Assembly: GCF_041200025.1 (NCBI RefSeq)
Contig: NZ_CP165628.1
Location: 930,001 to 994,000, forward strand
DNA from: Rouxiella sp. WC2420
GTDB taxonomy: Bacteria > Pseudomonadota > Gammaproteobacteria > Enterobacterales > Enterobacteriaceae
Direction of reading: 5' to 3'
Length of the DNA stretch: 64,000 bases
Both the position numbers and the translations under genes were made by a program. Shown here piece by piece: positions 1-64,000 of the stretch; within the stretch, counting starts at the first letter, position 1, and every line of letters begins with the position of its first letter. Below the pieces are notes generated by a model. The model saw only the letters and a program-made list of their open reading frames with translations, made no database searches and was not told the origin of the DNA.

Positions 1-312
1 ATTGAGGATGAAGGCCGTTTCCGGGAGGCATCGAGTGGGGAAATACAGGACGATTACCGTATCGAGTTTATTGCCGAACATATTTATTGGGCTTTAAAGG
101 CGCGGGAAGAAGGCGCGAATTGCCTTGGTTACATGCTGTGGGCCTTCACCGACAACATTTCCCCGATGAATGCTTTCAAGAATCGTTATGGGCTGATCGA
201 AATAGATTTGGATAATCAACGCCAGCGCCGCCGCAAGAAATCTTCGCACTGGTTTAAAGCGCTGGTCGACCAACGCAAGCTTTCATTAACCCTGGATGAT
301 GAAGAAAAATAA
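1..312 (+). CDS. 6-phospho-beta-glucosidase (GH1), C-terminal part only
   Basis: The reading frame enters from the left edge and stops at TAA, leaving about 103 C-terminal residues. The tail carries the GH1 C-terminal signature: a W-A-F-T-D-N block followed by N-R-Y-G-L-I-E-I-D and a basic stretch ending H-W-F-K. Family 1 enzymes of this kind hydrolyse phosphorylated beta-glucosides after PTS uptake in the cytoplasm. The Ser and Lys/Tyr around S-P-M-N-A-F-K-N-R-Y resemble the phosphate-binding loop of the 6-phospho subgroup, which fits the PTS gene 14 bp downstream. The catalytic glutamates lie outside the window, so substrate is inferred from family and context. Confidence 0.85.
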   Translation: MEDEGRFREASSGEIQDDYRIEFIAEHIYWALKAREEGANCLGYMLWAFTDNISPMNAFKNRYGLIEIDLDNQRQRRRKKSSHWFKALVDQRKLSLTLDDEEK

Positions 313-326
313 CCCGGAGAATGACT

Positions 327-644
327 ATGAAACGTATCGTATTAGCCTGCTCGGCGGGCATGTCGACCTCATTGGTAGTTACCAAAATGGAGAAAGAGGC
401 CGCGGCGCGAGGGCTAGAATATAAAATCTATGCCATTCCCGAGCAAAATCTGCGTGATGAGCTGGAAGCTTACGCGCAGGATGTCACCGCCGTGCTGCTA
501 GGCCCGCAGGTTCGTTTCAAACTGGCTGAAAATAAAAAACTTACCGATCACTATCACATTCCCATCGCGGTGATTGATTCTGTAGCTTATGGCACCTTAA
601 ATGGTGCAAAGGTACTCGATCAGGCGCTGGGTTTGGTAGACTAG
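327..644 (+). CDS. PTS lactose/cellobiose-type EIIB component
   Basis: A small cytoplasmic phosphocarrier of the lactose/chitobiose EIIB family, about 105 residues, the usual length. The N-terminal strand and phosphocysteine loop I-V-L-A-C-S-A-G-M-S-T-S is diagnostic: the Cys accepts phosphate from EIIA and passes it to the sugar entering through EIIC. An upstream in-frame ATG sits 6 bp earlier but directly abuts the GGAGA ribosome-binding site, so the second ATG, with proper spacing, is the better start. It lies just behind the GH1 gene, so the two probably form the end of a beta-glucoside uptake operon. No EIIA or EIIC is visible in the window. Confidence 0.9.
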   Translation: MKRIVLACSAGMSTSLVVTKMEKEAAARGLEYKIYAIPEQNLRDELEAYAQDVTAVLLGPQVRFKLAENKKLTDHYHIPIAVIDSVAYGTLNGAKVLDQALGLVD

Positions 645-728
645 GCCACAACGAGGGCCGCTTCTCTGCGTGAGGGCGGCCTGTCACGGGGCATAATTTG
701 CGGTTGTTGCCGCGGGTAAGGTGGGAAA

Positions 729-1502
729 GTGGACAAGGCCGTGGTTTCGCAGGAAAGAAAACAGTATCAGGAAATAGGTCACGATCTGCGTGAAAAAATC
801 AAACAGGGACATTTTGCTATTGGCTCGCGCATGCCCCCCGAGCGCAATATGGCTGAAACTTATGGCGTGAGCCGTACTATTGTCCGCGAAGCACTGCTGA
901 TGCTTGAGCTGGAAGGGATTGTAGATATCCGTCAGGGATCAGGCGTTTACGTTGTACGCATTCCTCTGGAAGAAGAAGGGCGGGATGATTCTTTGTATCA
1001 GGGGCAGATTGGGCCTTTTGAACTCCTGCAGGCGCGACAGCTGATTGAGAGCAACATCGCTGCTTTTGCTGCCAAAATGGCCACTAAAGCGGACATTGAA
1101 AACCTGCGCCGCACGCTGGAGCAGGAACAGAGTGCCATTGTTGCCAATGATGAAAGCGGCGATAACGACAAGCTGTTCCACCTGCTGATTGCCGGGGCCA
1201 CGCAAAATCAGATGCTGCTGGATTCAGTTAAAAACATCTGGGCCCATCGAGAATCTAGCCCGTTATGGAAACAGCTGCACAGCCATATTGCTACCCGTGG
1301 TTATCGCCTGAAGTGGTTGGCCGATCATCAAAACATTCTTGCCGCACTGCGCCGACGCGACGTGATGGGCTCCTACCAGGCGATGTGGCAGCACATGGAA
1401 AACGTCAAAAATACTCTGATGGAGCTTTCTGACGTTGATGCTCCTGAGTTTGACGGCTACCTGTTTGAGTCGGTGCCGATCTTCCAGGGTAAAATGGTAT
1501 AA
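729..1502 (+). CDS. GntR-family (FCD subfamily) regulator, ExuR/UxuR-like
   Basis: The 257-residue protein has an N-terminal winged helix-turn-helix (about residues 10-78, with P-P-E-R-N and S-R-T-I-V-R-E-A typical of GntR) and a C-terminal all-helical FCD ligand domain. Phrases such as Q-A-R-Q-L-I-E-S-N-I, L-H-S-H-I and M-W-Q-H-M-E-N-V-K closely match the E. coli hexuronate repressors UxuR and ExuR. The start is GTG behind an AAGGTGG ribosome-binding site. It follows the PTS/glucosidase genes on the same strand, so it may control them rather than hexuronate genes; that is inference from position. A GC-rich hairpin without a T-run lies in the short gap before it. Confidence 0.85.
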   Translation: MDKAVVSQERKQYQEIGHDLREKIKQGHFAIGSRMPPERNMAETYGVSRTIVREALLMLELEGIVDIRQGSGVYVVRIPLEEEGRDDSLYQGQIGPFELLQARQLIESNIAAFAAKMATKADIENLRRTLEQEQSAIVANDESGDNDKLFHLLIAGATQNQMLLDSVKNIWAHRESSPLWKQLHSHIATRGYRLKWLADHQNILAALRRRDVMGSYQAMWQHMENVKNTLMELSDVDAPEFDGYLFESVPIFQGKMV

Positions 1503-1533
1503 CGTAAGCGTTAACCTGTCGTGTGACTTGATT

Positions 1534-1572
1534 CCCCTTGTTTTCAATTTATTTATTTTTAATAACAAGGGG
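1534..1572. terminator. Inverted repeat between convergent genes, possible bidirectional terminator
   Basis: CCCCTTGTT and AACAAGGGG pair across an AT-rich 21-base loop, between the GntR gene and the convergent galR. The T-tract is weak, so function as a terminator is only likely. Confidence 0.4.
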
Positions 1573-1580
1573 ATAGAAAG

Positions 1581-2585
1581 CTACTGGTTGGGTACGCTGA
1601 CCGAGTGACGACGTACCAGCGTAGGGCTGAACATATTGGTCGTTTCCGGCAGCGGTTGGCCTTTGGCGAGAGCAAGTGCCAGCTGCGCGGCCTGATTGGC
1701 CATAGCGATGACCGGATAACGAATGGTGGTCAGCCTTGGGCGCAGATAGCGTGAGATCAGCACATCATCGAAGCCAATCAACGAAATTTCTCCCGGCACA
1801 TCGATGCCGTTATCGCTCAGCACTGACAGCGCGCCAGCGGCCATCGGATCGTTATAGCAAGTTACCGCGGTAAAGTTTTTACCGTGGCCAAGCAGTTCGG
1901 TAATCGCCTGCTCGCCGCCGATTTCATCGGGTTCTGCAGAAACAATCAGCCTTTCATCGACCGGAATTCCGTGCTCATTCAATGCATCAAGATAACCTTG
2001 CAGCCGGTCGCGGGCGTCGGAAATATCGTGGGTCGAACACAGGATAGCGATGCGCTGATGCCCGGCCTGAATAAGGTGTCGAGTGGCGAGCCAGGAGCCG
2101 TAACGGTCGTCAAGCGCCACGCAGCGGTGCTCAAAACCCGGCAGAGTTCGGTTGATAAGCACCATGCCCGGGATCTGTTGCATCAGACTGCCAAGCTCAT
2201 CCTCAGGCAGCATTTTTGCGTGGACCACCAGCGCAGCGCAGCGATGGCGGATCAGCTGCTCAATGGCCTGCCGCTCTTTATCAATGTTGTGGTAACCGTT
2301 ACCAATCAGCAAAAAATTGCCGGTGGTATAGGCAACCTGTTCAACCGCTTTTACCATGGCACCGAAAAAAGGATCGGAGACGTCAGAGACGATCAGGCCC
2401 AGCGTTTCGGTCGCCTGCTGGGCAAGTGCTCGAGCATTGGCATTGGGATGATACTGCAAGTGTTGCATCGCGCTCATTACAGCATCGCGCGAGCTTTCGC
2501 TGGCTTTGGGGGAGTGATTTATCACGCGTGAAACTGTTGCGACAGAAACGCCCGCCAGTCTTGCGACATCCTTAATCGTAGCCAT
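1581..2585 (-). CDS. galR: Galactose operon repressor GalR
   Basis: A 334-residue LacI-family repressor. The N-terminal helix-turn-helix I-K-D-V-A-R-L-A-G-V-S-V-A-T-V-S-R is identical in pattern to E. coli GalR, followed by the hinge and a periplasmic-binding-protein-like sugar domain up to L-V-R-R-H-S-V-S. It matches GalR better than its paralogue GalS (for example F-F-G-A-M-V-K-A-V-E-Q-V-A and F-S-P-T-L-V-R-R). The reading frame extends 35 codons further upstream, but the family start and the operator lying inside that extension fix the ATG used here. It represses galactose transport and catabolism genes in the cytoplasm and is released by galactose. Confidence 0.95.
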   Translation of the reverse strand: MATIKDVARLAGVSVATVSRVINHSPKASESSRDAVMSAMQHLQYHPNANARALAQQATETLGLIVSDVSDPFFGAMVKAVEQVAYTTGNFLLIGNGYHNIDKERQAIEQLIRHRCAALVVHAKMLPEDELGSLMQQIPGMVLINRTLPGFEHRCVALDDRYGSWLATRHLIQAGHQRIAILCSTHDISDARDRLQGYLDALNEHGIPVDERLIVSAEPDEIGGEQAITELLGHGKNFTAVTCYNDPMAAGALSVLSDNGIDVPGEISLIGFDDVLISRYLRPRLTTIRYPVIAMANQAAQLALALAKGQPLPETTNMFSPTLVRRHSVSVPNQ

Positions 2586-2608
2586 TTTGAGTATCCAACG
2601 AATTGAGG

Positions 2609-2620
2609 GTAAACGTTTAC
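2609..2620. promoter_or_regulatory. GalR/LacI-family operator palindrome upstream of galR
   Basis: GTAAACGTTTAC is a perfect 12-bp palindrome centred about 30 bp before the galR ATG. It fits the gal operator pattern with a central CG and GTNAA half-sites, so autoregulation by GalR is the simplest reading. Confidence 0.65.
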
Positions 2621-2866
2621 ATTGCCTAGTTTTGCGGAAAAAGTCGGTGTCTGCAAGGGACGTAGATCGCAACTTCTCAAGCAAGCGCATTGAAACAGCG
2701 AATAAACCTCGGCAAAAGGGGCTATTTTAAGCCTTAAAGCTCGTCAGATTTTTGAAATGGCGCGTTAAGACGTTATTCACTCTTTTATGCCGATTTGTGA
2801 TTTGAGTACCGCAAGCAGGATTGCTATTTTGTTAGCGATAACCATCAAATCGCAAAAAAGAGAATC

Positions 2867-5125
2867 ATGTCAATTAAACGCTATCCGCAGCTTGCTCACT
2901 GGGGTGCCTATACGGCCGTGGTTGAAGACGGCCGCTTAGTCAGGTGTGAACCTTACTCTGCGGATGCCGACCCTTCGCCGATGCTGGCCTCTATTCCAGA
3001 ACTGGTTTATTCCGACAAGCGTATTCGCAAACCTGCAGTCCGTCGTTCCTGGCTGCAAAAACGCGAAAACAGCGACCGAACCCTGCGCGGCAAAGAGGAT
3101 TTTGTTGAAGTTGATTGGGATCTGGCGCTGGATTTGGTGGCTGAAGAAAATCGCCGCGTGCGCGACAGCTACGGTGCCTCCGGGATTTTCAGCGGCTCTT
3201 ACGGCTGGTCATCAGCCGGACGCCTTCATCATGCCCGCTCTTTGGTGCGACGTTTTTATTTCGCCGGTGGCGGCGCTGTCGATCAGCAGGGTAACTACAG
3301 CTGGGGTTCGGCGCAGTTTTTCCTGCCTTATGTGATTGGCACCTACACGCCGCTTACTGGCAGGGTTACGACCTGGCCGAGCGTGGTTGAGCATTGCGAT
3401 ATTTTGCTGGCGTTCGGTGGGCTGGCGTTGAAAAATGCCCAGGTCGCCTCCGGCGGCGCGGTGGAACACACCCTGAAACCTGCGCTGGAGCAGTTGGCAA
3501 AAAAAGGCACACCGGTAATTAATATCAGCCCGATGCGCGATGACTGCCCTGAATTTGTCAATGCCGAATGGATACCTATCCGCCCGAATACCGATGTCGC
3601 ATTGATGCTGGCGTTAGGCTATGAGATCCAAAGAAAAGAGGCGCAGGATACTGCGTTTCTCGCCAGTCACTGCGTGGGTTATCCGCAATTGGCCGACTAT
3701 CTCAACGGTGTTAAAGACGGTGTAGCGAAAACACCTGCGTGGGCCAGCGCTATCACTGGAGTGCCTGCCGCGCGTATCGCGAAACTGGCAGACCAGCTGA
3801 TTGGCGTGCGCAGTTTTATCACTTGTGCCTACGCGGTTCAGCGAGCCCATCGCGGGGAACAGCCTTACTGGATGATGATTGCGCTGTCGGCAATGTTAGG
3901 GCAAGTCGGCCTGCCGGGCGGCGGTTTTTCATTTGGTCATGGTTCGATGAACGGCGTCGGCAACCCGCGTTTCGATACGCCGGGGCCTGCGCTCAGCACG
4001 GGTCCAAACCCGTCGGGTCTGTCGATCCCGGTGGCGCGAATCAGCGATATGCTGCTTAACCCCGGAGAATCCTACGAGTTTCAGGGGGAAACCCAGACTT
4101 ATCCAGACATTCATCTGGTGCATTGGGCCGGCGGCAATCCGTTCCATCACCATCAGCAGCTCAATCGGCTGGTCGAAGGCTGGCAAAAGCCCGACACGGT
4201 CATCGTGCAGGACAATGTCTGGACTCCCGCGGCCCGCATGGCCGACATTGTGCTGCCAGTGACGACATCGCTCGAGCGCAATGATATTGGTGGCTCATCG
4301 CGCGACAGATTCGTGCTGGCGATGCATCAGGCTGTTCCTGTGCAGCATCAGGCGCGAAATGATTTCGATATTTTTGCCGAACTGGCTGACAGGCTGGGAT
4401 ATCGCGAAGCTTACACCCAGGGGCGCGACGAAGACGCCTGGCTGCGCCTCATCTATAAGCAATGCGGGCAGGCGCAGGACGGAACCAACATTGAGTGGCC
4501 CGATTTTGAGACTTTTTGGGAGCGCGGCTACATCGAGTTGCCCAAACCGGAGAAAGATTATGTGTTCTTTGACTCGTTCCGTAAAAGTCCGCGCGCTAAC
4601 CCTCTAGGCACGCAAAGCGGCAAGATTGAGCTGTACAGTCAGAAAATTGCTGACTATCACTATGATGATTTCGCCCCTCATCCAGAATGGCAGCCGCCGA
4701 TCGAGTGGCTGGGATCGCAAACGGCGAAAAAGTGGCCGCTGCACTTGATATCTATTCAGCCGAAGGACCGTTTGCACAGTCAGCTTGACCAAACATCGTT
4801 GGCGCAAAACAATAAAATCGGCGGTAAGGAAACGCTGTTTATGCATCCTGAAGACGCCGCCCAGCGCCAGCTTAAAAACGGTGATGTGGTGAAAGTCAGT
4901 AATGAGCGGGGTAGCTGTCTGGCTGGAATTTCCTTTAATGACGGTATTACCCGCAGTGTCGTACTGATGGCTACCGGGTCATGGTTCAATCCGGGATTCG
5001 GCAAAAAATGGCAGGAAACCGAGCAGTCAGGTAATCCGAATGTTCTGACGCTTGATATCGGCACATCGCGCCTGACGCAAGGGCCTAACGCCATGAGTTG
5101 TCTGGTAGAAGTATCGGCTGTTTGA
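2867..5125 (+). CDS. BisC-like molybdopterin S/N-oxide reductase
   Basis: A 752-residue enzyme of the DMSO reductase superfamily. It aligns along its length with E. coli BisC and TorZ: the start A-H-W-G, the block F-S-G-S-Y-G-W, the molybdenum-ligand region Q-G-N-Y-S-W-G-S-A-Q (Ser at residue 145), and the C-terminal MGD-binding domain around S-I-Q-P-K-D-R-L-H-S-Q-L. Such enzymes reduce biotin sulfoxide, methionine sulfoxide or amine N-oxides using bis-MGD. There is no Tat or Sec signal, so it is probably cytoplasmic like BisC. No FeS or membrane partner is adjacent. In E. coli nothing of this type lies between galR and the omr RNAs, so it looks like an insertion. The exact substrate is not visible. 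Confidence 0.85.
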   Translation: MSIKRYPQLAHWGAYTAVVEDGRLVRCEPYSADADPSPMLASIPELVYSDKRIRKPAVRRSWLQKRENSDRTLRGKEDFVEVDWDLALDLVAEENRRVRDSYGASGIFSGSYGWSSAGRLHHARSLVRRFYFAGGGAVDQQGNYSWGSAQFFLPYVIGTYTPLTGRVTTWPSVVEHCDILLAFGGLALKNAQVASGGAVEHTLKPALEQLAKKGTPVINISPMRDDCPEFVNAEWIPIRPNTDVALMLALGYEIQRKEAQDTAFLASHCVGYPQLADYLNGVKDGVAKTPAWASAITGVPAARIAKLADQLIGVRSFITCAYAVQRAHRGEQPYWMMIALSAMLGQVGLPGGGFSFGHGSMNGVGNPRFDTPGPALSTGPNPSGLSIPVARISDMLLNPGESYEFQGETQTYPDIHLVHWAGGNPFHHHQQLNRLVEGWQKPDTVIVQDNVWTPAARMADIVLPVTTSLERNDIGGSSRDRFVLAMHQAVPVQHQARNDFDIFAELADRLGYREAYTQGRDEDAWLRLIYKQCGQAQDGTNIEWPDFETFWERGYIELPKPEKDYVFFDSFRKSPRANPLGTQSGKIELYSQKIADYHYDDFAPHPEWQPPIEWLGSQTAKKWPLHLISIQPKDRLHSQLDQTSLAQNNKIGGKETLFMHPEDAAQRQLKNGDVVKVSNERGSCLAGISFNDGITRSVVLMATGSWFNPGFGKKWQETEQSGNPNVLTLDIGTSRLTQGPNAMSCLVEVSAV

Positions 5126-5208
5126 ATCTCACCGCTGGTTACACTTTGCGAAGCTATGTTGCGATTGGCTGCTGGAGGTTGGCTGGCCCGAGCGGCTACA
5201 TTAGCAGT

Positions 5209-5301
5209 CCCAGAGGTATTGATTGGTGAATCATCAGCATACTTTGTGTGTTGATACCGATTACACTTGCACCAACCTACGCGGATGCGTAGGTTTTTTT
5301 T
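5209..5301 (+). ncRNA. omrB: OmrA/OmrB small regulatory RNA (galR-proximal copy)
   Basis: The RNA begins CCCAGAGGTATTGATTGGTGA, the hallmark 5' seed of OmrA/OmrB (first bases listed only), has a variable middle, and ends in the terminator CCTACGCGGATGCGTAGG plus eight Ts. E. coli OmrA and OmrB base-pair with mRNAs for outer-membrane proteins through this 5' end with Hfq, and are induced by EnvZ-OmpR. A TACATT -10 lies 7 bases before the first C. The position in the galR-aas interval matches E. coli; assigning this copy to OmrB rests on order only. Confidence 0.9.
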
Positions 5302-5452
5302 CGCCTGCATTCGTGACGTTAACTTTTTATTCACATCTAAAGAACCTTGATATTACATCCAGTGTGGTAATTTTACAGTTGGTTGCAGTTTGCGCAGAAC
5401 TCTTGCGATTGAAAGGTAGTGCATTGCGGCAGTGTTCTTTAATGTTGGTGAT

Positions 5453-5546
5453 CCCAGAGGTATTGATTGGTGAATCATCCAACATGTTCTGCATGTTGAA
5501 ACCGATTAAAATTGCACCAACCTACGCAGATGCGTAGGTTTTTTTT
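5453..5546 (+). ncRNA. omrA: OmrA/OmrB small regulatory RNA (aas-proximal copy)
   Basis: This is a second copy about 240 bp downstream of the first. It shares the 5' seed CCCAGAGGTATTGATTGG and a near-identical terminator (CCTACGCAGATGCGTAGG plus Ts), with a diverged centre. A TAATGT -10 lies 7 bases upstream, and both copies share a TTGCGATTG block upstream, possibly part of the OmpR-responsive region. Tandem duplicate sRNAs with a common seed and different middles are exactly the E. coli arrangement. The naming as OmrA is by proximity to aas. Confidence 0.9.
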
Positions 5547-5670
5547 GCCTCAGATTTTTCTCTGATTTTTTTCTTAAACTCCCTTACCTGTCGTCAACCA
5601 AAGCCCCATTATGCTAACCTCGTTAACTGCCTGTTCTTATTCGAATAGGTTCATATAACAGGAGAACGGG

Positions 5671-7839
5671 ATGCTCTATCGGTTGTTACACTCATTTTTT
5701 CGCGCCTTGTTTAAGGTGATATTCCGCATCAGCGTAACGCCGGAAAACGCCCAGTTCACCTATCCTAAAATGTTACTGACCCCCAATCACGTTTCGTTTC
5801 TCGACGGCATGCTGCTGGTGCTGTTTCTGCCGATAAAGCCCGTATTCGCCGTGTACTCGACCATTAACGAGAGCTGGTATATGCGCTGGTTGAGCACTTA
5901 TATCGACTTTGTGCCGCTAGATCCTGCCAAACCGATGGCGATTAAACGCTTGGTGCGCGAAATCGAAAAAGGGCGACCGGTAGTCGTATTTCCTGAAGGA
6001 CGTATTACCGTGACCGGCTCGTTGATGAAAATCTATGATGGCGCGGCTTTTGTTGCTGCAAAATCCCAGGCAACGGTGATCCCTATCCGCATCGATGGCG
6101 CAGAGTTCACGATTTTTAGCCGGCTTTTGGGCAGCTTCAAATTGCGCTGGTTCCCGAAAATCTCAATCAACATTCTGCCCGCGCAAACTGTGGCCATGCC
6201 AGAGGCTCCGCGCGCTCGTGACCGTCGTGTTCTCGCAGGGCAGCAGCTGCACGGCATCATGATGAACGCCCGAATGGCGACCCGCCCACCCGAAACACTG
6301 TATCAGGCACTGCTTTCGGCGCAGACTCGCTATGGCCGCCGCAAACCCTGCATTGCCGATATCGCATTCAAAGAAGACAGCTATCAGGGGCTGTTGAAAA
6401 AATCGCTGGGCGTAAGCCGTATTTTGCAACGCTTCACCCGCGAGGGGGAGCACGTCGGCATGCTGCTGCCCAATGCTACCATCACCGCGGCGGCGATTTT
6501 CGGTGCCTCGATGCGCAACCGTATTCCTGCATTGCTTAACTACACCTCCGGAGCCAAGGGGATCAAAAGCGCGGTGAAAGCGGCGCAGATTGAAACCATC
6601 GTCACTTCGAGACAATTTTTGGAGAAGGGCAAGCTTACCCACCTGCCGGAGCAGGTCACTGAAGTCAAATGGGTTTATCTGGAAGATCTAAAAGATACGG
6701 TGACCAAAGAGGACAAACTGTGGATCTTGTTCCATCTCATTTTCCCGCGCCGCGCGATGCTCTTTCAACAGCCAGATGATGCGGCGCTGGTGCTGTTTAC
6801 TTCAGGCTCCGAAGGCAATCCCAAGGGCGTAGTACATTCACACGCTAGCCTTATCGCCAACGTCGAACAAATTCGCACGGTCGCTGATTTCACCCCGCGC
6901 GATCGCTTTATGTCAGCGTTGCCGCTGTTCCACGCTTTTGGCCTTACCGTGGGCTTATTTACCCCGTTGATGACCGGTGCGCGCGTGTTTCTTTATCCAA
7001 GCCCATTACACTACCGAATCGTGCCGGAGCTGGTTTACGACCAAAACTGTACGGTGCTGTTTGGCACCTCGACCTTCCTGGGTAACTACGCCCGCTTTGC
7101 CCATCCGTACGATTTCGCGCGCGTGCGTTATGTTGTGGCCGGTGCCGAAAAGCTTTCTGAAAGTACCAAACAAATCTGGCAAGACAAGTTTGGCCTGCGC
7201 ATTCTTGAAGGTTACGGCGTGACTGAATGCGCGCCGGTGGTGGCCATCAACGTGCCAATGTCGACCAAAATCAATACCGTGGGCAAAATCCTGCCGGGTA
7301 TGGAATCACGCCTGATGCCGGTGACGGGGATCGATAAAGGCGGTCGACTGCAATTACGCGGCCCTAACATCATGAAAGGCTATTTGCGCGTAGAGAATCC
7401 GGGCGAGCTTGAACTGCCGACGGCAGAAAACGCGCTGGGGGAAATTGAGCCGGGCTGGTATGACACGGGCGATATTGTCACGCTGGATGAGCAAGGTTAT
7501 TGCGCTATTCGCGGTCGAGTGAAGCGCTTTGCCAAACTTGCCGGCGAAATGGTGTCGCTGGAAAACGTTGAGCTGTTGGCGCAACACGGATCTCCAGAAG
7601 CCCAGCATGCCGCCACTTCTCGCAGTGATAATGCTAAAGGGGAAGCGCTGGTGTTGTTCACCACTGACCCGCAGCTGACGCGCGATCAGCTCAGCAAAAG
7701 TGCTCGCGAGCTGGGCATTCCAGAGTTGGCCGTGCCGCGTGATATTCGCGTTATCAAAGCGCTGCCGCTGCTCGGAAGCGGAAAACCTGATTTTGTTACC
7801 CTGCGCGAAATGGCAGAAAAACCGGAGAGTAAAGCATGA
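5671..7839 (+). CDS. aas: Bifunctional acyl-ACP synthetase / 2-acyl-glycerophosphoethanolamine acyltransferase
   Basis: A 722-residue inner-membrane enzyme that reacylates lysophosphatidylethanolamine brought in by LplT. The N-terminal acyltransferase domain has the HX4D motif (His40, Asp45 in N-H-V-S-F-L-D-G) and F-P-E-G-R. The C-terminal half is an AMP-forming acyl-activating enzyme with [11 protein letters not shown] and Y-D-T-G-D. Length is close to E. coli Aas (719). It overlaps the next gene by 4 bases (ATGA), so the two are translationally coupled. Confidence 0.97.
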
Positions 7840-9044
7840 TTAAGCCCCTGGGGAGCAAGTTTCCCCTGATGTCCCGTGGCATGACTGCGGTTATCGTCGC
7901 GCAGTTTTTATCCGCCTTTGGTGATAACGCCTTGCTGTTCGCGACGCTGGCTCTGATCAAACAGCAGCTTTATCCCGACTGGAGCCAGCCAGTGCTGCAA
8001 ATGGCCTTTGTGGCTGCCTATATTATTCTTGCGCCATTTGTTGGCCAGTTTGCCGACAGCTTTGCCAAGGGCAGGGTGATGATGTTTGCCAACGGGTTGA
8101 AACTCATTGGCGCGTTGGTAATTTGCTTTGGCTTTAACCCATTCCTGGGATACGGGCTGGTTGGCGTTGGCGCTGCGGCCTATTCTCCGGCCAAATACGG
8201 CATTCTCGGGGAAATCACCTCCGGCGATAAGCTGGTCAAGGCCAACGGTCTGATGGAGTCCTCGACCATCGCGGCAATCCTGCTGGGATCGGTCGCGGGC
8301 GGCGCTCTGGCCGACTGGCATATCACGGCGGCCCTGATGATTTGCGGGCTGGCCTATGCGGCTGCCGTGGCGGCCAACGTGTTTATTCCCAAACTCACGG
8401 CGGCACGCCCGGGGCAATCCTGGGATCCTCGCCGCATGTCATCGACCTTTTTCCACGCCTGCCGCTCACTGTGGGCCGATGCCGACACGCGTTTCTCTCT
8501 GGTTGGCACTAGTTTGTTCTGGGGAGCGGGGGTGACATTGCGATTCCTGCTGGTGCTGTGGGTGCCGGTAGCATTGGGGATTAGCGATAACACTACACCT
8601 ACTCTGCTAAACGCGATGGTCGCCGTGGGAATAGTCTTTGGTGCCGGTGCTGCAGCACGTTTGATAACCTTGAAAACGGTGCAGCGTTGTCTGCCTGCGG
8701 GTATCGGCATTGGCGTTGTGGTGGTGCTATTTGCCCTGCAACACAGCATGCTGAATGCTTATGTTCTGCTGGCACTGATTGGCGTGCTCGGCGGCTTCTT
8801 CGTGGTGCCATTAAATGCTCTATTGCAGCATTTAGGCAAAGAGACTGTCGGCGCGGGCAATGCGATTGCCGTGCAAAATCTTGGTGAAAATACCGCGATG
8901 CTACTGATGTTGGGGCTTTACTCGCTGGTGGTATTGGTGGGAGCGCCGGTTATTGCTATCGGCGTCGGCTTCGGCGTGGTATTCGCGCTGGCGATTGCGG
9001 CTCTATGGGCTTGGCAGATTAAACAAAAACGCAGCAGAAAGTAA
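7836..9044 (+). CDS. lplT: Lysophospholipid transporter LplT
   Basis: A 402-residue MFS-type carrier with about 12 hydrophobic segments. It flips lysophosphatidylethanolamine across the inner membrane to feed Aas. The N-terminal [12 protein letters not shown] and [10 protein letters not shown] are typical of LplT. The start codon overlaps the aas stop and a strong hairpin terminator follows, so aas-lplT is a closed two-gene operon as in E. coli. Confidence 0.96.
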
Positions 9045-9061
9045 AACTCCGTAGAAAAAAT

Positions 9062-9085
9062 AAAGGGCGCTGCGTGCGCCCTTTT
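9062..9085. terminator. Rho-independent terminator after lplT (shared with tas)
   Basis: AAGGGCGC and GCGCCCTT form an 8-bp stem around TGCGT, with As on one side and Ts on the other, so it can act in both directions between the convergent lplT and tas genes. Confidence 0.85.
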
Positions 9086-9101
9086 GCAATTCTGTAATCG
9101 C

Positions 9102-10142
9102 TTATGGCGCAGGAATGGTAAAGCGCTTGTGGATGGCTTCCAGTGAATTAATCACTTCTTCGTCCAGCGTCAAGTCCTGGCTGTCGATGTTAATCTTCAG
9201 CTGTTCCAGCGTGGTTGCACCCAGCAGAGTGCTGGCAACAAATGGCTGTTGGCGAACAAATGCCAGCGCCATTTGCGAAGGATCCAGATTCAGCTTTTTC
9301 GCCAATCCGACGTATTCGGCAATCGCTGCTTCCGACTGGGCTGAAGAATAACGGGTAAAGCGGCTAAACAGCGTATTACGCGCGCCTGCCGGTTTTGCGC
9401 CATTCAGATATTTGCCGCTCAGCGTACCAAATGCCAGGCTTGAGTAAGCCAACAGTTCGACCCCTTCGTGCTGGCTAATTTCCGCCAAACCAATCTCAAA
9501 GCTGCGGTTCAGCAAGCTGTAAGGGTTTTGGATGGAGACAATGCGTGGTAAATCATGTTTTTCTGCCAGCTGCAGATAACGCATCACACCCCAGGGCGTC
9601 TCGTTTGACACACCGATATAGCGGATTTTACCGGCACGCACCTGCTCGTTCAGTGCCTCGAGAGTTTCCAGCAGGGTTACCGCCGAGTTGTCTTCGCTGT
9701 AGGTGTAGCCAAGCTTGCCGAAGAAATTGGTCGGGCGCTGGGGCCAGTGTAACTGGTACAGGTCAAGGTAGTCGGTATTAAGACGTTTCAGGCTGGCATC
9801 CAGCGCCGCACGAATGTTTTTGCGATCCAGCACCTGCCCTGGGCGAATCGACGCATCATTGCCTCGTGAAGGTCCTGCTACTTTACTGGCAAGGATAATT
9901 TTTTCACGATTGCCGCGCGCCTTAATCCAACTGCCGATGTAGCTTTCAGTCAAACCCTGAGTTTCCGGACGCGGAGGGACAGGATACATTTCTGCAGTAT
10001 CAATCAGGTTGATCCCTGCCGCAACGGCGTAATCGAGTTGCTGGTGAGCTTCTGCTTCACTGTTTTGTTCACCATAGGTCATGGTGCCTAATCCCAGTAC
10101 GCTCACTTCTAAAGAACTGTGGGGTATACGGTGATATTGCAT
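9102..10142 (-). CDS. tas: Aldo/keto reductase Tas
   Basis: A 346-residue NADP(H)-linked aldo/keto reductase, the same length as E. coli Tas and matching it closely (M-Q-Y-H-R-I-P-H-S-S-L-E-V-S start). Catalytic residues are in place: Asp48 and Tyr53 in D-T-A-E-M-Y-P, the Lys in A-S-K-V-A-G-P and the His in Q-L-H-W-P-Q-R-P. In E. coli tas complements tyrosine auxotrophy under starvation; the physiological substrate is unclear. It is the last conserved gene before the inserted cluster. Confidence 0.96.
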   Translation of the reverse strand: MQYHRIPHSSLEVSVLGLGTMTYGEQNSEAEAHQQLDYAVAAGINLIDTAEMYPVPPRPETQGLTESYIGSWIKARGNREKIILASKVAGPSRGNDASIRPGQVLDRKNIRAALDASLKRLNTDYLDLYQLHWPQRPTNFFGKLGYTYSEDNSAVTLLETLEALNEQVRAGKIRYIGVSNETPWGVMRYLQLAEKHDLPRIVSIQNPYSLLNRSFEIGLAEISQHEGVELLAYSSLAFGTLSGKYLNGAKPAGARNTLFSRFTRYSSAQSEAAIAEYVGLAKKLNLDPSQMALAFVRQQPFVASTLLGATTLEQLKINIDSQDLTLDEEVINSLEAIHKRFTIPAP

Positions 10143-10676
10143 TGCCTGTCTTCCTTAGTGTCTGAGAATGTCTGGCTGGCGCTTGAATGTGTGGTCGTTG
10201 AACCGTGCTGCATGAGCAGGCATCGCCCTCTTATAGCCAAACAAGCGCGTATCTAAGCAGCCACGCATTATTGACTATATACAAGGGATGCCGGAGGGGG
10301 AAGAGCAAAGGAGTAAAGCGCCAGTTTTGCTACCTTGAGGTATGTGTGGGCAGGAGTAAATACTTTTCGTTTTTAAGCGAATTTTATCAGAGTTTATTCA
10401 TTAGTAAGTTATATTTTATTTAAAATAAATTGATTTATTAAATACATATTAATATTTGTTTTAATTATTAAAATCATGAGAGTTTGTTTTGCAGTAGTAA
10501 TTTGAAGTGGATCTCTATTTTGTAAAATAGTGGTGAAATATCAAGTTCGCGCTGTTTTTTTGCTTAATAAATTACTATTCTCATCGCTCTGGCTAACCAG
10601 TGCGATAGTTGTTTTTACTAAAAGTTATTATAAAGCTTAAGCCATTTATCCTCAAGGAAGAGGGAGGTGCTCATTC
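10143..10676. other. AT-rich intergenic region upstream of the inserted cluster
   Basis: This 534-base stretch has no supported gene. Its base composition changes from ordinary near tas to strongly AT-rich from about 10375 onward, with long A/T runs. It probably holds the cluster promoter and could bind a xenogeneic silencer such as H-NS. No convincing -35/-10 pair, tRNA, direct repeat or integrase remnant could be picked out by eye. Confidence 0.5.
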
Positions 10677-11402
10677 ATGTCCAAGCCTGTCAAAAAGATT
10701 AGTATTCTTGCTGGCAATTCAAGAGTCAGTATAAATGATAATAATAACATTGATATTGAATGCCAAGTGGCAGCTTTTGAGGCTGCCCTCAAATTTGCTC
10801 ATAAGATTAGAGAAGATCAGGGGTATCTTCCAAAAATATCAGTAGCTTTCGATCATATAGGTATTTTTCGCCTTCAGTTTTTGACTGAAGGACTGACTAA
10901 TTCTCAAAAACGGCATCCTCGAATAAATAATTTACATCCAACCATAAGAAAGGTATACGAACCTGTTTCAGAAAAGTACCAAATACCGCTGGATAAAATA
11001 ATCGCCATTCATGAGGATTCTGCCAGGCAGCATTTAATGCATATAATTTCTACTAAAGATATTTCGCAAGATATTTATCAAAGGCTTGTAACTAAAGTCT
11101 ATAGTAATGAAATGGTGAAAGATGAATCAATTGTGGCTCAGGCACAAAGCCTGAAATTGACTTGCGGAGCTATAACAAAAGAATATTTTGATAGAGCTGC
11201 AGGAGGAAAGAAGGATGCTCATGCATTTTTAGACGTGTTCTTTGAAGAAAGCCCCTGGTCAAAAAGCTTGATATTTGCACGCGGCATACAGTTAAGTCAT
11301 TTGCTAGGTCTCAATACTGCAATTAGGTTAAATCTTGTCAGCGAAGCCGGTGAGATTAGTCGAGGAGAGATCATCTTTCCTCCAAAATTCATCAGTTCTT
11401 AA
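10677..11402 (+). CDS. Unrecognised 241-residue protein, first gene of inserted cluster
   Basis: I do not recognise this family. It is a soluble-looking alpha/beta protein without signal peptide or membrane segment. Visible blocks include an N-terminal strand K-K-I-S-I-L-A-G-N-S-R, F-D-H-I-G-I-F-R-L-Q-F near residue 58, a charged H-E-D-S-A-R-Q-H-L near 112, and L-T-C-G-A-I-T-K-E-Y-F-D-R-A-A near 161. There are only two cysteines (29 and 163). No PP-loop, rhodanese or radical-SAM motif is present. An AGGGAGGTG ribosome-binding site supports the ATG. The cysteine desulfurase starts 29 bp downstream, so this protein may be the sulfur acceptor or the biosynthetic enzyme; that is inference. The gene is AT-rich compared with its chromosomal neighbours. 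Confidence 0.85.
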   Translation: MSKPVKKISILAGNSRVSINDNNNIDIECQVAAFEAALKFAHKIREDQGYLPKISVAFDHIGIFRLQFLTEGLTNSQKRHPRINNLHPTIRKVYEPVSEKYQIPLDKIIAIHEDSARQHLMHIISTKDISQDIYQRLVTKVYSNEMVKDESIVAQAQSLKLTCGAITKEYFDRAAGGKKDAHAFLDVFFEESPWSKSLIFARGIQLSHLLGLNTAIRLNLVSEAGEISRGEIIFPPKFISS

Positions 11403-11430
11403 AATAAGAAATTTTATAAAGGAAAAAAAA

Positions 11431-12612
11431 TTGAGCAGCTGCAAGGGACCTATATATTTAGACAATATTGCAACTACCAGGATAGATCCGCAAGTGCTTG
11501 ATGCCATAATTCCTTATTTAACAATTAATTATGGAAATCCTTCAAGTGAAAGCCATTCCTTGGGATGGGATGCTTCCAGTGCTGTCGAACAGGCACGGGC
11601 CGAGATTTCTAAAGCGATAAATGCTCATCATTCACATCAAATTGTGTTCACCTCAGGGGCTACTGAATCAGTAAATCTGGCAATTTGTGGTATGCAAAAA
11701 AAAGCTTCTGGCCGTCATATTATTACCTCGACAATTGAACATAAATCGGTGCTGGAAAGTTGTGCGAGACTTGAAAGCCAAGGTATTGAAGTCACTTACT
11801 TAGCTCCGCAAAGGGATGGGGTAGTATCACCTTCGGCAGTCTACGATGCAGTAAGAGATGATACCTACCTTGTGTCGATAATGGCTGCTAACAATGAAAT
11901 AGGTTCCATTCAAAAAATTGAAGAAATAGGGAAAATTTGTCTCGATAAAAATGTCGTATTTCACACGGATGCCACGCAAGCGGTAGGTAAAATATACTTT
12001 GACGTTCAGGCAATGAATATTGATATGGCTTCGTTTTGCGCGCACAAGATTTACAGCCCCAAGGGTTCTGGAGCGCTGTATATAAATAATTCATTAAAAA
12101 AAATAATATTGGAACCTTTGATCTTAGGCGGAGGGCAAGAAAATGGCTTGCGTTCTGGGACTTTGAATGTTCCTGGAATTGTCGGTTTTGGGCATGCAGT
12201 AAGAATCGCAATGGAAACTCTTCAACAAGAGTCGATTAGACTAAAAGGATTAAAAAGTATTTTTCTTGAAAATATTAATGTTGATCACGATGGGTTTTGC
12301 ATCAATGGTCATCACCAGGAATGCCTGCCTGGTCTATTAAATATTTCTTTTTTGGGTATTGATGCCGACTCTTTATTATTAGAGATCCCTGAAATAGCTT
12401 TATCAGCGGGATCAGCATGTAATTCGGCTGGGAGACAACCTTCCCATGTTCTTAAGGCGATTGGCCTAAGCGATGCCAACTCACGGTCAAGTGTGCGTTT
12501 GGGGTTCGGAAGGTTTAATAACGAAAAAGAAGTAAAATACGTTTGCCTGAGAATTAATGAGGTTCTAAAAAAACTTCGCAATATGGTGCCCACGCCCTTC
12601 ATCACTAAATAA
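11431..12612 (+). CDS. Cysteine desulfurase, IscS/NifS type
   Basis: A 393-residue PLP enzyme that takes sulfur from cysteine to form an enzyme persulfide. It aligns throughout with IscS: start P-I-Y-L-D-N-I-A-T-T, His104 in E-H-K, Asp180 and Gln183 in H-T-D-A-T-Q, the PLP lysine Lys206 in A-H-K-I-Y-S-P-K-G, and the active-loop Cys330 in S-A-G-S-A-C-N-S-A. TTG is the likely start: AAAGGA lies 7 bases upstream and the residue numbers then match IscS, whereas an upstream ATG would overlap the preceding gene by 68 bases. No iscR, iscU or fdx is nearby, so it is not the housekeeping isc operon. A dedicated sulfur donor for the cluster is the best inference. Confidence 0.9.
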   Translation: MSSCKGPIYLDNIATTRIDPQVLDAIIPYLTINYGNPSSESHSLGWDASSAVEQARAEISKAINAHHSHQIVFTSGATESVNLAICGMQKKASGRHIITSTIEHKSVLESCARLESQGIEVTYLAPQRDGVVSPSAVYDAVRDDTYLVSIMAANNEIGSIQKIEEIGKICLDKNVVFHTDATQAVGKIYFDVQAMNIDMASFCAHKIYSPKGSGALYINNSLKKIILEPLILGGGQENGLRSGTLNVPGIVGFGHAVRIAMETLQQESIRLKGLKSIFLENINVDHDGFCINGHHQECLPGLLNISFLGIDADSLLLEIPEIALSAGSACNSAGRQPSHVLKAIGLSDANSRSSVRLGFGRFNNEKEVKYVCLRINEVLKKLRNMVPTPFITK

Positions 12613-12632
12613 TTATTTAAATGGAGTTTAAA

Positions 12633-13796
12633 ATGCGAACGACCTCAGCGCTGTTTTTATTATTTGGAACCTTATTTATGGCCGCGGGTTATGGCGCTAC
12701 CTTTCTGATATCAAGCTACTTTAGTATGCAGGGAGGGAGTGACATAGACACCGGCATAGCGATGAGTTTTGCATTGATAGGCACATTGATCGGGGTACCT
12801 TTAGTCGGGTGGTTTGCCGGATTGGTTGAAGCCGCGTGGCTTGCTGCAATAGCCGCTTTGACCTTAGCGGCAGGGTTTCTGATGCTTGGCTCGTCGAGTG
12901 ATAATTGCGGACACATAATCAATTTTGCCGCGTTGCTTATTGGCCTGGGATGGGGAATGTTTTATATCAGCGGGCCAATGGCATTATCAGAACGTATCAA
13001 TGATTTAAATCGAGGCAGTTGGTTTACTCGTTTTAGTGCCTTCCAAATGGCAGGCATTTGTGGCGGCCCGATATTACTTACCGCAATCGTTGAACAGTCA
13101 GAAGTGAGTCTGCATTCTGCATTTAATTATGTTGGGCTTGCCGGTGTGCTGGCATCTTTTTTATTGATCGTGTTTGGTGTTAAAGAAAGGCGGAGTATCC
13201 ATGAGTCAGCTACCAGATCATGGGTCAAAAAATTGCCCCAAATTGGCTTAAGTAGCGCAATCAGGCCCATCATTATGGTGGGCTTAGGCGGTTGCGTATT
13301 TTCTGCGATAATGACTTTTCAAAGTTCACTGGTTGATGGTACAGATTCACGGGCAAGCACTTTCTTTGCCGTCCACGCCGTAACAGTGGTTATTTCCAGA
13401 CTCTTATTTGCTCGCTATCTTTCTGTATTACCGCGTTTAAAAATGGTTAGTTCATTAATGCTGTGTTTAATACTCGGCGTTCTGTGCATGCTGGGGCTCA
13501 ATATTCATCCTTCATTCCAGATAATGTCTGCCGTGTTGACCGGTTTGGGATACGGACTGGTTTATCCAGTCATCCAAACCTGGGCTATCAATGAATCTGA
13601 TTTAGAAAATAGGCATGCAGCACTGACCTGGTTTGTTGTTTCTTATTTTGTTGGAATCTTCGGTTTTCCGGTATTTGGAGGCTGGGTATTGGTAGAAGCT
13701 GGAAAAGTGTGTTTTATAAGCCTTGTGGCGGTGATAGCCAGCCTTGAACTTGCTGTCGCTACCGTGCCCGCCATTCGCAGAACACATCCATTGTAA
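12633..13796 (+). CDS. MFS transporter, third gene of inserted cluster
   Basis: About 387 residues with roughly 12 hydrophobic segments, little else but short loops, and a central cytoplasmic loop near residue 185: a typical major facilitator. An in-frame ATG 12 bases earlier has no ribosome-binding site, whereas the second ATG follows TGGAG at good spacing and was chosen. It begins 20 bp after the desulfurase, so it is probably in the same operon. It is less AT-rich than the two genes before it. Export of a product of the cluster, or self-resistance, is inferred from context; substrate cannot be read from the sequence. Confidence 0.85.
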   Translation: MRTTSALFLLFGTLFMAAGYGATFLISSYFSMQGGSDIDTGIAMSFALIGTLIGVPLVGWFAGLVEAAWLAAIAALTLAAGFLMLGSSSDNCGHIINFAALLIGLGWGMFYISGPMALSERINDLNRGSWFTRFSAFQMAGICGGPILLTAIVEQSEVSLHSAFNYVGLAGVLASFLLIVFGVKERRSIHESATRSWVKKLPQIGLSSAIRPIIMVGLGGCVFSAIMTFQSSLVDGTDSRASTFFAVHAVTVVISRLLFARYLSVLPRLKMVSSLMLCLILGVLCMLGLNIHPSFQIMSAVLTGLGYGLVYPVIQTWAINESDLENRHAALTWFVVSYFVGIFGFPVFGGWVLVEAGKVCFISLVAVIASLELAVATVPAIRRTHPL

Positions 13797-13883
13797 ACAC
13801 AAGTGCCGGCATAACTTCACGCCGGTGCTTAAATTTAACGGATGTTAAAGCTGCTGAATTCAATGGGTAAGACACTCGCCAAA

Positions 13884-14102
13884 TCAGCGTTCCATAATTT
13901 CGGTAACTTGATCGTTATTGATTTGGCGATGATTGCCTTGTTGGTCTTCATAGCTCAGTAAGCCGGTACTTTTATCAAGCTCTGGCTTGCCGTTGGTTAA
14001 AATCATATCGCCATCTTTAGTTGCCATCACATAGTCGCTCGAGCAACCTGCGAGGATAAATGCCAAAGCTATCGTACTGACGATCTTCACTGCATTTTTC
14101 AT
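13884..14102 (-). CDS. ygdR: YgdR, DUF903 lipoprotein
   Basis: A 72-residue lipoprotein precursor. The signal peptide ends in the lipobox L-A-G-C, followed by [15 protein letters not shown], near-identical to E. coli YgdR. The fold is a small beta barrel of unknown function. The frame runs 17 codons further upstream, but the signal peptide and the family start fix the ATG. In E. coli ygdR adjoins tas and ygdQ; here the three-gene cluster separates it from tas, and ygdQ is missing between it and mutH. Confidence 0.93.
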
Positions 14103-14213
14103 TATGTATCCCCTGGAATGGGTCATCACAGACCACTCATTTAAGATTAGCAAAAAAAGAGCATAATGCAGCGCCGAGCTTAGCTGTGGCGTGTTATTTG
14201 GTAATAAAAAGGT

Positions 14214-14900
14214 TTATAACCAAAAATGACGAGCCAGCAATTCGCGAGTAAAACGCTTCTTTAAATAAAAGCCACGCGGCAAGGTCATGATTGGCTGGCC
14301 CATTTCCCCGATAGCCTCGGTTCTGGCCTTATTATTGGCTGCTTTAGGGCGTAGTTGCAGGAACTCGCCGTGACGAGCTGTAATACTCTCAACTTTTCCC
14401 AAAACGATAAGATCCATTAATTCTTCCCAATCCTGCCGTAGCTGCTCGTCCTCTTCTACTGATGGACTCCAAAGCAGCGGGCTGCCGATTCTGCGCACCG
14501 CCAACGGGATTTGTCGCTCGCCTTCCACAGGTATCCACAGTACTCGTGCCAGCTTGTGTCTGACGTGACTGCTTTCCCAGGTCACACCGCTATTGCCAGT
14601 TAACGGCGCCACGCAGACAAAGGTTGTCTCTAAAGGGTTGCCTGAGGCATCTATCGGAATAGTTTTGAGTTCAATGCCTATCTCCGGAAAATCTTGCTCT
14701 GGCTTGCTGCCTGCACTAGCGCCTAGATAAACTTCAAGCAACATGCCGACCCAACCTTTTTCCCTTTTCAGGTCAGGAGGGATCGCCATATTAGCCCGCT
14801 CAGCAAGCTCCCCTAAGCTATAACCTGCCAAAGACTGAGCACGGTGAAACAGGGCATGTTCATCTTGAGGTGGCTTAAGAGCGGGCAGAGGGATCGACAT
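14214..14900 (-). CDS. mutH: DNA mismatch repair endonuclease MutH
   Basis: 228 residues, as in E. coli. MutH nicks the unmethylated strand at hemimethylated GATC when activated by MutS-MutL. The catalytic D-X6-E-X-K triad is exactly placed: Asp70, Glu77 and Lys79 in [10 protein letters not shown]. Its presence implies Dam-directed mismatch repair in this organism. It is transcribed away from the DnaA-box region and divergently from rppH. Confidence 0.97.
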
Positions 14901-15096
14901 AAAAAAGTCTCATTTTCATTGGTCAAAAAACAAACAATCGTTCGCGTCGACAGAAAATTAAATCTCGACGCTGTGATTAACCCGAATAATAGCATGATTT
15001 GTCGCAGGTTTTTTTATCCTTCATTCCCAATGATTAAGCTAATTTTTAGAGTTGACCACCCGTTGAAGGGCATAATGAACAGGATCTTCCACCTAG

Positions 15097-15421
15097 TTAT
15101 CCACAGATTTGTGGGATAACCCACAATATTTGATAGCACTGTTTCCATTTACAGGCTTGACTAGGGGGTTTTTATGAGGTTTTGTCCCATATATAACCTG
15201 TATTGGGGATTTATCTGTGGATAAAATCAACATTGTGCGATCTTTCGCCACTTTAGGATCTCTGCTGGTTTCGCCTGAGGATAACACCTGTATTAAAGCG
15301 GTGGATATCTTATTATTTATATGTTTTATATGAATTTTATTTTATATTTTTGCGAGGTGCCACGCAGGTTGGAATTAGTTTTACCCCTCTTACTCTTATG
15401 TTCTTCACACACCTATCCACA
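15097..15421. promoter_or_regulatory. DnaA-box cluster at the DARS2 position (mutH-rppH intergenic)
   Basis: The 696-base gap between mutH and rppH has no gene. It holds a consensus DnaA box TTATCCACA at 15097-15105, a facing TGTGGG-ATAA-CCCACA palindrome at 15110-15125, a second perfect box on the other strand (TGTGGATAA, 15216-15224) and a one-mismatch box CTATCCACA at 15413-15421. In E. coli this same interval is DARS2, which exchanges ADP for ATP on DnaA and promotes replication initiation with IHF and Fis. Homology rests on location plus boxes. I could not place IHF or Fis sites with confidence. Confidence 0.75.
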
Positions 15422-15596
15422 GAAAAAGTGAATAAAATTGGCGTAAAACGCGAGAGGCTGTTTATAACTTCGATAATTTGACAAAGTTATCCCTGATTTC
15501 CCCATTTGAACTGAGTGATAACCAGTGGTTTACCGCCTAGTAGTAGTATGAAACAATCAGTGTATCTATGCATTTTAAGCTTATCGAGGTAGTCCG

Positions 15597-16124
15597 GTGA
15601 TCGATGATGATGGCTACCGCCCGAATGTTGGTATCGTAATCTGTGACAAACAGGGGCAAGTGTTATGGGCCCGTCGATATGGACAGCACTCATGGCAGTT
15701 TCCGCAGGGGGGCATCAACCCCGGAGAAACGGCCGAGCAAGCCATGTATCGTGAACTGTTTGAAGAAGTGGGATTGAGTAGAAAAGACGTTCGAATTCTG
15801 GCTTCGACTCGCAACTGGTTACGCTATAAATTGCCAAAACGTTTGGTGCGTTGGGACACAAAGCCGGTCTGTATCGGCCAAAAGCAAAAATGGTTCCTTC
15901 TACAACTCATGTGTAATGATGCAGACATCAATATGCAGCGCAGCAGCACGCCCGAGTTTGATGGGTGGCGTTGGGTGAGTTTCTGGTATCCGGTTCGTCA
16001 GGTAGTGTCATTCAAACGTGACGTGTATCGCCGGGTGATGAAGGAATTTTCCACCACTGTGATGCCAATGCAGGAAGTGCCGGTTAGCCGAACACCTCCT
16101 GCTTATCGTCGTAAAAGAGGCTAA
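15597..16124 (+). CDS. rppH: RNA pyrophosphohydrolase RppH
   Basis: 175 residues, near-identical to E. coli RppH over the first 155. It removes pyrophosphate from the 5' triphosphate of mRNAs so RNase E can start decay. The Nudix box spans residues 38-60 (G-G-I-N-P-G-E-T ... R-E-L-F-E-E-V-G). The start is GTG, as in E. coli, giving [12 protein letters not shown]. ptsP begins 11 bp after the stop, so the two are cotranscribed. Confidence 0.97.
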
Positions 16125-16135
16125 GTCACGAAGAA

Positions 16136-18382
16136 ATGCTCACGCGGTTGCGAGAAATAGTTGAAAAGGTAGCGATGGCGTCCAGCCTGAATGATGCGCT
16201 GGATGTGCTGGTTAATGAAACCTGCATGGCGATGGATACAGAAGTGTGTTCGATCTATCTCGCTGATAACGATCGTCGTTGTTACTACCTAATGGCTACG
16301 CGAGGTTTGAAAAAGCCTCGCGGGCGAACTATCGCGCTCGCATTTGACGAGGGCATTGTCGGGTTGGTAGGCCGTCTTGCAGAGCCTATCAATCTGGCAG
16401 ATGCTCAGAGCCATCCAAGCTTCAAATATATTCCGCAGGTTAAAGAAGATCTGTTCCGCTCGTTTCTGGGCGTGCCGATTATTCACCGCCGTCAGTTGCT
16501 GGGCGTTTTGGTTATTCAACAGCGCGAGCACCGTCAGTTTGACGAAAGCGAAGAGTCTTTCATGGTCACGCTGGCAACCCAGATGGCGGCGATTCTTTCG
16601 CAGGCTCAACTCAACGTCTTATACGGGCGTTTTCGTCAAACACGAGTCAAAGCACTACCTGCGTCACCCGGTGTAGCTATCGGCATCGGCTGGCAGGATA
16701 GCAATCAGCCTTCGCTCGATCACGTTTATATGGCTTCGACGCTCGACCCCATCCGCGAGCGGGAACGCCTGACGCGCGCTTTGGAAGAGGCGGGTGCCGA
16801 ATTTCGTCGTTTTAGCAAACGCTTTACCGCCAGCGCACAGAAAGAAAGTGCAGCCATTTTCGATCTCTATTCTCACCTGCTTAACGATGCCAGACTCAAG
16901 CGCGAGCTTTTTGATGAAATTGATCAGGGCGCGGTGGCTGAATGGGCTGTTAAAAAGGTTGTAGAGAAATTCGCAGCACAGTTTGCCAGCCTGCAAGATA
17001 CCTATCTGCGTGAACGAGGCAGCGATTTGCGTGCTTTGGGGCAACGCCTTGTTTTCCATCTTGACGATAGCATTCAGGGTGATACCCAGTGGCCAGAGAA
17101 TTTTATTCTGGTCGCAGATGAATTAACGGCCACGCTACTCGCAGAAGTTCCTCAGGAACGCCTTAAAGGTGTGGTGGTGCGTGACGGTGCAGCCAACTCT
17201 CATGCGGCAATTCTGGTACGCGCCATGGGCGTCCCGACAGTTATGGGGGCTGATATTCAGCCTTCGCTCCTCAACCAAAGGCAGCTGATTGTTGATGGTT
17301 ATCGCGGCGAGCTGCTGATCGATCCTGAGCCGGTGTTGGTCAATGAGTACCGCCGCTTAATCAGTGAAGAAATGGAACTGAGTGAGCGCGCCGAGAGCGA
17401 TGTCGAACAACCGGCCAAAATGCAAAGCGGCGAGCGAGTTCAAGTGATGCTGAATGCTGGCCTAAGCGCTGACCATGAGAAATTATTTGGCGGCCGTGTC
17501 GATGGTATTGGCCTGTATCGCACGGAAATTCCTTTTATGCTGCAAAGCGGGTTTCCTTCTGAAGAGGAGCAGGTCGCGCAGTATCAGGGGATGCTTCAAC
17601 TATTCCCGGCCAAACCAGTAACTTTGCGTACGCTGGACATTGGATCCGACAAGCAGCTCCCTTACATGCCGATTAGTGAGGAGAATCCTTGCCTCGGATG
17701 GCGCGGGATCCGCATTACCCTCGACCAGCCGGAAATTTTCCTCATTCAGGTCAGAGCCATGCTGCGTGCTAATGCGGCGACGGGAAATCTGGGTATTTTG
17801 TTACCGATGATCACCAGTCTCGAAGAGATCGATGAAGCTCGCAGGCTGATTGATCGCGCCGGACGTGAGGTCGAGGAGGCGCTGGGTTACGCGCAGCCAA
17901 AACCGCGTATTGGCGTGATGATTGAAGTTCCTTCGATGATTTTCATGCTGCCATCTCTTGCCGGGCGTGTGGATTTCATCTCTGTCGGTACTAATGACCT
18001 GACGCAATATTTGCTGGCCGTAGACCGCAACAATACCCGCGTCGCCGGGCTTTATGACAGCCTTCACCCAGCTATGCTGAGGGTACTGAACCAGATAGCA
18101 CGCGACGGGGCGACCGCCGGTGTTGATGTTAGCCTGTGTGGCGAAATGGCTGGCGATCCTATGGGGGCACTACTGTTGGTGGGCATGGGTTATCGCAATC
18201 TGAGCATGAACGGCCGCAGCGTTGCCAGAGTCAAATATCTCCTGCGACAGATTGATCTTGCCGATGCCCAGGAACTGGTAGCTCGCACATTACAGGCGCA
18301 GTTTACCAGCGAGGTGCGACACATGACTTCAGCATTTATGGAGCGCCGTGGCCTCGGCGGACTTATTCGCGGCGGTAAATAA
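16136..18382 (+). CDS. ptsP: Phosphoenolpyruvate-protein phosphotransferase PtsP (EI-Ntr)
   Basis: 748 residues, the E. coli length. An N-terminal GAF domain (about residues 5-155) is followed by an enzyme I module with phosphohistidine His356 in G-A-A-N-S-H-A-A-I, and a C-terminal PEP-binding barrel with D-F-I-S-V-G-T-N-D-L-T-Q-Y and L-C-G-E-M-A-G-D. It starts the nitrogen PTS by phosphorylating NPr with PEP, and the GAF domain senses glutamine in related enzymes. A strong hairpin terminator closes the rppH-ptsP unit. Confidence 0.97.
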   Translation: MLTRLREIVEKVAMASSLNDALDVLVNETCMAMDTEVCSIYLADNDRRCYYLMATRGLKKPRGRTIALAFDEGIVGLVGRLAEPINLADAQSHPSFKYIPQVKEDLFRSFLGVPIIHRRQLLGVLVIQQREHRQFDESEESFMVTLATQMAAILSQAQLNVLYGRFRQTRVKALPASPGVAIGIGWQDSNQPSLDHVYMASTLDPIRERERLTRALEEAGAEFRRFSKRFTASAQKESAAIFDLYSHLLNDARLKRELFDEIDQGAVAEWAVKKVVEKFAAQFASLQDTYLRERGSDLRALGQRLVFHLDDSIQGDTQWPENFILVADELTATLLAEVPQERLKGVVVRDGAANSHAAILVRAMGVPTVMGADIQPSLLNQRQLIVDGYRGELLIDPEPVLVNEYRRLISEEMELSERAESDVEQPAKMQSGERVQVMLNAGLSADHEKLFGGRVDGIGLYRTEIPFMLQSGFPSEEEQVAQYQGMLQLFPAKPVTLRTLDIGSDKQLPYMPISEENPCLGWRGIRITLDQPEIFLIQVRAMLRANAATGNLGILLPMITSLEEIDEARRLIDRAGREVEEALGYAQPKPRIGVMIEVPSMIFMLPSLAGRVDFISVGTNDLTQYLLAVDRNNTRVAGLYDSLHPAMLRVLNQIARDGATAGVDVSLCGEMAGDPMGALLLVGMGYRNLSMNGRSVARVKYLLRQIDLADAQELVARTLQAQFTSEVRHMTSAFMERRGLGGLIRGGK

Positions 18383-18409
18383 CGCACTAACTAGCACTTT
18401 CTGCTAGCT

Positions 18410-18458
18410 AAAAAGTCTTTTCACGTTAATGCATTGCATTGTGAGGAGACTTTTTTTT
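18410..18458 (+). terminator. Rho-independent terminator after ptsP
   Basis: AAAAGTCTTTTCAC pairs with GTGAGGAGACTTTT across a 16-base loop and runs into eight Ts. A smaller CTAGCA/TGCTAG hairpin precedes it. Confidence 0.8.
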
Positions 18459-18478
18459 ACAGATCTTTTCCCGCTCCG

Positions 18479-18506
18479 TTGGAACAGACAACTGTTCTCT
18501 TATGCT
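18479..18506 (+). promoter_or_regulatory. Possible sigma-70 promoter of lgt-thyA
   Basis: TTGGAA and TATGCT are separated by 16 bases in the 317-base ptsP-lgt gap. The remaining sequence up to lgt is non-coding and shows nothing else I can support. The leader would be nearly 200 bases long. Confidence 0.35.
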
Positions 18507-18699
18507 ATGCTTTGCACCCTCTGGCCTTGAGTCGTTCATATTGTTACCTGTCGTGATTGAAGCTGTAGTTATGTTGGCATGCTAATTCGCCGCCGAGCTG
18601 CACCCATGGCAACTCCCTCTCGGGAAGCTAATTACTGCTGGTATGATAATGATCGAGTTAAACTTTTGGCCCACAACAACTTATAATTTGTGGTGATGG

Positions 18700-19569
18700 A
18701 TGAGTAACAGCTATCTGGCGTTTCCCAAGTTTGATCCGGTCATTTTTTCGTTAGGGCCGATTTCACTTCACTGGTACGGCTTGATGTATCTGGTTGGTTT
18801 TGTTTTTGCCATGTGGCTGGCCGTCCGTCGTGCTAACAAACCCGGCAGCGGATGGAAAAAGGAAGAAGTCGAAAACCTGCTTTATGCGGGCTTCCTGGGT
18901 GTCTTTGTCGGTGGCCGAGTAGGCTATGTGCTGTTCTACAACCTGCCGTTGTTTATTGATAATCCACTATATCTGTTCAAAGTCTGGGATGGCGGCATGT
19001 CATTCCACGGCGGTTTGATTGGCGTAATTCTGGTGATGCTGTGGTTTGCACGCCGCACCAAACGCACTTTCTTCCAGGTTTCTGATTTTATTGCGCCTTT
19101 AATTCCATTTGGTCTGGGTGCTGGTCGTTTAGGTAACTTTATTAATGGCGAACTTTGGGGCCGAGTTACCACCGATGTGCCTTGGGCGATGCTGTTCCCA
19201 GGTTCTCACGATGAGGACGTGGCTATCGCGGCTGCAGATCCTAAATGGCAACCGCTGTTAAACCAATATGGCGTTCTGCCACGTCACCCTTCGCAAATTT
19301 ATGAACTGTTGCTTGAAGGTGTGGTGCTGTTTATCATTCTTAACTTGTTTATCCGTAAACCGCGCCCGATGGGCAGCGTTTCTGGCCTGTTCCTGATCTT
19401 CTACGGTGCCTTCCGTATTATTGTGGAACACTTCCGCCAGCCAGACGCCCAGCTCGGTTTATTCGACGGTATCATCAGTATGGGGCAAATTCTCTCCATC
19501 CCAATGATCGTCTTTGGTATCATTATGTTCGTCTGGGCCTACCGTCGCCCGCAGAAACAATTGTCTTGA
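18700..19569 (+). CDS. lgt: Prolipoprotein diacylglyceryl transferase Lgt
   Basis: A 289-residue inner-membrane enzyme with seven hydrophobic segments. It transfers diacylglycerol from phosphatidylglycerol to the lipobox cysteine of prolipoproteins, the first step for YgdR, YgdI and MltA encoded in this window. Key residues sit at the E. coli positions: His103 in F-H-G-G-L, Arg143 and Asn146 in [10 protein letters not shown]. thyA follows after 6 bp, the conserved enterobacterial pair. Confidence 0.97.
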
Positions 19570-19575
19570 GGTAAT

Positions 19576-20370
19576 ATGAAACAGTATCTGGAATTAATGC
19601 AGCGAGTGCTTGATGAAGGCACGCCAAAAGCCGATCGTACAGGAACAGGTACTTTGTCGATTTTCGGTCATCAGATGCGTTTCAATCTGCAAGAAGGTTT
19701 TCCGCTGGTCACTACCAAGCGATGTCACCTGCGTTCAATCATTCATGAACTCCTATGGTTCCTGAAGGGTGAAACCAACATTGCTTATCTGCGTGACAAC
19801 AATGTCACTATCTGGGACGAGTGGGCCGATGAAAATGGCTCCCTTGGCCCGGTTTACGGCAAGCAATGGCGTGCCTGGGGCGCACCTGACGGCAAGCAGA
19901 TAGACCAGCTTGCCAATGTGGTTAACCAACTGAAGCATGATCCCAATTCCAGACGTATTATTGTTTCTGCCTGGAATGTAGGCGAGCTCGATCAAATGGC
20001 TTTGGCGCCTTGCCATGCGTTCTTCCAGTTTTACGTTGCAGATGGAAAACTGTCTTGCCAGCTCTATCAGCGTTCATGCGACGTGTTCCTCGGCTTGCCG
20101 TTTAATATCGCCAGCTACGCGCTGTTAGTGCACATGATGGCGCAGCAATGCGACCTTGAAGTCGGTGATTTTGTCTGGACCGGTGGTGATACCCACCTTT
20201 ACAGCAATCACATGGAACAGACGCATTTGCAACTGAGCCGTGAACCGCGTGCATTACCGAAATTAATCATCAAACGCAAGCCTGCCTCGCTGTTCGATTA
20301 TAATTTTGAAGACTTTGAAATCGAAGGTTATGACCCGCATCCGGCTATTAAAGCGCCTGTTGCAATCTAA
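19576..20370 (+). CDS. thyA: Thymidylate synthase ThyA
   Basis: 264 residues, exactly the E. coli length. It methylates dUMP to dTMP with methylene-tetrahydrofolate. The catalytic Cys146 lies in A-L-A-P-C-H-A-F-F, and the phosphate-binding Q-R-S-C-D-V-F-L-G and H-L-Y-S-N-H motifs are intact. It overlaps no neighbour and shares the lgt transcript. Confidence 0.98.
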
Positions 20371-20382
20371 ACTTTCTTTAAC

Positions 20383-20402
20383 GCCCGGCTATCCTGCCGG
20401 GC
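20383..20402 (+). terminator. Hairpin terminator after thyA
   Basis: GCCCGGC and GCCGGGC form a 7-bp GC stem around TATCCT, followed by a pyrimidine-rich tail (AGTTTCTCTTCCT) rather than a clean T-run. Confidence 0.65.
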
Positions 20403-20612
20403 AGTTTCTCTTCCTGGCCCCATATTCCTCTCCCTCTTTTTTACTCCTGTTATGTGATTTTCCAATTACTTTGTGATGCCAATGTCAGAGTTTGGAATAG
20501 AGATTCCTGTTTGATTGTCACCTCTTGCAATCTCTAACGTTTTTTTGCGAGATGTCCTGGAAACCCCATTTTCCCTGCTTTTCATCACCTTTTCTCCCCG
20601 TAAACTTGCCAC

Positions 20613-21104
20613 ATGAAAAATCACACATCGGCAAAAGAGCGCGGAATGACCCTGATAGAAATCATGCTGGTGCTTGGCCTTATAGCGATGCTAAGCATTG
20701 GGTCGTTGCAAGGCTGGCGAGAACATCAGCAACGAGCCCGGCTTGAGCAACAGGCACAGATGCTGCGGATTTATCTGAGCGGATTACAGGCTCAGTCCTA
20801 CCAATACAATCTAAGTCATTTGCTATGGACGATCGTCGGCAAGTCTGGTTGCGTAGGTAGCGGCATTAAACCTGCGGATTGTGCCTCGGCTGGCGACAGC
20901 CTCTTTAAGCCAACGGCACCTGATATAACAGTGGGTGTTTATTCTGAAAAAACTATGGGGTTTTACGGCTTGCGAAATATGGCTCAGGCCGGTCATATCA
21001 CATTAACAAATGCCGCAGGTACGATAAGAGTCATACTCTCGGCCCGTGGCAGGATCCGTTTGTGCAGTGAAGGAAAATCGATCGCAGGGATGGCCGTATG
21101 TTGA
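20613..21104 (+). CDS. ppdA: Prepilin peptidase-dependent protein PpdA (minor pseudopilin-like)
   Basis: 163 residues with a type III (prepilin) leader: a short basic N-terminus, then G-M-T-L-I-E-I-M-L-V-L-G-L cut after the Gly by prepilin peptidase, followed by a hydrophobic helix and a globular domain with C-V-G-S-G and C-A-S-A cysteines. It resembles minor pseudopilins of type II secretion or type IV pili; the role in this locus is not established. It is first of four such genes upstream of recC, the same order as E. coli. Confidence 0.9.
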   Translation: MKNHTSAKERGMTLIEIMLVLGLIAMLSIGSLQGWREHQQRARLEQQAQMLRIYLSGLQAQSYQYNLSHLLWTIVGKSGCVGSGIKPADCASAGDSLFKPTAPDITVGVYSEKTMGFYGLRNMAQAGHITLTNAAGTIRVILSARGRIRLCSEGKSIAGMAVC

Positions 21105-21667
21105 ATGCTAAAGGCTTTACTCTACCTGAGACGATGCTTGCGATGGGGATTGGCAGCATGTTGATTTTGGGGGCGATGCAGTTTTTGCCGATGCTCAGGC
21201 AGCGAACACAGCAACTGAGTCAACATTACCAGCTAGATCAGCTGTTGCGGCAAACGGCACGCACACTGCAAAAGGATTTTAGAAGAGCAGGATTTTGCGC
21301 GGGAACCTGCAGTGGCAAGCCGTTGGTCATCGGCCAGGCGAGTGGTGAAGTAAAAAACTCATGCATTATTGTAGCCTACGATCTCAATCGTAATGGACGA
21401 TGGGAACCTATTGGGAATGCAGAGTCAGAGTATTTTGGTTACCGATTACGTGACGGCATGATCGAAAGTCAGCGCGGGGTGGCTAACTGCAATGGCTCTG
21501 GTTGGGAGCGCATGCTTGACCCCGGCGAGGTGAAATTCAGTCAGTTTGAGTTGTCGCTTATCCGCGCAGCCAGCGGTAGCGCATTGCTAACCATGGAAAT
21601 AAAAGCAAACTGGAAGAAAACGCCAAAAGTGAGTAGTTGGCTGAATACAGTGGTGAAAATCCAATGA
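21098..21667 (+). CDS. ppdB: Prepilin peptidase-dependent protein PpdB
   Basis: 189 residues, beginning M-L-N-A-K-G-F-T-L-P-E-T-M-L-A, a prepilin cleavage site plus hydrophobic stem. The start overlaps the ppdA stop by 7 bases, indicating coupling. The region around G-F-C-A-G-T-C-S-G contains a close cysteine pair. Position and size match E. coli PpdB. An N-terminal leader this short is normal for pseudopilins. Confidence 0.9.
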   Translation: MLNAKGFTLPETMLAMGIGSMLILGAMQFLPMLRQRTQQLSQHYQLDQLLRQTARTLQKDFRRAGFCAGTCSGKPLVIGQASGEVKNSCIIVAYDLNRNGRWEPIGNAESEYFGYRLRDGMIESQRGVANCNGSGWERMLDPGEVKFSQFELSLIRAASGSALLTMEIKANWKKTPKVSSWLNTVVKIQ

Positions 21668-22164
21668 GTCAGCAGATTAATGGGTCTAATTTTCGTCAGC
21701 GCGGCAGTGCGCTAATCGTGACTATCATGATGATGATGACATTGGGGCTGTTGGGCCTGAATACAGTCAATCAACATCTGAATGCGGCATTGGCATTGAC
21801 CCGTAGTGAGAAAACTTACTTTCAATCCTGGGAGCTTGCAGTTTCTTCGCTCAATTGGGGCTTGGCACAAAGCGGGAGTTATCAGCATGCCGAGCAATGG
21901 CAGTGCGTCGAGTCTTCGCAACTTAAGCAACCATCAAGGGCGGGAACTCAGGCTTCATCAACTTTGGTTTCAGGTACCACATTGCGCAGCTGCGTTAGGC
22001 CCTCGGCAACGGAAGGGCAATATGTATTAAGAGGGGAAGGGCGGTATCTGGCCGGGTTTTTACCGGTCTACCTTTATCAATTGGCGACCTTGAAAACGGC
22101 AGAAGCAGGAGCAAGTCGCTTTGAATCCATACAAAATGGCTGGCTTGATTTTTTGCCCATTTAA
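21664..22164 (+). CDS. ygdB: YgdB, prepilin-like protein
   Basis: 166 residues from the ATG that overlaps the ppdB stop (ATGA); a further upstream in-frame start inside ppdB is not needed. The N-terminus R-Q-R-G-S-A-L-I-V-T-I-M-M-M-M-T-L-G-L resembles PilX-type pseudopilins, with Gly-Ser rather than the usual Glu at +5. Function unknown; third gene of the ppd set. Confidence 0.85.
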   Translation: MSQQINGSNFRQRGSALIVTIMMMMTLGLLGLNTVNQHLNAALALTRSEKTYFQSWELAVSSLNWGLAQSGSYQHAEQWQCVESSQLKQPSRAGTQASSTLVSGTTLRSCVRPSATEGQYVLRGEGRYLAGFLPVYLYQLATLKTAEAGASRFESIQNGWLDFLPI

Positions 22165-22181
22165 AGACGAAACCCAGTGCT

Positions 22182-22538
22182 ATGAATAGATTAAGTGTCG
22201 AAAAGAATCAGACGGGATTAAGTCTGCCAGAAACGCTGATCGCTATGTTGCTGCTTTCAATCTCGGTTCTGGGATTACTGCATTATTATCAGTCATTAAG
22301 TCAGGGGTTTACTCGTCAGTGGCAGGTTAGGCAGGCATGGAGCGAGGCCCACGAACAGCTTGAGAGTTTTGCCATTACAGGCAAAGGCAAGGTCATTGAG
22401 AAAATTGGCTGGCGGGTGGATATAAGTCCGGTTCAGATGTCACCGGCATGTCAACAGGTGACTGCGACAGTCACGACGCCAATGCGCTATACCAGTCAGT
22501 TGAGTCGTTTGATTTGCAAACCAATTGACGACTTTTAG
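22182..22538 (+). CDS. ppdC: Prepilin peptidase-dependent protein PpdC
   Basis: 118 residues with the prepilin leader T-G-L-S-L-P-E-T-L-I-A-M-L-L-L and a short globular domain with two cysteines. It lies 17 bp after ygdB and about 157 bp before recC. It matches the size and position of E. coli PpdC. Role inferred only from the pseudopilin family. Confidence 0.88.
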   Translation: MNRLSVEKNQTGLSLPETLIAMLLLSISVLGLLHYYQSLSQGFTRQWQVRQAWSEAHEQLESFAITGKGKVIEKIGWRVDISPVQMSPACQQVTATVTTPMRYTSQLSRLICKPIDDF

Positions 22539-22695
22539 GGCAAAAAATCGATTTACTAAACAATAATGCCTCAGACTGCCCAGCTTCCTTTGCAATAACG
22601 TGGTCGGTCGGTAAAGTATGAAATATCCCGGTAACTTTTCTCTGAGTTGCAGCGGATCCACTTAACTGTTGCTTAAGGGCCTCAAGGAAACAGCT

Positions 22696-25600
22696 ATGTT
22701 TACGGTGTACCATTCCAATCAGCTAGACCTGCTAAAAATGCTGACGACCAGCCTTATCGAGGGGCGTCCCTTGGATAATCCTTTTGAGCAAGAGGTCATA
22801 CTGGTTCAAAGTCCCGGAATGGCTCAATGGCTACAGATGGAACTAGCTCAGTCATTTGGGATTGCCGCCAACATTGCTTTTCCTCTGCCTGCGACATTCA
22901 TCTGGGACATGTTTACCAAAGTTCTGCCTGGTATTCCCAAAGAAAGTGCCTTTAGTAAAGATGCGATGACCTGGAAGCTGATGTGGCTGCTGCCGGGCAA
23001 GCTTGAACAACCAGAATTTGCACCGTTGCAGCATTATCTGACTGACGATCGCGATAAGAGAAAGATCCACCAACTTGCGGCACGAGTTGCTGACCTCTTC
23101 GACCAATATCTGGTTTATCGCCCCGAATGGCTTAAAACCTGGCAGCAGGGCAGTCTGGTAGATGAAGAGTTAGATGCCTCTCAACAATGGCAGGCTCCGC
23201 TGTGGCGAGCGCTTTGCGAATACACTCAAGAGCTGGAGCAACCTGAATGGCACAGGGCAAATCTCTATGAGCGATTTATTCAAGCACTGAATAAAGCTGC
23301 TGTCTGCCCCGATGGATTGCCGAAGAGAGTTTTCATCTGCGGTATCTCTGCTCTGCCACCGGTTTATCTGCAAGCGCTGCAAGCTTTGGGGAAACACATT
23401 GATATTCATCTGATGTTTACCAACCCTTGCCAATATTATTGGGGCGATATTCAGAATTACGCTTTTTTGGCACGGCTGCAAAGTCGCAAGCGGCGACATT
23501 ATCTTGAGAAAAGTGAATCAGGGCTGTTCAGAGACCCTGCGCTGGCAGAGCAATTATTTAATGAAGACGGTGAGCAAAACCTTAGCAATCCACTGCTGGC
23601 ATCCTGGGGCAAATTGGGGCGGGATCACATGTACCTGCTGTCGCAAGTTGATGGCATTCAGGAAGTACATGCCTTTGTAGATGTCGGAAATGAAACGCTG
23701 TTACACGCCATTCAACAAGATATGCTCGATCTTGAGGACCAAGCGGTTATTGGCATGACTGCGGAAACACTCAACAGTAGCGAAACAAAGCGCATTTTGC
23801 AGGCATCCGACAATTCCGTGAGCGTGCATCTCTGTCATAGTCCTCAGAGAGAGGTTGAAGTTTTACACGACAACCTTCTGGCGATGATGGAGCATGACCC
23901 AGACCTTACGCCGCGTGATATCATTGTAATGGTGGCAGATATCGATGCGTACGCGCCTTACATTCAGGCGGTATTTGGTAATGCCCCTAAAGAGCGCTAT
24001 TTACCTTTTGCTATCTCTGACCGTAAAGCAAGCCAATCTCATCCGGCACTGCAAGCGTTTATCTCTTTGCTGGACTTGCCTTTGAGCCGTTTTACCTCCG
24101 AGCAGGTTTTAGCGTTGCTTGAAGTACCCGCATTAGCCACGCGTTTCTCGATTGATGAAGACGGCCTGCGGCTGTTACGCCAATGGGTAGGCGAGTCTGG
24201 TATTCGCTGGGGATTGGATGATGATAACGTTCGTGAATTGGCGCTACCTGCTACTGGCCAACATACCTGGCATTTTGGACTAACCCGCATGCTGCTGGGT
24301 TATGCCATGGATAGCCGCGCCGGGGATTGGCAAGGGGTACTGCCCTATGATGAGTCTACGGGGTTGGCTGCGGAGCTTGCCGGGCACCTGGCCGAGTTGC
24401 TGATGCAACTTAGCCAGTGGCGCATTCGCCTCTCGCAGGCGCGAAGCCTGACAGACTGGCTGCCTGTTTGTCATGAGCTATTGATGACCTTCTTTTCTCC
24501 TGAAGGCGAAACCGAAGTTGCATTGGCGCTAATTGAACAACAGTGGCAAAAAGTGCTGAATCAGGGGGTAGCTGCGCGTTATCCTGACGATGTGCCGATT
24601 TCGATTTTGCGTGATGAACTAGCATCTCGACTGGATCAAGAACGTATCAGTCAGCGTTTTTTGGCCGGTCCAATCAATTTTTGTACCCTGATGCCCATGC
24701 GCTCTATCCCATTCAAGGTGGTGTGCCTGTTGGGTATGAATGACGGGGTTTATCCAAGAACTTTGCCGCCCCTGGGGTTTGACCTGATGGCAAAGCAGGT
24801 TAAGCGGGGCGACAGAAGCCGCCGTGATGATGATAGATACCTGTTTCTGGAAGCGATCCTTTCGGCTCAGAATCAGCTTTATATCAGCTATATCAGCCGT
24901 TCAATCCAAGACAACAGCGTGCGCTATCCCTCGGTGTTAGTCAGTGAATTACTCGAGTATGTCGGGCAGAGTTATTGCCTGCAGGATGACCAAAAACTCA
25001 ATGCCGATGAGAGTGAGAGAAGAGTACGTGAGCATCTTGAACAGTTGCATTCAAGAACGCCATTTGATGCCGGTAACTTTGACATTGATGCTCAGGCACC
25101 AAGCTTCGCCAGTGAGTGGTTACCCGCAGCGGGAGGGTTAGGAACCCCGGCCAGTGACTTCAATCAACCACTAAGCGAATTAACCTTAACTGAGATTTCA
25201 CTGGATGGCCTGTTGCGTTTTTACCGGCATCCGGTGAAAGCTTTTTTCCAGATGCGTCTTAATGTCAGCTTTCTGATTGAAGAGACCGAGCTGTCTGATG
25301 AAGAGCCTTTTATTGTTGATAACCTCAATCGCTATCAGTTGAATACGCAGCTTCTGAATTCTCTGATCGAAGAGCAGGATCCCGCTATTTTGTTCAGTCA
25401 TACCAAAGCTTCTGGTGGATTGCCTTATGGTTCTTTTGGTGAGATTTTTTGGAACAAACAGTGTGAGGACATGGCAGAACTTGCAGCAATTGTGCGTGAA
25501 GAACGTGCCGATAGCAGCAGTATCGAGTTGGGGCTTACTTTGCAGGACTGCAAGATAACCGGTTGGATGCACCAGGTACAAGACGATGGCCTTTTACGTT

Positions 25601-26070
25601 GGCGTCCTGCCGCACTGCTTGCTCGTGATGGCCTTTTGTTGTGGATTGAGCACGTTATCTATTGTGCCAGTGGCGGTATGGGCGAAAGCCGTATTTTTGG
25701 CCGGACTGGTACTGCTTTTCGCTATGGCAATCTGAAACCTGAGGTTGCCAAACAGCATCTTCAACAGTTAATCGATGGCTACAAACAAGGTCTTTGCTCA
25801 CCGTTGAAATTATTAACTAAAAGCGGCTGGGCGTGGCTAAGTGTATGCTTTGACAAGACCAATGGGACCATAAATAGTGATCCTGAGATACAAAATAAAG
25901 GAATCAATAAGCTAGTGCAGGCTTGGCAAGGGGATAGCCGAGTACCGGGCGAAGGGGAGGACCCTTACGTTCAACGTGTGATGCGTCAGCTTGATTCAGA
26001 AAATATTCAGACAATAATCGCTGAGGCTCAACGCTTTCTTTTGCCAGTGGTACAACATAATCTGGCATAA
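22696..26070 (+). CDS. recC: RecBCD enzyme subunit RecC
   Basis: 1124 residues, about the E. coli size. RecC holds RecB and RecD together, splits the DNA strands and recognises Chi. Conserved blocks include V-Q-S-P-G-M-A-Q-W-L-Q near the start, V-C-H-S-P-Q-R-E-V-E-V-L-H-D (in the form L-C-H-S-P) near the middle and L-L-G-M-N-D-G-V-Y-P-R later. The frame opens 9 codons earlier, but the ATG used has AAGGA upstream and matches the family start (F-T-V-Y-H-S-N). ptrA, recB and recD follow on the same strand. Confidence 0.97.
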   Translation: MFTVYHSNQLDLLKMLTTSLIEGRPLDNPFEQEVILVQSPGMAQWLQMELAQSFGIAANIAFPLPATFIWDMFTKVLPGIPKESAFSKDAMTWKLMWLLPGKLEQPEFAPLQHYLTDDRDKRKIHQLAARVADLFDQYLVYRPEWLKTWQQGSLVDEELDASQQWQAPLWRALCEYTQELEQPEWHRANLYERFIQALNKAAVCPDGLPKRVFICGISALPPVYLQALQALGKHIDIHLMFTNPCQYYWGDIQNYAFLARLQSRKRRHYLEKSESGLFRDPALAEQLFNEDGEQNLSNPLLASWGKLGRDHMYLLSQVDGIQEVHAFVDVGNETLLHAIQQDMLDLEDQAVIGMTAETLNSSETKRILQASDNSVSVHLCHSPQREVEVLHDNLLAMMEHDPDLTPRDIIVMVADIDAYAPYIQAVFGNAPKERYLPFAISDRKASQSHPALQAFISLLDLPLSRFTSEQVLALLEVPALATRFSIDEDGLRLLRQWVGESGIRWGLDDDNVRELALPATGQHTWHFGLTRMLLGYAMDSRAGDWQGVLPYDESTGLAAELAGHLAELLMQLSQWRIRLSQARSLTDWLPVCHELLMTFFSPEGETEVALALIEQQWQKVLNQGVAARYPDDVPISILRDELASRLDQERISQRFLAGPINFCTLMPMRSIPFKVVCLLGMNDGVYPRTLPPLGFDLMAKQVKRGDRSRRDDDRYLFLEAILSAQNQLYISYISRSIQDNSVRYPSVLVSELLEYVGQSYCLQDDQKLNADESERRVREHLEQLHSRTPFDAGNFDIDAQAPSFASEWLPAAGGLGTPASDFNQPLSELTLTEISLDGLLRFYRHPVKAFFQMRLNVSFLIEETELSDEEPFIVDNLNRYQLNTQLLNSLIEEQDPAILFSHTKASGGLPYGSFGEIFWNKQCEDMAELAAIVREERADSSSIELGLTLQDCKITGWMHQVQDDGLLRWRPAALLARDGLLLWIEHVIYCASGGMGESRIFGRTGTAFRYGNLKPEVAKQHLQQLIDGYKQGLCSPLKLLTKSGWAWLSVCFDKTNGTINSDPEIQNKGINKLVQAWQGDSRVPGEGEDPYVQRVMRQLDSENIQTIIAEAQRFLLPVVQHNLA

Positions 26071-26215
26071 AGACCTGCAAAGTTTGAAAAGGGCAGAGAA
26101 ACCAAAACTATCTGCTACCCCTGAGGTCTTAATTATTAAGTACGCTTTTGGTTACGGGCTCGCACCATCCGACTCTTTAGCCTCTTTTTTATTTTTTATT
26201 CAAGGGAGACAGGTA

Positions 26216-29101
26216 ATGTTGAAACAGCTTACCCGTGTAAGCGGGTTACTGTTGTTGATGACGTTTTGGGCCCCCGTAGTCTGGTCCGCAACAGACTGGC
26301 AACCAATTACAGAAACAATTCATAAAAGCCAGAATGATCCTCGTCAGTATCAGGCTATTAAATTAGCTAATGGCATGACGGTATTGCTGGTCTCTGATAA
26401 TCAGGCTTCTAAGTCCTTGGCAGCACTTGCCGTTTCCGTGGGTTCTCTTCAGGACCCTAATGGACAGTTAGGTTTGGCGCATTTTACCGAACATATGTTG
26501 CTGATGGGTTCAAAAAAATATCCGAAACCTGAAAGCCTGTCAGAATTTCTGAAAATGCACGGCGGCAGCCATAACGGCAGTACGGCTTCTTATCGCACTG
26601 CGTTCTACCTTGAAGTTGAAAACGATGCCCTGCAAGAGGCGGTAGATCGCCTTGCCGATGCGGTAGGTGAACCGCTATTGGACCCCAACTATGCCGACAA
26701 AGAACGCAACGCCGTAAACGCTGAACTGACGATGGCGCGCTCACGCGACGGTATGCGCATGGGCCAGGTCAGAGCTGAAACACTGAATCCTGCGCACCCT
26801 GGTTCTCGCTATGCGGGGGGGAATCTCGAAACCCTGCGCGATAAGCCGGGAAATAAACTGCATGATGCGCTGGTGGACTTTTACCATCGCTATTACTCCG
26901 CAAATCTAATGGTCGGAGTCATTTACAGCAACAAGCCTTTGGCTGAACTGGCACAGATTGCCTCCGACACCTTTGGCAAAATCGCTAATCATAACGCTAC
27001 AGTGCCGCCTATCACTGTACCGAGCGTTACGCCTGCCCAACAGGGAATAATCATTCATTATGTTCCGGCCGAGCCGCGCAAACAGCTGCGTCTGGAATTT
27101 GCCATCGACAATAACAGTGCTGCCTTCAGGAGCAAGACAGACACCTATGTCAGCTATCTCATAGGAAATCGAAGCACTAATACCCTGTCTGATTGGCTGC
27201 AAAAACAAGGTTTGGCAGATGGTATCAGTGCTGGGGCAGACCCTATGGTGCAGCGAAATCAGGGGATCTTTGCTATTTCGGTGTCCCTCACTGATAAGGG
27301 CATGGCTAATAAAGATCAGGTCATTGCCGCTATTTTCAATTATCTGTCTCTTATCCGCTCTCAAGGTGTGAAAAAAGAGTATTTCGATGAAATCGCTCAC
27401 GTAATGGCGCTGGATTTCCGCTATCCGGCGGTCACCCGCGACATGGACTACGTAGAGTGGTTGGTTGATACCATGATTCGTGTACCGGTCGATCACGTGC
27501 TGGATTCGCCTTATATCACCGACCGATTTGATCCGCAGGCGATTGATAACCGGTTGGACGGGTTGACGCCAGAGAAGGCGCGTTACTGGTTTATCAGCCC
27601 TGATGAGCCGCACAATAAAATGGCCTATTTTGTTGATGCACCCTATGAGGTTGATAAAGTCCCAGCCGATGATTTTACTAAATGGCGTCAGATGGAAGGG
27701 CAAATCAGTTTATCTTTACCTAAGCTGAACCCGTATATTCCTGAAAATTTGGATCTGGTAAACAAAAGCGATACGCAAACGCATCCTGAACTCATTGTTA
27801 ATCAGAAAGGTTTGCGCGTCCTTTATATGCCAAGCCACTATTTCAGTGCTGAACCCAAGGCCGACGTTACTTTGGCATTTCGTAGCCAAGAGTCTCTAGA
27901 TACGGCTAAAAAGCAGGTGATGTATGGTCTGAATGATTACCTGACCGGTGTAGCCTTTGACCAGCTGAGCTATCAGGCGTCGATCGGCGGCATTAGTTTT
28001 TCCACTAGTCCAGATCACGGCCTGGAGTTCAATGCCAACGGCTTCACCGATCATTTGCCTGATTTGCTTAGCGAGCTGGTGGAGGAATATCCAAAGGTAG
28101 TGCCGACCCAACAGCAGCTCGATCAGGCTAAATCATGGTATCTGGAGCGGCTTGATTCTGCCGACAAAGGCAAGGCGTTTGAACTGGCGTTACAACCTGT
28201 GCAGCTGATCTCCCGTATCCCATACAGCGAGCGTGATGTGCGCGAGAAGCTGGTGAAAGACATTACTCTGCAAGAGGTTACAAATTATCGTAAACAATTG
28301 CTGGATAAAGGGGCGTTGGAAGTATTGGTCGATGGCAATATGACTGCTGATGAAGTAAAGAAAATGGTCAGCAATATTCAGGCCAGGGTGAAGCCTCAGG
28401 GGACAACATGGTGGCGAGGTAGCCGCATCATTGTGAACCACCCGCAGAAGGTCAACATGCAGCGGGTGGGTACTTCAACCGATTCTGCTTTGGCGGCAGT
28501 CTATGTTCCAGTGGGCTACGATGAAGTCCGCAGCATGGGCTACAGCGCCTTGTTAGGGCAGATTATCCAGCCTTGGTTCTACAGCCAGTTGAGAACGCAG
28601 GAACAGCTTGGCTATGCTGTATTCGCCTTCCCAATGCCGGTTGGCAAGCAGTGGGGAATAGGTTTCCTGCTGCAAAGTAACAGTAAACAGCCTAAATATC
28701 TTTATGAGCGTTATCTGGCGTTTTACCCGCAGGCTGAAAAACGCCTGCGTGAAATGAAAGACAGCGAGTTTAGTCAGTATAAGCAGGGGCTATTAAGCGA
28801 TATGCAGCAACGCCCGCAGACTATGGGCGAGGAAATTGGACGATTTTCTGAAGACTTTAGCCGTGGCAACGATCGGTTTAATACCCGTGAGAAAGTGATT
28901 GCGGTCATCCAGGGGCTGACTCAGAAAGAACTGGCTGATTTCTATCATCAGGCGGTGATTAAGCAAACCGGGTTTGCCATGCTTTCTCAAGTTTCAGGAA
29001 AGGATAGCCAAACGCCTGCGTATGCGGCTCCTGTCGGTTGGAAAACCTATCCGACGACGTCCAGTTTGCAAAAAACCTTTCCACATCAGGTTAATAAATA
29101 A
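26216..29101 (+). CDS. ptrA: Pitrilysin (protease III)
   Basis: 961 residues, a periplasmic M16 zinc metalloprotease that degrades small peptides. The signal peptide is M-L-K-Q-L-T-R followed by a hydrophobic core ending W-S-A. The inverted zinc motif H-F-T-E-H is at residues 89-93. A TTG 44 codons upstream opens the frame but would bury the signal peptide, and GGGAGACAGG precedes the chosen ATG. It overlaps recB by one base. Its place inside the recC-recB interval is the standard enterobacterial arrangement. Confidence 0.97.
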   Translation: MLKQLTRVSGLLLLMTFWAPVVWSATDWQPITETIHKSQNDPRQYQAIKLANGMTVLLVSDNQASKSLAALAVSVGSLQDPNGQLGLAHFTEHMLLMGSKKYPKPESLSEFLKMHGGSHNGSTASYRTAFYLEVENDALQEAVDRLADAVGEPLLDPNYADKERNAVNAELTMARSRDGMRMGQVRAETLNPAHPGSRYAGGNLETLRDKPGNKLHDALVDFYHRYYSANLMVGVIYSNKPLAELAQIASDTFGKIANHNATVPPITVPSVTPAQQGIIIHYVPAEPRKQLRLEFAIDNNSAAFRSKTDTYVSYLIGNRSTNTLSDWLQKQGLADGISAGADPMVQRNQGIFAISVSLTDKGMANKDQVIAAIFNYLSLIRSQGVKKEYFDEIAHVMALDFRYPAVTRDMDYVEWLVDTMIRVPVDHVLDSPYITDRFDPQAIDNRLDGLTPEKARYWFISPDEPHNKMAYFVDAPYEVDKVPADDFTKWRQMEGQISLSLPKLNPYIPENLDLVNKSDTQTHPELIVNQKGLRVLYMPSHYFSAEPKADVTLAFRSQESLDTAKKQVMYGLNDYLTGVAFDQLSYQASIGGISFSTSPDHGLEFNANGFTDHLPDLLSELVEEYPKVVPTQQQLDQAKSWYLERLDSADKGKAFELALQPVQLISRIPYSERDVREKLVKDITLQEVTNYRKQLLDKGALEVLVDGNMTADEVKKMVSNIQARVKPQGTTWWRGSRIIVNHPQKVNMQRVGTSTDSALAAVYVPVGYDEVRSMGYSALLGQIIQPWFYSQLRTQEQLGYAVFAFPMPVGKQWGIGFLLQSNSKQPKYLYERYLAFYPQAEKRLREMKDSEFSQYKQGLLSDMQQRPQTMGEEIGRFSEDFSRGNDRFNTREKVIAVIQGLTQKELADFYHQAVIKQTGFAMLSQVSGKDSQTPAYAAPVGWKTYPTTSSLQKTFPHQVNK

Positions 29102-32100
29102 TGACAGTAATAATCCCGCACAAGCTTAATCCTCTGACTTTGCCGCTATCCGGCGAACGACTTATTGAGGCTTCTGCGGGCACTGGAAAAACGTTCACCC
29201 TGGCTCTGCTGTATTTGCGATTGCTATTGGGGCTGGGCGGGCAGGCAGCTTTCGCCCGCAGGTTAACGGTAGAAGAAATTCTGGTGGTGACCTTTACCGA
29301 AGCGGCAACCGAAGAGCTGCGTGGGCGCATCCGTAGCAATATTCATGAGCTAAGGCTTGCCTGTATTCGTAAATCCAGCAATAACCCAATGCTGGCGGCG
29401 TTAATGACTGAAATTGCTGACCTTTCTGAAGCTGCATCGACTTTATTGGCGGCAGAGCGGCAAATGGATGAGGCGGCAATTTACACCATTCACGGTTTCT
29501 GCCAGCGCATGTTGATGCACAATGCCTTTGAATCCGGGATCTTATTTGAGCAGACGCTGATACAAGACGAGATGCCGCTGCGTCGACAGGCCTGCGCCGA
29601 TTTTTGGCGACGCTATTGTTACCCATTGCCGCTTGATATTGCTCGGATTATTTCTCAAGAGTGGAGCGGCCCTGAGGCGCTGTTAGCTGATTTGTCATCT
29701 TATCTCCACGGAGAGGCTCCACAATTGCGCTTTCCGCCGGAACAAGGGGAAACGCTGGAGAGCCGACATCAGCGAATTGTTGCGCGCCTGAATGATATCA
29801 AGCAACAGTGGTTATCCGCTGCGGCAGATATCGAGGCCATCATCACTCAGTCTGGGGTAGATAAACGCAGCTATAGTACTCGTTTTCTGCCCAACTGGCT
29901 GGTGGCCGTGGCTGCCTGGGCCTCGCAATCCACCGAAAGCTACACTTTGCCGAAGGAGCTTGAGCGTTTCCGGCAGTCGGTTCTGCTGGAGAAAACAAAA
30001 AAAGGCGAGCCGCCGCAGCATGCAATTTTTGACGCGATTGACCGGCTTTATGAAGAATCACTGACGATTCGCGATTTGGTGATTGCTCGCGCGCTCACCG
30101 AAATACGTCAGTCTATAGCCGAAGAAAAGCGTCAGCACGCCGAGTTGGGTTTTGATGATTTGCTGAGCCGTCTCGACAATGCCTTACAGCAGCCTTCTGG
30201 AAATCTATTGGCACAGGCGATCCGTCAGCGTTATCCACTGGCGATGATCGACGAATTTCAGGACACCGATCCACAACAATATCGCATCTTTAATTGCCTT
30301 TACGGTAATCAACCGCAGTGTGGACTGCTGCTGATCGGCGACCCAAAACAGGCAATTTATGCTTTCCGTGGCGCCGATATTTTTACCTATATGCGCGCAC
30401 GCTCTGAGGTCAGTTCTCATTACACTATGGACACTAACTGGCGATCCTCGGTGTCGATGGTCAGGAGCGTGAACCAGCTATTTTCCCGGCTAGCGTCACC
30501 GTTTCTGTTTTCGCAAATTCCGTTTATATCCGTGCAACCTGCGTCAAAAAACACGGCGCTTGGTTTCGAGCTTCACGGCAAAACTCAACCGGGGATGCAG
30601 TGCTGGGTTCAGCCGGGAGAAGGCGTTGGGGTAAACGATTATCAGCAATTTATGGCGGCACACTGTGCGGCGCAGATCCGCGATTGGTTAACTGCTGGGC
30701 AGCAGCAGGAGGCGTGGTTAATCGAAGGCGAAAAACGTCGGTCGGTGCAGGCTTCTGACATCACAATTTTGATCCGCAGCCGTCGCGAAGCGGCATTAAT
30801 CCGCGATGCGCTCAGCATGCTCAACATCCCTTCTGTTTATCTTTCAAATCGTGACAGTGTGTTTGATACTCCGGAAGCGCTCGATGTGCTTTGGCTGCTA
30901 CAGGCGGTCTTGACGCCAGAACATGAAAGAACCCTGCGCAGTGCCATGGCAACCGGTTTGATGGGTTTGGATGCCTTGACGCTAGACGCGCTGAGTCAGG
31001 ATGAGATCGCCTGGGACAAACTGGTAGACGAGTTTGACAGCTATCGTCAGCGCTGGATGCAACGCGGTGTATTACCGATGCTTAAAAACCTGATAATGCA
31101 GCGGCACATTGCCGAAGACCTGCTGGCAAATCCCGGGGGTGAACGGCGTTTGACCGATCTACTGCATCTGGGCGAACTATTGCAGGAAGCGGCGGCACAG
31201 CTCGACAGCGAGCATGCGTTGGTACGCTGGCTGGCACAGCAGATAGCGCAACCCGACTCTCAGGCCCAAAGCCAGCAGCTGCGTCTGGAAAGTGACAAAC
31301 ATCTAGTAAAAGTAGTCACAATCCATAAATCCAAAGGGTTGGAATACCCGCTGGTCTGGTTGCCATTTATCAGTAATTTCCGCCAGCAACAGCGGGGCCT
31401 GTATCACGATCGTGAAAATTTTGCCGCTTTGCTGGATCTAAGCGAGGATGAGCAAACTCTTCAGCTCGCCGAGGAGGAGCGTCTGGCAGAAGACTTGCGT
31501 CTGCTGTATGTCGCCCTGACTCGTTCGATCTATCACTGCAGTATCGGGATTGCGCCATTGATTCAGGGTACGCGCAAGAAGCAGGGTGACACCGACCTGC
31601 ATCTTGGCGCTTTGGGTTATCTGGTTCAGAACGGGCAGGCGGGTGATGCGGCATATCTTGCAGAATGCCTGCAAAATCTGGCTGATGAAAACGTTGCCGT
31701 TACTGCCGTCGAACCGATTGATTCGACAGTCTGGATTCCGCCCGAGTTAAAGACGCCGCAGCTTGCCGCCGCGCACCTGACCCGGACTTTGGCCGATTTT
31801 TGGCGCGTTACCAGCTATTCCGGGCTACAACAGCACGGCTCGGCGCTGGCACAGGATCTGCTGCCAAAACTTGATGTTGATGCTGCCGGTGAACAACCGC
31901 AGGACAGCGAGCCGCAGATGACGGCGCATAGTTTTCCGCGTGGTGCGTCCCCCGGTACGTTCTTGCATAGCCTGTTCGAAGAAATTGATTTTAGCCAACC
32001 CGTCGACCCGGAGTGGTTGCAGGAGATGCTTGAGGCACAGGGTTATAGCGCTGAGTGGTTGCCGATTTTGCAAGAGTGGGTCGATACCGTATTGACCACG

Positions 32101-32670
32101 CCACTTGATGACACCGGTATGTCGCTTAGCGCTTTGGAACCTGCGCAACATCAGTCCGAATTGCAGTTTTATTTGCCTATCGACGGCCTGTTGAAACCGC
32201 AGGATCTCAACGCGTTGGTGCAGCATTACGATGCGCTGTCAGCACAGTGCCCACCGCTAAATTTCCAGCAAGTTCGTGGCATGCTAAAGGGCTTTATTGA
32301 CCTGGTTTATTTCTGGCAGGGTCGTTATTACCTGCTTGATTATAAATCCAACTGGCTTGGCGAAGACAGCAGCGCATATACCCAGTCGGCCATGGAAAAT
32401 GCCATGGCGCAGCATCGTTATGACTTGCAGTATCAGCTCTATACTCTGGCCCTGCACCGATATCTTGGGCATCGGTTGGCGGACTACAACTATCAACAAC
32501 ATTTTGGCGGCGTGGTGTACCTGTTTCTCCGAGGGGTCGATTCTAATAAGCCTGACAACGGCATTTTCCGTCGACGCCCCGATGAAGAGTTTATTCATTC
32601 GATGGACGCCCTGTTTAAAGGTGAGCAGTTGCCGAGGTTGGCATCCCTGCAACAGGAGAATGCATCATGA
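29101..32670 (+). CDS. recB: RecBCD enzyme subunit RecB
   Basis: 1189 residues: 3'-5' helicase and the single nuclease of RecBCD. The Walker [11 protein letters not shown] lies near residue 25, the UvrD-like [11 protein letters not shown] motif in the middle, and the C-terminal nuclease motif L-L-D-Y-K-S-N-W places Asp1080 and Lys1082 exactly at the E. coli numbers. The gene overlaps ptrA by one base and recD by four, so the three are translationally coupled. Confidence 0.98.
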
Positions 32671-34547
32671 TGGCGCTTTATGAACAGGCGATCGCTTTGG
32701 GCGCTTTACGTGCGCTGGATGTGCAGTTTGCTCGCATGGTAGCAGGAAATGATCCGGCGATAATGTTGGCGGCTGCCAGTCTTAGTGCCGAAGCCGGGCG
32801 CGGGCATGTTTGTCTTCGGTTAAGTGAATTACAACCCGATACGCTGTTTGAGGGGCGCTTTCCTGCTTTGGCCAGCGGCCTGTGGCAGGCTGCCGGTGAG
32901 CCAGATGAGGCGGTTTGGCGAGAGCTGCTTGCCCGTAATCCAGCGGTGGGGGACGGTAGTCAGGCCACCCCGATAGTCTTGCAGCAACAGCGGCTTTATC
33001 TGCAGCGTATGTGGCAGGATGAAGGCCAGGTTGCCGCATTCTTTATCAATGATGAGCCCAATCCTTTATTGGCGCTGGGTGAGCAGGGTAATGAACTGGC
33101 GGTGGATGAACCTCGCCTGCGAGCGGTGCTTGACCAGCTGTTTGGTGCTGCCGAAAGCGATGAGGTTAACTGGCAGAAAGTTGCCGCTGCGGTGGCAGTA
33201 ACACGAAGAATTTCGATTATATCAGGCGGACCCGGTACCGGAAAAACTACCACCGTGGCCAGGTTATTAGCCGCGCTGGTACAGCTACAAAGTGACAGGC
33301 GCCTGCGTATTCAGCTTGCTGCGCCAACCGGCAAGGCTGCGGCAAGGCTGACTGAATCACTGGGGCAGGCCAGCCGTCAGCTTGATTTAACAGATGAAGA
33401 GCGTGGCCAGTTTCCTGATGAAGCCTCTACTCTGCACCGCCTGTTGGGTGCTCAGCCTAATAGCCAGAGGATGCGCTATCATCAGGGCAATCCACTGCAC
33501 CTTGACGTGCTGGTAGTTGATGAGGCTTCGATGGTGGATCTGCCGATGATGGCGAGGCTGATTGCCGCGCTGCCTGCGAAGGCCAGGGTAATTTTTCTGG
33601 GTGACCGCGATCAGTTGGCATCAGTTGAAGCGGGTGCCGTGCTGGGTGATATCTGTCGTTTTGCGGAACAGGGTTACAGTCCCGCTCGCGCCGATCAGTT
33701 GCAACGTCTAACGGGTTGCCTGGTAGAGGGTAATGAACTGGAACATCCAGCCAGCGTGCGTGATGCGCTATGCCTGTTACGTAAGAGCTATCGCTTTGAT
33801 GCCAGTTCGGGAATAGGCATTTTGGCGGCAGCGGTGAATGCCGGTGACAGCCCGTTGGCACGCCGGATTTTGTCACGTAATTTAGCCGATCTCGGCAATT
33901 TTCCGCTTAGCGAGACTGACGATTTTAAATCCCTGCTCGACGCCTGTGTTGCCGGTTACCGCCCTTATTTGCAGGCGGTAGCGGCGAGTGCCGATCCTGT
34001 GGTGATCTTAAAAGCTTTTGGTGATTTTCAAGTGCTCTGTGCCTTGCGCGAAGGCCCGTTTGGGCTAGCAGGTTTAAACGAGCGTATCGAGCAAATGTTG
34101 CAACGTCAGGGGTTAATTCGCCGACCGATAGCCCTCGGCGGTCGCTGGTATGCAGGTCGTCCAATAATGATCAGCCGCAACGACAGTGCTTTGGGATTAT
34201 TTAATGGGGATATCGGAATTGCGTTACATAATGAGCTGGGTGAGTTAAGAGTTTATTTCCAACTGCCGGATGGGCAAATCAAGTCAGTACAGCCGAGCCG
34301 CTTGCCAATTCACGATACCGCCTATGCCATGACAGTGCATAAATCTCAGGGATCGGAGTTCGAGCATACGCTATTAGTTTTGCCTAATCATTTTTTACCA
34401 GTGCTGACGCGCGAGCTGGTCTATACCGCGATTACTCGAGCCAAGCGGCAGTTATCGCTGTATTCCAGTGAGAAAGTGCTGGGATTGGCAATTCGAACTC
34501 CAACACAGCGACGCAGTGGGTTAGTTGAGAGGCTAACAGCGGGTTAA
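32667..34547 (+). CDS. recD: RecBCD enzyme subunit RecD
   Basis: 626 residues, the 5'-3' helicase of RecBCD. Walker [13 protein letters not shown] has its Lys at residue 193, Walker B is V-V-D-E-A-S-M-V-D, and the C-terminal [12 protein letters not shown] motif is intact. Two ATGs lie at the start (one overlapping the recB stop, one three bases on); both follow AGGAGAA. A bidirectional hairpin separates it from the convergent argA. Confidence 0.97.
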
Positions 34548-34560
34548 ATTGAGATAAAGT

Positions 34561-34590
34561 AAAAGGCGAGGTCATTTCACCCCGCCTTTT
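34561..34590. terminator. Bidirectional terminator between recD and argA
   Basis: AAAAGGCGAGGT pairs with ACCCCGCCTTTT around a short loop, with A and T flanks suitable for termination from both convergent genes. Confidence 0.8.
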
Positions 34591-34613
34591 CAAATGGTCT
34601 ACAGCAGGCTTAT

Positions 34614-35939
34614 TTACAGGTCGGCAATCAGGATCTTGGAACGACGCTGATAGTTGTACATTTCCTGCTTTTGAATCGGCAGCACATCAACGTCTGCAGG
34701 TTTGAAGCCACGCTCCTGGAACCAGTGAATGCTGCGCGTAGTCAAAACGAACAGCTTGGTCAGGCCCATTTGCCTGGCGTGACTCGCAACGCGTTTCAAC
34801 AGCATTTCCCCGCGCGAAGAACTGCGATAGTCGGGATGAACGGCAACGCAGGCCATCTCGCCAATTTTCTCATCAAGGAACGGATACAGTGCCGCACAGG
34901 CGATGGTCAGGTTATCTCGTTCAATGATGGTAAATTTGTCGATTTCCATTTCCAACTGCTCGCGAGAACGGCGTACCAAAATACCCTGCTGTTCAAGAGG
35001 GCGGATTAATTCCAGTATTCCGCCAATGTCGTTGATAGTCGCTCGGCGCACTTGTTCAGAGCTTTCCATCACGACTTGTGTACCAATACCGTCGCGCGAG
35101 AACAGCTCCTGTATAAGCGCACCGTCTTCCTGATAGCTGATCAAATGACTGCGACGCACGCCGCTGCGGCAGGCTTTAACCGCCCCGCGCAGGAAACGCA
35201 CGGTTTCTGAATGATACTCGCCAACGTCTTCAATCTTGTCGATGAAAATTTGCGCATCATTGGGGAACAGTTCGGAAATAATATTGCCATCTTCGTCGCT
35301 AACACCCTGCTCGGCGCCAAAGCCAATCATTTTTTCTGCTTTAAGTTTAACAGCCAGCTGGGTCGCCACTTCTTCGGACACCAGATTAAAACTTTCTCCG
35401 GTCACAGAAACAGCAACGGGACCCAGCAGCACGATGGCATTGTTGTCGAGCTGACGATGGATCGCCTCTTCATCGATACGGCGGATGCGGCCGCTGTGGC
35501 AATAATCCACGCCGTCATCAACCCCAAGCGGCTGCGCAATGATAAAGTTGCCGCTGACGACGTTGATATGCGCGCCTTGCAGCGGCGTATTGTTCAGACT
35601 CATCGACAGACGAGCCGTAATATCGAGCTGCAAAAGTCCGGCAGCCTGTTTCACCAACTCCAGAGCACGGGCATCGGTAACGCGAGTATTCTTGTGATAA
35701 GTCGGCTCATAGCCATGCTCGGCAAGGTTGCTGTCGATTTGTGGACGTGCGCCATAAACCACAACCAGCCTAATCCCCAGGCTATGTAACAGCCCGATAT
35801 CATTGACTATGTTTGTGAAATTCTCATGTTCGATGGCCTCACCACTGAGCATGATAACGAAAGTCTTACCCCGGTGAGCATTGATGTAGGGAACTGAGTG
35901 GCGAAAACCTTGGACCAATTCAGTGCTTCGTTCCTTCAC
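34614..35939 (-). CDS. argA: N-acetylglutamate synthase ArgA
   Basis: 441 residues (E. coli 443). An amino-acid-kinase-like domain (about residues 1-290) senses arginine and a C-terminal GNAT domain (about 295-441) transfers acetyl from acetyl-CoA to glutamate, the first step of arginine synthesis. Motifs include V-V-Y-G-A-R-P-Q-I and [12 protein letters not shown]. Two ARG boxes lie directly upstream, so ArgR repression by arginine is clear. Confidence 0.97.
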
Positions 35940-35952
35940 GGCAAAACCTCTT

Positions 35953-35991
35953 TTGCATTTTTATTCGTAATTTTCGTATTTTTATTCTTTT
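35953..35991. promoter_or_regulatory. Tandem ARG boxes (ArgR operator) of argA
   Basis: Two 18-bp ARG-box-like sequences, TTGCATTTTTATTCGTAA and TCGTATTTTTATTCTTTT, are separated by exactly 3 bp, the spacing used by the ArgR hexamer. They begin about 14 bp upstream of the argA start. Confidence 0.85.
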
Positions 35992-36163
35992 AGGGCTGTG
36001 TGGCAAGTAAGAAATCTCTGTTTTTGAAATTCAATTATTTCTAACCTACCAAAAACTGAAAAATCCTGACAATCCTGTGGGTGACAGTGGGAGAAGAGTT
36101 CGTTAAAGTTTGTCTCATTGCTTTTTGTTACCTTTATTCATCTTTAGATATCTTTGAGACTAC

Positions 36164-37426
36164 ATGCCTGACGAACAACATAATTCTGGCCGCCGCCTTC
36201 TCCTGCAAAGTGCTGCGGCAACCTTGTTGTTGAGCGTGAGTCGTATCGGTATGGCTGCCTCTTCGCATGTTGTTGCAGTCCGTGTCTGGCCTTCCTCGAC
36301 CTATACCCGCGTTACTCTTGAATCCAACTATTCGCTCAAGTATAAGCAGTTTAGATTACAAAACCCTGCTCGACTGGTGGTGGATATTTCCGGAATTCAG
36401 CTTAACTCGGTGCTTAAAGAGCTGGGGCAGAAAATCACCTCAACGGATCCAAATATTCAGCAACTGCGGGTTGGGCAATTCGACACATCAACCGTTCGCC
36501 TGGTGATCGAGTTAAAGCAACCCATCAGCCCACATCTTTTTACCCTGACGCCAGTTGCAGAATTTCGTCATCGGCTGGTTATCGATCTTTATCCCGAGAA
36601 TAATCCGCAAACCAGCAGTGATGGTGAGAGCGATGATCCGCTATTGGCGCTGCTTGAAGATTACAATCGAGGAAATGTTGCCAGGACCTTACCGCCAGAA
36701 AAGAAAAAGGATGGGAGGGCAGGGCATCAACGGCCAATTATTATTATGCTCGATCCCGGTCACGGCGGTGAGGATCCGGGAGCAATAGGTAAACATAAAA
36801 CTCGTGAGAAAGACGTGGTGCTGCAAATTGCGCGGCGATTGCAAAAACTGATCAAGCAGCAGCCCAATATGACTGTCTATATGACTCGCAATGAGGATAT
36901 TTTTATTCCATTGAAGGTCCGGGTTGCCAAGGCGCGCAAGCAGCGAGCCGATCTGTTTATTTCGATTCACGCCGACGCGTTTACCAGTCGCGCCGCACGA
37001 GGATCTTCTGTGTTCGCACTTTCGACCAAAGGGGCAACCAGTGCCGCCGCGCGTTTTTTAGCCCACACACAAAATGAGTCGGATAAAATAGGTGGAGTCA
37101 GTAAAAGCGGCGATCGCTATCTGGATCACACCTTATTCGATTTGGTGCAAACCGCCTCTATCAATGACAGCCTGAGGTTTGGTAAAGAGGTGCTAACTCG
37201 CATCGGCAAGGTCAATCATTTACACAAGCACAAAGTTGATCAGGCCGGGTTTGCAGTGTTGAAAGCGCCGGATATTCCATCAATTCTGGTTGAAACGGCT
37301 TACATCAGTAATCTTGAAGAAGAGCGTAAACTGCGAACTGCTCATTTCCAGCAGCAGATAGCCGAGTCGATTTTAGCAGGGATCAAAGCTTACTTCGCCG
37401 ATGGCGGCATGCTGGCAAGGCGCTAG
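36164..37426 (+). CDS. amiC: N-acetylmuramoyl-L-alanine amidase AmiC
   Basis: 420 residues. A twin-arginine signal (S-G-R-R-L-L-L-Q-S followed by a hydrophobic run to G-M-A-A-S) sends it folded to the periplasm. An AMIN domain (about 35-150) targets the septum, then an Amidase_3 domain with zinc and catalytic motifs [19 protein letters not shown] and L-V-E-T-A-Y-I-S-N. It splits septal peptidoglycan during cell separation and is activated by NlpD. It is transcribed divergently from argA, as in E. coli. Confidence 0.97.
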
Positions 37427-37466
37427 ATCGAACCAATAATGATTAAGAAGGGGGTAAATTACAGGC

Positions 37467-37497
37467 AAAAAAAAACACCCTATTGGGTGCTTGTTTT
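37467..37497. terminator. Bidirectional terminator between amiC and the tRNA genes
   Basis: CACCC and GGGTG around TATT, with nine As on one side and TTGTTTTT on the other. It terminates the minus-strand tRNA transcript and can also serve amiC. Confidence 0.8.
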
Positions 37498-37527
37498 TAA
37501 CAGCTTCTTTTCTAAAAGACATTAGAT

Positions 37528-37604
<77 letters not shown>

Positions 37605-37662
37605 TCCGTCTAATGCTTGCTGTCTTCTTCTTCACTACTTCCCATCGTGTACTTCAGTCAGT

Positions 37663-37739
<77 letters not shown>

Positions 37740-37831
37740 TCCGTTTACTGCTGACTTACTCTACACTATATACGCTATTAAATCACGTACTTATCGAACG
37801 CTTTATCCAATTCTTTTCAACTGCATCGAAT

Positions 37832-37908
<77 letters not shown>

Positions 37909-38127
37909 TCCGATGGAGGCGAACTATACTCCCCGTGAGAAATGATGCAACCCCTTTTTGTATTTGATTGAGATAAAGCGTTTTATTGCTCCCTTTTTGC
38001 TCATTGTGCTGGTTAATCCCTCTATTTTTCGTTAAAGCATTTTTTTGTTGGGTACAATTCCTTTCCTTACTCCCCTTTGTTATCGTTCTCACCAAAGATT
38101 TTCCCCCCTGAGCAAGAGAGTGCATTA

Positions 38128-39306
38128 ATGAAAGGACGTTGGACTAAGTATTTGCTGAGTGGACTGGTAATCGCCATTTTGGCTGGCTGTTCATCCCGCC
38201 CCACCGATCGGGGCCAGCAATATAAAGATGGGCGACTCGATAACGCGCTTGAGTATGTCAATCAGCCCAATGCGACCGGCAAAGCCGTCAATGCCAGAGA
38301 TTACGCTGACCAGGTCTTGGAAGTGCAAGCCGCGTCTTCAACCTTATATAACCGTAACAACTCAAACTATAGTGCGATTGAGCAATGGGCTCGTGCTGGT
38401 GCCGACACTCGCACCCTGAGTCAGTACGGTATTAGTGCCTATCAAATGGAAGGTGCCGACAATTTCGGCAATGTGCAGTTCACTGGCTACTACACTCCGG
38501 TGGTACAGGCCCGTTATACTCCGCAGGGCGAATTCCAGTATCCGCTTTATCGTATGCCGCCAAAGGCACGCGGCGGCCGTTTACCTGACCGCGCCTCTAT
38601 CTATGCCGGTGCCCTGAGCAGCCGTTACGCGGTTGCCTATACCAATTCCCTGATGGACAACTTCATGATGGAGGTGCAGGGCAGTGGTTATGTTGATTAC
38701 GGCGACGGTCGTCCGTTGACCTTCTTCGGCTACGGCGGCAAAAACGGCCATGCGTATCGCAGTATCGGTAAAATCCTTATCGACCGTGGCGAAGTCGCGC
38801 GTCAGGATATGTCGATGCAGGCAATTCGTCATTGGGCCGATACTCACAGCCCGGCCGAGGTTCTCGAGCTGCTGGAACAAAATCCTTCTTACGTGTTCTT
38901 CAAACCTGAGCCTTACACCCCTGTTCGCGGCGCGGCGGGCGTTCCATTGGTGGCCAAGGCATCAGTAGCATCAGACCGTTCCCTGATCCCTTCAGGTACC
39001 ACGCTGCTGGCTGAAGTACCCGAGCTGAATAACGAAGGCAAATTTACCGGCAGATACCATCTGCGCCTGATGGTGGCGCTGGACGTAGGTGGCGCGATTA
39101 AAGGGCAACATTTCGATATGTATCAAGGAATTGGTCCCCAAGCCGCGATTCCGGCAGGATTTTATAATCACTATGGCCGCGTATGGGTGTTAAAATCGTC
39201 GCAGGCCGCCCAGCCGTTTATGACCTCTTATCAGGAGGCACCGATGAGCGGTGGGTCCCAGCTGGTACCGGCTGATGGGGCCAAGAATCCTTTTGCAGAC
39301 AATTAA
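38128..39306 (+). CDS. mltA: Membrane-bound lytic murein transglycosylase A
   Basis: 392 residues with a lipoprotein signal ending in the lipobox L-A-G-C-S-S, so it is anchored in the outer membrane. It cleaves the MurNAc-GlcNAc bond to form 1,6-anhydro ends. The MltA core includes F-T-G-Y-Y-T-P-V and the C-terminal 3D domain V-A-L-D-V-G-G-A-I-K-G, which carries the catalytic Asp. The frame opens 17 codons earlier, but only the chosen ATG gives a proper signal peptide. Confidence 0.95.
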   Translation: MKGRWTKYLLSGLVIAILAGCSSRPTDRGQQYKDGRLDNALEYVNQPNATGKAVNARDYADQVLEVQAASSTLYNRNNSNYSAIEQWARAGADTRTLSQYGISAYQMEGADNFGNVQFTGYYTPVVQARYTPQGEFQYPLYRMPPKARGGRLPDRASIYAGALSSRYAVAYTNSLMDNFMMEVQGSGYVDYGDGRPLTFFGYGGKNGHAYRSIGKILIDRGEVARQDMSMQAIRHWADTHSPAEVLELLEQNPSYVFFKPEPYTPVRGAAGVPLVAKASVASDRSLIPSGTTLLAEVPELNNEGKFTGRYHLRLMVALDVGGAIKGQHFDMYQGIGPQAAIPAGFYNHYGRVWVLKSSQAAQPFMTSYQEAPMSGGSQLVPADGAKNPFADN

Positions 39307-39334
39307 TAGTAAGTAGATAGAGAGGTTACTCAAC

Positions 39335-40201
39335 ATGGCAGCAGAATACTCTGAGGCTTATCAACAACGTTTCGGCGGCACTGCACGTTTATATGGTCAG
39401 CAGGCCCTGGCGCTGTTTTCTGCTGCGCATGTTTGTGTGATCGGAATTGGTGGCGTTGGGTCGTGGGCGGCTGAAGCCTTGGCGCGAACTGGAATTGGCG
39501 CAATAACGCTGATTGATATGGACGATGTCTGTGTCACCAATACCAATCGCCAGATCCACGCACTGCGCGAAAACGTCGGTCAATCGAAGACCGAGGTAAT
39601 GGCGCAGCGTATTCTGGCGATTAACCCGGAGTGTCAGGTCACCTGCGTGGATGATTTTATTACCCCGGATAATGTCGCGGAAATGCTGAATCGTAATTTC
39701 AGCTATGTAATTGATGCAATTGACAGCGTGCGTCCAAAAGCCGCGCTGCTTTCATACTGCCGTCGCTATAAAATCCCGGTGGTGACTACTGGTGGGGCAG
39801 GGGGGCAAATTGATCCAACTCGTATTGAAGTCGCCGATCTGGCAAAAACTATTCAGGATCCTTTGGCGGCGAAGCTGCGTGAACGCCTGAAGAACGACTT
39901 CAACGTCACCAGGAACAACAAAGGCAAGCTGGGTATCGACTGCGTATTCTCAAGCGAACCGCTGATGTATCCGCAGGCCGATGGCTCGGTTTGTGCTTCG
40001 CGCGCTACTGCCGAAGGCCCTAAACGCATGGACTGCGAGTCAGGATTTGGTGCCGCGACCATGGTCACGGCAAGCTTCGGTTTTGTTGCGGTATCACACG
40101 TATTGAAGAAGATGATGGCCAAGGCTCAGCGCGAGGCTGCTAAACCCGTCGCCCTTGAAGCTACAGCTGCGTTGTCTGCACTTGTTCACCCAAGTCATTA
40201 A
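39335..40201 (+). CDS. tcdA: tRNA threonylcarbamoyladenosine dehydratase TcdA (CsdL)
   Basis: 288 residues, an E1-like enzyme that uses ATP to cyclise t6A37 in ANN-decoding tRNAs, working with CsdA-CsdE sulfur transfer. The nucleotide fold V-I-G-I-G-G-V-G-S-W and L-I-D-M-D-D-V-C-V-T-N-T-N-R are intact. E. coli TcdA has 268 residues and ends just after K-K-M-M-A-K-A. Here about 20 more residues follow, and residues 272-288 together with the stop codon are encoded by an ERIC repeat remnant. This is a repeat-derived C-terminal extension, probably tolerated rather than functional. Confidence 0.96.
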   Translation: MAAEYSEAYQQRFGGTARLYGQQALALFSAAHVCVIGIGGVGSWAAEALARTGIGAITLIDMDDVCVTNTNRQIHALRENVGQSKTEVMAQRILAINPECQVTCVDDFITPDNVAEMLNRNFSYVIDAIDSVRPKAALLSYCRRYKIPVVTTGGAGGQIDPTRIEVADLAKTIQDPLAAKLRERLKNDFNVTRNNKGKLGIDCVFSSEPLMYPQADGSVCASRATAEGPKRMDCESGFGAATMVTASFGFVAVSHVLKKMMAKAQREAAKPVALEATAALSALVHPSH

Positions 40202-40245
40202 CGGCAACCGGCGGCAGCAGATTCAAAGGCTGGCCGTTTTACAGT
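40148..40245 (-). repeat. ERIC remnant overlapping the 3' end of tcdA
   Basis: Starting at GTCGCCCTTGAAGCT, this stretch aligns with units of the ERIC array after rlmM (for example GTTGTCTGC, TTGTTCACCC, AGTCAT-TAAC and CTGGCCG). The central part is degenerate. It supplies the last 17 codons and the stop of tcdA, then continues into the gap before csdE. Confidence 0.7.
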
Positions 40246-40269
40246 GACTAAGATGTTTAGTCTGTAAAA
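40237..40269. terminator. Long inverted repeat between convergent tcdA and csdE
   Basis: TTTTACAG-TG-ACTAA pairs with TTAGT-CTGTAAAA across a short loop, with a two-base bulge. It lies immediately beside the csdE stop and probably ends both transcripts, although the T-run lies within the stem. Confidence 0.5.
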
Positions 40270-40270
40270 T

Positions 40271-40717
40271 TTATAAGCAGGCGCGGGCGATAGTTTTCAC
40301 GCCTTGCGCAAGTGCGGCCAACCCGCTGGCGCGGCTGCTGCTCAGCTGTTCGCGCAATTGCAGAGTATCGAATAATGCCAAGGGATCCTGATTCAGGATT
40401 TCCTCTGCCGTTTTCCCCTCGACCGCGGTTAATAATACGGCCAGCAGGCCTTTAACGATTCGGCCTTCGCTGTCGCCGTAAAAATGAATACCGCCGTTGT
40501 CCAACTTTTCAAACCCTAACCAAACGCGATTTTCGCAGCCAAATAGTTCAATATCGGCGATTTTCAACGATATTTCCAGCGGTGGTAGCGCCTTGGCTAG
40601 TTGCACCAGCTGACGGTAACGGTCTTCCCACAGGCGAAAATGGGAGAATTTCTCTATTAAAGAGGATTCGGTGATTTGGTATCCAAAAGGATGCGGGGCT
40701 AACATAGGTTCTCTCAT
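40271..40717 (-). CDS. csdE: Sulfur acceptor protein CsdE
   Basis: 148 residues of the SufE family. The sulfur-accepting Cys61 (L-F-G-C-E-N-R-V-W-L) is at the same number as in E. coli CsdE. It takes persulfide sulfur from CsdA and relays it, with a link to TcdA. Its ATG abuts the csdA stop, so the pair is one operon. A second in-frame ATG four codons in is possible. Confidence 0.95.
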   Translation of the reverse strand: MREPMLAPHPFGYQITESSLIEKFSHFRLWEDRYRQLVQLAKALPPLEISLKIADIELFGCENRVWLGFEKLDNGGIHFYGDSEGRIVKGLLAVLLTAVEGKTAEEILNQDPLALFDTLQLREQLSSSRASGLAALAQGVKTIARACL

Positions 40718-41935
40718 TTAATCTGCTAAAAGCTCGACGGCAAACTTCACGCTCGACACCAGCCGCTCAACGTCCTGCCGGGTATTATAAGGAGCAAACG
40801 AGGCGCGCAGCGTTCCACTAACACCCAGCGCTTCGGTCAGTGGTTGGGCGCAGTGTTTCCCTGCGCGAAGTGCGACGCCTTTTTCGGCCAGTAGCGCGAC
40901 AATATCACTGTGATGAATGCCTGCGATATCAAACGCCAGCACCGATGACCCGCGGCTACGGAAACTGCGAAAACCTTCAATGCTGCCCAATGCCTGCTCC
41001 GCAAAATCTGCAAGCTGAATACTATAGGCCTCCGCTGCGTCGCGTTCTACGCGGTTTAACCATTTAATCGCCGCGGCTAGCCCCAGCACTCCGGCAATAT
41101 TCGGCGTGCCGGCTTCGAAACGTTGAGGAACCTGCTGTGGTATAAACGCCTGCATGCTGGTTTGCGTCAGCATTTTGCCACCACCGTGCCAGGCGGGCAT
41201 GGATTCAAGCAGCGCCGTTTTACCGTAGAGCACGCCAATACCCGTCGGGCCATAGAGTTTATGGCCGGAGAAGGCATAAAAATCGATATCCATTGCTTTT
41301 ACGTCTGTGACGCCATGCACTATGCCTTGTGCTCCATCGACCATCACTGGCGTGCCGTTGGCATGACAGAGGGCGATCGCGGCTACGAGATCGGGCTGAC
41401 CACCCGTGACATTGGACATTTGGGTAATCGCCAGCAGGCGGCTGCGTGGGTTAAGCAAAGCAGGCAGAGCGGCGATATCCGGCAGGAAATCATCATTAAG
41501 AGGCAAAGTGATGACTTTGGCCTGACACTGTTCGGCCAGCATCAGCCAGGGGATCAGGTTGGCGTGATGCTCTGCCTGACTGACAATAATCTCGTCGCCC
41601 GGCTGTAAACGCGGGCGCAGATAGCTTTGCGCCAGCAGATTGATCGACTCGGTGGTCCCACGAGTCCAGATAATATCTTCTGCACGCGGGGCATTGATAA
41701 AATCGGCAACTGTTTGTCTTGCCTGCTCGAATTCTTCAGTTAATGACTGCGCGGCTTTATGCTGGCTGCGATGCACCGTCGCACCCGCATTTTGATAATA
41801 GTTCACCGTAGAATCGATCACTGCCTGCGGCGTTAACGCCGTTGCCGCACTATCGAGATAGCAGGGAGAGAGTGAATCATCTTCGCGCAGCGCCGGAAAT
41901 TGGCGGCGGAAAGCGGTGAAATCAAAAGGCGTCAT
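40718..41935 (-). CDS. csdA: Cysteine desulfurase CsdA
   Basis: 405 residues, a class II (SufS-like) PLP cysteine desulfurase. PLP Lys226 is in F-S-G-H-K-L-Y-G-P-T-G and the persulfide Cys362 in R-A-G-K-H-C-A-Q-P. It feeds sulfur to CsdE. This is a different subgroup from the IscS-like enzyme in the inserted cluster, so the window encodes two independent desulfurases. Order csdA-csdE beside tcdA is as in E. coli. Confidence 0.96.
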   Translation of the reverse strand: MTPFDFTAFRRQFPALREDDSLSPCYLDSAATALTPQAVIDSTVNYYQNAGATVHRSQHKAAQSLTEEFEQARQTVADFINAPRAEDIIWTRGTTESINLLAQSYLRPRLQPGDEIIVSQAEHHANLIPWLMLAEQCQAKVITLPLNDDFLPDIAALPALLNPRSRLLAITQMSNVTGGQPDLVAAIALCHANGTPVMVDGAQGIVHGVTDVKAMDIDFYAFSGHKLYGPTGIGVLYGKTALLESMPAWHGGGKMLTQTSMQAFIPQQVPQRFEAGTPNIAGVLGLAAAIKWLNRVERDAAEAYSIQLADFAEQALGSIEGFRSFRSRGSSVLAFDIAGIHHSDIVALLAEKGVALRAGKHCAQPLTEALGVSGTLRASFAPYNTRQDVERLVSSVKFAVELLAD

Positions 41936-42135
41936 AGTGTTAAAATCCTGGTCTGGCCGATGTTTTACTTACTCGGATATATGGCTGCTTATGATGAAAA
42001 AGCAAATCTATATCACCTTTAAGAATGGTTACCTGGAAATTTACCAGATGCTTGTTATGCTGAAATAGGACGTCTGACGAATTTAAGCGAGGTTTTCCCC
42101 GCAAATTCAAGCATCTTAATCTACAGGAGTTAATT

Positions 42136-42357
42136 ATGAAGAAGATCTTCGCGGTAGTTTCAGCTGTTTTACTTGCCGGTACCCTGGCTGCTTGTTCAAG
42201 CAACTATGTGATGCACACCAACGATGGTCGTACCATCGTGGCAGAAGGCAAACCAAGCACTGACAGTGACACCGGTATGATCAGCTACACGGATGCCTAT
42301 GGTAACAAACAGCAGATTAATAAGTCAGAAGTAAAAGAGATGGTTGAAGGGAAATAA
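42136..42357 (+). CDS. ygdI: YgdI, DUF903 lipoprotein
   Basis: 73 residues: lipoprotein signal ending L-A-A-C-S-S, then N-Y-V-M-H-T-N-D-G-R-T-I-V, very like E. coli YgdI. AGGAG precedes the ATG. It is a paralogue of YgdR, found 28 kb away in this window; both have a small SH3-like beta fold of unknown function. Confidence 0.95.
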   Translation: MKKIFAVVSAVLLAGTLAACSSNYVMHTNDGRTIVAEGKPSTDSDTGMISYTDAYGNKQQINKSEVKEMVEGK

Positions 42358-42365
42358 TTCCTTCC

Positions 42366-42395
42366 GGGTGCCTTTTCTCTTAAGATGAGGCACCC
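42366..42395 (+). terminator. Hairpin downstream of ygdI
   Basis: GGGTGCC and GGCACCC pair across a 16-base loop just after the ygdI stop; no T-run follows, so it is a weak terminator candidate. Confidence 0.4.
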
Positions 42396-42412
42396 CTAGC
42401 CAAAAAATGGTT

Positions 42413-42607
42413 AAAAAAAAGCACCGCAAAATGCGGTGCTAAAAAATCACTTTGGACAGACAGGGTAATGTACAGGAAGTGAAAATTTGTAGCGCTTAAG
42501 CTACTGGTCTGGATTGCCAGACAATACAAACACAACATCACAACCACAAGCCAAAAGCATCACGGCATCCTCATACCATTCAACTTTTCGTTCCGGCTAC
42601 TGGAAGT
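42413..42607 (-). ncRNA. gcvB: GcvB small regulatory RNA
   Basis: About 195 nt on the minus strand, divergent from gcvA as in E. coli. It starts ACTTCCAGTAGCCGGAACG, holds the G/U-rich target-binding region R1 (complement of 42522-42545, GGTTGTGATGTTGTG...), the conserved CACTTCCTGTACATTACCC block and the terminator GCACCGC-ATTTT-GCGGTGC plus eight Ts. GcvB uses Hfq to repress many amino-acid and peptide transporter mRNAs and is activated by GcvA when glycine is high. Confidence 0.95.
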
Positions 42608-42613
42608 GGCGCA

Positions 42614-42642
42614 ACTATAGGTTTTTGCCTGTACATCCTCAA
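42614..42642 (-). promoter_or_regulatory. gcvB promoter
   Basis: On the minus strand TTGAGG and TATAGT are 17 bases apart, with 6 bases between the -10 and the predicted first base of GcvB. Confidence 0.75.
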
Positions 42643-42735
42643 TGGACAATTTATAATGTCTCGGATTAAAAAAACTAATAACTAAACTTGCGCCAAAGTC
42701 TTTGACTGATGGCTTGAATGAGAAGTGTCCACTTC

Positions 42736-43662
42736 ATGTCTAAACGTTTACCTCCACTAAACTCCTTACGCGTGTTTGACGCCGCTGCTCGCCACCTTAG
42801 TTTTACCAAGGCGGCAGAAGAGCTTTTCGTCACTCAGGCGGCAGTAAGCCACCAGATCAAGTCACTTGAGGACTTTTTGGGCTTAAAACTGTTCCGTCGC
42901 CGTAATCGCTCGCTGTTGTTAACAGAAGAGGGGCAGAGTTATTACCTCGACATAAAAGAAATTTTCTCCTCCTTGAATGAAGCAACGCGCAAGCTTCAGG
43001 CGCGCAGTGCCAAAGGCGCATTAACGGTAAGTTTGCCGCCAAGCTTCGCCATTCAATGGCTGGTGCCTAGGCTGGCTGGCTTTAACTCAGCTTATCCGGG
43101 CATTGATGTGCGCATCCAGGCGGTTGATCGCGATGAAGACAAATTATCGGATGACGTCGATGTAGCTATTTTCCACGGTCGCGGCAACTGGCCGGGTCTA
43201 CGCACCGAGCGTTTATATGCCGAATACTTACTGCCGGTTTGTGCGCCGTCACTGTTAATGGGCGACAATGCGCTGAAGACGCCCGAAGACCTGTCGAAAC
43301 ATACCTTGCTGCATGACGCTTCGCGGCGTGACTGGCTGGCTTATACCAAACAACTGGGGTTGCAGCATATTAATGTGCAACAGGGGCCGATTTTCAGCCA
43401 CAGTGCCATGGTGGTTCAGGCTGCAGTACACGGGCAGGGCGTGGCGTTGGCGAATAATGTGATGGCGCAGACCGAGATCGAAGCCGGGCGTCTGGTTTGT
43501 CCGTTTAATGAAGTTTTAATCAGTAAAAACGCTTTTTATCTGGTTTGTCATGACAGTCAGGCAGAACTGGGTAAAATAGCCGCCTTTCGTCAGTGGATCC
43601 TGGCACGGGCTGCCAGTGAACAAGAGAAATTGCGCTTCCGCTACGATCAGCCGCAAACGTAA
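42736..43662 (+). CDS. gcvA: Glycine cleavage system regulator GcvA
   Basis: 308 residues, LysR family. The N-terminal helix-turn-helix (L-S-F-T-K-A-A-E-E-L-F-V-T-Q-A-A-V-S-H-Q) is nearly identical to E. coli GcvA, followed by the periplasmic-binding-protein-like effector domain. An ATG six codons earlier opens the frame, but the family start M-S-K-R-L-P-P-L-N is used. It activates gcvTHP and gcvB with glycine and represses without it. Confidence 0.97.
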   Translation: MSKRLPPLNSLRVFDAAARHLSFTKAAEELFVTQAAVSHQIKSLEDFLGLKLFRRRNRSLLLTEEGQSYYLDIKEIFSSLNEATRKLQARSAKGALTVSLPPSFAIQWLVPRLAGFNSAYPGIDVRIQAVDRDEDKLSDDVDVAIFHGRGNWPGLRTERLYAEYLLPVCAPSLLMGDNALKTPEDLSKHTLLHDASRRDWLAYTKQLGLQHINVQQGPIFSHSAMVVQAAVHGQGVALANNVMAQTEIEAGRLVCPFNEVLISKNAFYLVCHDSQAELGKIAAFRQWILARAASEQEKLRFRYDQPQT

Positions 43663-43734
43663 ATCAGGATATCTCATGATTCAGGAGTGCCCTGGTTGCG
43701 CCTGAATCAGGAAAGTTGAAGGATAACGATAAAG

Positions 43735-44130
43735 ATGACCAGTCGTGCAATGTTAATCTTTGCCGCACTCAGCGGTTTTGTCTACGTAGCATTTGGTGCA
43801 TTCGGTGCACACGTATTAAGCCAGTCTCTGGGAGCCGCCGAAATGGCGTGGATCCACACTGGATTGGACTATCAGAGCGTACACACTCTGGCTATATTGG
43901 CACTGGGCGTTGCTATGCAGCATCGTAGCAGCCTGTGGTTCTATTGGAGCAGCGCGTGTCTGGCTCTCGGTACAGTATTATTTAGCGGCAGTCTTTATTG
44001 TCTGGCGCTGTCAGGACTCAGATTCTGGGTCTTCGTTACACCAATCGGCGGAACCTTCTTCCTGATTGGTTGGTTATTGATGTTAGTCGGCGCGCTGCGT
44101 CTGGGAAAAAAGGCTCAACGCCATGAATAA
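43735..44130 (+). CDS. ygdD: YgdD, DUF423 inner-membrane protein
   Basis: 131 residues with four hydrophobic segments, starting [14 protein letters not shown] and containing the family block F-G-A-F-G-A-H. Function unknown. AAGGA precedes the ATG, and the 3' end overlaps rlmM by 8 bases. Confidence 0.93.
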
Positions 44131-45226
44131 TAAACTTGCACTCTACTGCCGCTCTGGCTTTGAGAAAGAATGCGCGGCTGAAATTACCGCCAAAGCGGCC
44201 GAAAGAGAAATTTTCGGTTTCGCCCGCGTGAAAGAAGGCAGCGGCTATGTATTGTTTGAGTGCTATCAGCAGGAAGATGCCGATCGTTTGGCGAAAGACA
44301 TTCCTTTTCGTGAACTGATTTTTGCCCGCCAGATGCTGGTGGTCGGTGAATTGCTGAAAGATCTGCCGCCGGAAGACCGTGTCACGCCGATTGTTGGCAT
44401 GTTGCAGGGGGTTGTTACCAACGGCGGTGAGCTGCGCGTTGAAGTTCCTGATACCAACGAAAGTAAAGAACTGACCAAGTTCTGCCGCAAGCTTACTGTG
44501 CCGCTCCGCTCCGCCATGCGTGAACAGCGCGTGCTGGGTAAAAAAGAGAACGCCATGCGCCCCGTGGTGCACGTATTCTTTATCGCGCCGGGATGCTGCT
44601 ACGTGGGTTATTCCTACAGCAATAACAACTCTCCGTTCTATATGGGGATCCCGCGGCTTAAATTCCCATCCGAAGCGCCAAGCCGTTCGACACTGAAACT
44701 TGAAGAAGCATTTCACGTGTTTATTCCAGCCGATGAGTGGGAAGAACGCCTCGCCAGCGGCATGCATGCGGTCGATCTCGGCGCTTGCCCGGGCGGTTGG
44801 ACCTATCAGCTGGTGCAGCGCAGCATGATGGTTGATGCTATCGATAACGGCCCTATGGCACCAAGCCTGATGATGACCGGACAGGTAACGCATCACCGTG
44901 AAGACGGGTTCAAATACAAACCAACGCGTAGCAACATTTACTGGCTGGTCTGCGACATGGTGGAAGTTCCAGCCAAAGTGTCCGCTCTGATGGGCGACTG
45001 GCTGGTCAACGGCTGGTGCCGCGAAGCCATCTTCAACCTGAAGTTGCCGATGAAAAAGCGCTATGAGGAAGTTTCACAGATCCTCGCGCATATGAAATCG
45101 CGTCTTGAAGAAAACGACATCAATGCGGAAATCTTTGCCAAGCAGCTTTACCATGACCGCGAAGAGGTCACGGTTCACGTACGTCGTTTCTGGCCTGTGG
45201 TGCCGGGCCGTCGCGACGAGCGCTAA
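44123..45226 (+). CDS. rlmM: 23S rRNA 2'-O-ribose C2498 methyltransferase RlmM
   Basis: 367 residues (E. coli 366). An N-terminal THUMP domain binds RNA and a Rossmann domain binds SAM through [12 protein letters not shown]. It methylates C2498 of 23S rRNA. It overlaps ygdD and is followed within a few bases by the ERIC array. Confidence 0.96.
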
Positions 45227-45231
45227 ATCCT

Positions 45232-46247
45232 CGTCGCCCTTGAAGCTGTGGCGGTGTTGGCTGCGTTTGTTCACCCCAGTCACTGACTTGTGTCAGCTCC
45301 CGGGGATTCTCAAACTGGCCGCCTTGCTACAACTCCAATGGCTTAGAGGAATATTTTGTGTTCCTTGAAGCTGTGGCGGCGTTGGCTGCGTTTGTTCACC
45401 CCAGTCACTGACTTGTGTCAGCTCCCGGGGATTCTCAAACTGGCCGCCTTGCTACAACTCCAATGGCTTAGAGGAATATTTTGTGTTCCTTGAAGCTGTA
45501 GCGGCGTTGTCTGCGTTTGCTCACCCCGGTCACTGACTTGTGTCAGCTCCCGGGGATTCTCAAACTGGCCGCCTTGCTACAACTCCAATGGCTTAGAGGA
45601 ATATTTTGTGTTCCTTGAAGCTGTAGCGGCGTTGTCTGCGTTTGCTCACCCCGGTCACTGACTTGTGTCAGCTCCCGGGGATTCTCAAACTGGCCGCCTT
45701 GCTACAACTCCAATGGCTTAGAGGAATATTTTGTGTTCCTTGAAGCTGTGGCGGCGTTGGCTGCGTTTGTTCACCCCGGTCACTGACTTGTGTCAGCTCA
45801 TCGGGATTCTCAAACTGGCCGCCTTGCTACAACTCCAATGGCTTAGAGGAATATTTTGTGTTCCTTGAAGCTGTAGCGGCGTTGTCTGCGTTTGCTCACC
45901 CCGGTCACTGACTTGTGTCAGCTCCCGGGGATTCTCAAACTGGCCGCCTTGCTACAACTCCAATAGCTTAGAGGAATATTTTGTGTTCCTTGAAGCTGTG
46001 GCGGCGTTGGCTGCGTTTGTTCACCCCAGTCACTGACTTGTGTCAGCTCATCGGGATTCTCAAACTGGCCGCCTTGCTACAACTCCAATGGCTTAGAGGA
46101 ATATTTTGTGTTCCTTGAAGCTGTAGCGGCGTTGTCTGCGTTTGCTCACCCCGGTCACTGACTTGTGTCAGCTCCCGGGGATTCTCAAACTAGCCGCCTT
46201 GCCACAGCTCCAATGACTTTGAGGATTGTACCTCTTCGCCCTTGAAG
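45232..46247 (-). repeat. Tandem array of eight 125-bp ERIC units
   Basis: Units begin (CCTTGAAG) at 45238, 45363, 45488, 45613, 45738, 45863, 45988 and 46113, a strict 125-bp period, with a truncated ninth start at 46240. Read on the minus strand each contains GAATCCCCGGGAGCTGACAC and AGTGACTGGGGTGA, the ERIC core. Two subtypes exist: GTGGCGGCGTTGGCTG and GTAGCGGCGTTGTCTG, in the order a a b b a b a b, with units 5 and 7 also sharing CATCGGG. The array fills the space between convergent rlmM and xni and carries no supported gene. Confidence 0.9.
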
Positions 46248-46255
46248 TTTCTAAA

Positions 46256-46280
46256 TTACGGCTCAGCCTTTGAGCCGTAA
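46256..46280. terminator. Hairpin spanning the xni stop codon
   Basis: TTACGGCTCA and TGAGCCGTAA form a perfect 10-bp stem around GCCTT; the xni stop lies inside it. Only a short T-rich tail follows on the minus strand. Confidence 0.5.
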
Positions 46281-47018
46281 ATCTTGTAGATTTCCCTTCA
46301 AAATTACATCGGTTTGCAGCGTTGCGACGCGGCGGCTTATGAATGCCATTTCCTGATGTTCGCGCAGTTTCTTTTGCCACTTTTCTGGTATTTCATTCAG
46401 GTGCAGATACAGCTCTTCCAGCGTCGGATGCTGACTCAGCAAGGTTTCCGCGGCTTTTGGGCCAATACCGGCGACGCCCGGAATTTTACTGCTGCTGATA
46501 CCTGCCAAACCCCAGTAGTCTGTTAGCTGGGTTGGAAGTACGCCGAAACTTGCCTGCACGAACGGCATGTCTAACCAGCGTTTCTGGAAGTAGTCACGTA
46601 TTTGTACCTCGGGTGCGAGCAACTGGCAGTAGCCTTTATCGGTAGAAACAATCGTTACCTGATGACCAGCGCCAGCTACTTTGGCAGTAAGGGTGGCGGC
46701 GAGATCGTCCGCCTCTTGCCCCGCAGCGTGCCAGCAGGCAATTCCAATACTCTCAAAGCCGGCTTTTAATGCAGGCATTTCAGCAAACAAGTTTTCCGGC
46801 ATTGGCGTTCGCCCTGCCTTGTAGTCTGGAAGGCACTGGTGTCGCCAGCTATCGTGGCGATCGTCCTCGTCGAATACAGCAACCGCGTGGGTTGGCTGAG
46901 TGTGCTGAATCAGCTGATTAACGGCGCTCTGGCAGGCAATGACGCAGGGTGATCCCTGTACGGCATGAATGCGCCTGATAAGATTTAGCGCGTCGATGAT
47001 TAATAAGTGAATTTTCAT
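46263..47018 (-). CDS. xni: Flap endonuclease Xni (ExoIX)
   Basis: 251 residues, homologous to the 5' nuclease domain of DNA polymerase I. Metal-binding acidic residues are visible in [15 protein letters not shown] and S-T-D-K-G-Y-C-Q, then the helix-hairpin-helix [12 protein letters not shown]. It acts on DNA flaps. Length and sequence match E. coli Xni. The 3' end lies next to the ERIC array. Confidence 0.95.
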
Positions 47019-47193
47019 ACCGAGAGGGTATCAGTATTTCGGTTCGATGGCATCGGGGAAGTCGGTTTGCGCAAGCTTGCAGCGGGGAATTGCGAGAGGG
47101 CGCGCAATTTCACTTTTGCTTGGAGGTGCGGGATTTGTTGATATATTCACCCGCTTTTATAAGCGGATGAATATTAGAATAAAAGCATCAAGA

Positions 47194-48558
47194 TCAGGAA
47201 CATATCTCATAGCAAGGCACATAAGCCGTGCCAGGTAGTTTCATACGATGCTGAGCTACAAAACCTTGTAACAAGCTGTCCATCTTCTTCATCAGCAGCG
47301 GATCGCCATGCAGCTTGAACCGCCCGTTTTTTTGAATCGCGCGAATGCCCACTTCTTTGACATTACCGGCCACAATGCCCGAAAATGCGCGGCGTAAAGC
47401 GGCTGCCAGCTGCTCTGGTGGCTGGTTGAGATGCAGATTGAGATTAGCCATATTTTCATGGCTTGGCTCAAACGGCAGCTGCAAATCTGGCGCGATACGA
47501 ATCGACCAGTTGAAGCTGTAAGCATCGCCACTGTTACGACGGTTTTCTTTCACCAACGGCATGGCGCGCTTGAGCTGCCTTGCCACCTCGGTCGGATCGT
47601 CAATAATAATGGTGTAATGCTTTTGCGCTTCGTCGCCCAGCGTTTCGCGGATAAACGCGTCGAGTACGGTGAAGTAGTCAGCGCTTTCTTTCGGACCGGT
47701 GAGGATCAGCGGCAGTACCTGATCGCTGTTGGCCGGATCCATCAGAATCCCCAGCAAATACAGCAACTCTTCCGCTGTGCCCACACCACCAGGGAATATG
47801 ATGATGCCATGAGCAATACGCACAAAGGCCTCTAGACGTTTCTCGATATCTGGCATGATCACCAGCTCGTTTACCAGCGGGTTAGGCGGCTCGGCGGCAA
47901 TGATTGACGGTTCGGTCATCCCGATGAAACGGCTGTTTTTATAGCGCTGCTGTGCGTGGCCGACAGCGGCGCCTTTCATCGGAGCTTCCATCGCGCCAGG
48001 ACCGCATCCGGTACAGATATTCAGTTCGCGCAGACCCAACTGGCTACCGACGTTGCGTGCATACTGATATTCGATTTCGTTAATCGAATGGCCGCCCCAG
48101 CATACCACCATATTGGGGTCTTCATCCAGATGCAGGGTGCGGGCGTTGCGCAGGATGGAGAACACCAGGTTAGTTAGCTGGACCGAGTCCGTCAGGTCGA
48201 GATCCTGATAACGCCCTGCACTGCTGAGCTGCGCGTTAACGAACAGAATATCTCTCAACACGGCAAACAGGTTGGCCTGCAACGAGCGGATAATTCGCCC
48301 GTCGACAAACGCTTCTTCAGGCGGGTTTACCAGTTCAAGTTTTACGCCACGTTCGCGACGTAATACGTTGATATCAAAGCTTTCAAAGCGGTCCAGCAAC
48401 TCTTTGCTGCTGTCAGTCTGACTGCCACTGTTGAGCACAGCCAAAGAACAATTACGGAAGAGGCGATATAAGTCGCTGCTCGCAGTGCGTTTGAGCATGT
48501 CCACTTCCAACTGAGACAACAAATCCATTGAGCCAAGTGGGCTGATATGTGTAATCAA
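47194..48558 (-). CDS. ppnN: Pyrimidine/purine nucleotide 5'-monophosphate nucleosidase PpnN
   Basis: 454 residues, same length as E. coli PpnN (YgdH). The LOG-type Rossmann core has C-G-P-G-A-M-E-A-P and [10 protein letters not shown]. It releases ribose 5-phosphate from nucleoside monophosphates and is stimulated by (p)ppGpp. Start [10 protein letters not shown] is the family start. Confidence 0.96.
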
Positions 48559-48685
48559 AGTTGCTCCTTATTAACGCCGCGTTAATGATGTTTTGCGTGC
48601 TTGTTATTCTTTAACAGTAAACCTGTCCATAGGCTTTTACCATTGCTCGCCGACTGACAGCTCAGTTCTTGAACAAAGTGGGGCG

Positions 48686-49531
48686 TTATTGCCTGACAAG
48701 CCGCGCATTGGAAGGCTCAAACAGGAAATTCGCCCGCCATGGATTGATATCCAGACCGCCACGGCGGGTGTATCGTGCGTAAACTGCCAGGCGTGTTGGC
48801 TGGCAGAAGTGCAGCAGATCGTTAAAGATGCGCTCAACGCACTGCTCGTGGAATTCGTTATGATTTCGAAATGACACCAGATAACGCAGCAGGGCTTCGC
48901 GATCGATAGCCGGCCCGCGATACTGGATTTGCACCGAACCCCAATCGGGTTGATGGGTTATCAGGCAGTTGGATTTCAGCAAATGGCTGACCAGCGTTTC
49001 GTCGACTATTTTGTCACTGGTCGCATCAAGCAGATAATCGGTGCTGAAGGCATAATCTGTGATTTCAATATCTTGTGCGTCAATGCAAATCCCGGCGAAG
49101 CGGCCAATCGGCGCGCCCTCAACCTCACTCAAAGGACGCAGGACAACACTGACCTTACCCTGCGCACAGGCGCCTAGGTCGCTTTCCAAAGTACGTTGAA
49201 CACTGGCCCAGTCATCAAATTTTGTCTGATTAAAGCTGTTGAGATAGAGTTTAAAGCTCTTGGACTCGATCAGGCTTGCGCTGTCTGCTTCCAGGCTGAT
49301 TTCACCTACGGCGACCTGCGGCAAGCCCTTGGCGTTGAGCCATGACAGCTCGTACATCGTCCAGATATCTGCGCCGTGAAAAGGCAATGAATCTGGATAC
49401 AAGCCAAGCGGCTCACGGTTCATGCTGCGAGGCACCGCCTGAAGCAGAGTGGCGTCATACTGATCGCGATAAGGTGTCGCTTTGCCGAGAGTCAGTTGAG
49501 AAAGAGCGGGGTTATCCTGATAGGAAGACAT
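48686..49531 (-). CDS. queF: NADPH-dependent 7-cyano-7-deazaguanine reductase QueF
   Basis: 281 residues, the long (two-domain, YqcD-type) tunnelling-fold form. It reduces preQ0 to preQ1 for queuosine synthesis. The QueF motif E-S-K-S-F-K-L-Y binds substrate, and the catalytic Cys is in [12 protein letters not shown]. It is divergent from syd, as in E. coli. Confidence 0.96.
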
Positions 49532-49623
49532 GCTGTCACCTTGATAAGAGATTGGTACAATAAAAAATAAATTGCGTTTGACCCTAGTTTAACGCACTGC
49601 TGACCCTGAAGATGAGAAAAAAT

Positions 49624-50172
49624 ATGGACCTTGAAGTTTCTGAAGCCCTGCGGGGGTTTACTCAGCGCTATGTTGACCTGTGGCAGCAGAAAACGGGCAA
49701 TGCTCCTGGCAGTGAAGAACTCTTTGGCGTGGAGTCCTCGTGCACCATTAGCCGCAGTGATAATCAAGTTTTTTGGCTTCCTCGGCCTTTTACACCGCCG
49801 TCTGAACTTGCTAACGTTGAAAGAGCGCTTGATTTGAACCTGCGTCCGGAAGCTCATGCCTTTTATACCTCACAGTTTTCCGGTGATATGCATGCCAGCT
49901 ATCTTAATCATACCTTTACCTTGGTTCAGGTCTGGAGTGAGGATGATTTTATCCGCCTACAGGAAAATTTAATTGGTCATTTGCTCACGCAAAAACGTCT
50001 CAAGCTTGAACCCACTGTTTTTCTGGCGACTACCGATTCGGAATTAATGCTACTCTCTTTAAGTAATTTAACCGGCGAAGTCATGCTGGAAGAGTTCGGC
50101 AGTAAAAAAAGAACGATCCTCTCGTCATCATTGTCCGAATTCCTTACAATGCTGGTCCCGCAAGTTCCCTGA
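49624..50172 (+). CDS. syd: SecY-interacting protein Syd
   Basis: 182 residues. Syd binds SecY at the inner face of the membrane and checks SecYEG assembly. Matching blocks include [12 protein letters not shown] and [16 protein letters not shown] nearer ATG 12 bases upstream is poorly placed relative to GAAG; the start M-D-L-E-V-S-E-A-L matches the family. csrB follows. Confidence 0.94.
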
Positions 50173-50203
50173 TTAAGTTTAAGGGAAATTTGGCTTACAA
50201 CCT

Positions 50204-50244
50204 TGTGAGAGATCTCTTACAAACTCTGTAAGAGATCTCTTATA
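50204..50244. promoter_or_regulatory. Two UvrY/GacA-type palindromes upstream of csrB
   Basis: TGTGAGAGATCTCTTACA and TGTAAGAGATCTCTTATA are two 18-bp copies separated by 5 bp. They match the TGTAAG-N6-CTTACA site bound by UvrY of the BarA-UvrY system, about 150 bp before the csrB start. Confidence 0.85.
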
Positions 50245-50392
50245 TTTCCTGCTAATAATTTCCGTGTTAATTATAATATTAACCATAAAACATAAGCTTA
50301 ACCTGTTTTGGCTCTCTTGGGGGGTATGTAAGGATAATGTAAGTCATACCGCTAGCCTTGTCACAAACCTCAAAATCGACGATTCTAAGTTT

Positions 50393-50750
50393 GTCGAAAG
50401 GAAGGCATGAGACAGAGCATTAGGATGATGACTGTTTCATAAAGAAGAGGACGACTCAGGAAGAGTCAGGATCGCATCGGATTATGCAAGGAAGTTTCAG
50501 GAAGAAACAAGGGACACCTCCAGGATGGAGATTGAGAGCCAAAACAGGAGTTTGGTGGGTCAGGAAGACTAAAGGATGAATGTCAGGATGACTAGGACGA
50601 TACGTCAGGATGAAAGTTGGACGCTGCAAGGGATGGCTGGTTAGGATAACCACAGGACAAGTTTTCACGGATTGAGCAGGGAGCACACAGGTAGCTGGAT
50701 TGCTATAAAACGAACCGGGGGTACTGTGCAAACAGTACCCCCAACTTTTT
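50393..50750 (+). ncRNA. csrB: CsrB, CsrA-sequestering RNA
   Basis: About 358 nt, starting GTCGAAAGGAAGG. It contains many AGGA/GGA motifs, most as CAGGA in hairpin loops (for example CTCAGGAAGAG, CTCCAGGATGGAG, GTCAGGATGAC), and ends AACGAACCGGGGGTACTGT with a strong terminator and TTTTT. E. coli CsrB binds about nine CsrA dimers and thereby controls carbon storage and motility. Its place between syd and yqcC is as in E. coli. The 5' end is estimated from homology. Confidence 0.93.
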
Positions 50751-50779
50751 GGATTTTTCCTCGAGTTAATCCCCCGAGA

Positions 50780-52027
50780 TTACCCAATAGCGCCAAGACT
50801 ATCTTCTTTCTTGCCTTGCGTTTTTGGCAGCAGGAAAACAGTGGCAATGATATCCAGTAAATAAATAGCCGCCAGCAGGCTAATTGCCGCAGTGAAGGCG
50901 ACCTTTGATGCCAGCATGCCAATCACTAACGGACCAAACCCCCCGACCCCACGCCCTAGATTAAATAACACGTTCTGCGCCGTAGCGCGCACGTTGACTG
51001 GGTAACTGTCAGAAATAAGGCCACCGTAGCCGCCAATCATGCCATTTACAAACAGGCCCATGATCGCACCGGCAAACAGCATCACTATTGGGTCGGTCAA
51101 CTGCGCGTATACGATGACCATTATCACCGCGCCAACTTGATAAATCAGGAAAATTTTCCAGCGCGCAAAGCGATCGGAGAGCACGCCAAACAGCCAGACT
51201 CCGAGCGTCATACCGATTACGGTCACGGCAGTCCATAACCCAGATTTAGTCAGCGAAAAACCAAAGTTTTTGGAAAGGTAGCTAGGCATCCAAATCATCA
51301 GGCCGTAATAACCGAAGTTTTGCACGGAGGTGAGGATCAAAATGCCTAAACTACATTTTGTCGTCTCACTATCTTTAAAAAGCAGGCGCAGGCGTGCCAT
51401 CAGCGATTCTTGCCTGGTTGATGCAGATTGTTTAATAAACTCTTCAGGTTCACCCATAGTTCTGCGGATCAGGAAAGAGAGCATTGCGGGCAGCAGTCCA
51501 ACCAGAAACATTCCGCGCCAGCCGATCAAGCCCAGCAGCAGCGGGGTGAGGAACGCTGCCATCAGCACGCCCAACTGCCACCCCATACCAACATAGGCCG
51601 AGGCTCGATTGCGCTTTTCAACTGGCCAGGCTTCGGCAATCAGTGCCATGCCAATACCAAATTCTCCTCCCAGACCGACGCCAGCCAGCGTGCGGTAGGT
51701 CAGCAGATCCCAATAGCCCTGAGCCACGGCGCATAGTCCGGTGAACAGTGAGAACATCAAAATAGTAAAAGTGAGTACGCGGATACGGCCAAATCGATCG
51801 CTAATCGGTCCGAAAATGACGCCCCCGAGCACTGCGCCTATCAGCGTCCAGGTTACCAGCGATCCGCTTTGCGAAGCATCAAGGTGCAGCTCGCTGGCTA
51901 TGGCCGGTAGCATAAAGCCCAAAATAAGTAGGTCAAAACCGTCCATCGCATAGCCGGAGACGGAGGCAATCATGGCTTTAACGGGGGTTGCGCGTTTTTT
52001 AATAGGTGTTATCGGTTTCGCAGGCAT
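50780..52027 (-). CDS. MFS transporter, aromatic acid/metabolite:H+ symporter type
   Basis: 415 residues with 12 predicted membrane segments. The first segment has D-G-F-D-L-L-I-L-G and the loop after the second has G-P-I-S-D-R-F-G-R, both typical of the AAHS/NanT-like branch, which takes up aromatic or other organic acids with protons. A cytoplasmic central loop separates the halves. It lies between csrB and yqcC, a position empty in E. coli, and has no adjacent catabolic genes, so the substrate stays unknown. Confidence 0.88.
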   Translation of the reverse strand: MPAKPITPIKKRATPVKAMIASVSGYAMDGFDLLILGFMLPAIASELHLDASQSGSLVTWTLIGAVLGGVIFGPISDRFGRIRVLTFTILMFSLFTGLCAVAQGYWDLLTYRTLAGVGLGGEFGIGMALIAEAWPVEKRNRASAYVGMGWQLGVLMAAFLTPLLLGLIGWRGMFLVGLLPAMLSFLIRRTMGEPEEFIKQSASTRQESLMARLRLLFKDSETTKCSLGILILTSVQNFGYYGLMIWMPSYLSKNFGFSLTKSGLWTAVTVIGMTLGVWLFGVLSDRFARWKIFLIYQVGAVIMVIVYAQLTDPIVMLFAGAIMGLFVNGMIGGYGGLISDSYPVNVRATAQNVLFNLGRGVGGFGPLVIGMLASKVAFTAAISLLAAIYLLDIIATVFLLPKTQGKKEDSLGAIG

Positions 52028-52241
52028 CTTTAAAGTCAGTTAATGTAAAGTGCGCCTATATTGCCCGTAGCTTTATTGCAGTACCAGTATGAAAAACTGA
52101 TAGTTGATTGTTGGGGGCTATGCTTAATAAAAAGTTTTGCCCGTCGCGCAGAAATTTGGGGAGCCGCGCCTTCAGTGCTATGCTTTGCCCCTTTTACGCG
52201 CGCCCCTCCAACCCGCCCGTATGTAATGCAGAGAGTGATCG

Positions 52242-52556
52242 ATGAGTACAGAAAACCAAGTCCGCGAGATATTGCAGGATATTGAGCAAGTTATGCGTGA
52301 ACTGTCTCTATGGCAGCCGATGCCGCCTGAGCCAGATGCATTCGAAAGTAAAGAACCTTTTTCGGTAGATACCATGTCGGCCGAGCAGTGGTTGCAGTGG
52401 GTGTTGATCCCGCGCATGCACGCAATTCTGGCCGCCGAGGCGAGTTTACCGACCCGTTTTGCCATTACTCCTTATTATGAAATGGCTCTGCCCGATCAGA
52501 TTCGCCTGCATAATGAGCTGCAACGCCTTGATGATTTACTGAACATAGAAGACTGA
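52242..52556 (+). CDS. yqcC: YqcC family protein (DUF446)
   Basis: 104 residues, small helical cytoplasmic protein. The family block E-W-L-Q-W-V-L-I-P-R-M-H (here Q-W-L-Q-W) and P-Y-Y-E-M-A-L are intact. Function unknown. The stop is one base before the truC start, so the two are translated together. Confidence 0.94.
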   Translation: MSTENQVREILQDIEQVMRELSLWQPMPPEPDAFESKEPFSVDTMSAEQWLQWVLIPRMHAILAAEASLPTRFAITPYYEMALPDQIRLHNELQRLDDLLNIED

Positions 52557-52557
52557 C

Positions 52558-53328
52558 ATGCTGGAAATTTTGTTTCAGGACGAGCATTTGATCGCGGTGA
52601 ACAAGCCTGCGGGTATGCTGGTCCATCGTAGTTGGCTTGACCGGCATGAAACCGTTTTTGTGATGCAAACTCTGCGCGATCAGATTGGTCAGCACGTGTT
52701 TACCGTGCATCGTCTTGATAAACCGACCTCAGGCGTATTGTTGCTGGCATTGTCGAGCGAGGTTGCGCGTTTGCTTTCACAGCAGTTTGAACTTCACCAA
52801 ATGAACAAGGTTTATCACGCCGTGGTGAGGGGTTACGTGATGGAAGATGGCACGGTCGATTACGCGCTGACTGAAGAGCAGGACAAAATTGCGGACAAGT
52901 TTGCGACTCAGGATAAACCGGCCCAGCCAGCAGTCAGCCATTATCGCGTATTGGCTCGAAAAGAGATGCCAGTAGCCATTGGCAAGTACGAAACTGCGCG
53001 CTATAGCCTGGTCGAGTTAACGCCGGAAACCGGGCGTAAGCATCAGTTGCGTCGTCATATGACGCATTTGCGGCATCCAATTATCGGCGATACGGCTCAC
53101 GGTGACCTCAAGCAGAATCGCGGTATGGCACAGCATTTTGACTGTCCAGGATTGATGCTGCATGCCAGCCATATGCAGCTGGATCATCCGATTAGCGGCG
53201 AACCATTGACGATCACTGCGCCATGGGACAGCCGCTGGCAGCAGTTAGTAACACGCTTTGACTGGCTAGGCTGCGCGAGCGAGTTGGAAAGGGTTGAGTT
53301 TCCTGAGCAGGCGGGTCAGGATAGTTAA
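52558..53328 (+). CDS. truC: tRNA pseudouridine(65) synthase TruC
   Basis: 256 residues, RluA-type synthase. The catalytic Asp54 lies in [10 protein letters not shown]. It isomerises U65 in tRNA(Ile1) and tRNA(Asp). The C-terminal G-R-K-H-Q-L-R-R-H motif is conserved. Member of the yqcC-truC-yqcA operon. Confidence 0.96.
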
Positions 53329-53360
53329 CAATTCAGGATTCAATTAAGGGAGAAATCGGT

Positions 53361-53810
53361 ATGGCTGAGATTGGTATTTTTGTAGGTACCGTTTACGGGA
53401 ATGCGTTGTTGGTGGCGGAAGAAGCCGAAACACTGCTCAAGAAGCAGGGGCATCAGGTTAAAGTGTTTGAAGAAGGCACGTTGGAAGCCTGGCAATATTA
53501 TCGCCATCATTACGTGTTAATCGTTACCTCAACCACTGGTCAGGCCGATTTACCCGACAGTATTGCACCTTTGTATGAGGCAATTCGCGATAAGATTGGC
53601 TATCAGCCCGAGCTGCGTTATGGCCTGATTGCGCTCGGCGACAGCAGCTATGATTTCTTCTGTGGCGGCGGTCATAAGATGGATGACATGCTGCAAGAGC
53701 AGGGGGCAAATCGCATGGGCGAGATGCTGGAAATCGATGCGATTGAACACCCAGAGCCAGAGTTGGTAGCACTGCCATGGGTTGAGAAATGGGCGACGCA
53801 AATCGTCTAA
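53361..53810 (+). CDS. yqcA: Flavodoxin-like protein YqcA
   Basis: 149 residues, FMN-binding short flavodoxin of the MioC type. The phosphate loop is G-T-V-Y-G-N-A, followed by [12 protein letters not shown] and L-G-D-S-S-Y-D-F-F. Redox partner unknown. The gene ends beside an ERIC-like palindrome that separates it from convergent yaeH. Confidence 0.95.
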
Positions 53811-53816
53811 TCTTGA

Positions 53817-53930
53817 TCATCTTTCGAGCTTGTCTGCCTTCGTGCCCCCCAGTAACTGAATCGTGTGTCAGTTACTGGGGGTCACTGAGTTATCGCCTTC
53901 CTGCCCCTCGGAATCTTTGAGTCTTCATTC
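53817..53930. repeat. Diverged ERIC-like palindromic element
   Basis: The sequence follows the ERIC layout seen at rlmM (TTGTCTGC, CCCC-AGT-ACTGA, TGTCAG, GGGG, then GCCTTCCTGC), with a core of two perfect 14-base arms, CCCCCAGTAACTGA and its complement at 53868-53881. It lies between two convergent genes and may also end both transcripts. Confidence 0.55.
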
Positions 53931-53950
53931 AAGAGTACGAAAGAAAATAT

Positions 53951-54340
53951 TTATCGGCCGCTGGTCAGTTTTTCGAGGTCAGATTCAATCTCGGAAATCT
54001 TGTTGGCAACAACCGATTCCAGGTGACGCAGGTCATCGAGAATTTTGCGCTTAAGATCGACTTCAATTTGTTCGCGCTGGCAGATTTGGTCCAGCTCGTC
54101 GATGACATAGCGGAGATTGGGGCTAATCTCGTTAATCTCTTTGTAACCTTGTCCGGCATTGTCTGCGGCGATGGTTTTACGCTGACGCGGGTATTTGAAT
54201 TTTACGCTTTTGGCAAAAAACTCACCTTTGTCTTTACGGAAGTAAATCTTGAGAATGTCGTTATTTGCTTCTTGACGCAGACTGTAGCGATCCACGTCAT
54301 CAGGATTAGTGATCCCCAAGCCTTTCAGATTGTCATACAT
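53951..54340 (-). CDS. yaeH: YaeH family protein (DUF3461)
   Basis: 129 residues, near-identical to E. coli YaeH ([13 protein letters not shown]). It has an N-terminal compact part and a C-terminal helical, coiled-coil-like tail (E-I-E-S-D-L-E-K-L). Function unknown. In E. coli too it is a neighbour of dapD. Confidence 0.95.
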
Positions 54341-54400
54341 GCGGCACCTTCCTTTTATTGTTTAAACTTATCGTTTATACCAAAACGCCGAAAACACCTT

Positions 54401-54426
54401 AAAAAAAAGCGGGTTAATAAACCCGC
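54401..54426 (-). terminator. Terminator of dapD
   Basis: On the minus strand GCGGGTT pairs with AACCCGC and is followed by eight Ts. Confidence 0.88.
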
Positions 54427-54435
54427 CTCTCTAGT

Positions 54436-55257
54436 TTAGTCGATAGAGCGTAATAACTCATTAAGGCCGGTTTTGCCTAACGTTTTGGCATCAACCTTTT
54501 TAACGATCACTGCACAGTACAGGCTATATTTGCCATCTTTTGACGGCAGATTGCCTGAAACTACCACTGAACCTGCGGGAACGCGACCGTAATGGATTTC
54601 ACCCGTTTCGCGGTCATAAATTTTGGTACTCTGGCCGATGTAAACGCCCATGGAAATCACACAGCCGTCTTCAACAATTACGCCTTCGACAATTTCTGAA
54701 CGCGCGCCGATAAAGCAGTTGTCGCCGATGATGGTCGGGTTGGCCTGCAGTGGTTCCAGTACGCCGCCGATGCCTACGCCGCCAGAAAGGTGCACGTTTT
54801 TACCGATTTGCGCACATGAACCCACGGTAGCCCAGGTATCAACCATAGTGCCTTCATCCACGTAGGCGCCGATATTCACATATGACGGCATCAGAACCAC
54901 GTTGCGTGCAATGAACGAACCTTTGCGCACGGCGGCGGGAGGCACTACGCGAAAGCCTTCACGTTTGAAGCGCGCTTCGTCATAGTCGGCAAATTTCATG
55001 GGTACTTTGTCGTAGAAACGGTTTTCCGCACCTTCCATCACTTCATTATCATTGATGCGGAAAGAGAGCAGTACCGCCTTTTTCAACCATTGATGGGTCA
55101 CCCACTCGCCGTCAATCTTTTCGGCAACGCGCAGTTCGCCGCTGTCGATTTTATTGATAACCAGGTTAACCGCGTCGCGTGTTGCGTTGTCAACGTTAGC
55201 CGGAGTTATGTCGGCACGGCGCTCGAAGGCCTGTTCAATGACGGTTTGCAATTCCAT
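54436..55257 (-). CDS. dapD: Tetrahydrodipicolinate N-succinyltransferase DapD
   Basis: 273 residues. It transfers succinyl from succinyl-CoA to tetrahydrodipicolinate in the lysine/diaminopimelate pathway. A helical N-terminal part is followed by a left-handed beta-helix of hexapeptide repeats (for example [15 protein letters not shown]). The frame is open 15 codons upstream, but M-E-L-Q-T-V-I-E is the family start. It follows glnD on the minus strand with a 57-base gap. Confidence 0.97.
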
Positions 55258-55314
55258 ACTATTCTCTTTATCTGCTAGTGATGTTGAAAGTAAAAAAGCC
55301 AAGCGTTATTTGTA

Positions 55315-58011
55315 TCATATTTTGTCGAACGGATTGAGCACCTCGGTCAATCTTCGCTGAATTTCCCTGCGGGTTTGCTTGTCCAGCGCACGACGATCGC
55401 TGTTGGCTAAAATAAACAAATCCTCTACGCGCTCGCCGATGGTCGAAATCCTTGCGCCGTGCAGTGAAAGACCCAAATCTGAGAATACTTCCCCCACGCG
55501 TGCCAACAAGCCCGGTTGGTCCAGCGCGATTAGCTCCATGTAGGTTTTGCGATCAGTATGCGTTGGCAGGAAACTGACTTCGGTCGGCACGCTGAAATTG
55601 CGCAGCTTGGGCGACGGACGACGGGCACGAGGCGGCTGGTAGGCCTGAAGCATTGCCTGTTCCAGCGCGAAACGAGTAGTTTCGTGGCGGTCTTGCGTCA
55701 GCGGATTGCCGTCCGGTTCGAGCACGATAAAGGTGTCCATTGCCATGCCGTCGCGGTTGGTAAAGATCTGTGCATCGTGGATGCTCAGATTTCGCCTGTC
55801 CAGTTCCCCCGCCACGGCAGCAAAAAGATAAGGTTTGTCCGGGCTCCAGATAAAGATCTCGGTTCCGCCGCGCGTCGCCTGATGACTCACCAGCACCAGT
55901 GGTTTGGTGGAGTCGTGATCGAGCAAGTGGCGGGCGTGCCAGGCCAGCTGATTTGGCGTGTGACGCAGGAAGTAATCGGAACGGCAGCGGCTCCAGATAT
56001 GATGCAACGCCTCTTCGTCGATATTGTCCATACGCAGCAGCGCCAAGGCCTGCAATCGATGATGGCGCACCCGCTCGCGCAGGTCCGGAGTATGTTGCGT
56101 GCCGCGACGCAGCTGTTTTTCAGTGGCGAAATACAGTTCGCGTATCAGGCTCTGCTTCCAGCTGTTCCACAGCGTTTCATTGGTCGCGCAGATATCTGCC
56201 ACCGTCAGGCACACCAGGTAGCGCAGGCGGTTTTCAGTCTTCATCTCGGCTGCGAACTGCTGAATTTCAGTAGGATCCTGAATATCGCGACGTTGAGCGG
56301 TGACAGACATGAGTAAGTGACAGCGCACCAGCCACGAAACCAGCTGACTGTCTACGGAACTCAGCCCGTGCAGCTCGGCGAACTCTTGTGCATCGTGTGC
56401 ACCCAGCACTGAGTGATCGCCGCCACGGCCTTTGGCAATGTCATGGAACAGCGCCGCCATCAGCAAAAGTTCTGGCTGCGGCAGGCGTGGGAACAGGTCG
56501 ACACACAGTGGATGGCGCGGACGAGTATTTTCATCGGCGAAACTTTCCAGCTTTTGCAGCACGCGAACGGTATGTTCATCGACAGTGTAGGCATGGAACA
56601 AGTCGAACTGCATCTGGCCGACAATCAGGCCCCACTGCGGCATGTAGGCCCATAGCACGCTGTGGCGATGCATAGGCACCAGTGCTCGTGAAACGGCTCC
56701 CGGATGACGCAAAATAGCCATAAAAATTTCACGCGCTTCGGGGATCATGCACAGCGGCGTTTGCAAATGACGACGGGTGCGGCGCAGCAGGCGCACGGTG
56801 GTCGAATAAATGCCTTTGATTTCCCGATGGCGGACCATCAGGTAAAACATGCTGATAATCGCCTGCGGCTCGCGGTCAAACAGTGTTTCGTCGCGAACGT
56901 CGATAAGGTCGCCGCGCAGCTGGAAGTTGTGGTCCAGCGGGCGCGGTTTTTCATTTGGCCCGATAGCCAAAATCGCCTCATCAAACAGTTGCAGCAGCAT
57001 CTGATTCAGCTCGCCGACGCGGCGGGTCATGCGGTAGAAGTCTTTCATCATCCGCTCGACCGGCTCATTGCCTTCACCCTGATATTGCAAAAGTTGAGCA
57101 ACGTTGAGCTGACGATCAAACAGCAGGCGGTTATCGTAGCGGTTGAGGATCAGATGCAGCGCAAAACGGATACGCCACAGGAAACTCTGACATTCGTTTA
57201 TTTCATTGCGCTCGGCCTTGGTCAGGAAGCCGAAACTGACCATTTCGTCCAGCGACGTGGCACCAAAGTGGCGACGCGCAACCCATAAAAGGGTGTGGAT
57301 ATCACGCAGGCCGCCGGGGCTGCTTTTTATATCCGGCTCGAGGTTATAGCTGGTGCCGTGGTAGCGCTGATGGCGTTCATTCTGCTCGGCGATTTTCGCC
57401 CGGAAGAAGGTTGGAGAGGGCCAAAAACCGTCGCTGAAGATGTGCTTTTGCATATTCAAAAACAGAGCGACATCGCCGCAAATCAGGCGCGATTCAATCA
57501 GGTTGGTAGCAACGGTAAGGTCTGCCAGGCCTTCCAGCAAACATTCTTCCAACGTGCGCACGCTGTGGCCAACTTCAAGCTTGAGGTCCCACAGCAGGGT
57601 AATCAGTTCACCAATGCGCTGCGCCTGATCTTCGTTAAGACGTTTCTGGCTGAGGACCAGCACGTCAATGTCTGAAAGCGGATGCAGCTCACCGCGACCA
57701 TAGCCGCCAACGGCCACCATTGCAGTTTCAGGAATTTTATCAAAACCATAGAAGATCCACAGTCGTTGCAGCATCTGATCGATATACAGCGCCCGAGCGG
57801 CAACCAGCTCCTCGACGCGTTGCCCGCAGTTAAACGCGTCGGCCAGCCAAAGCTGGAATTCATCCATGTGCTGTTTCAGCGATTGGCGATCCAGCTCGTT
57901 ATCTTTATATGTTGAGGGCGAAGCGGGTTTGTCAGGGAATGCGCGGGTAATCTCGACCGGCAGGGGCAAGGCTAGATGGATAAGATTTTTAGACAGAAAT
58001 GAATCAGACAT
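55315..58011 (-). CDS. glnD: PII uridylyltransferase / uridylyl-removing enzyme GlnD
   Basis: 898 residues (E. coli 890). It senses glutamine and adds or removes UMP on PII. The nucleotidyltransferase motif is [15 protein letters not shown], the HD hydrolase motif [13 protein letters not shown], and two ACT domains close the protein (V-E-D-L-F-I-L-A near the end). The first ~45 residues differ from E. coli. An ATG 14 codons upstream is possible, but the one used is preferred. Confidence 0.95.
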
Positions 58012-58102
58012 AAGTGCGTAGCCCTGCATTGATGTAAATAGACGACAAGACACTATGATAAAAAAGCCGACTTTTGCGCCGGCTTCGAAATTTTTTCAAG
58101 AC

Positions 58103-58909
58103 TTAGTTTGCTGCTGTAGTCTCGTGAACCAGAATGTTTGGCAGCGTTTCATCTTTACGCAGCGTCATGATTTCACAGCCGTTCTCAGTGACAACCAGAG
58201 TGTGCTCGTACTGTGCCGACAGGCTGCGGTCTTGCGTCTTCACCGTCCAGCCGTCTTTCATGGTGCGGATACGGAAACCACCGACGTTTACCATCGGCTC
58301 GATGGTGAAAGCCATGCCAGCCTGCAGCACCACGCCACCGTCATCGCCATCATAGTGCAAGACCTGTGGTTCTTCATGGAAGCCTTCGCCGATGCCGTGT
58401 CCGCAGTAATCGCGAACCACAGAGAACTTCTCGGCTTCAACGAACTGCTGAATTGCTTTGCCCAGCGTACGCAGTCGGATACCCGGTTTGACCATTTTCA
58501 GCGCCAGATACAAGCTTTCTTGCGTTACACGGCACAGGCGCGCGCCCAGAATGGTTGGCTTGCCGACGATAAACATGGTTGAGGTATCACCATGAAAACC
58601 GTCTTTGATGACCGTGACGTCAATGTTGACGATATCACCGTCTTTGAGAAGACGTTCGTCGCTTGGAATACCGTGACATACCACTTCATTGATCGAGATA
58701 CACACTGACTTCGGAAAGCCGTGGTAACCCAGGCAGGCAGGGATGGCCTGCTGATTCACAGTGATATGCTCGTGACAGATGCGGTCAAGTTCAGCCGTGC
58801 TGACGCCGGGTTTAATGTGCGGTTCGACGATCTCCAGCACTTCGGCAGCCAGGCGGCCAGCGACGCGCATTTTTTCGATGTCTTGAGGTGTTTTGATTGA
58901 AATTGCCAT
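58103..58909 (-). CDS. map: Methionine aminopeptidase Map
   Basis: 268 residues, type I enzyme that removes initiator Met from nascent proteins. The metal-ligand blocks N-I-D-V-T-V-I-K-D-G-F-H-G-D-T-S, C-G-H-G-I-G and F-T-I-E-P-M are present. It is divergent from rpsB and followed by glnD, the E. coli arrangement. Confidence 0.97.
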   Translation of the reverse strand: MAISIKTPQDIEKMRVAGRLAAEVLEIVEPHIKPGVSTAELDRICHEHITVNQQAIPACLGYHGFPKSVCISINEVVCHGIPSDERLLKDGDIVNIDVTVIKDGFHGDTSTMFIVGKPTILGARLCRVTQESLYLALKMVKPGIRLRTLGKAIQQFVEAEKFSVVRDYCGHGIGEGFHEEPQVLHYDGDDGGVVLQAGMAFTIEPMVNVGGFRIRTMKDGWTVKTQDRSLSAQYEHTLVVTENGCEIMTLRKDETLPNILVHETTAAN

Positions 58910-59067
58910 GAATGAATCCTGCGGGTGTCATGTTTTTGACGACCTTTGCTAAAACAGCCTTTCTTTATGCCTGCCGGTCGACAATAATATTAGATGGGCT
59001 CATGGTATCAGCCCTGTTCTGAGCTGCCAAATTATCATTCTTCCGCCGCGCTTTTGTTTAAGTTTAG

Positions 59068-59097
59068 TTGGTTTCTGGTCCGAATTTATGGTATAAA
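59068..59097 (+). promoter_or_regulatory. rpsB promoter
   Basis: TTGGTT and TATAAA are 18 bases apart and followed by GCGCGCC, a GC-rich discriminator typical of promoters under stringent control. It lies in the map-rpsB gap (432 bases), which otherwise holds the leader and no gene. Confidence 0.6.
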
Positions 59098-59209
59098 GCG
59101 CGCCGGCAATCACTGTATTGTCTTTGCAGAAAGACTCAGGTCTAGTTGCAGCAGGCAAAAAGTGGATGAGCCAAACACTCACTCATTTGTGTACTTATTC
59201 GTTTAATAA

Positions 59210-60067
<858 letters not shown>

Positions 60068-60083
60068 TAAGGACGGCTCCGAT

Positions 60084-60208
60084 ATACCCAATAGATTTCA
60101 AGGTGCAGGAAGGCGGCAACTGAACGAATCCCCCGGAATTTACATCAGTAAATGACTGGGGTGAGCGAGGGCAGCCAACGCACATGCAGATTGAAAGATG
60201 ATGGGTAT
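60084..60208 (+). repeat. Complete ERIC element between rpsB and tsf
   Basis: 125 bp bounded by ATACCC and GGGTAT. The core GAATCCCCCGGAATTTACAT and CAGTAAATGACTGGGGTGAG is the ERIC consensus. Arms ATAGATTTCAAGGTGCA and TGCAGATTGAAAGATGATGG pair, so the RNA can fold into one long hairpin within the operon transcript. Confidence 0.88.
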
Positions 60209-60244
60209 GCAGCCCTTATTAACCAGGTATTGAATATGTTGGTT

Positions 60245-60266
60245 AGGGGGCCTTAATTGGCCCCCT
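60245..60266 (+). terminator. rpsB-tsf intergenic attenuator hairpin
   Basis: GGGGGCC and GGCCCCC around TTAATT form a perfect 7-bp GC stem, followed by TTTGCTT. E. coli has a partial terminator at this place in the operon. Confidence 0.7.
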
Positions 60267-60339
60267 TTGCTTATCTTAAATGCGAGAAATATCCTACTGC
60301 AAAACGACTTTTTGCACTGGGATAATCGAGGAAACTACA

Positions 60340-61191
60340 ATGGCTGATATTACCGCTGCCCTGGTAAAAGAACTGCGCGAACGTACTGGCGCTGGCATGA
60401 TGGACTGCAAAAAAGCTTTGGTTGAAGCTAACGGCGACATCGAGCTGTCTATCGAAAACATGCGTAAATCTGGCGCGATCAAAGCTGCTAAGAAAGCAGG
60501 CAACGTAGCTGCTGACGGCGTGATTAAAACCAAAATCGAAGGCAACTACGGTCTGATCCTTGAAGTTAACTGCCAGACCGACTTCGTTGCTAAAGATGGT
60601 GGTTTCCAGGCTTTCGCTGAAAAAGTGCTGGATGCTGCTTTCGCTGGCAAAATCACTGACGTTGAAGTATTGAAAGCACAGTTCGAAGAAGAGCGCGTTG
60701 CTTTGGTTGCCAAAATCGGTGAGAACATCAACATTCGCCGTATCGCTTCTCTGGAAGGCGACGTTCTGGGTAGCTACCTGCACGGTGCTCGCATCGGTGT
60801 TCTGGTTTCTGCTACTGGTGCCGATGAAGAGCTGGTTAAGCAAATCGCTATGCACGTTGCTGCAAGCAAGCCAGAGTTCGTTAAGCCAGAAGACGTTTCT
60901 GCAGAAGTTGTAGAAAAAGAGTACCAGGTTCAGCTGGACATCGCACTGCAGTCTGGCAAGCCTAAAGAAATCGCAGAGAAAATGGTTGAAGGCCGCATGA
61001 AGAAATTCACCGGCGAAGTTTCTCTGACTGGTCAGCCTTTCGTTATCGAACCAAGCAAAACTGTTGCTCAGGTTCTGAAAGAGCACAACGCTGACGTTGT
61101 TAACTTCATCCGCTTTGAAGTGGGCGAAGGCATCCAGAAAGCCGAGACTGATTTTGCTGCAGAAGTTGCTGCAATGAGCAAACAGTCTTAA
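60340..61191 (+). CDS. tsf: Elongation factor Ts
   Basis: 283 residues. EF-Ts exchanges GDP on EF-Tu. Key blocks are [16 protein letters not shown] and V-N-C-Q-T-D-F-V-A. The frame opens 20 codons earlier, but M-A-D-I-T-A is the established start, with GAGGAA upstream. A terminator follows. Confidence 0.98.
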
Positions 61192-61212
61192 TGCTGGATT
61201 GATGCAAAAAAT

Positions 61213-61241
61213 GGAACCGCTGCAATTGGCGGTTCCGTTTT
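61213..61241 (+). terminator. Rho-independent terminator after tsf
   Basis: GGAACCGC and GCGGTTCC form an 8-bp stem, followed by GTTTT. Confidence 0.82.
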
Positions 61242-61381
61242 ATCCAGCCTTGAAATATCCAGGGGTTCAACCCTTTAGCAGTTATGTCAGACTGTAGTTT
61301 TTGTCTGATAACATCACAGGATTTGTGATGCAAAAAAAACGACCATCCCATTACGACACATTGCTTCTTAGGACAGACACC

Positions 61382-62113
61382 ATGGCTACCAATGCGAAAC
61401 CCGTTTATCAGCGTATCCTGCTAAAACTCAGTGGCGAAGCCCTGCAAGGCAGTGAAGGTTTTGGTATCGATGCGAGCGTTTTGGATCGCATGGCACAGGA
61501 AGTTAAAGAACTGGTTGAGCTGGGCATCCAGGTGGGTGTCGTGATTGGCGGCGGGAACCTGTTCCGTGGTGCCGGTCTTGCTCAGGCAGGAATGAACCGC
61601 GTGGTGGGCGATCACATGGGAATGCTGGCCACAGTTATGAATGGTCTGGCAATGCGTGATGCACTGCACCGTGCCTATGTGAATGCGCGCCTGATGTCGG
61701 CAATTCCGCTTAACGGCGTTTGCGACAATTACAGCTGGGCCGAAGCAATCAGCCTGCTGCGTAATAACCGTGTCGTGATTTTTGCAGCCGGTACTGGCAA
61801 CCCATTCTTTACTACCGATTCTGCGGCCTGTTTGCGCGGGATTGAAATTGAAGCCGACGTGGTTCTGAAAGCGACTAAAGTTGACGGTGTGTTCTCTGCC
61901 GATCCGGTTAAACACCCAGACGCGACCATGTTCGACCACCTGACTTATACTGACGTGTTGGATAAAGAATTGAAAGTCATGGACCTTGCCGCCTTTACGC
62001 TGGCTCGTGACCATAATCTGCCAATTCGTGTTTTCAATATGAACAAACCAGGCGCACTGCGCCGCGTGGTTATGGGCGAAAACGAAGGTACGCTGATTTC
62101 CAAAGGCGAATAA
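61382..62113 (+). CDS. pyrH: Uridylate kinase PyrH
   Basis: 243 residues, hexameric UMP kinase of the amino-acid-kinase fold. The P-loop-like [10 protein letters not shown] and G-G-G-N-L-F-R-G bind ATP and UMP. It makes UDP and is activated by GTP. The frame extends 27 codons further upstream but M-A-T-N-A-K-P is the family start. Confidence 0.97.
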
Positions 62114-62204
62114 CCTGCTGTTGTCCCAGACGACCATTTTGAATATTCACGGACTATACTAAGACTATGGTCTGCCTAGTAATCTGTTTCCAAAGGTTCG
62201 CAAC

Positions 62205-62762
62205 GTGATAAATGACATCAGAAAAGATGCTGAAGTTCGCATGGGCAAATGCGTTGAAGCATTCGAAAACAACATCAGCAAAATCCGCACCGGCCGTGCA
62301 CAGCCGAGCATCCTCGATGGTATTCAGGTTGATTACTACGGTTCAAAAACTCCGCTGCGCCAGTTGGCGAACGTAGTCGTAGAAGATGCTCGTACTCTGG
62401 CAGTCACCGTGTTTGACCGCTCTATCAGCGCTGCTGTAGAAAAGGCCATCATGACTTCAGATTTGGGTCTGAACCCAATGTCTGCTGGCAGCACCATCCG
62501 CGTTCCACTGCCTCCACTGACTGAAGAGCGTCGTAAAGATCTGATCAAGATCGTACGTGGCGAAGCAGAGCAGGGCCGTGTTTCAGTGCGTAACGTGCGC
62601 CGTGATGCCAACGACAAAGTGAAAGCTTTGTTGAAAGACAAAGAAATCAGTGAAGATGAAGATCGCCGTTCTCAAGACGATATTCAGAAAATGACTGATG
62701 TCTTCATCAAGTCAATCGACAAATCTCTGAGTGATAAAGAAGCCGAATTGCTGGATTTCTAA
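62205..62762 (+). CDS. frr: Ribosome recycling factor Frr
   Basis: 185 residues, the E. coli length. It splits post-termination ribosomes together with EF-G. The three-helix-bundle ends (S-K-I-R-T-G-R-A and [10 protein letters not shown]) are conserved. The start codon is GTG (M-I-N-D-I-R-K-D-A), as in E. coli. Confidence 0.97.
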
Positions 62763-62783
62763 TCATTGCGCAGGCAGTTTACG

Positions 62784-62815
62784 AAGCGTCGCTTAAGCGG
62801 CGCTTAATTTTTTTT
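62784..62815 (+). terminator. Rho-independent terminator after frr
   Basis: AAGCGTCGC and GCGGCGCTT form a 9-bp stem around TTAA, followed by AATTTTTTTT. Nothing else is visible in the gap up to dxr. Confidence 0.85.
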
Positions 62816-62997
62816 AAATCGGCATTTCTCCTAAAACTCCCATACTTAATTGTAAATTAAGAATTTATCAATAAAATGGGCAGCATTCCCTCGTAGTGAA
62901 CCACAGCATTTGGTGCTTAAATCTGATAGACAAGCGGCCCGATGAGTAACAGACTGTGTCACTTCCGATAATGACTATCGCTATACTGAGTACCTTC

Positions 62998-64000
62998 ATG
63001 AAGCAACTGACTATTCTTGGCTCCACGGGTTCTGTAGGCACCAGCACACTTTCGGTTGTGCGCTCTAATCCCGATGCCTTTAGTGTTCGTGCGCTGGTCG
63101 CCGGAAATAATGTTCAGGTAATGGCTGAGCAATGCCTCGAGTTTTCCCCGCAATATGCTTCGATGGGCGATGAGACGTCTGCAGCAGCACTGCGCCTTGT
63201 TCTGCAGGAGCAGGGGAGTAAAACCGAGGTTCTTTCCGGCGTTAACGCCGCCTGCGAACTTGCAGCGCTGGATGATGTCAGCCAGGTTATGTCGGCTATT
63301 GTTGGAGCAGCAGGACTCCTGCCAACGCTGGCGGCAGTAAAAGCCGGTAAACGCGTATTGCTGGCAAATAAAGAATCCCTGGTAACTTGTGGTCGCATCT
63401 TTATGGATGCGGTACGTGAAAGCCAAAGTCAGCTATTACCGATCGACAGCGAACACAATGCTATTTTCCAGAGCCTGCCCGAAAAGGTGCAGCAGCAGAT
63501 GGGCTATGCCTCACTGGAAGAAAACGGTGTATCGCGCATTATTCTGACCGGCTCAGGCGGTCCGTTCCGTGAACTTCCATTGGCAGAGTTTGACGCCGTG
63601 ACGCCGGAACGCGCCTGTGCACACCCAAACTGGTCAATGGGCCGTAAAATTTCCGTCGACTCTGCCACCATGATGAATAAGGGGCTGGAGTATATTGAGG
63701 CGCGCTGGCTGTTTAATGCTTCTGCGGAACAGATGGAAGTGATCATTCATCCTCAATCGATGATTCACTCGATGGTTCGCTACATTGATGGTAGCGTGCT
63801 GGCACAGCTGGGTTCTCCGGACATGCGCACGCCAATCGCTCATGCGATGGCTTATCCTGCGCGAGTTTCAGCAGGCGTCCAACCACTGGATTTCTGCAAG
63901 ATGGGGGCGTTAACGTTTAGCGAGCCAGATTATGTTCGCTATCCGTGCCTGAAGTTGGCGATTGACGCGAGTCGTACTGGCCAGTCTGCCACTACGACGC
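62998..64000 (+). CDS. dxr: 1-deoxy-D-xylulose 5-phosphate reductoisomerase, N-terminal part
   Basis: The frame is open to the right edge: about 334 of 398 residues. It converts DXP to MEP, the committed step of the non-mevalonate isoprenoid pathway. The NADPH loop [14 protein letters not shown], the metal-binding [11 protein letters not shown] and the flexible loop [10 protein letters not shown] are intact. An ATG 27 bases earlier is in frame; the one used matches the family start M-K-Q-L-T-I. Confidence 0.96.

Follow-up and report, generated by a model that had tools for sequence, protein, structure and literature searches.

An inserted three-gene cassette with a cysteine desulfurase, an unclassified protein, and an MFS transporter as a candidate pathway for an exported sulfur-containing small molecule in Rouxiella

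An account of the tgs operon of Staphylococcus chromogenes (PMC7994395) describes a 6-thioguanine system with a PLP-dependent cysteine desulfurase, TgsA, a sulfur transferase, and a predicted efflux protein, TgsD, and it names ycf of Erwinia amylovora as another 6-thioguanine operon. The three-gene locus analyzed here resembles tgs in being a compact operon that places a dedicated desulfurase (gene S) beside a predicted efflux protein. The remaining components differ: a TtuA-like sulfur transferase and Nudix enzymes are encoded in tgs (PMC7994395), whereas our locus has only two soluble proteins, one of which (gene X) lacks a PP-loop and matches neither family, and an MFS protein takes the place of the EmrE-type protein of tgs. 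The combination of a PP-loop sulfur transferase and a Nudix hydrolase that defines a 6-thioguanine operon was not found, as the PP-loop pattern occurs in 0 of the 15 X proteins, X has no Pfam match, and the locus holds three genes only. Thiotetronate antibiotic biosynthesis (stuS/stuJ) is reported to need its own cysteine desulfurase (PMC5518548). Supplying a secondary metabolite is the role of that desulfurase and the role that we propose for S. The partner of the desulfurase there is a thiouridylase-like protein, and the locus lies apart from the PKS cluster (PMC5518548), while X has neither a PP-loop nor a family match.

The locus lies in a 64,000-nucleotide stretch of the Rouxiella sp. WC2420 chromosome, referred to as the window, whose positions are used throughout (Table 1). 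The first-pass annotation had described an inserted cluster of three plus-strand genes separating tas and ygdR, said to be neighbors in E. coli, and this observation was confirmed by comparison with two other genomes. In E. coli SCU-115, represented by one annotated record, tas and ygdR are adjacent with 107 bp between them, and in G395, a genome of the same genus as the window, they lie ~380 bp apart without the cassette. An alignment of the G395 site with the window places the junctions of the insert at 10335/10336 on the left and before 13883 on the right. The bounds first given for the cluster, 10143..13800, capture a real insert of ~10336-13882 but begin too early, taking in ~190 bp that lie upstream of tas and belong to the ancestral sequence. 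The AT-rich character claimed for the region holds within the insert, where GC content in individual segments is 0.32-0.47 versus 0.50-0.60 over 6000-10250, but it defines only the left edge, because GC is also low (0.37-0.51) at 5000-6000 and 13750-15750. With the starts of S (11431) and the MFS gene (12633, MRT...) chosen to fit relatives, the gaps are 28 bases between X and S and 20 bases between S and MFS, practically the 29 and 20 bp reported earlier.

Table 1. Positions of the cassette, its genes and key codons, and its flanking genes in the window
Feature	Positions	Strand	Remarks
tas, left flanking gene	9102-10142	-	
Inserted DNA (cassette and leader)	10336..13882	.	Homology to the G395 empty site ends at 10335 and restarts at 13883
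AT-rich leader, putative operon promoter region	10336..10676	+	
Gene X, 241-aa protein, no family match, no hydrophobic segment	10677..11402	+	Conserved in 15 complete copies
Codon of Cys163 of X, sole family-invariant cysteine	11163..11165	+	
Gene S, group I (IscS/NifS-type) cysteine desulfurase, TTG start, 393 aa	11431..12612	+	
Codon of Lys206 of S, PLP lysine, motif HKIYSPKG	12046..12048	+	Role taken from family
Codon of Cys330 of S, catalytic loop SAGSACNS	12418..12420	+	Role taken from family
MFS transporter, presumed exporter	12633..13796	+	ORF 12621-13796; start from relatives
ygdR, right flanking gene	13884-14105	-	

X appears from sequence searches to represent an unclassified protein family. 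The window protein has no match in Pfam, NCBIfam, or PADLOC, and single X relatives searched against Pfam gave chance-level matches only (best KHA at 0.059 and DSBA at 0.074). No match above chance was obtained in PHROGs (best 0.064) or in the PDB, where the best values were 0.1 with a 14-row profile and 0.32 with a 4-row profile. Membership of X in a known family with a non-sulfur role, which the first-pass annotation had set down as evidence against its own reading, was thus not found in any of these five collections. P-loop and CxxC motifs are absent from X, and its invariant residues comprise one Cys (C163) and many His, Arg, Asp, Glu, and Gln. Since X is without a recognizable family or sulfur-transfer motif, its link to S is one of genomic association only.

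S belongs to the Aminotransferase class V family and has the PLP lysine, histidine, and catalytic cysteine loop of group I cysteine desulfurases such as IscS and NifS. It retains every corresponding motif of the IscS-like protein that this genome encodes separately from the cassette and that is 48% identical to S, in agreement with the earlier description of a desulfurase with its full set of catalytic residues (Lys206, Cys330, and the His motif). The PLP-lysine motif has Ser in the window's S versus Gly in the other 15 S proteins. S departs from IscS/NifS in scoring below the equivalog cut-offs (448.6 bits versus a curated 643.2 for the IscS model TIGR02006), in the lack of ISC partner genes in the insert, and in having X as its constant neighbor. 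The ORFs of the insert include no scaffold or ferredoxin gene, as had also been noted at first. A score of 397 bits for the DndA model, against a cut-off of 480, likewise leaves S under the curated cut-offs of the listed specific desulfurase models, and the conserved residues of X are mostly not cysteine. Both observations would fit S being a PLP enzyme, a lyase or desulfinase, that acts on another cysteine-like substrate, with X catalyzing the next step and an amino-acid-like product being exported without any sulfur passing through X. We consider this unlikely, given that none of the 16 full or nearly full copies of S lacks the catalytic Cys loop, the His, or the PLP Lys.

The third gene encodes an MFS transporter, scoring 80.4 bits against a cut-off of 33.4 for PF07690, with 11 hydrophobic segments in a simple hydropathy scan, where about 12 membrane segments are expected. 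Outward transport by this protein is inferred from context only. Divergent relatives of the same subfamily (41-49% identical) are borne on plasmids of Phyllobacterium (49%), Paraburkholderia (41-45%), and Caballeronia (42%). One has a LysR regulator as a neighbor and another a PLP-dependent aminotransferase-family protein, and the annotation of these two regions shows no desulfurase next to the transporter.

X was found in three genera, in 20 of the 48 genomes of these genera, and is complete in 15. The two genera besides the window's own are taken to be Photorhabdus and Xenorhabdus, and X identity between them is 75-81%. Photorhabdus and Xenorhabdus are rich in bioactive metabolites, which matters here if the genus labels are right. 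A single-sequence X query of genome contigs, which reaches close relatives only, returned one locus, in Serratia sp. M24T3, and X was not found in plasmids, phage records, or viral contigs. Weak X matches in G315 and G870 (family-level search, E 0.006-0.008) and in G1241 and G1183 (class-level search) were taken for chance given the numbers searched and were not counted, nor were two weak second matches in G398, of which L017 is the continuation of a broken X and L018 was taken for chance.

The order X-S-MFS is identical in 15 of 15 complete copies, at several chromosomal sites. Three Photorhabdus-like copies, beside eno, greB, and pgpA, have in common a block of ~3.5 kb that includes the leader, and in this genus ~250-300 bp upstream of X move with the genes between sites. 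Across 12 locus pairs, aligned DNA was limited to the cassette and its edges, short repeats aside. X, S, and MFS match one another in how far each pair of copies has diverged (Mantel r 0.985, 0.95, and 0.956, each reached by 0 of 5000 permutations), and therefore the genes travel together. This tracking of X and S by the MFS gene argues against X and S thiolating a macromolecule (tRNA, DNA, or protein) with the transporter as a passenger. S does score well on the PADLOC models for DndA (491.5 bits) and SspA (488.7 bits), but no Dnd or Ssp partner (DndB-E, SspB-D) occurs in the insert or is named among 20 flanking ORFs at other sites, and X has no PP-loop or P-loop, so that we find a macromolecular target rather improbable.

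Selection was assessed in 22 gene pairs of X, S, and MFS, in 19 of which dN/dS is 0.04-0.17. The three higher values, each resting on few changes, are 0.62 for X and 0.23 for S, both between the two conspecific genomes, and 0.34 for MFS (G396/G398). The cassette is broken, partial, or a remnant in ten genomes, as might be expected of a neutral genomic island that currently has no function, but the low dN/dS values make this very improbable.

Among the incomplete cassettes, 7 genomes keep a complete MFS gene without intact X and S, and they represent 6 independent cases at most, one deletion being common to G396 and G398. In G1077 the complete MFS gene stands without any remnant of X or S, and in G1079 it is accompanied by a 21-residue tail of S. 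The reverse occurs once, in G1057, where X and S are complete and the MFS frame is shifted near the N-terminus. This asymmetry is not significant when G1057 and the shared deletion are counted (sign test, 7 versus 1, p ~0.07; 6 versus 1, p ~0.13). The S fragments of G1011 and G1054, which belong to the seven, still look constrained (dN/dS 0.05 and 0.09), so decay is recent there and survival of MFS in these genomes says little. Retention of the exporter after enzyme loss nonetheless hints at self-protection of the producer. It also bears on a catabolic cassette, in which the MFS protein would import a sulfur compound and X and S would degrade it for sulfur. An importer would seem to be of no use once its enzymes are gone, and we hold this quite unlikely, even though the direction of transport is unreadable from the sequence and, of the divergent plasmid relatives, one adjoins a regulator and one a PLP-dependent aminotransferase-family protein.

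A pair of adjacent genes in Xenorhabdus nematophila F1, encoding an uncharacterized protein and a cysteine desulfurase, is listed as negatively regulated by FliZ, with gene numbers close to those of flgL and flgK (PMC3814329). Among the cassette flanks with an assigned identity, a subset of the total, there is no flagellar gene, and this pair could not be tied to the cassette.

We give about an even chance to the cassette being a self-contained, portable biosynthetic unit whose product is a small sulfur-containing molecule that is exported. S would draw sulfur from L-cysteine and carry it as a Cys330 persulfide, judging from its family and residues; X would accept this sulfur, plausibly on C163, and pass it to some commonly present primary metabolite; and the MFS protein would carry the product out of the cell and may also shield the producing strain from it. 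The first-pass annotation had proposed production and export of a thiolated small molecule, either an antimetabolite or a signal, to be doubted if the three genes were found apart in relatives. That proposal is supported in part, in that X falls in no known family and S and MFS follow every complete X, but MFS can stand alone, as G1077 and G1079 show.

More tentatively, X could be a new C-S bond-forming family without an ATP-binding PP-loop, and X, S, and the exporter could be among the smallest thio-metabolite pathways, a 3.5-kb unit that moves between host-associated enterobacteria and whose exporter stays on as immunity when production is lost. With only two soluble proteins, the function is directly testable by expression. 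If the proposal is true, the cassette would be a compact, easily cloned source of a new sulfur-containing natural product, and in X it would provide a sulfur-transfer enzyme that belongs to none of the ATP-dependent families known.

The first-pass annotation had claimed a three-gene insert splitting tas and ygdR, neighbours in E. coli, and this observation was right. X (a 241-aa protein of no family), S (a group I cysteine desulfurase) and MFS (a transporter, presumed exporter) were all confirmed on the plus strand between the two genes in the window (G000:C1:930001-994000; genome of 5.28 Mb in two contigs), tas and ygdR are adjacent in E. coli SCU-115, and 5373 of 5426 genomes of that species carry tas-like DNA. 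G395, the sole one of six genomes in the genus, Rouxiella, lacking both X and MFS, has a tas-ygdR gap of ~380 bp with no cassette. Alignment of the window to this empty site bounds the insert at 10336 on the left and at 13882 at the latest on the right. In G396 and G398, of the same genus, the match to the empty site breaks off at the same left point, and in G394 it does so ~20 bp earlier. GC is 0.32-0.47 in windows inside the insert versus 0.50-0.60 over 6000-10250, and is low past the insert too (0.37-0.51 over 13750-15750). In E. coli the gene ygdQ separates ygdR from mutH; the window lacks it, and its ygdR and mutH lie ~110 bp apart (14106-14213).

Cassette genes and flanks in the window, and cassette sites in other loci
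Feature	Position or locus	Strand	Remark
X	10677-11402	+	ORF confirmed between tas and ygdR
S	11431-12612	+	TTG start
MFS	12633-13796	+	12633 is the best start
tas and ygdR		-	Cassette flanks, both on this strand
Site beside greB	L080, L081		Response-regulator gene on other side
Site beside pgpA	L085		
Site near feoB-like ORF	L066, L089		By eye (L066); by ORF length (L089)
Site beside pilotin-like gene and spermidine synthase gene	L088		
Two further sites	L090, L091		

The window's X matched no family in Pfam, NCBIfam or PADLOC and no PDB chain, its single match in PHROG had an E of 0.13, and searches with its relatives and profiles still gave no family. As a single-sequence query it was found in 1 of 394 sampled genomes of the order and 1 of 398 of the phylum (the window's own in both). 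Searches of the class gave 3 of 369 genomes (its own and two weak) and of the family 7 of 343, five strong and two weak (E 0.006-0.008), the latter treated as chance. By genus, after the strong matches, X is present in 5 of 6 genomes of the window's genus, 9 of 12 of g412 and 6 of 30 of g11, or 20 of 48 across the three. Since the search covered a sample (1608 genomes counted, overlapping between searches), X may occur elsewhere. Complete X, of 230 aa or more, is found in 15 genomes (3, 8 and 4, respectively).

Genus g412 looks like Photorhabdus, and we infer that g11 is probably Xenorhabdus. ORFs of 433 and 545 aa adjoin the cassette in six of nine g412 loci with X, and at L065 they resemble enolase and CTP synthase by eye. 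In the available excerpts on P. luminescens TT01, eno carries the number plu0913 and a genomic island spans plu0914-plu0938 (PMC2530875), and we infer that the cassette may correspond to plu0914-plu0916. This fits LuxR regulators given as plu0917-plu0925 (PMC2717986), but not fully those given as plu0915-plu0925 (PMC4235431). The excerpts naming plu0914-plu0917 give no metabolic function for them, and titles and abstract openings of the Photorhabdus and Xenorhabdus desulfurase or NifS literature hold nothing on the cassette, apart from a possible lead in X. nematophila F1, where neighbouring genes for an unknown protein and a cysteine desulfurase are listed as FliZ-repressed (PMC3814329). An array of similar LuxR-like ORFs was also seen by eye near the cassette of the Photorhabdus-like genome (L065:1193-5142, plus strand).

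X, S and MFS follow one another in this order in all 15 genomes with complete X, one of which (G1057) has MFS frame-shifted near its start, and their distances agree over the 15 copies (Mantel r 0.985, 0.95 and 0.956). Sites vary between genomes and include tas/ygdR, the side of an enolase-like ORF, and others; the response-regulator gene at L080 and L081 is taken for ompR. Copies at three different sites (L086, L080 and L085) align as one block, from ~250-300 bp before X to ~30 bp after MFS. No integrase was named among 20 flanking ORFs scanned, and one IS200-like transposase lies near L090. In two g11 genomes a second apparent gene cluster adjoins the cassette (L089:1976-7706, including a class V aminotransferase, an AMP-binding enzyme and an FAD/NAD oxidoreductase) or its remnant (L092:2257-7980).

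Between G000 and G394 identity is 53% for X, 62% for S and 64% for MFS, versus 97% for tas and 89% for lplT outside the cassette. This divergence exceeds that between g412 and g11 (X 75-81%, S 79-88%, MFS 71-84%); whole-allele exchange at the site or an unusually high rate of evolution could explain it. X, S and MFS of G1060 (g11) are nearer to g412 than to the other complete g11 copies, which suggests transfer; nearer still to G1060 are G1023, whose cassette is broken, and G1079, which has MFS only. Within the decayed X of G398, ~110 bp (L021:9389-9502, compared by eye with L020) is clearly less G396-like while its surroundings are nearly identical, perhaps through recombination with another allele.

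For 19 of the 22 gene pairs dN/dS lies at 0.04-0.17. The exceptions, all with few changes, are X (0.62) and S (0.23) between G000 and its listed conspecific G397, and MFS (0.34) in G396/G398. Ten cassettes are broken, partial or remnant (G396, G398, G1054, G1011, G1059, G861, G1023, G1077, G1079 and G1085). G396 and G398 have in common one deletion fusing the X start to the S end, which in G396 leaves open a 227-aa ORF (L020:7028-7711, minus strand) that runs from the N-terminal part of X into the C-terminal part of S; this ORF retains the catalytic Cys loop and lacks the PLP lysine. S fragments of G1011 and G1054 look constrained, so decay there is recent. MFS is complete in 7 of the 10, among them G1077, with no trace of X or S, and G1079, where it lies beside a 21-residue tail of S; it is broken or not found in G1059, G861 and G1085. 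The reverse, complete X and S with broken MFS, occurs in G1057 alone, where an assembly error is possible. This retention (7 versus 1; p ~0.07, two-sided, by hand, or 6 versus 1 and p ~0.13 with the common deletion counted once) is a hint, not proof, that MFS is an exporter that protects the producer.

All 16 copies of S that are full or nearly full keep the desulfurase residues, matching the genome's own IscS-like protein. The PLP-lysine motif is HKIYGPKG in 15 of them and HKIYSPKG in the window's S alone (12043-12066, residues 205-212), where Ser for Gly may lower activity in that strain. X has a single invariant cysteine, C163, within the block KLTC.AITKEYF. Many of its polar residues are likewise invariant, as expected for an enzyme active site; PP-loop, P-loop, Rossmann and CxxC patterns occur in none of the 15 X proteins. 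The desulfurase chemistry of S is established for its family. Taking this chemistry together with the unvarying set of three genes, the simplest scheme would have cysteine sulfur form a persulfide on S and pass to X, which would place it onto a metabolite, the sulfur-bearing product then being exported. The closest worked examples are the tgs operon, for which its authors, in the excerpt available, predict that TgsA acts as desulfurase, TgsB in sulfur transfer and TgsD in efflux (PMC7994395), and StuS, loss of which abolished Tu 3010 production according to a similar excerpt (PMC5518548). X differs from both in carrying no motif or profile of either system's sulfur-transfer family.

The first-pass interpretation, that a thiolated small molecule is made and exported, is unproven, though it is the best one available. 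The analysis adds to it that the cassette forms a portable, conserved unit, shared by three genera and centred on the unclassified protein family X.
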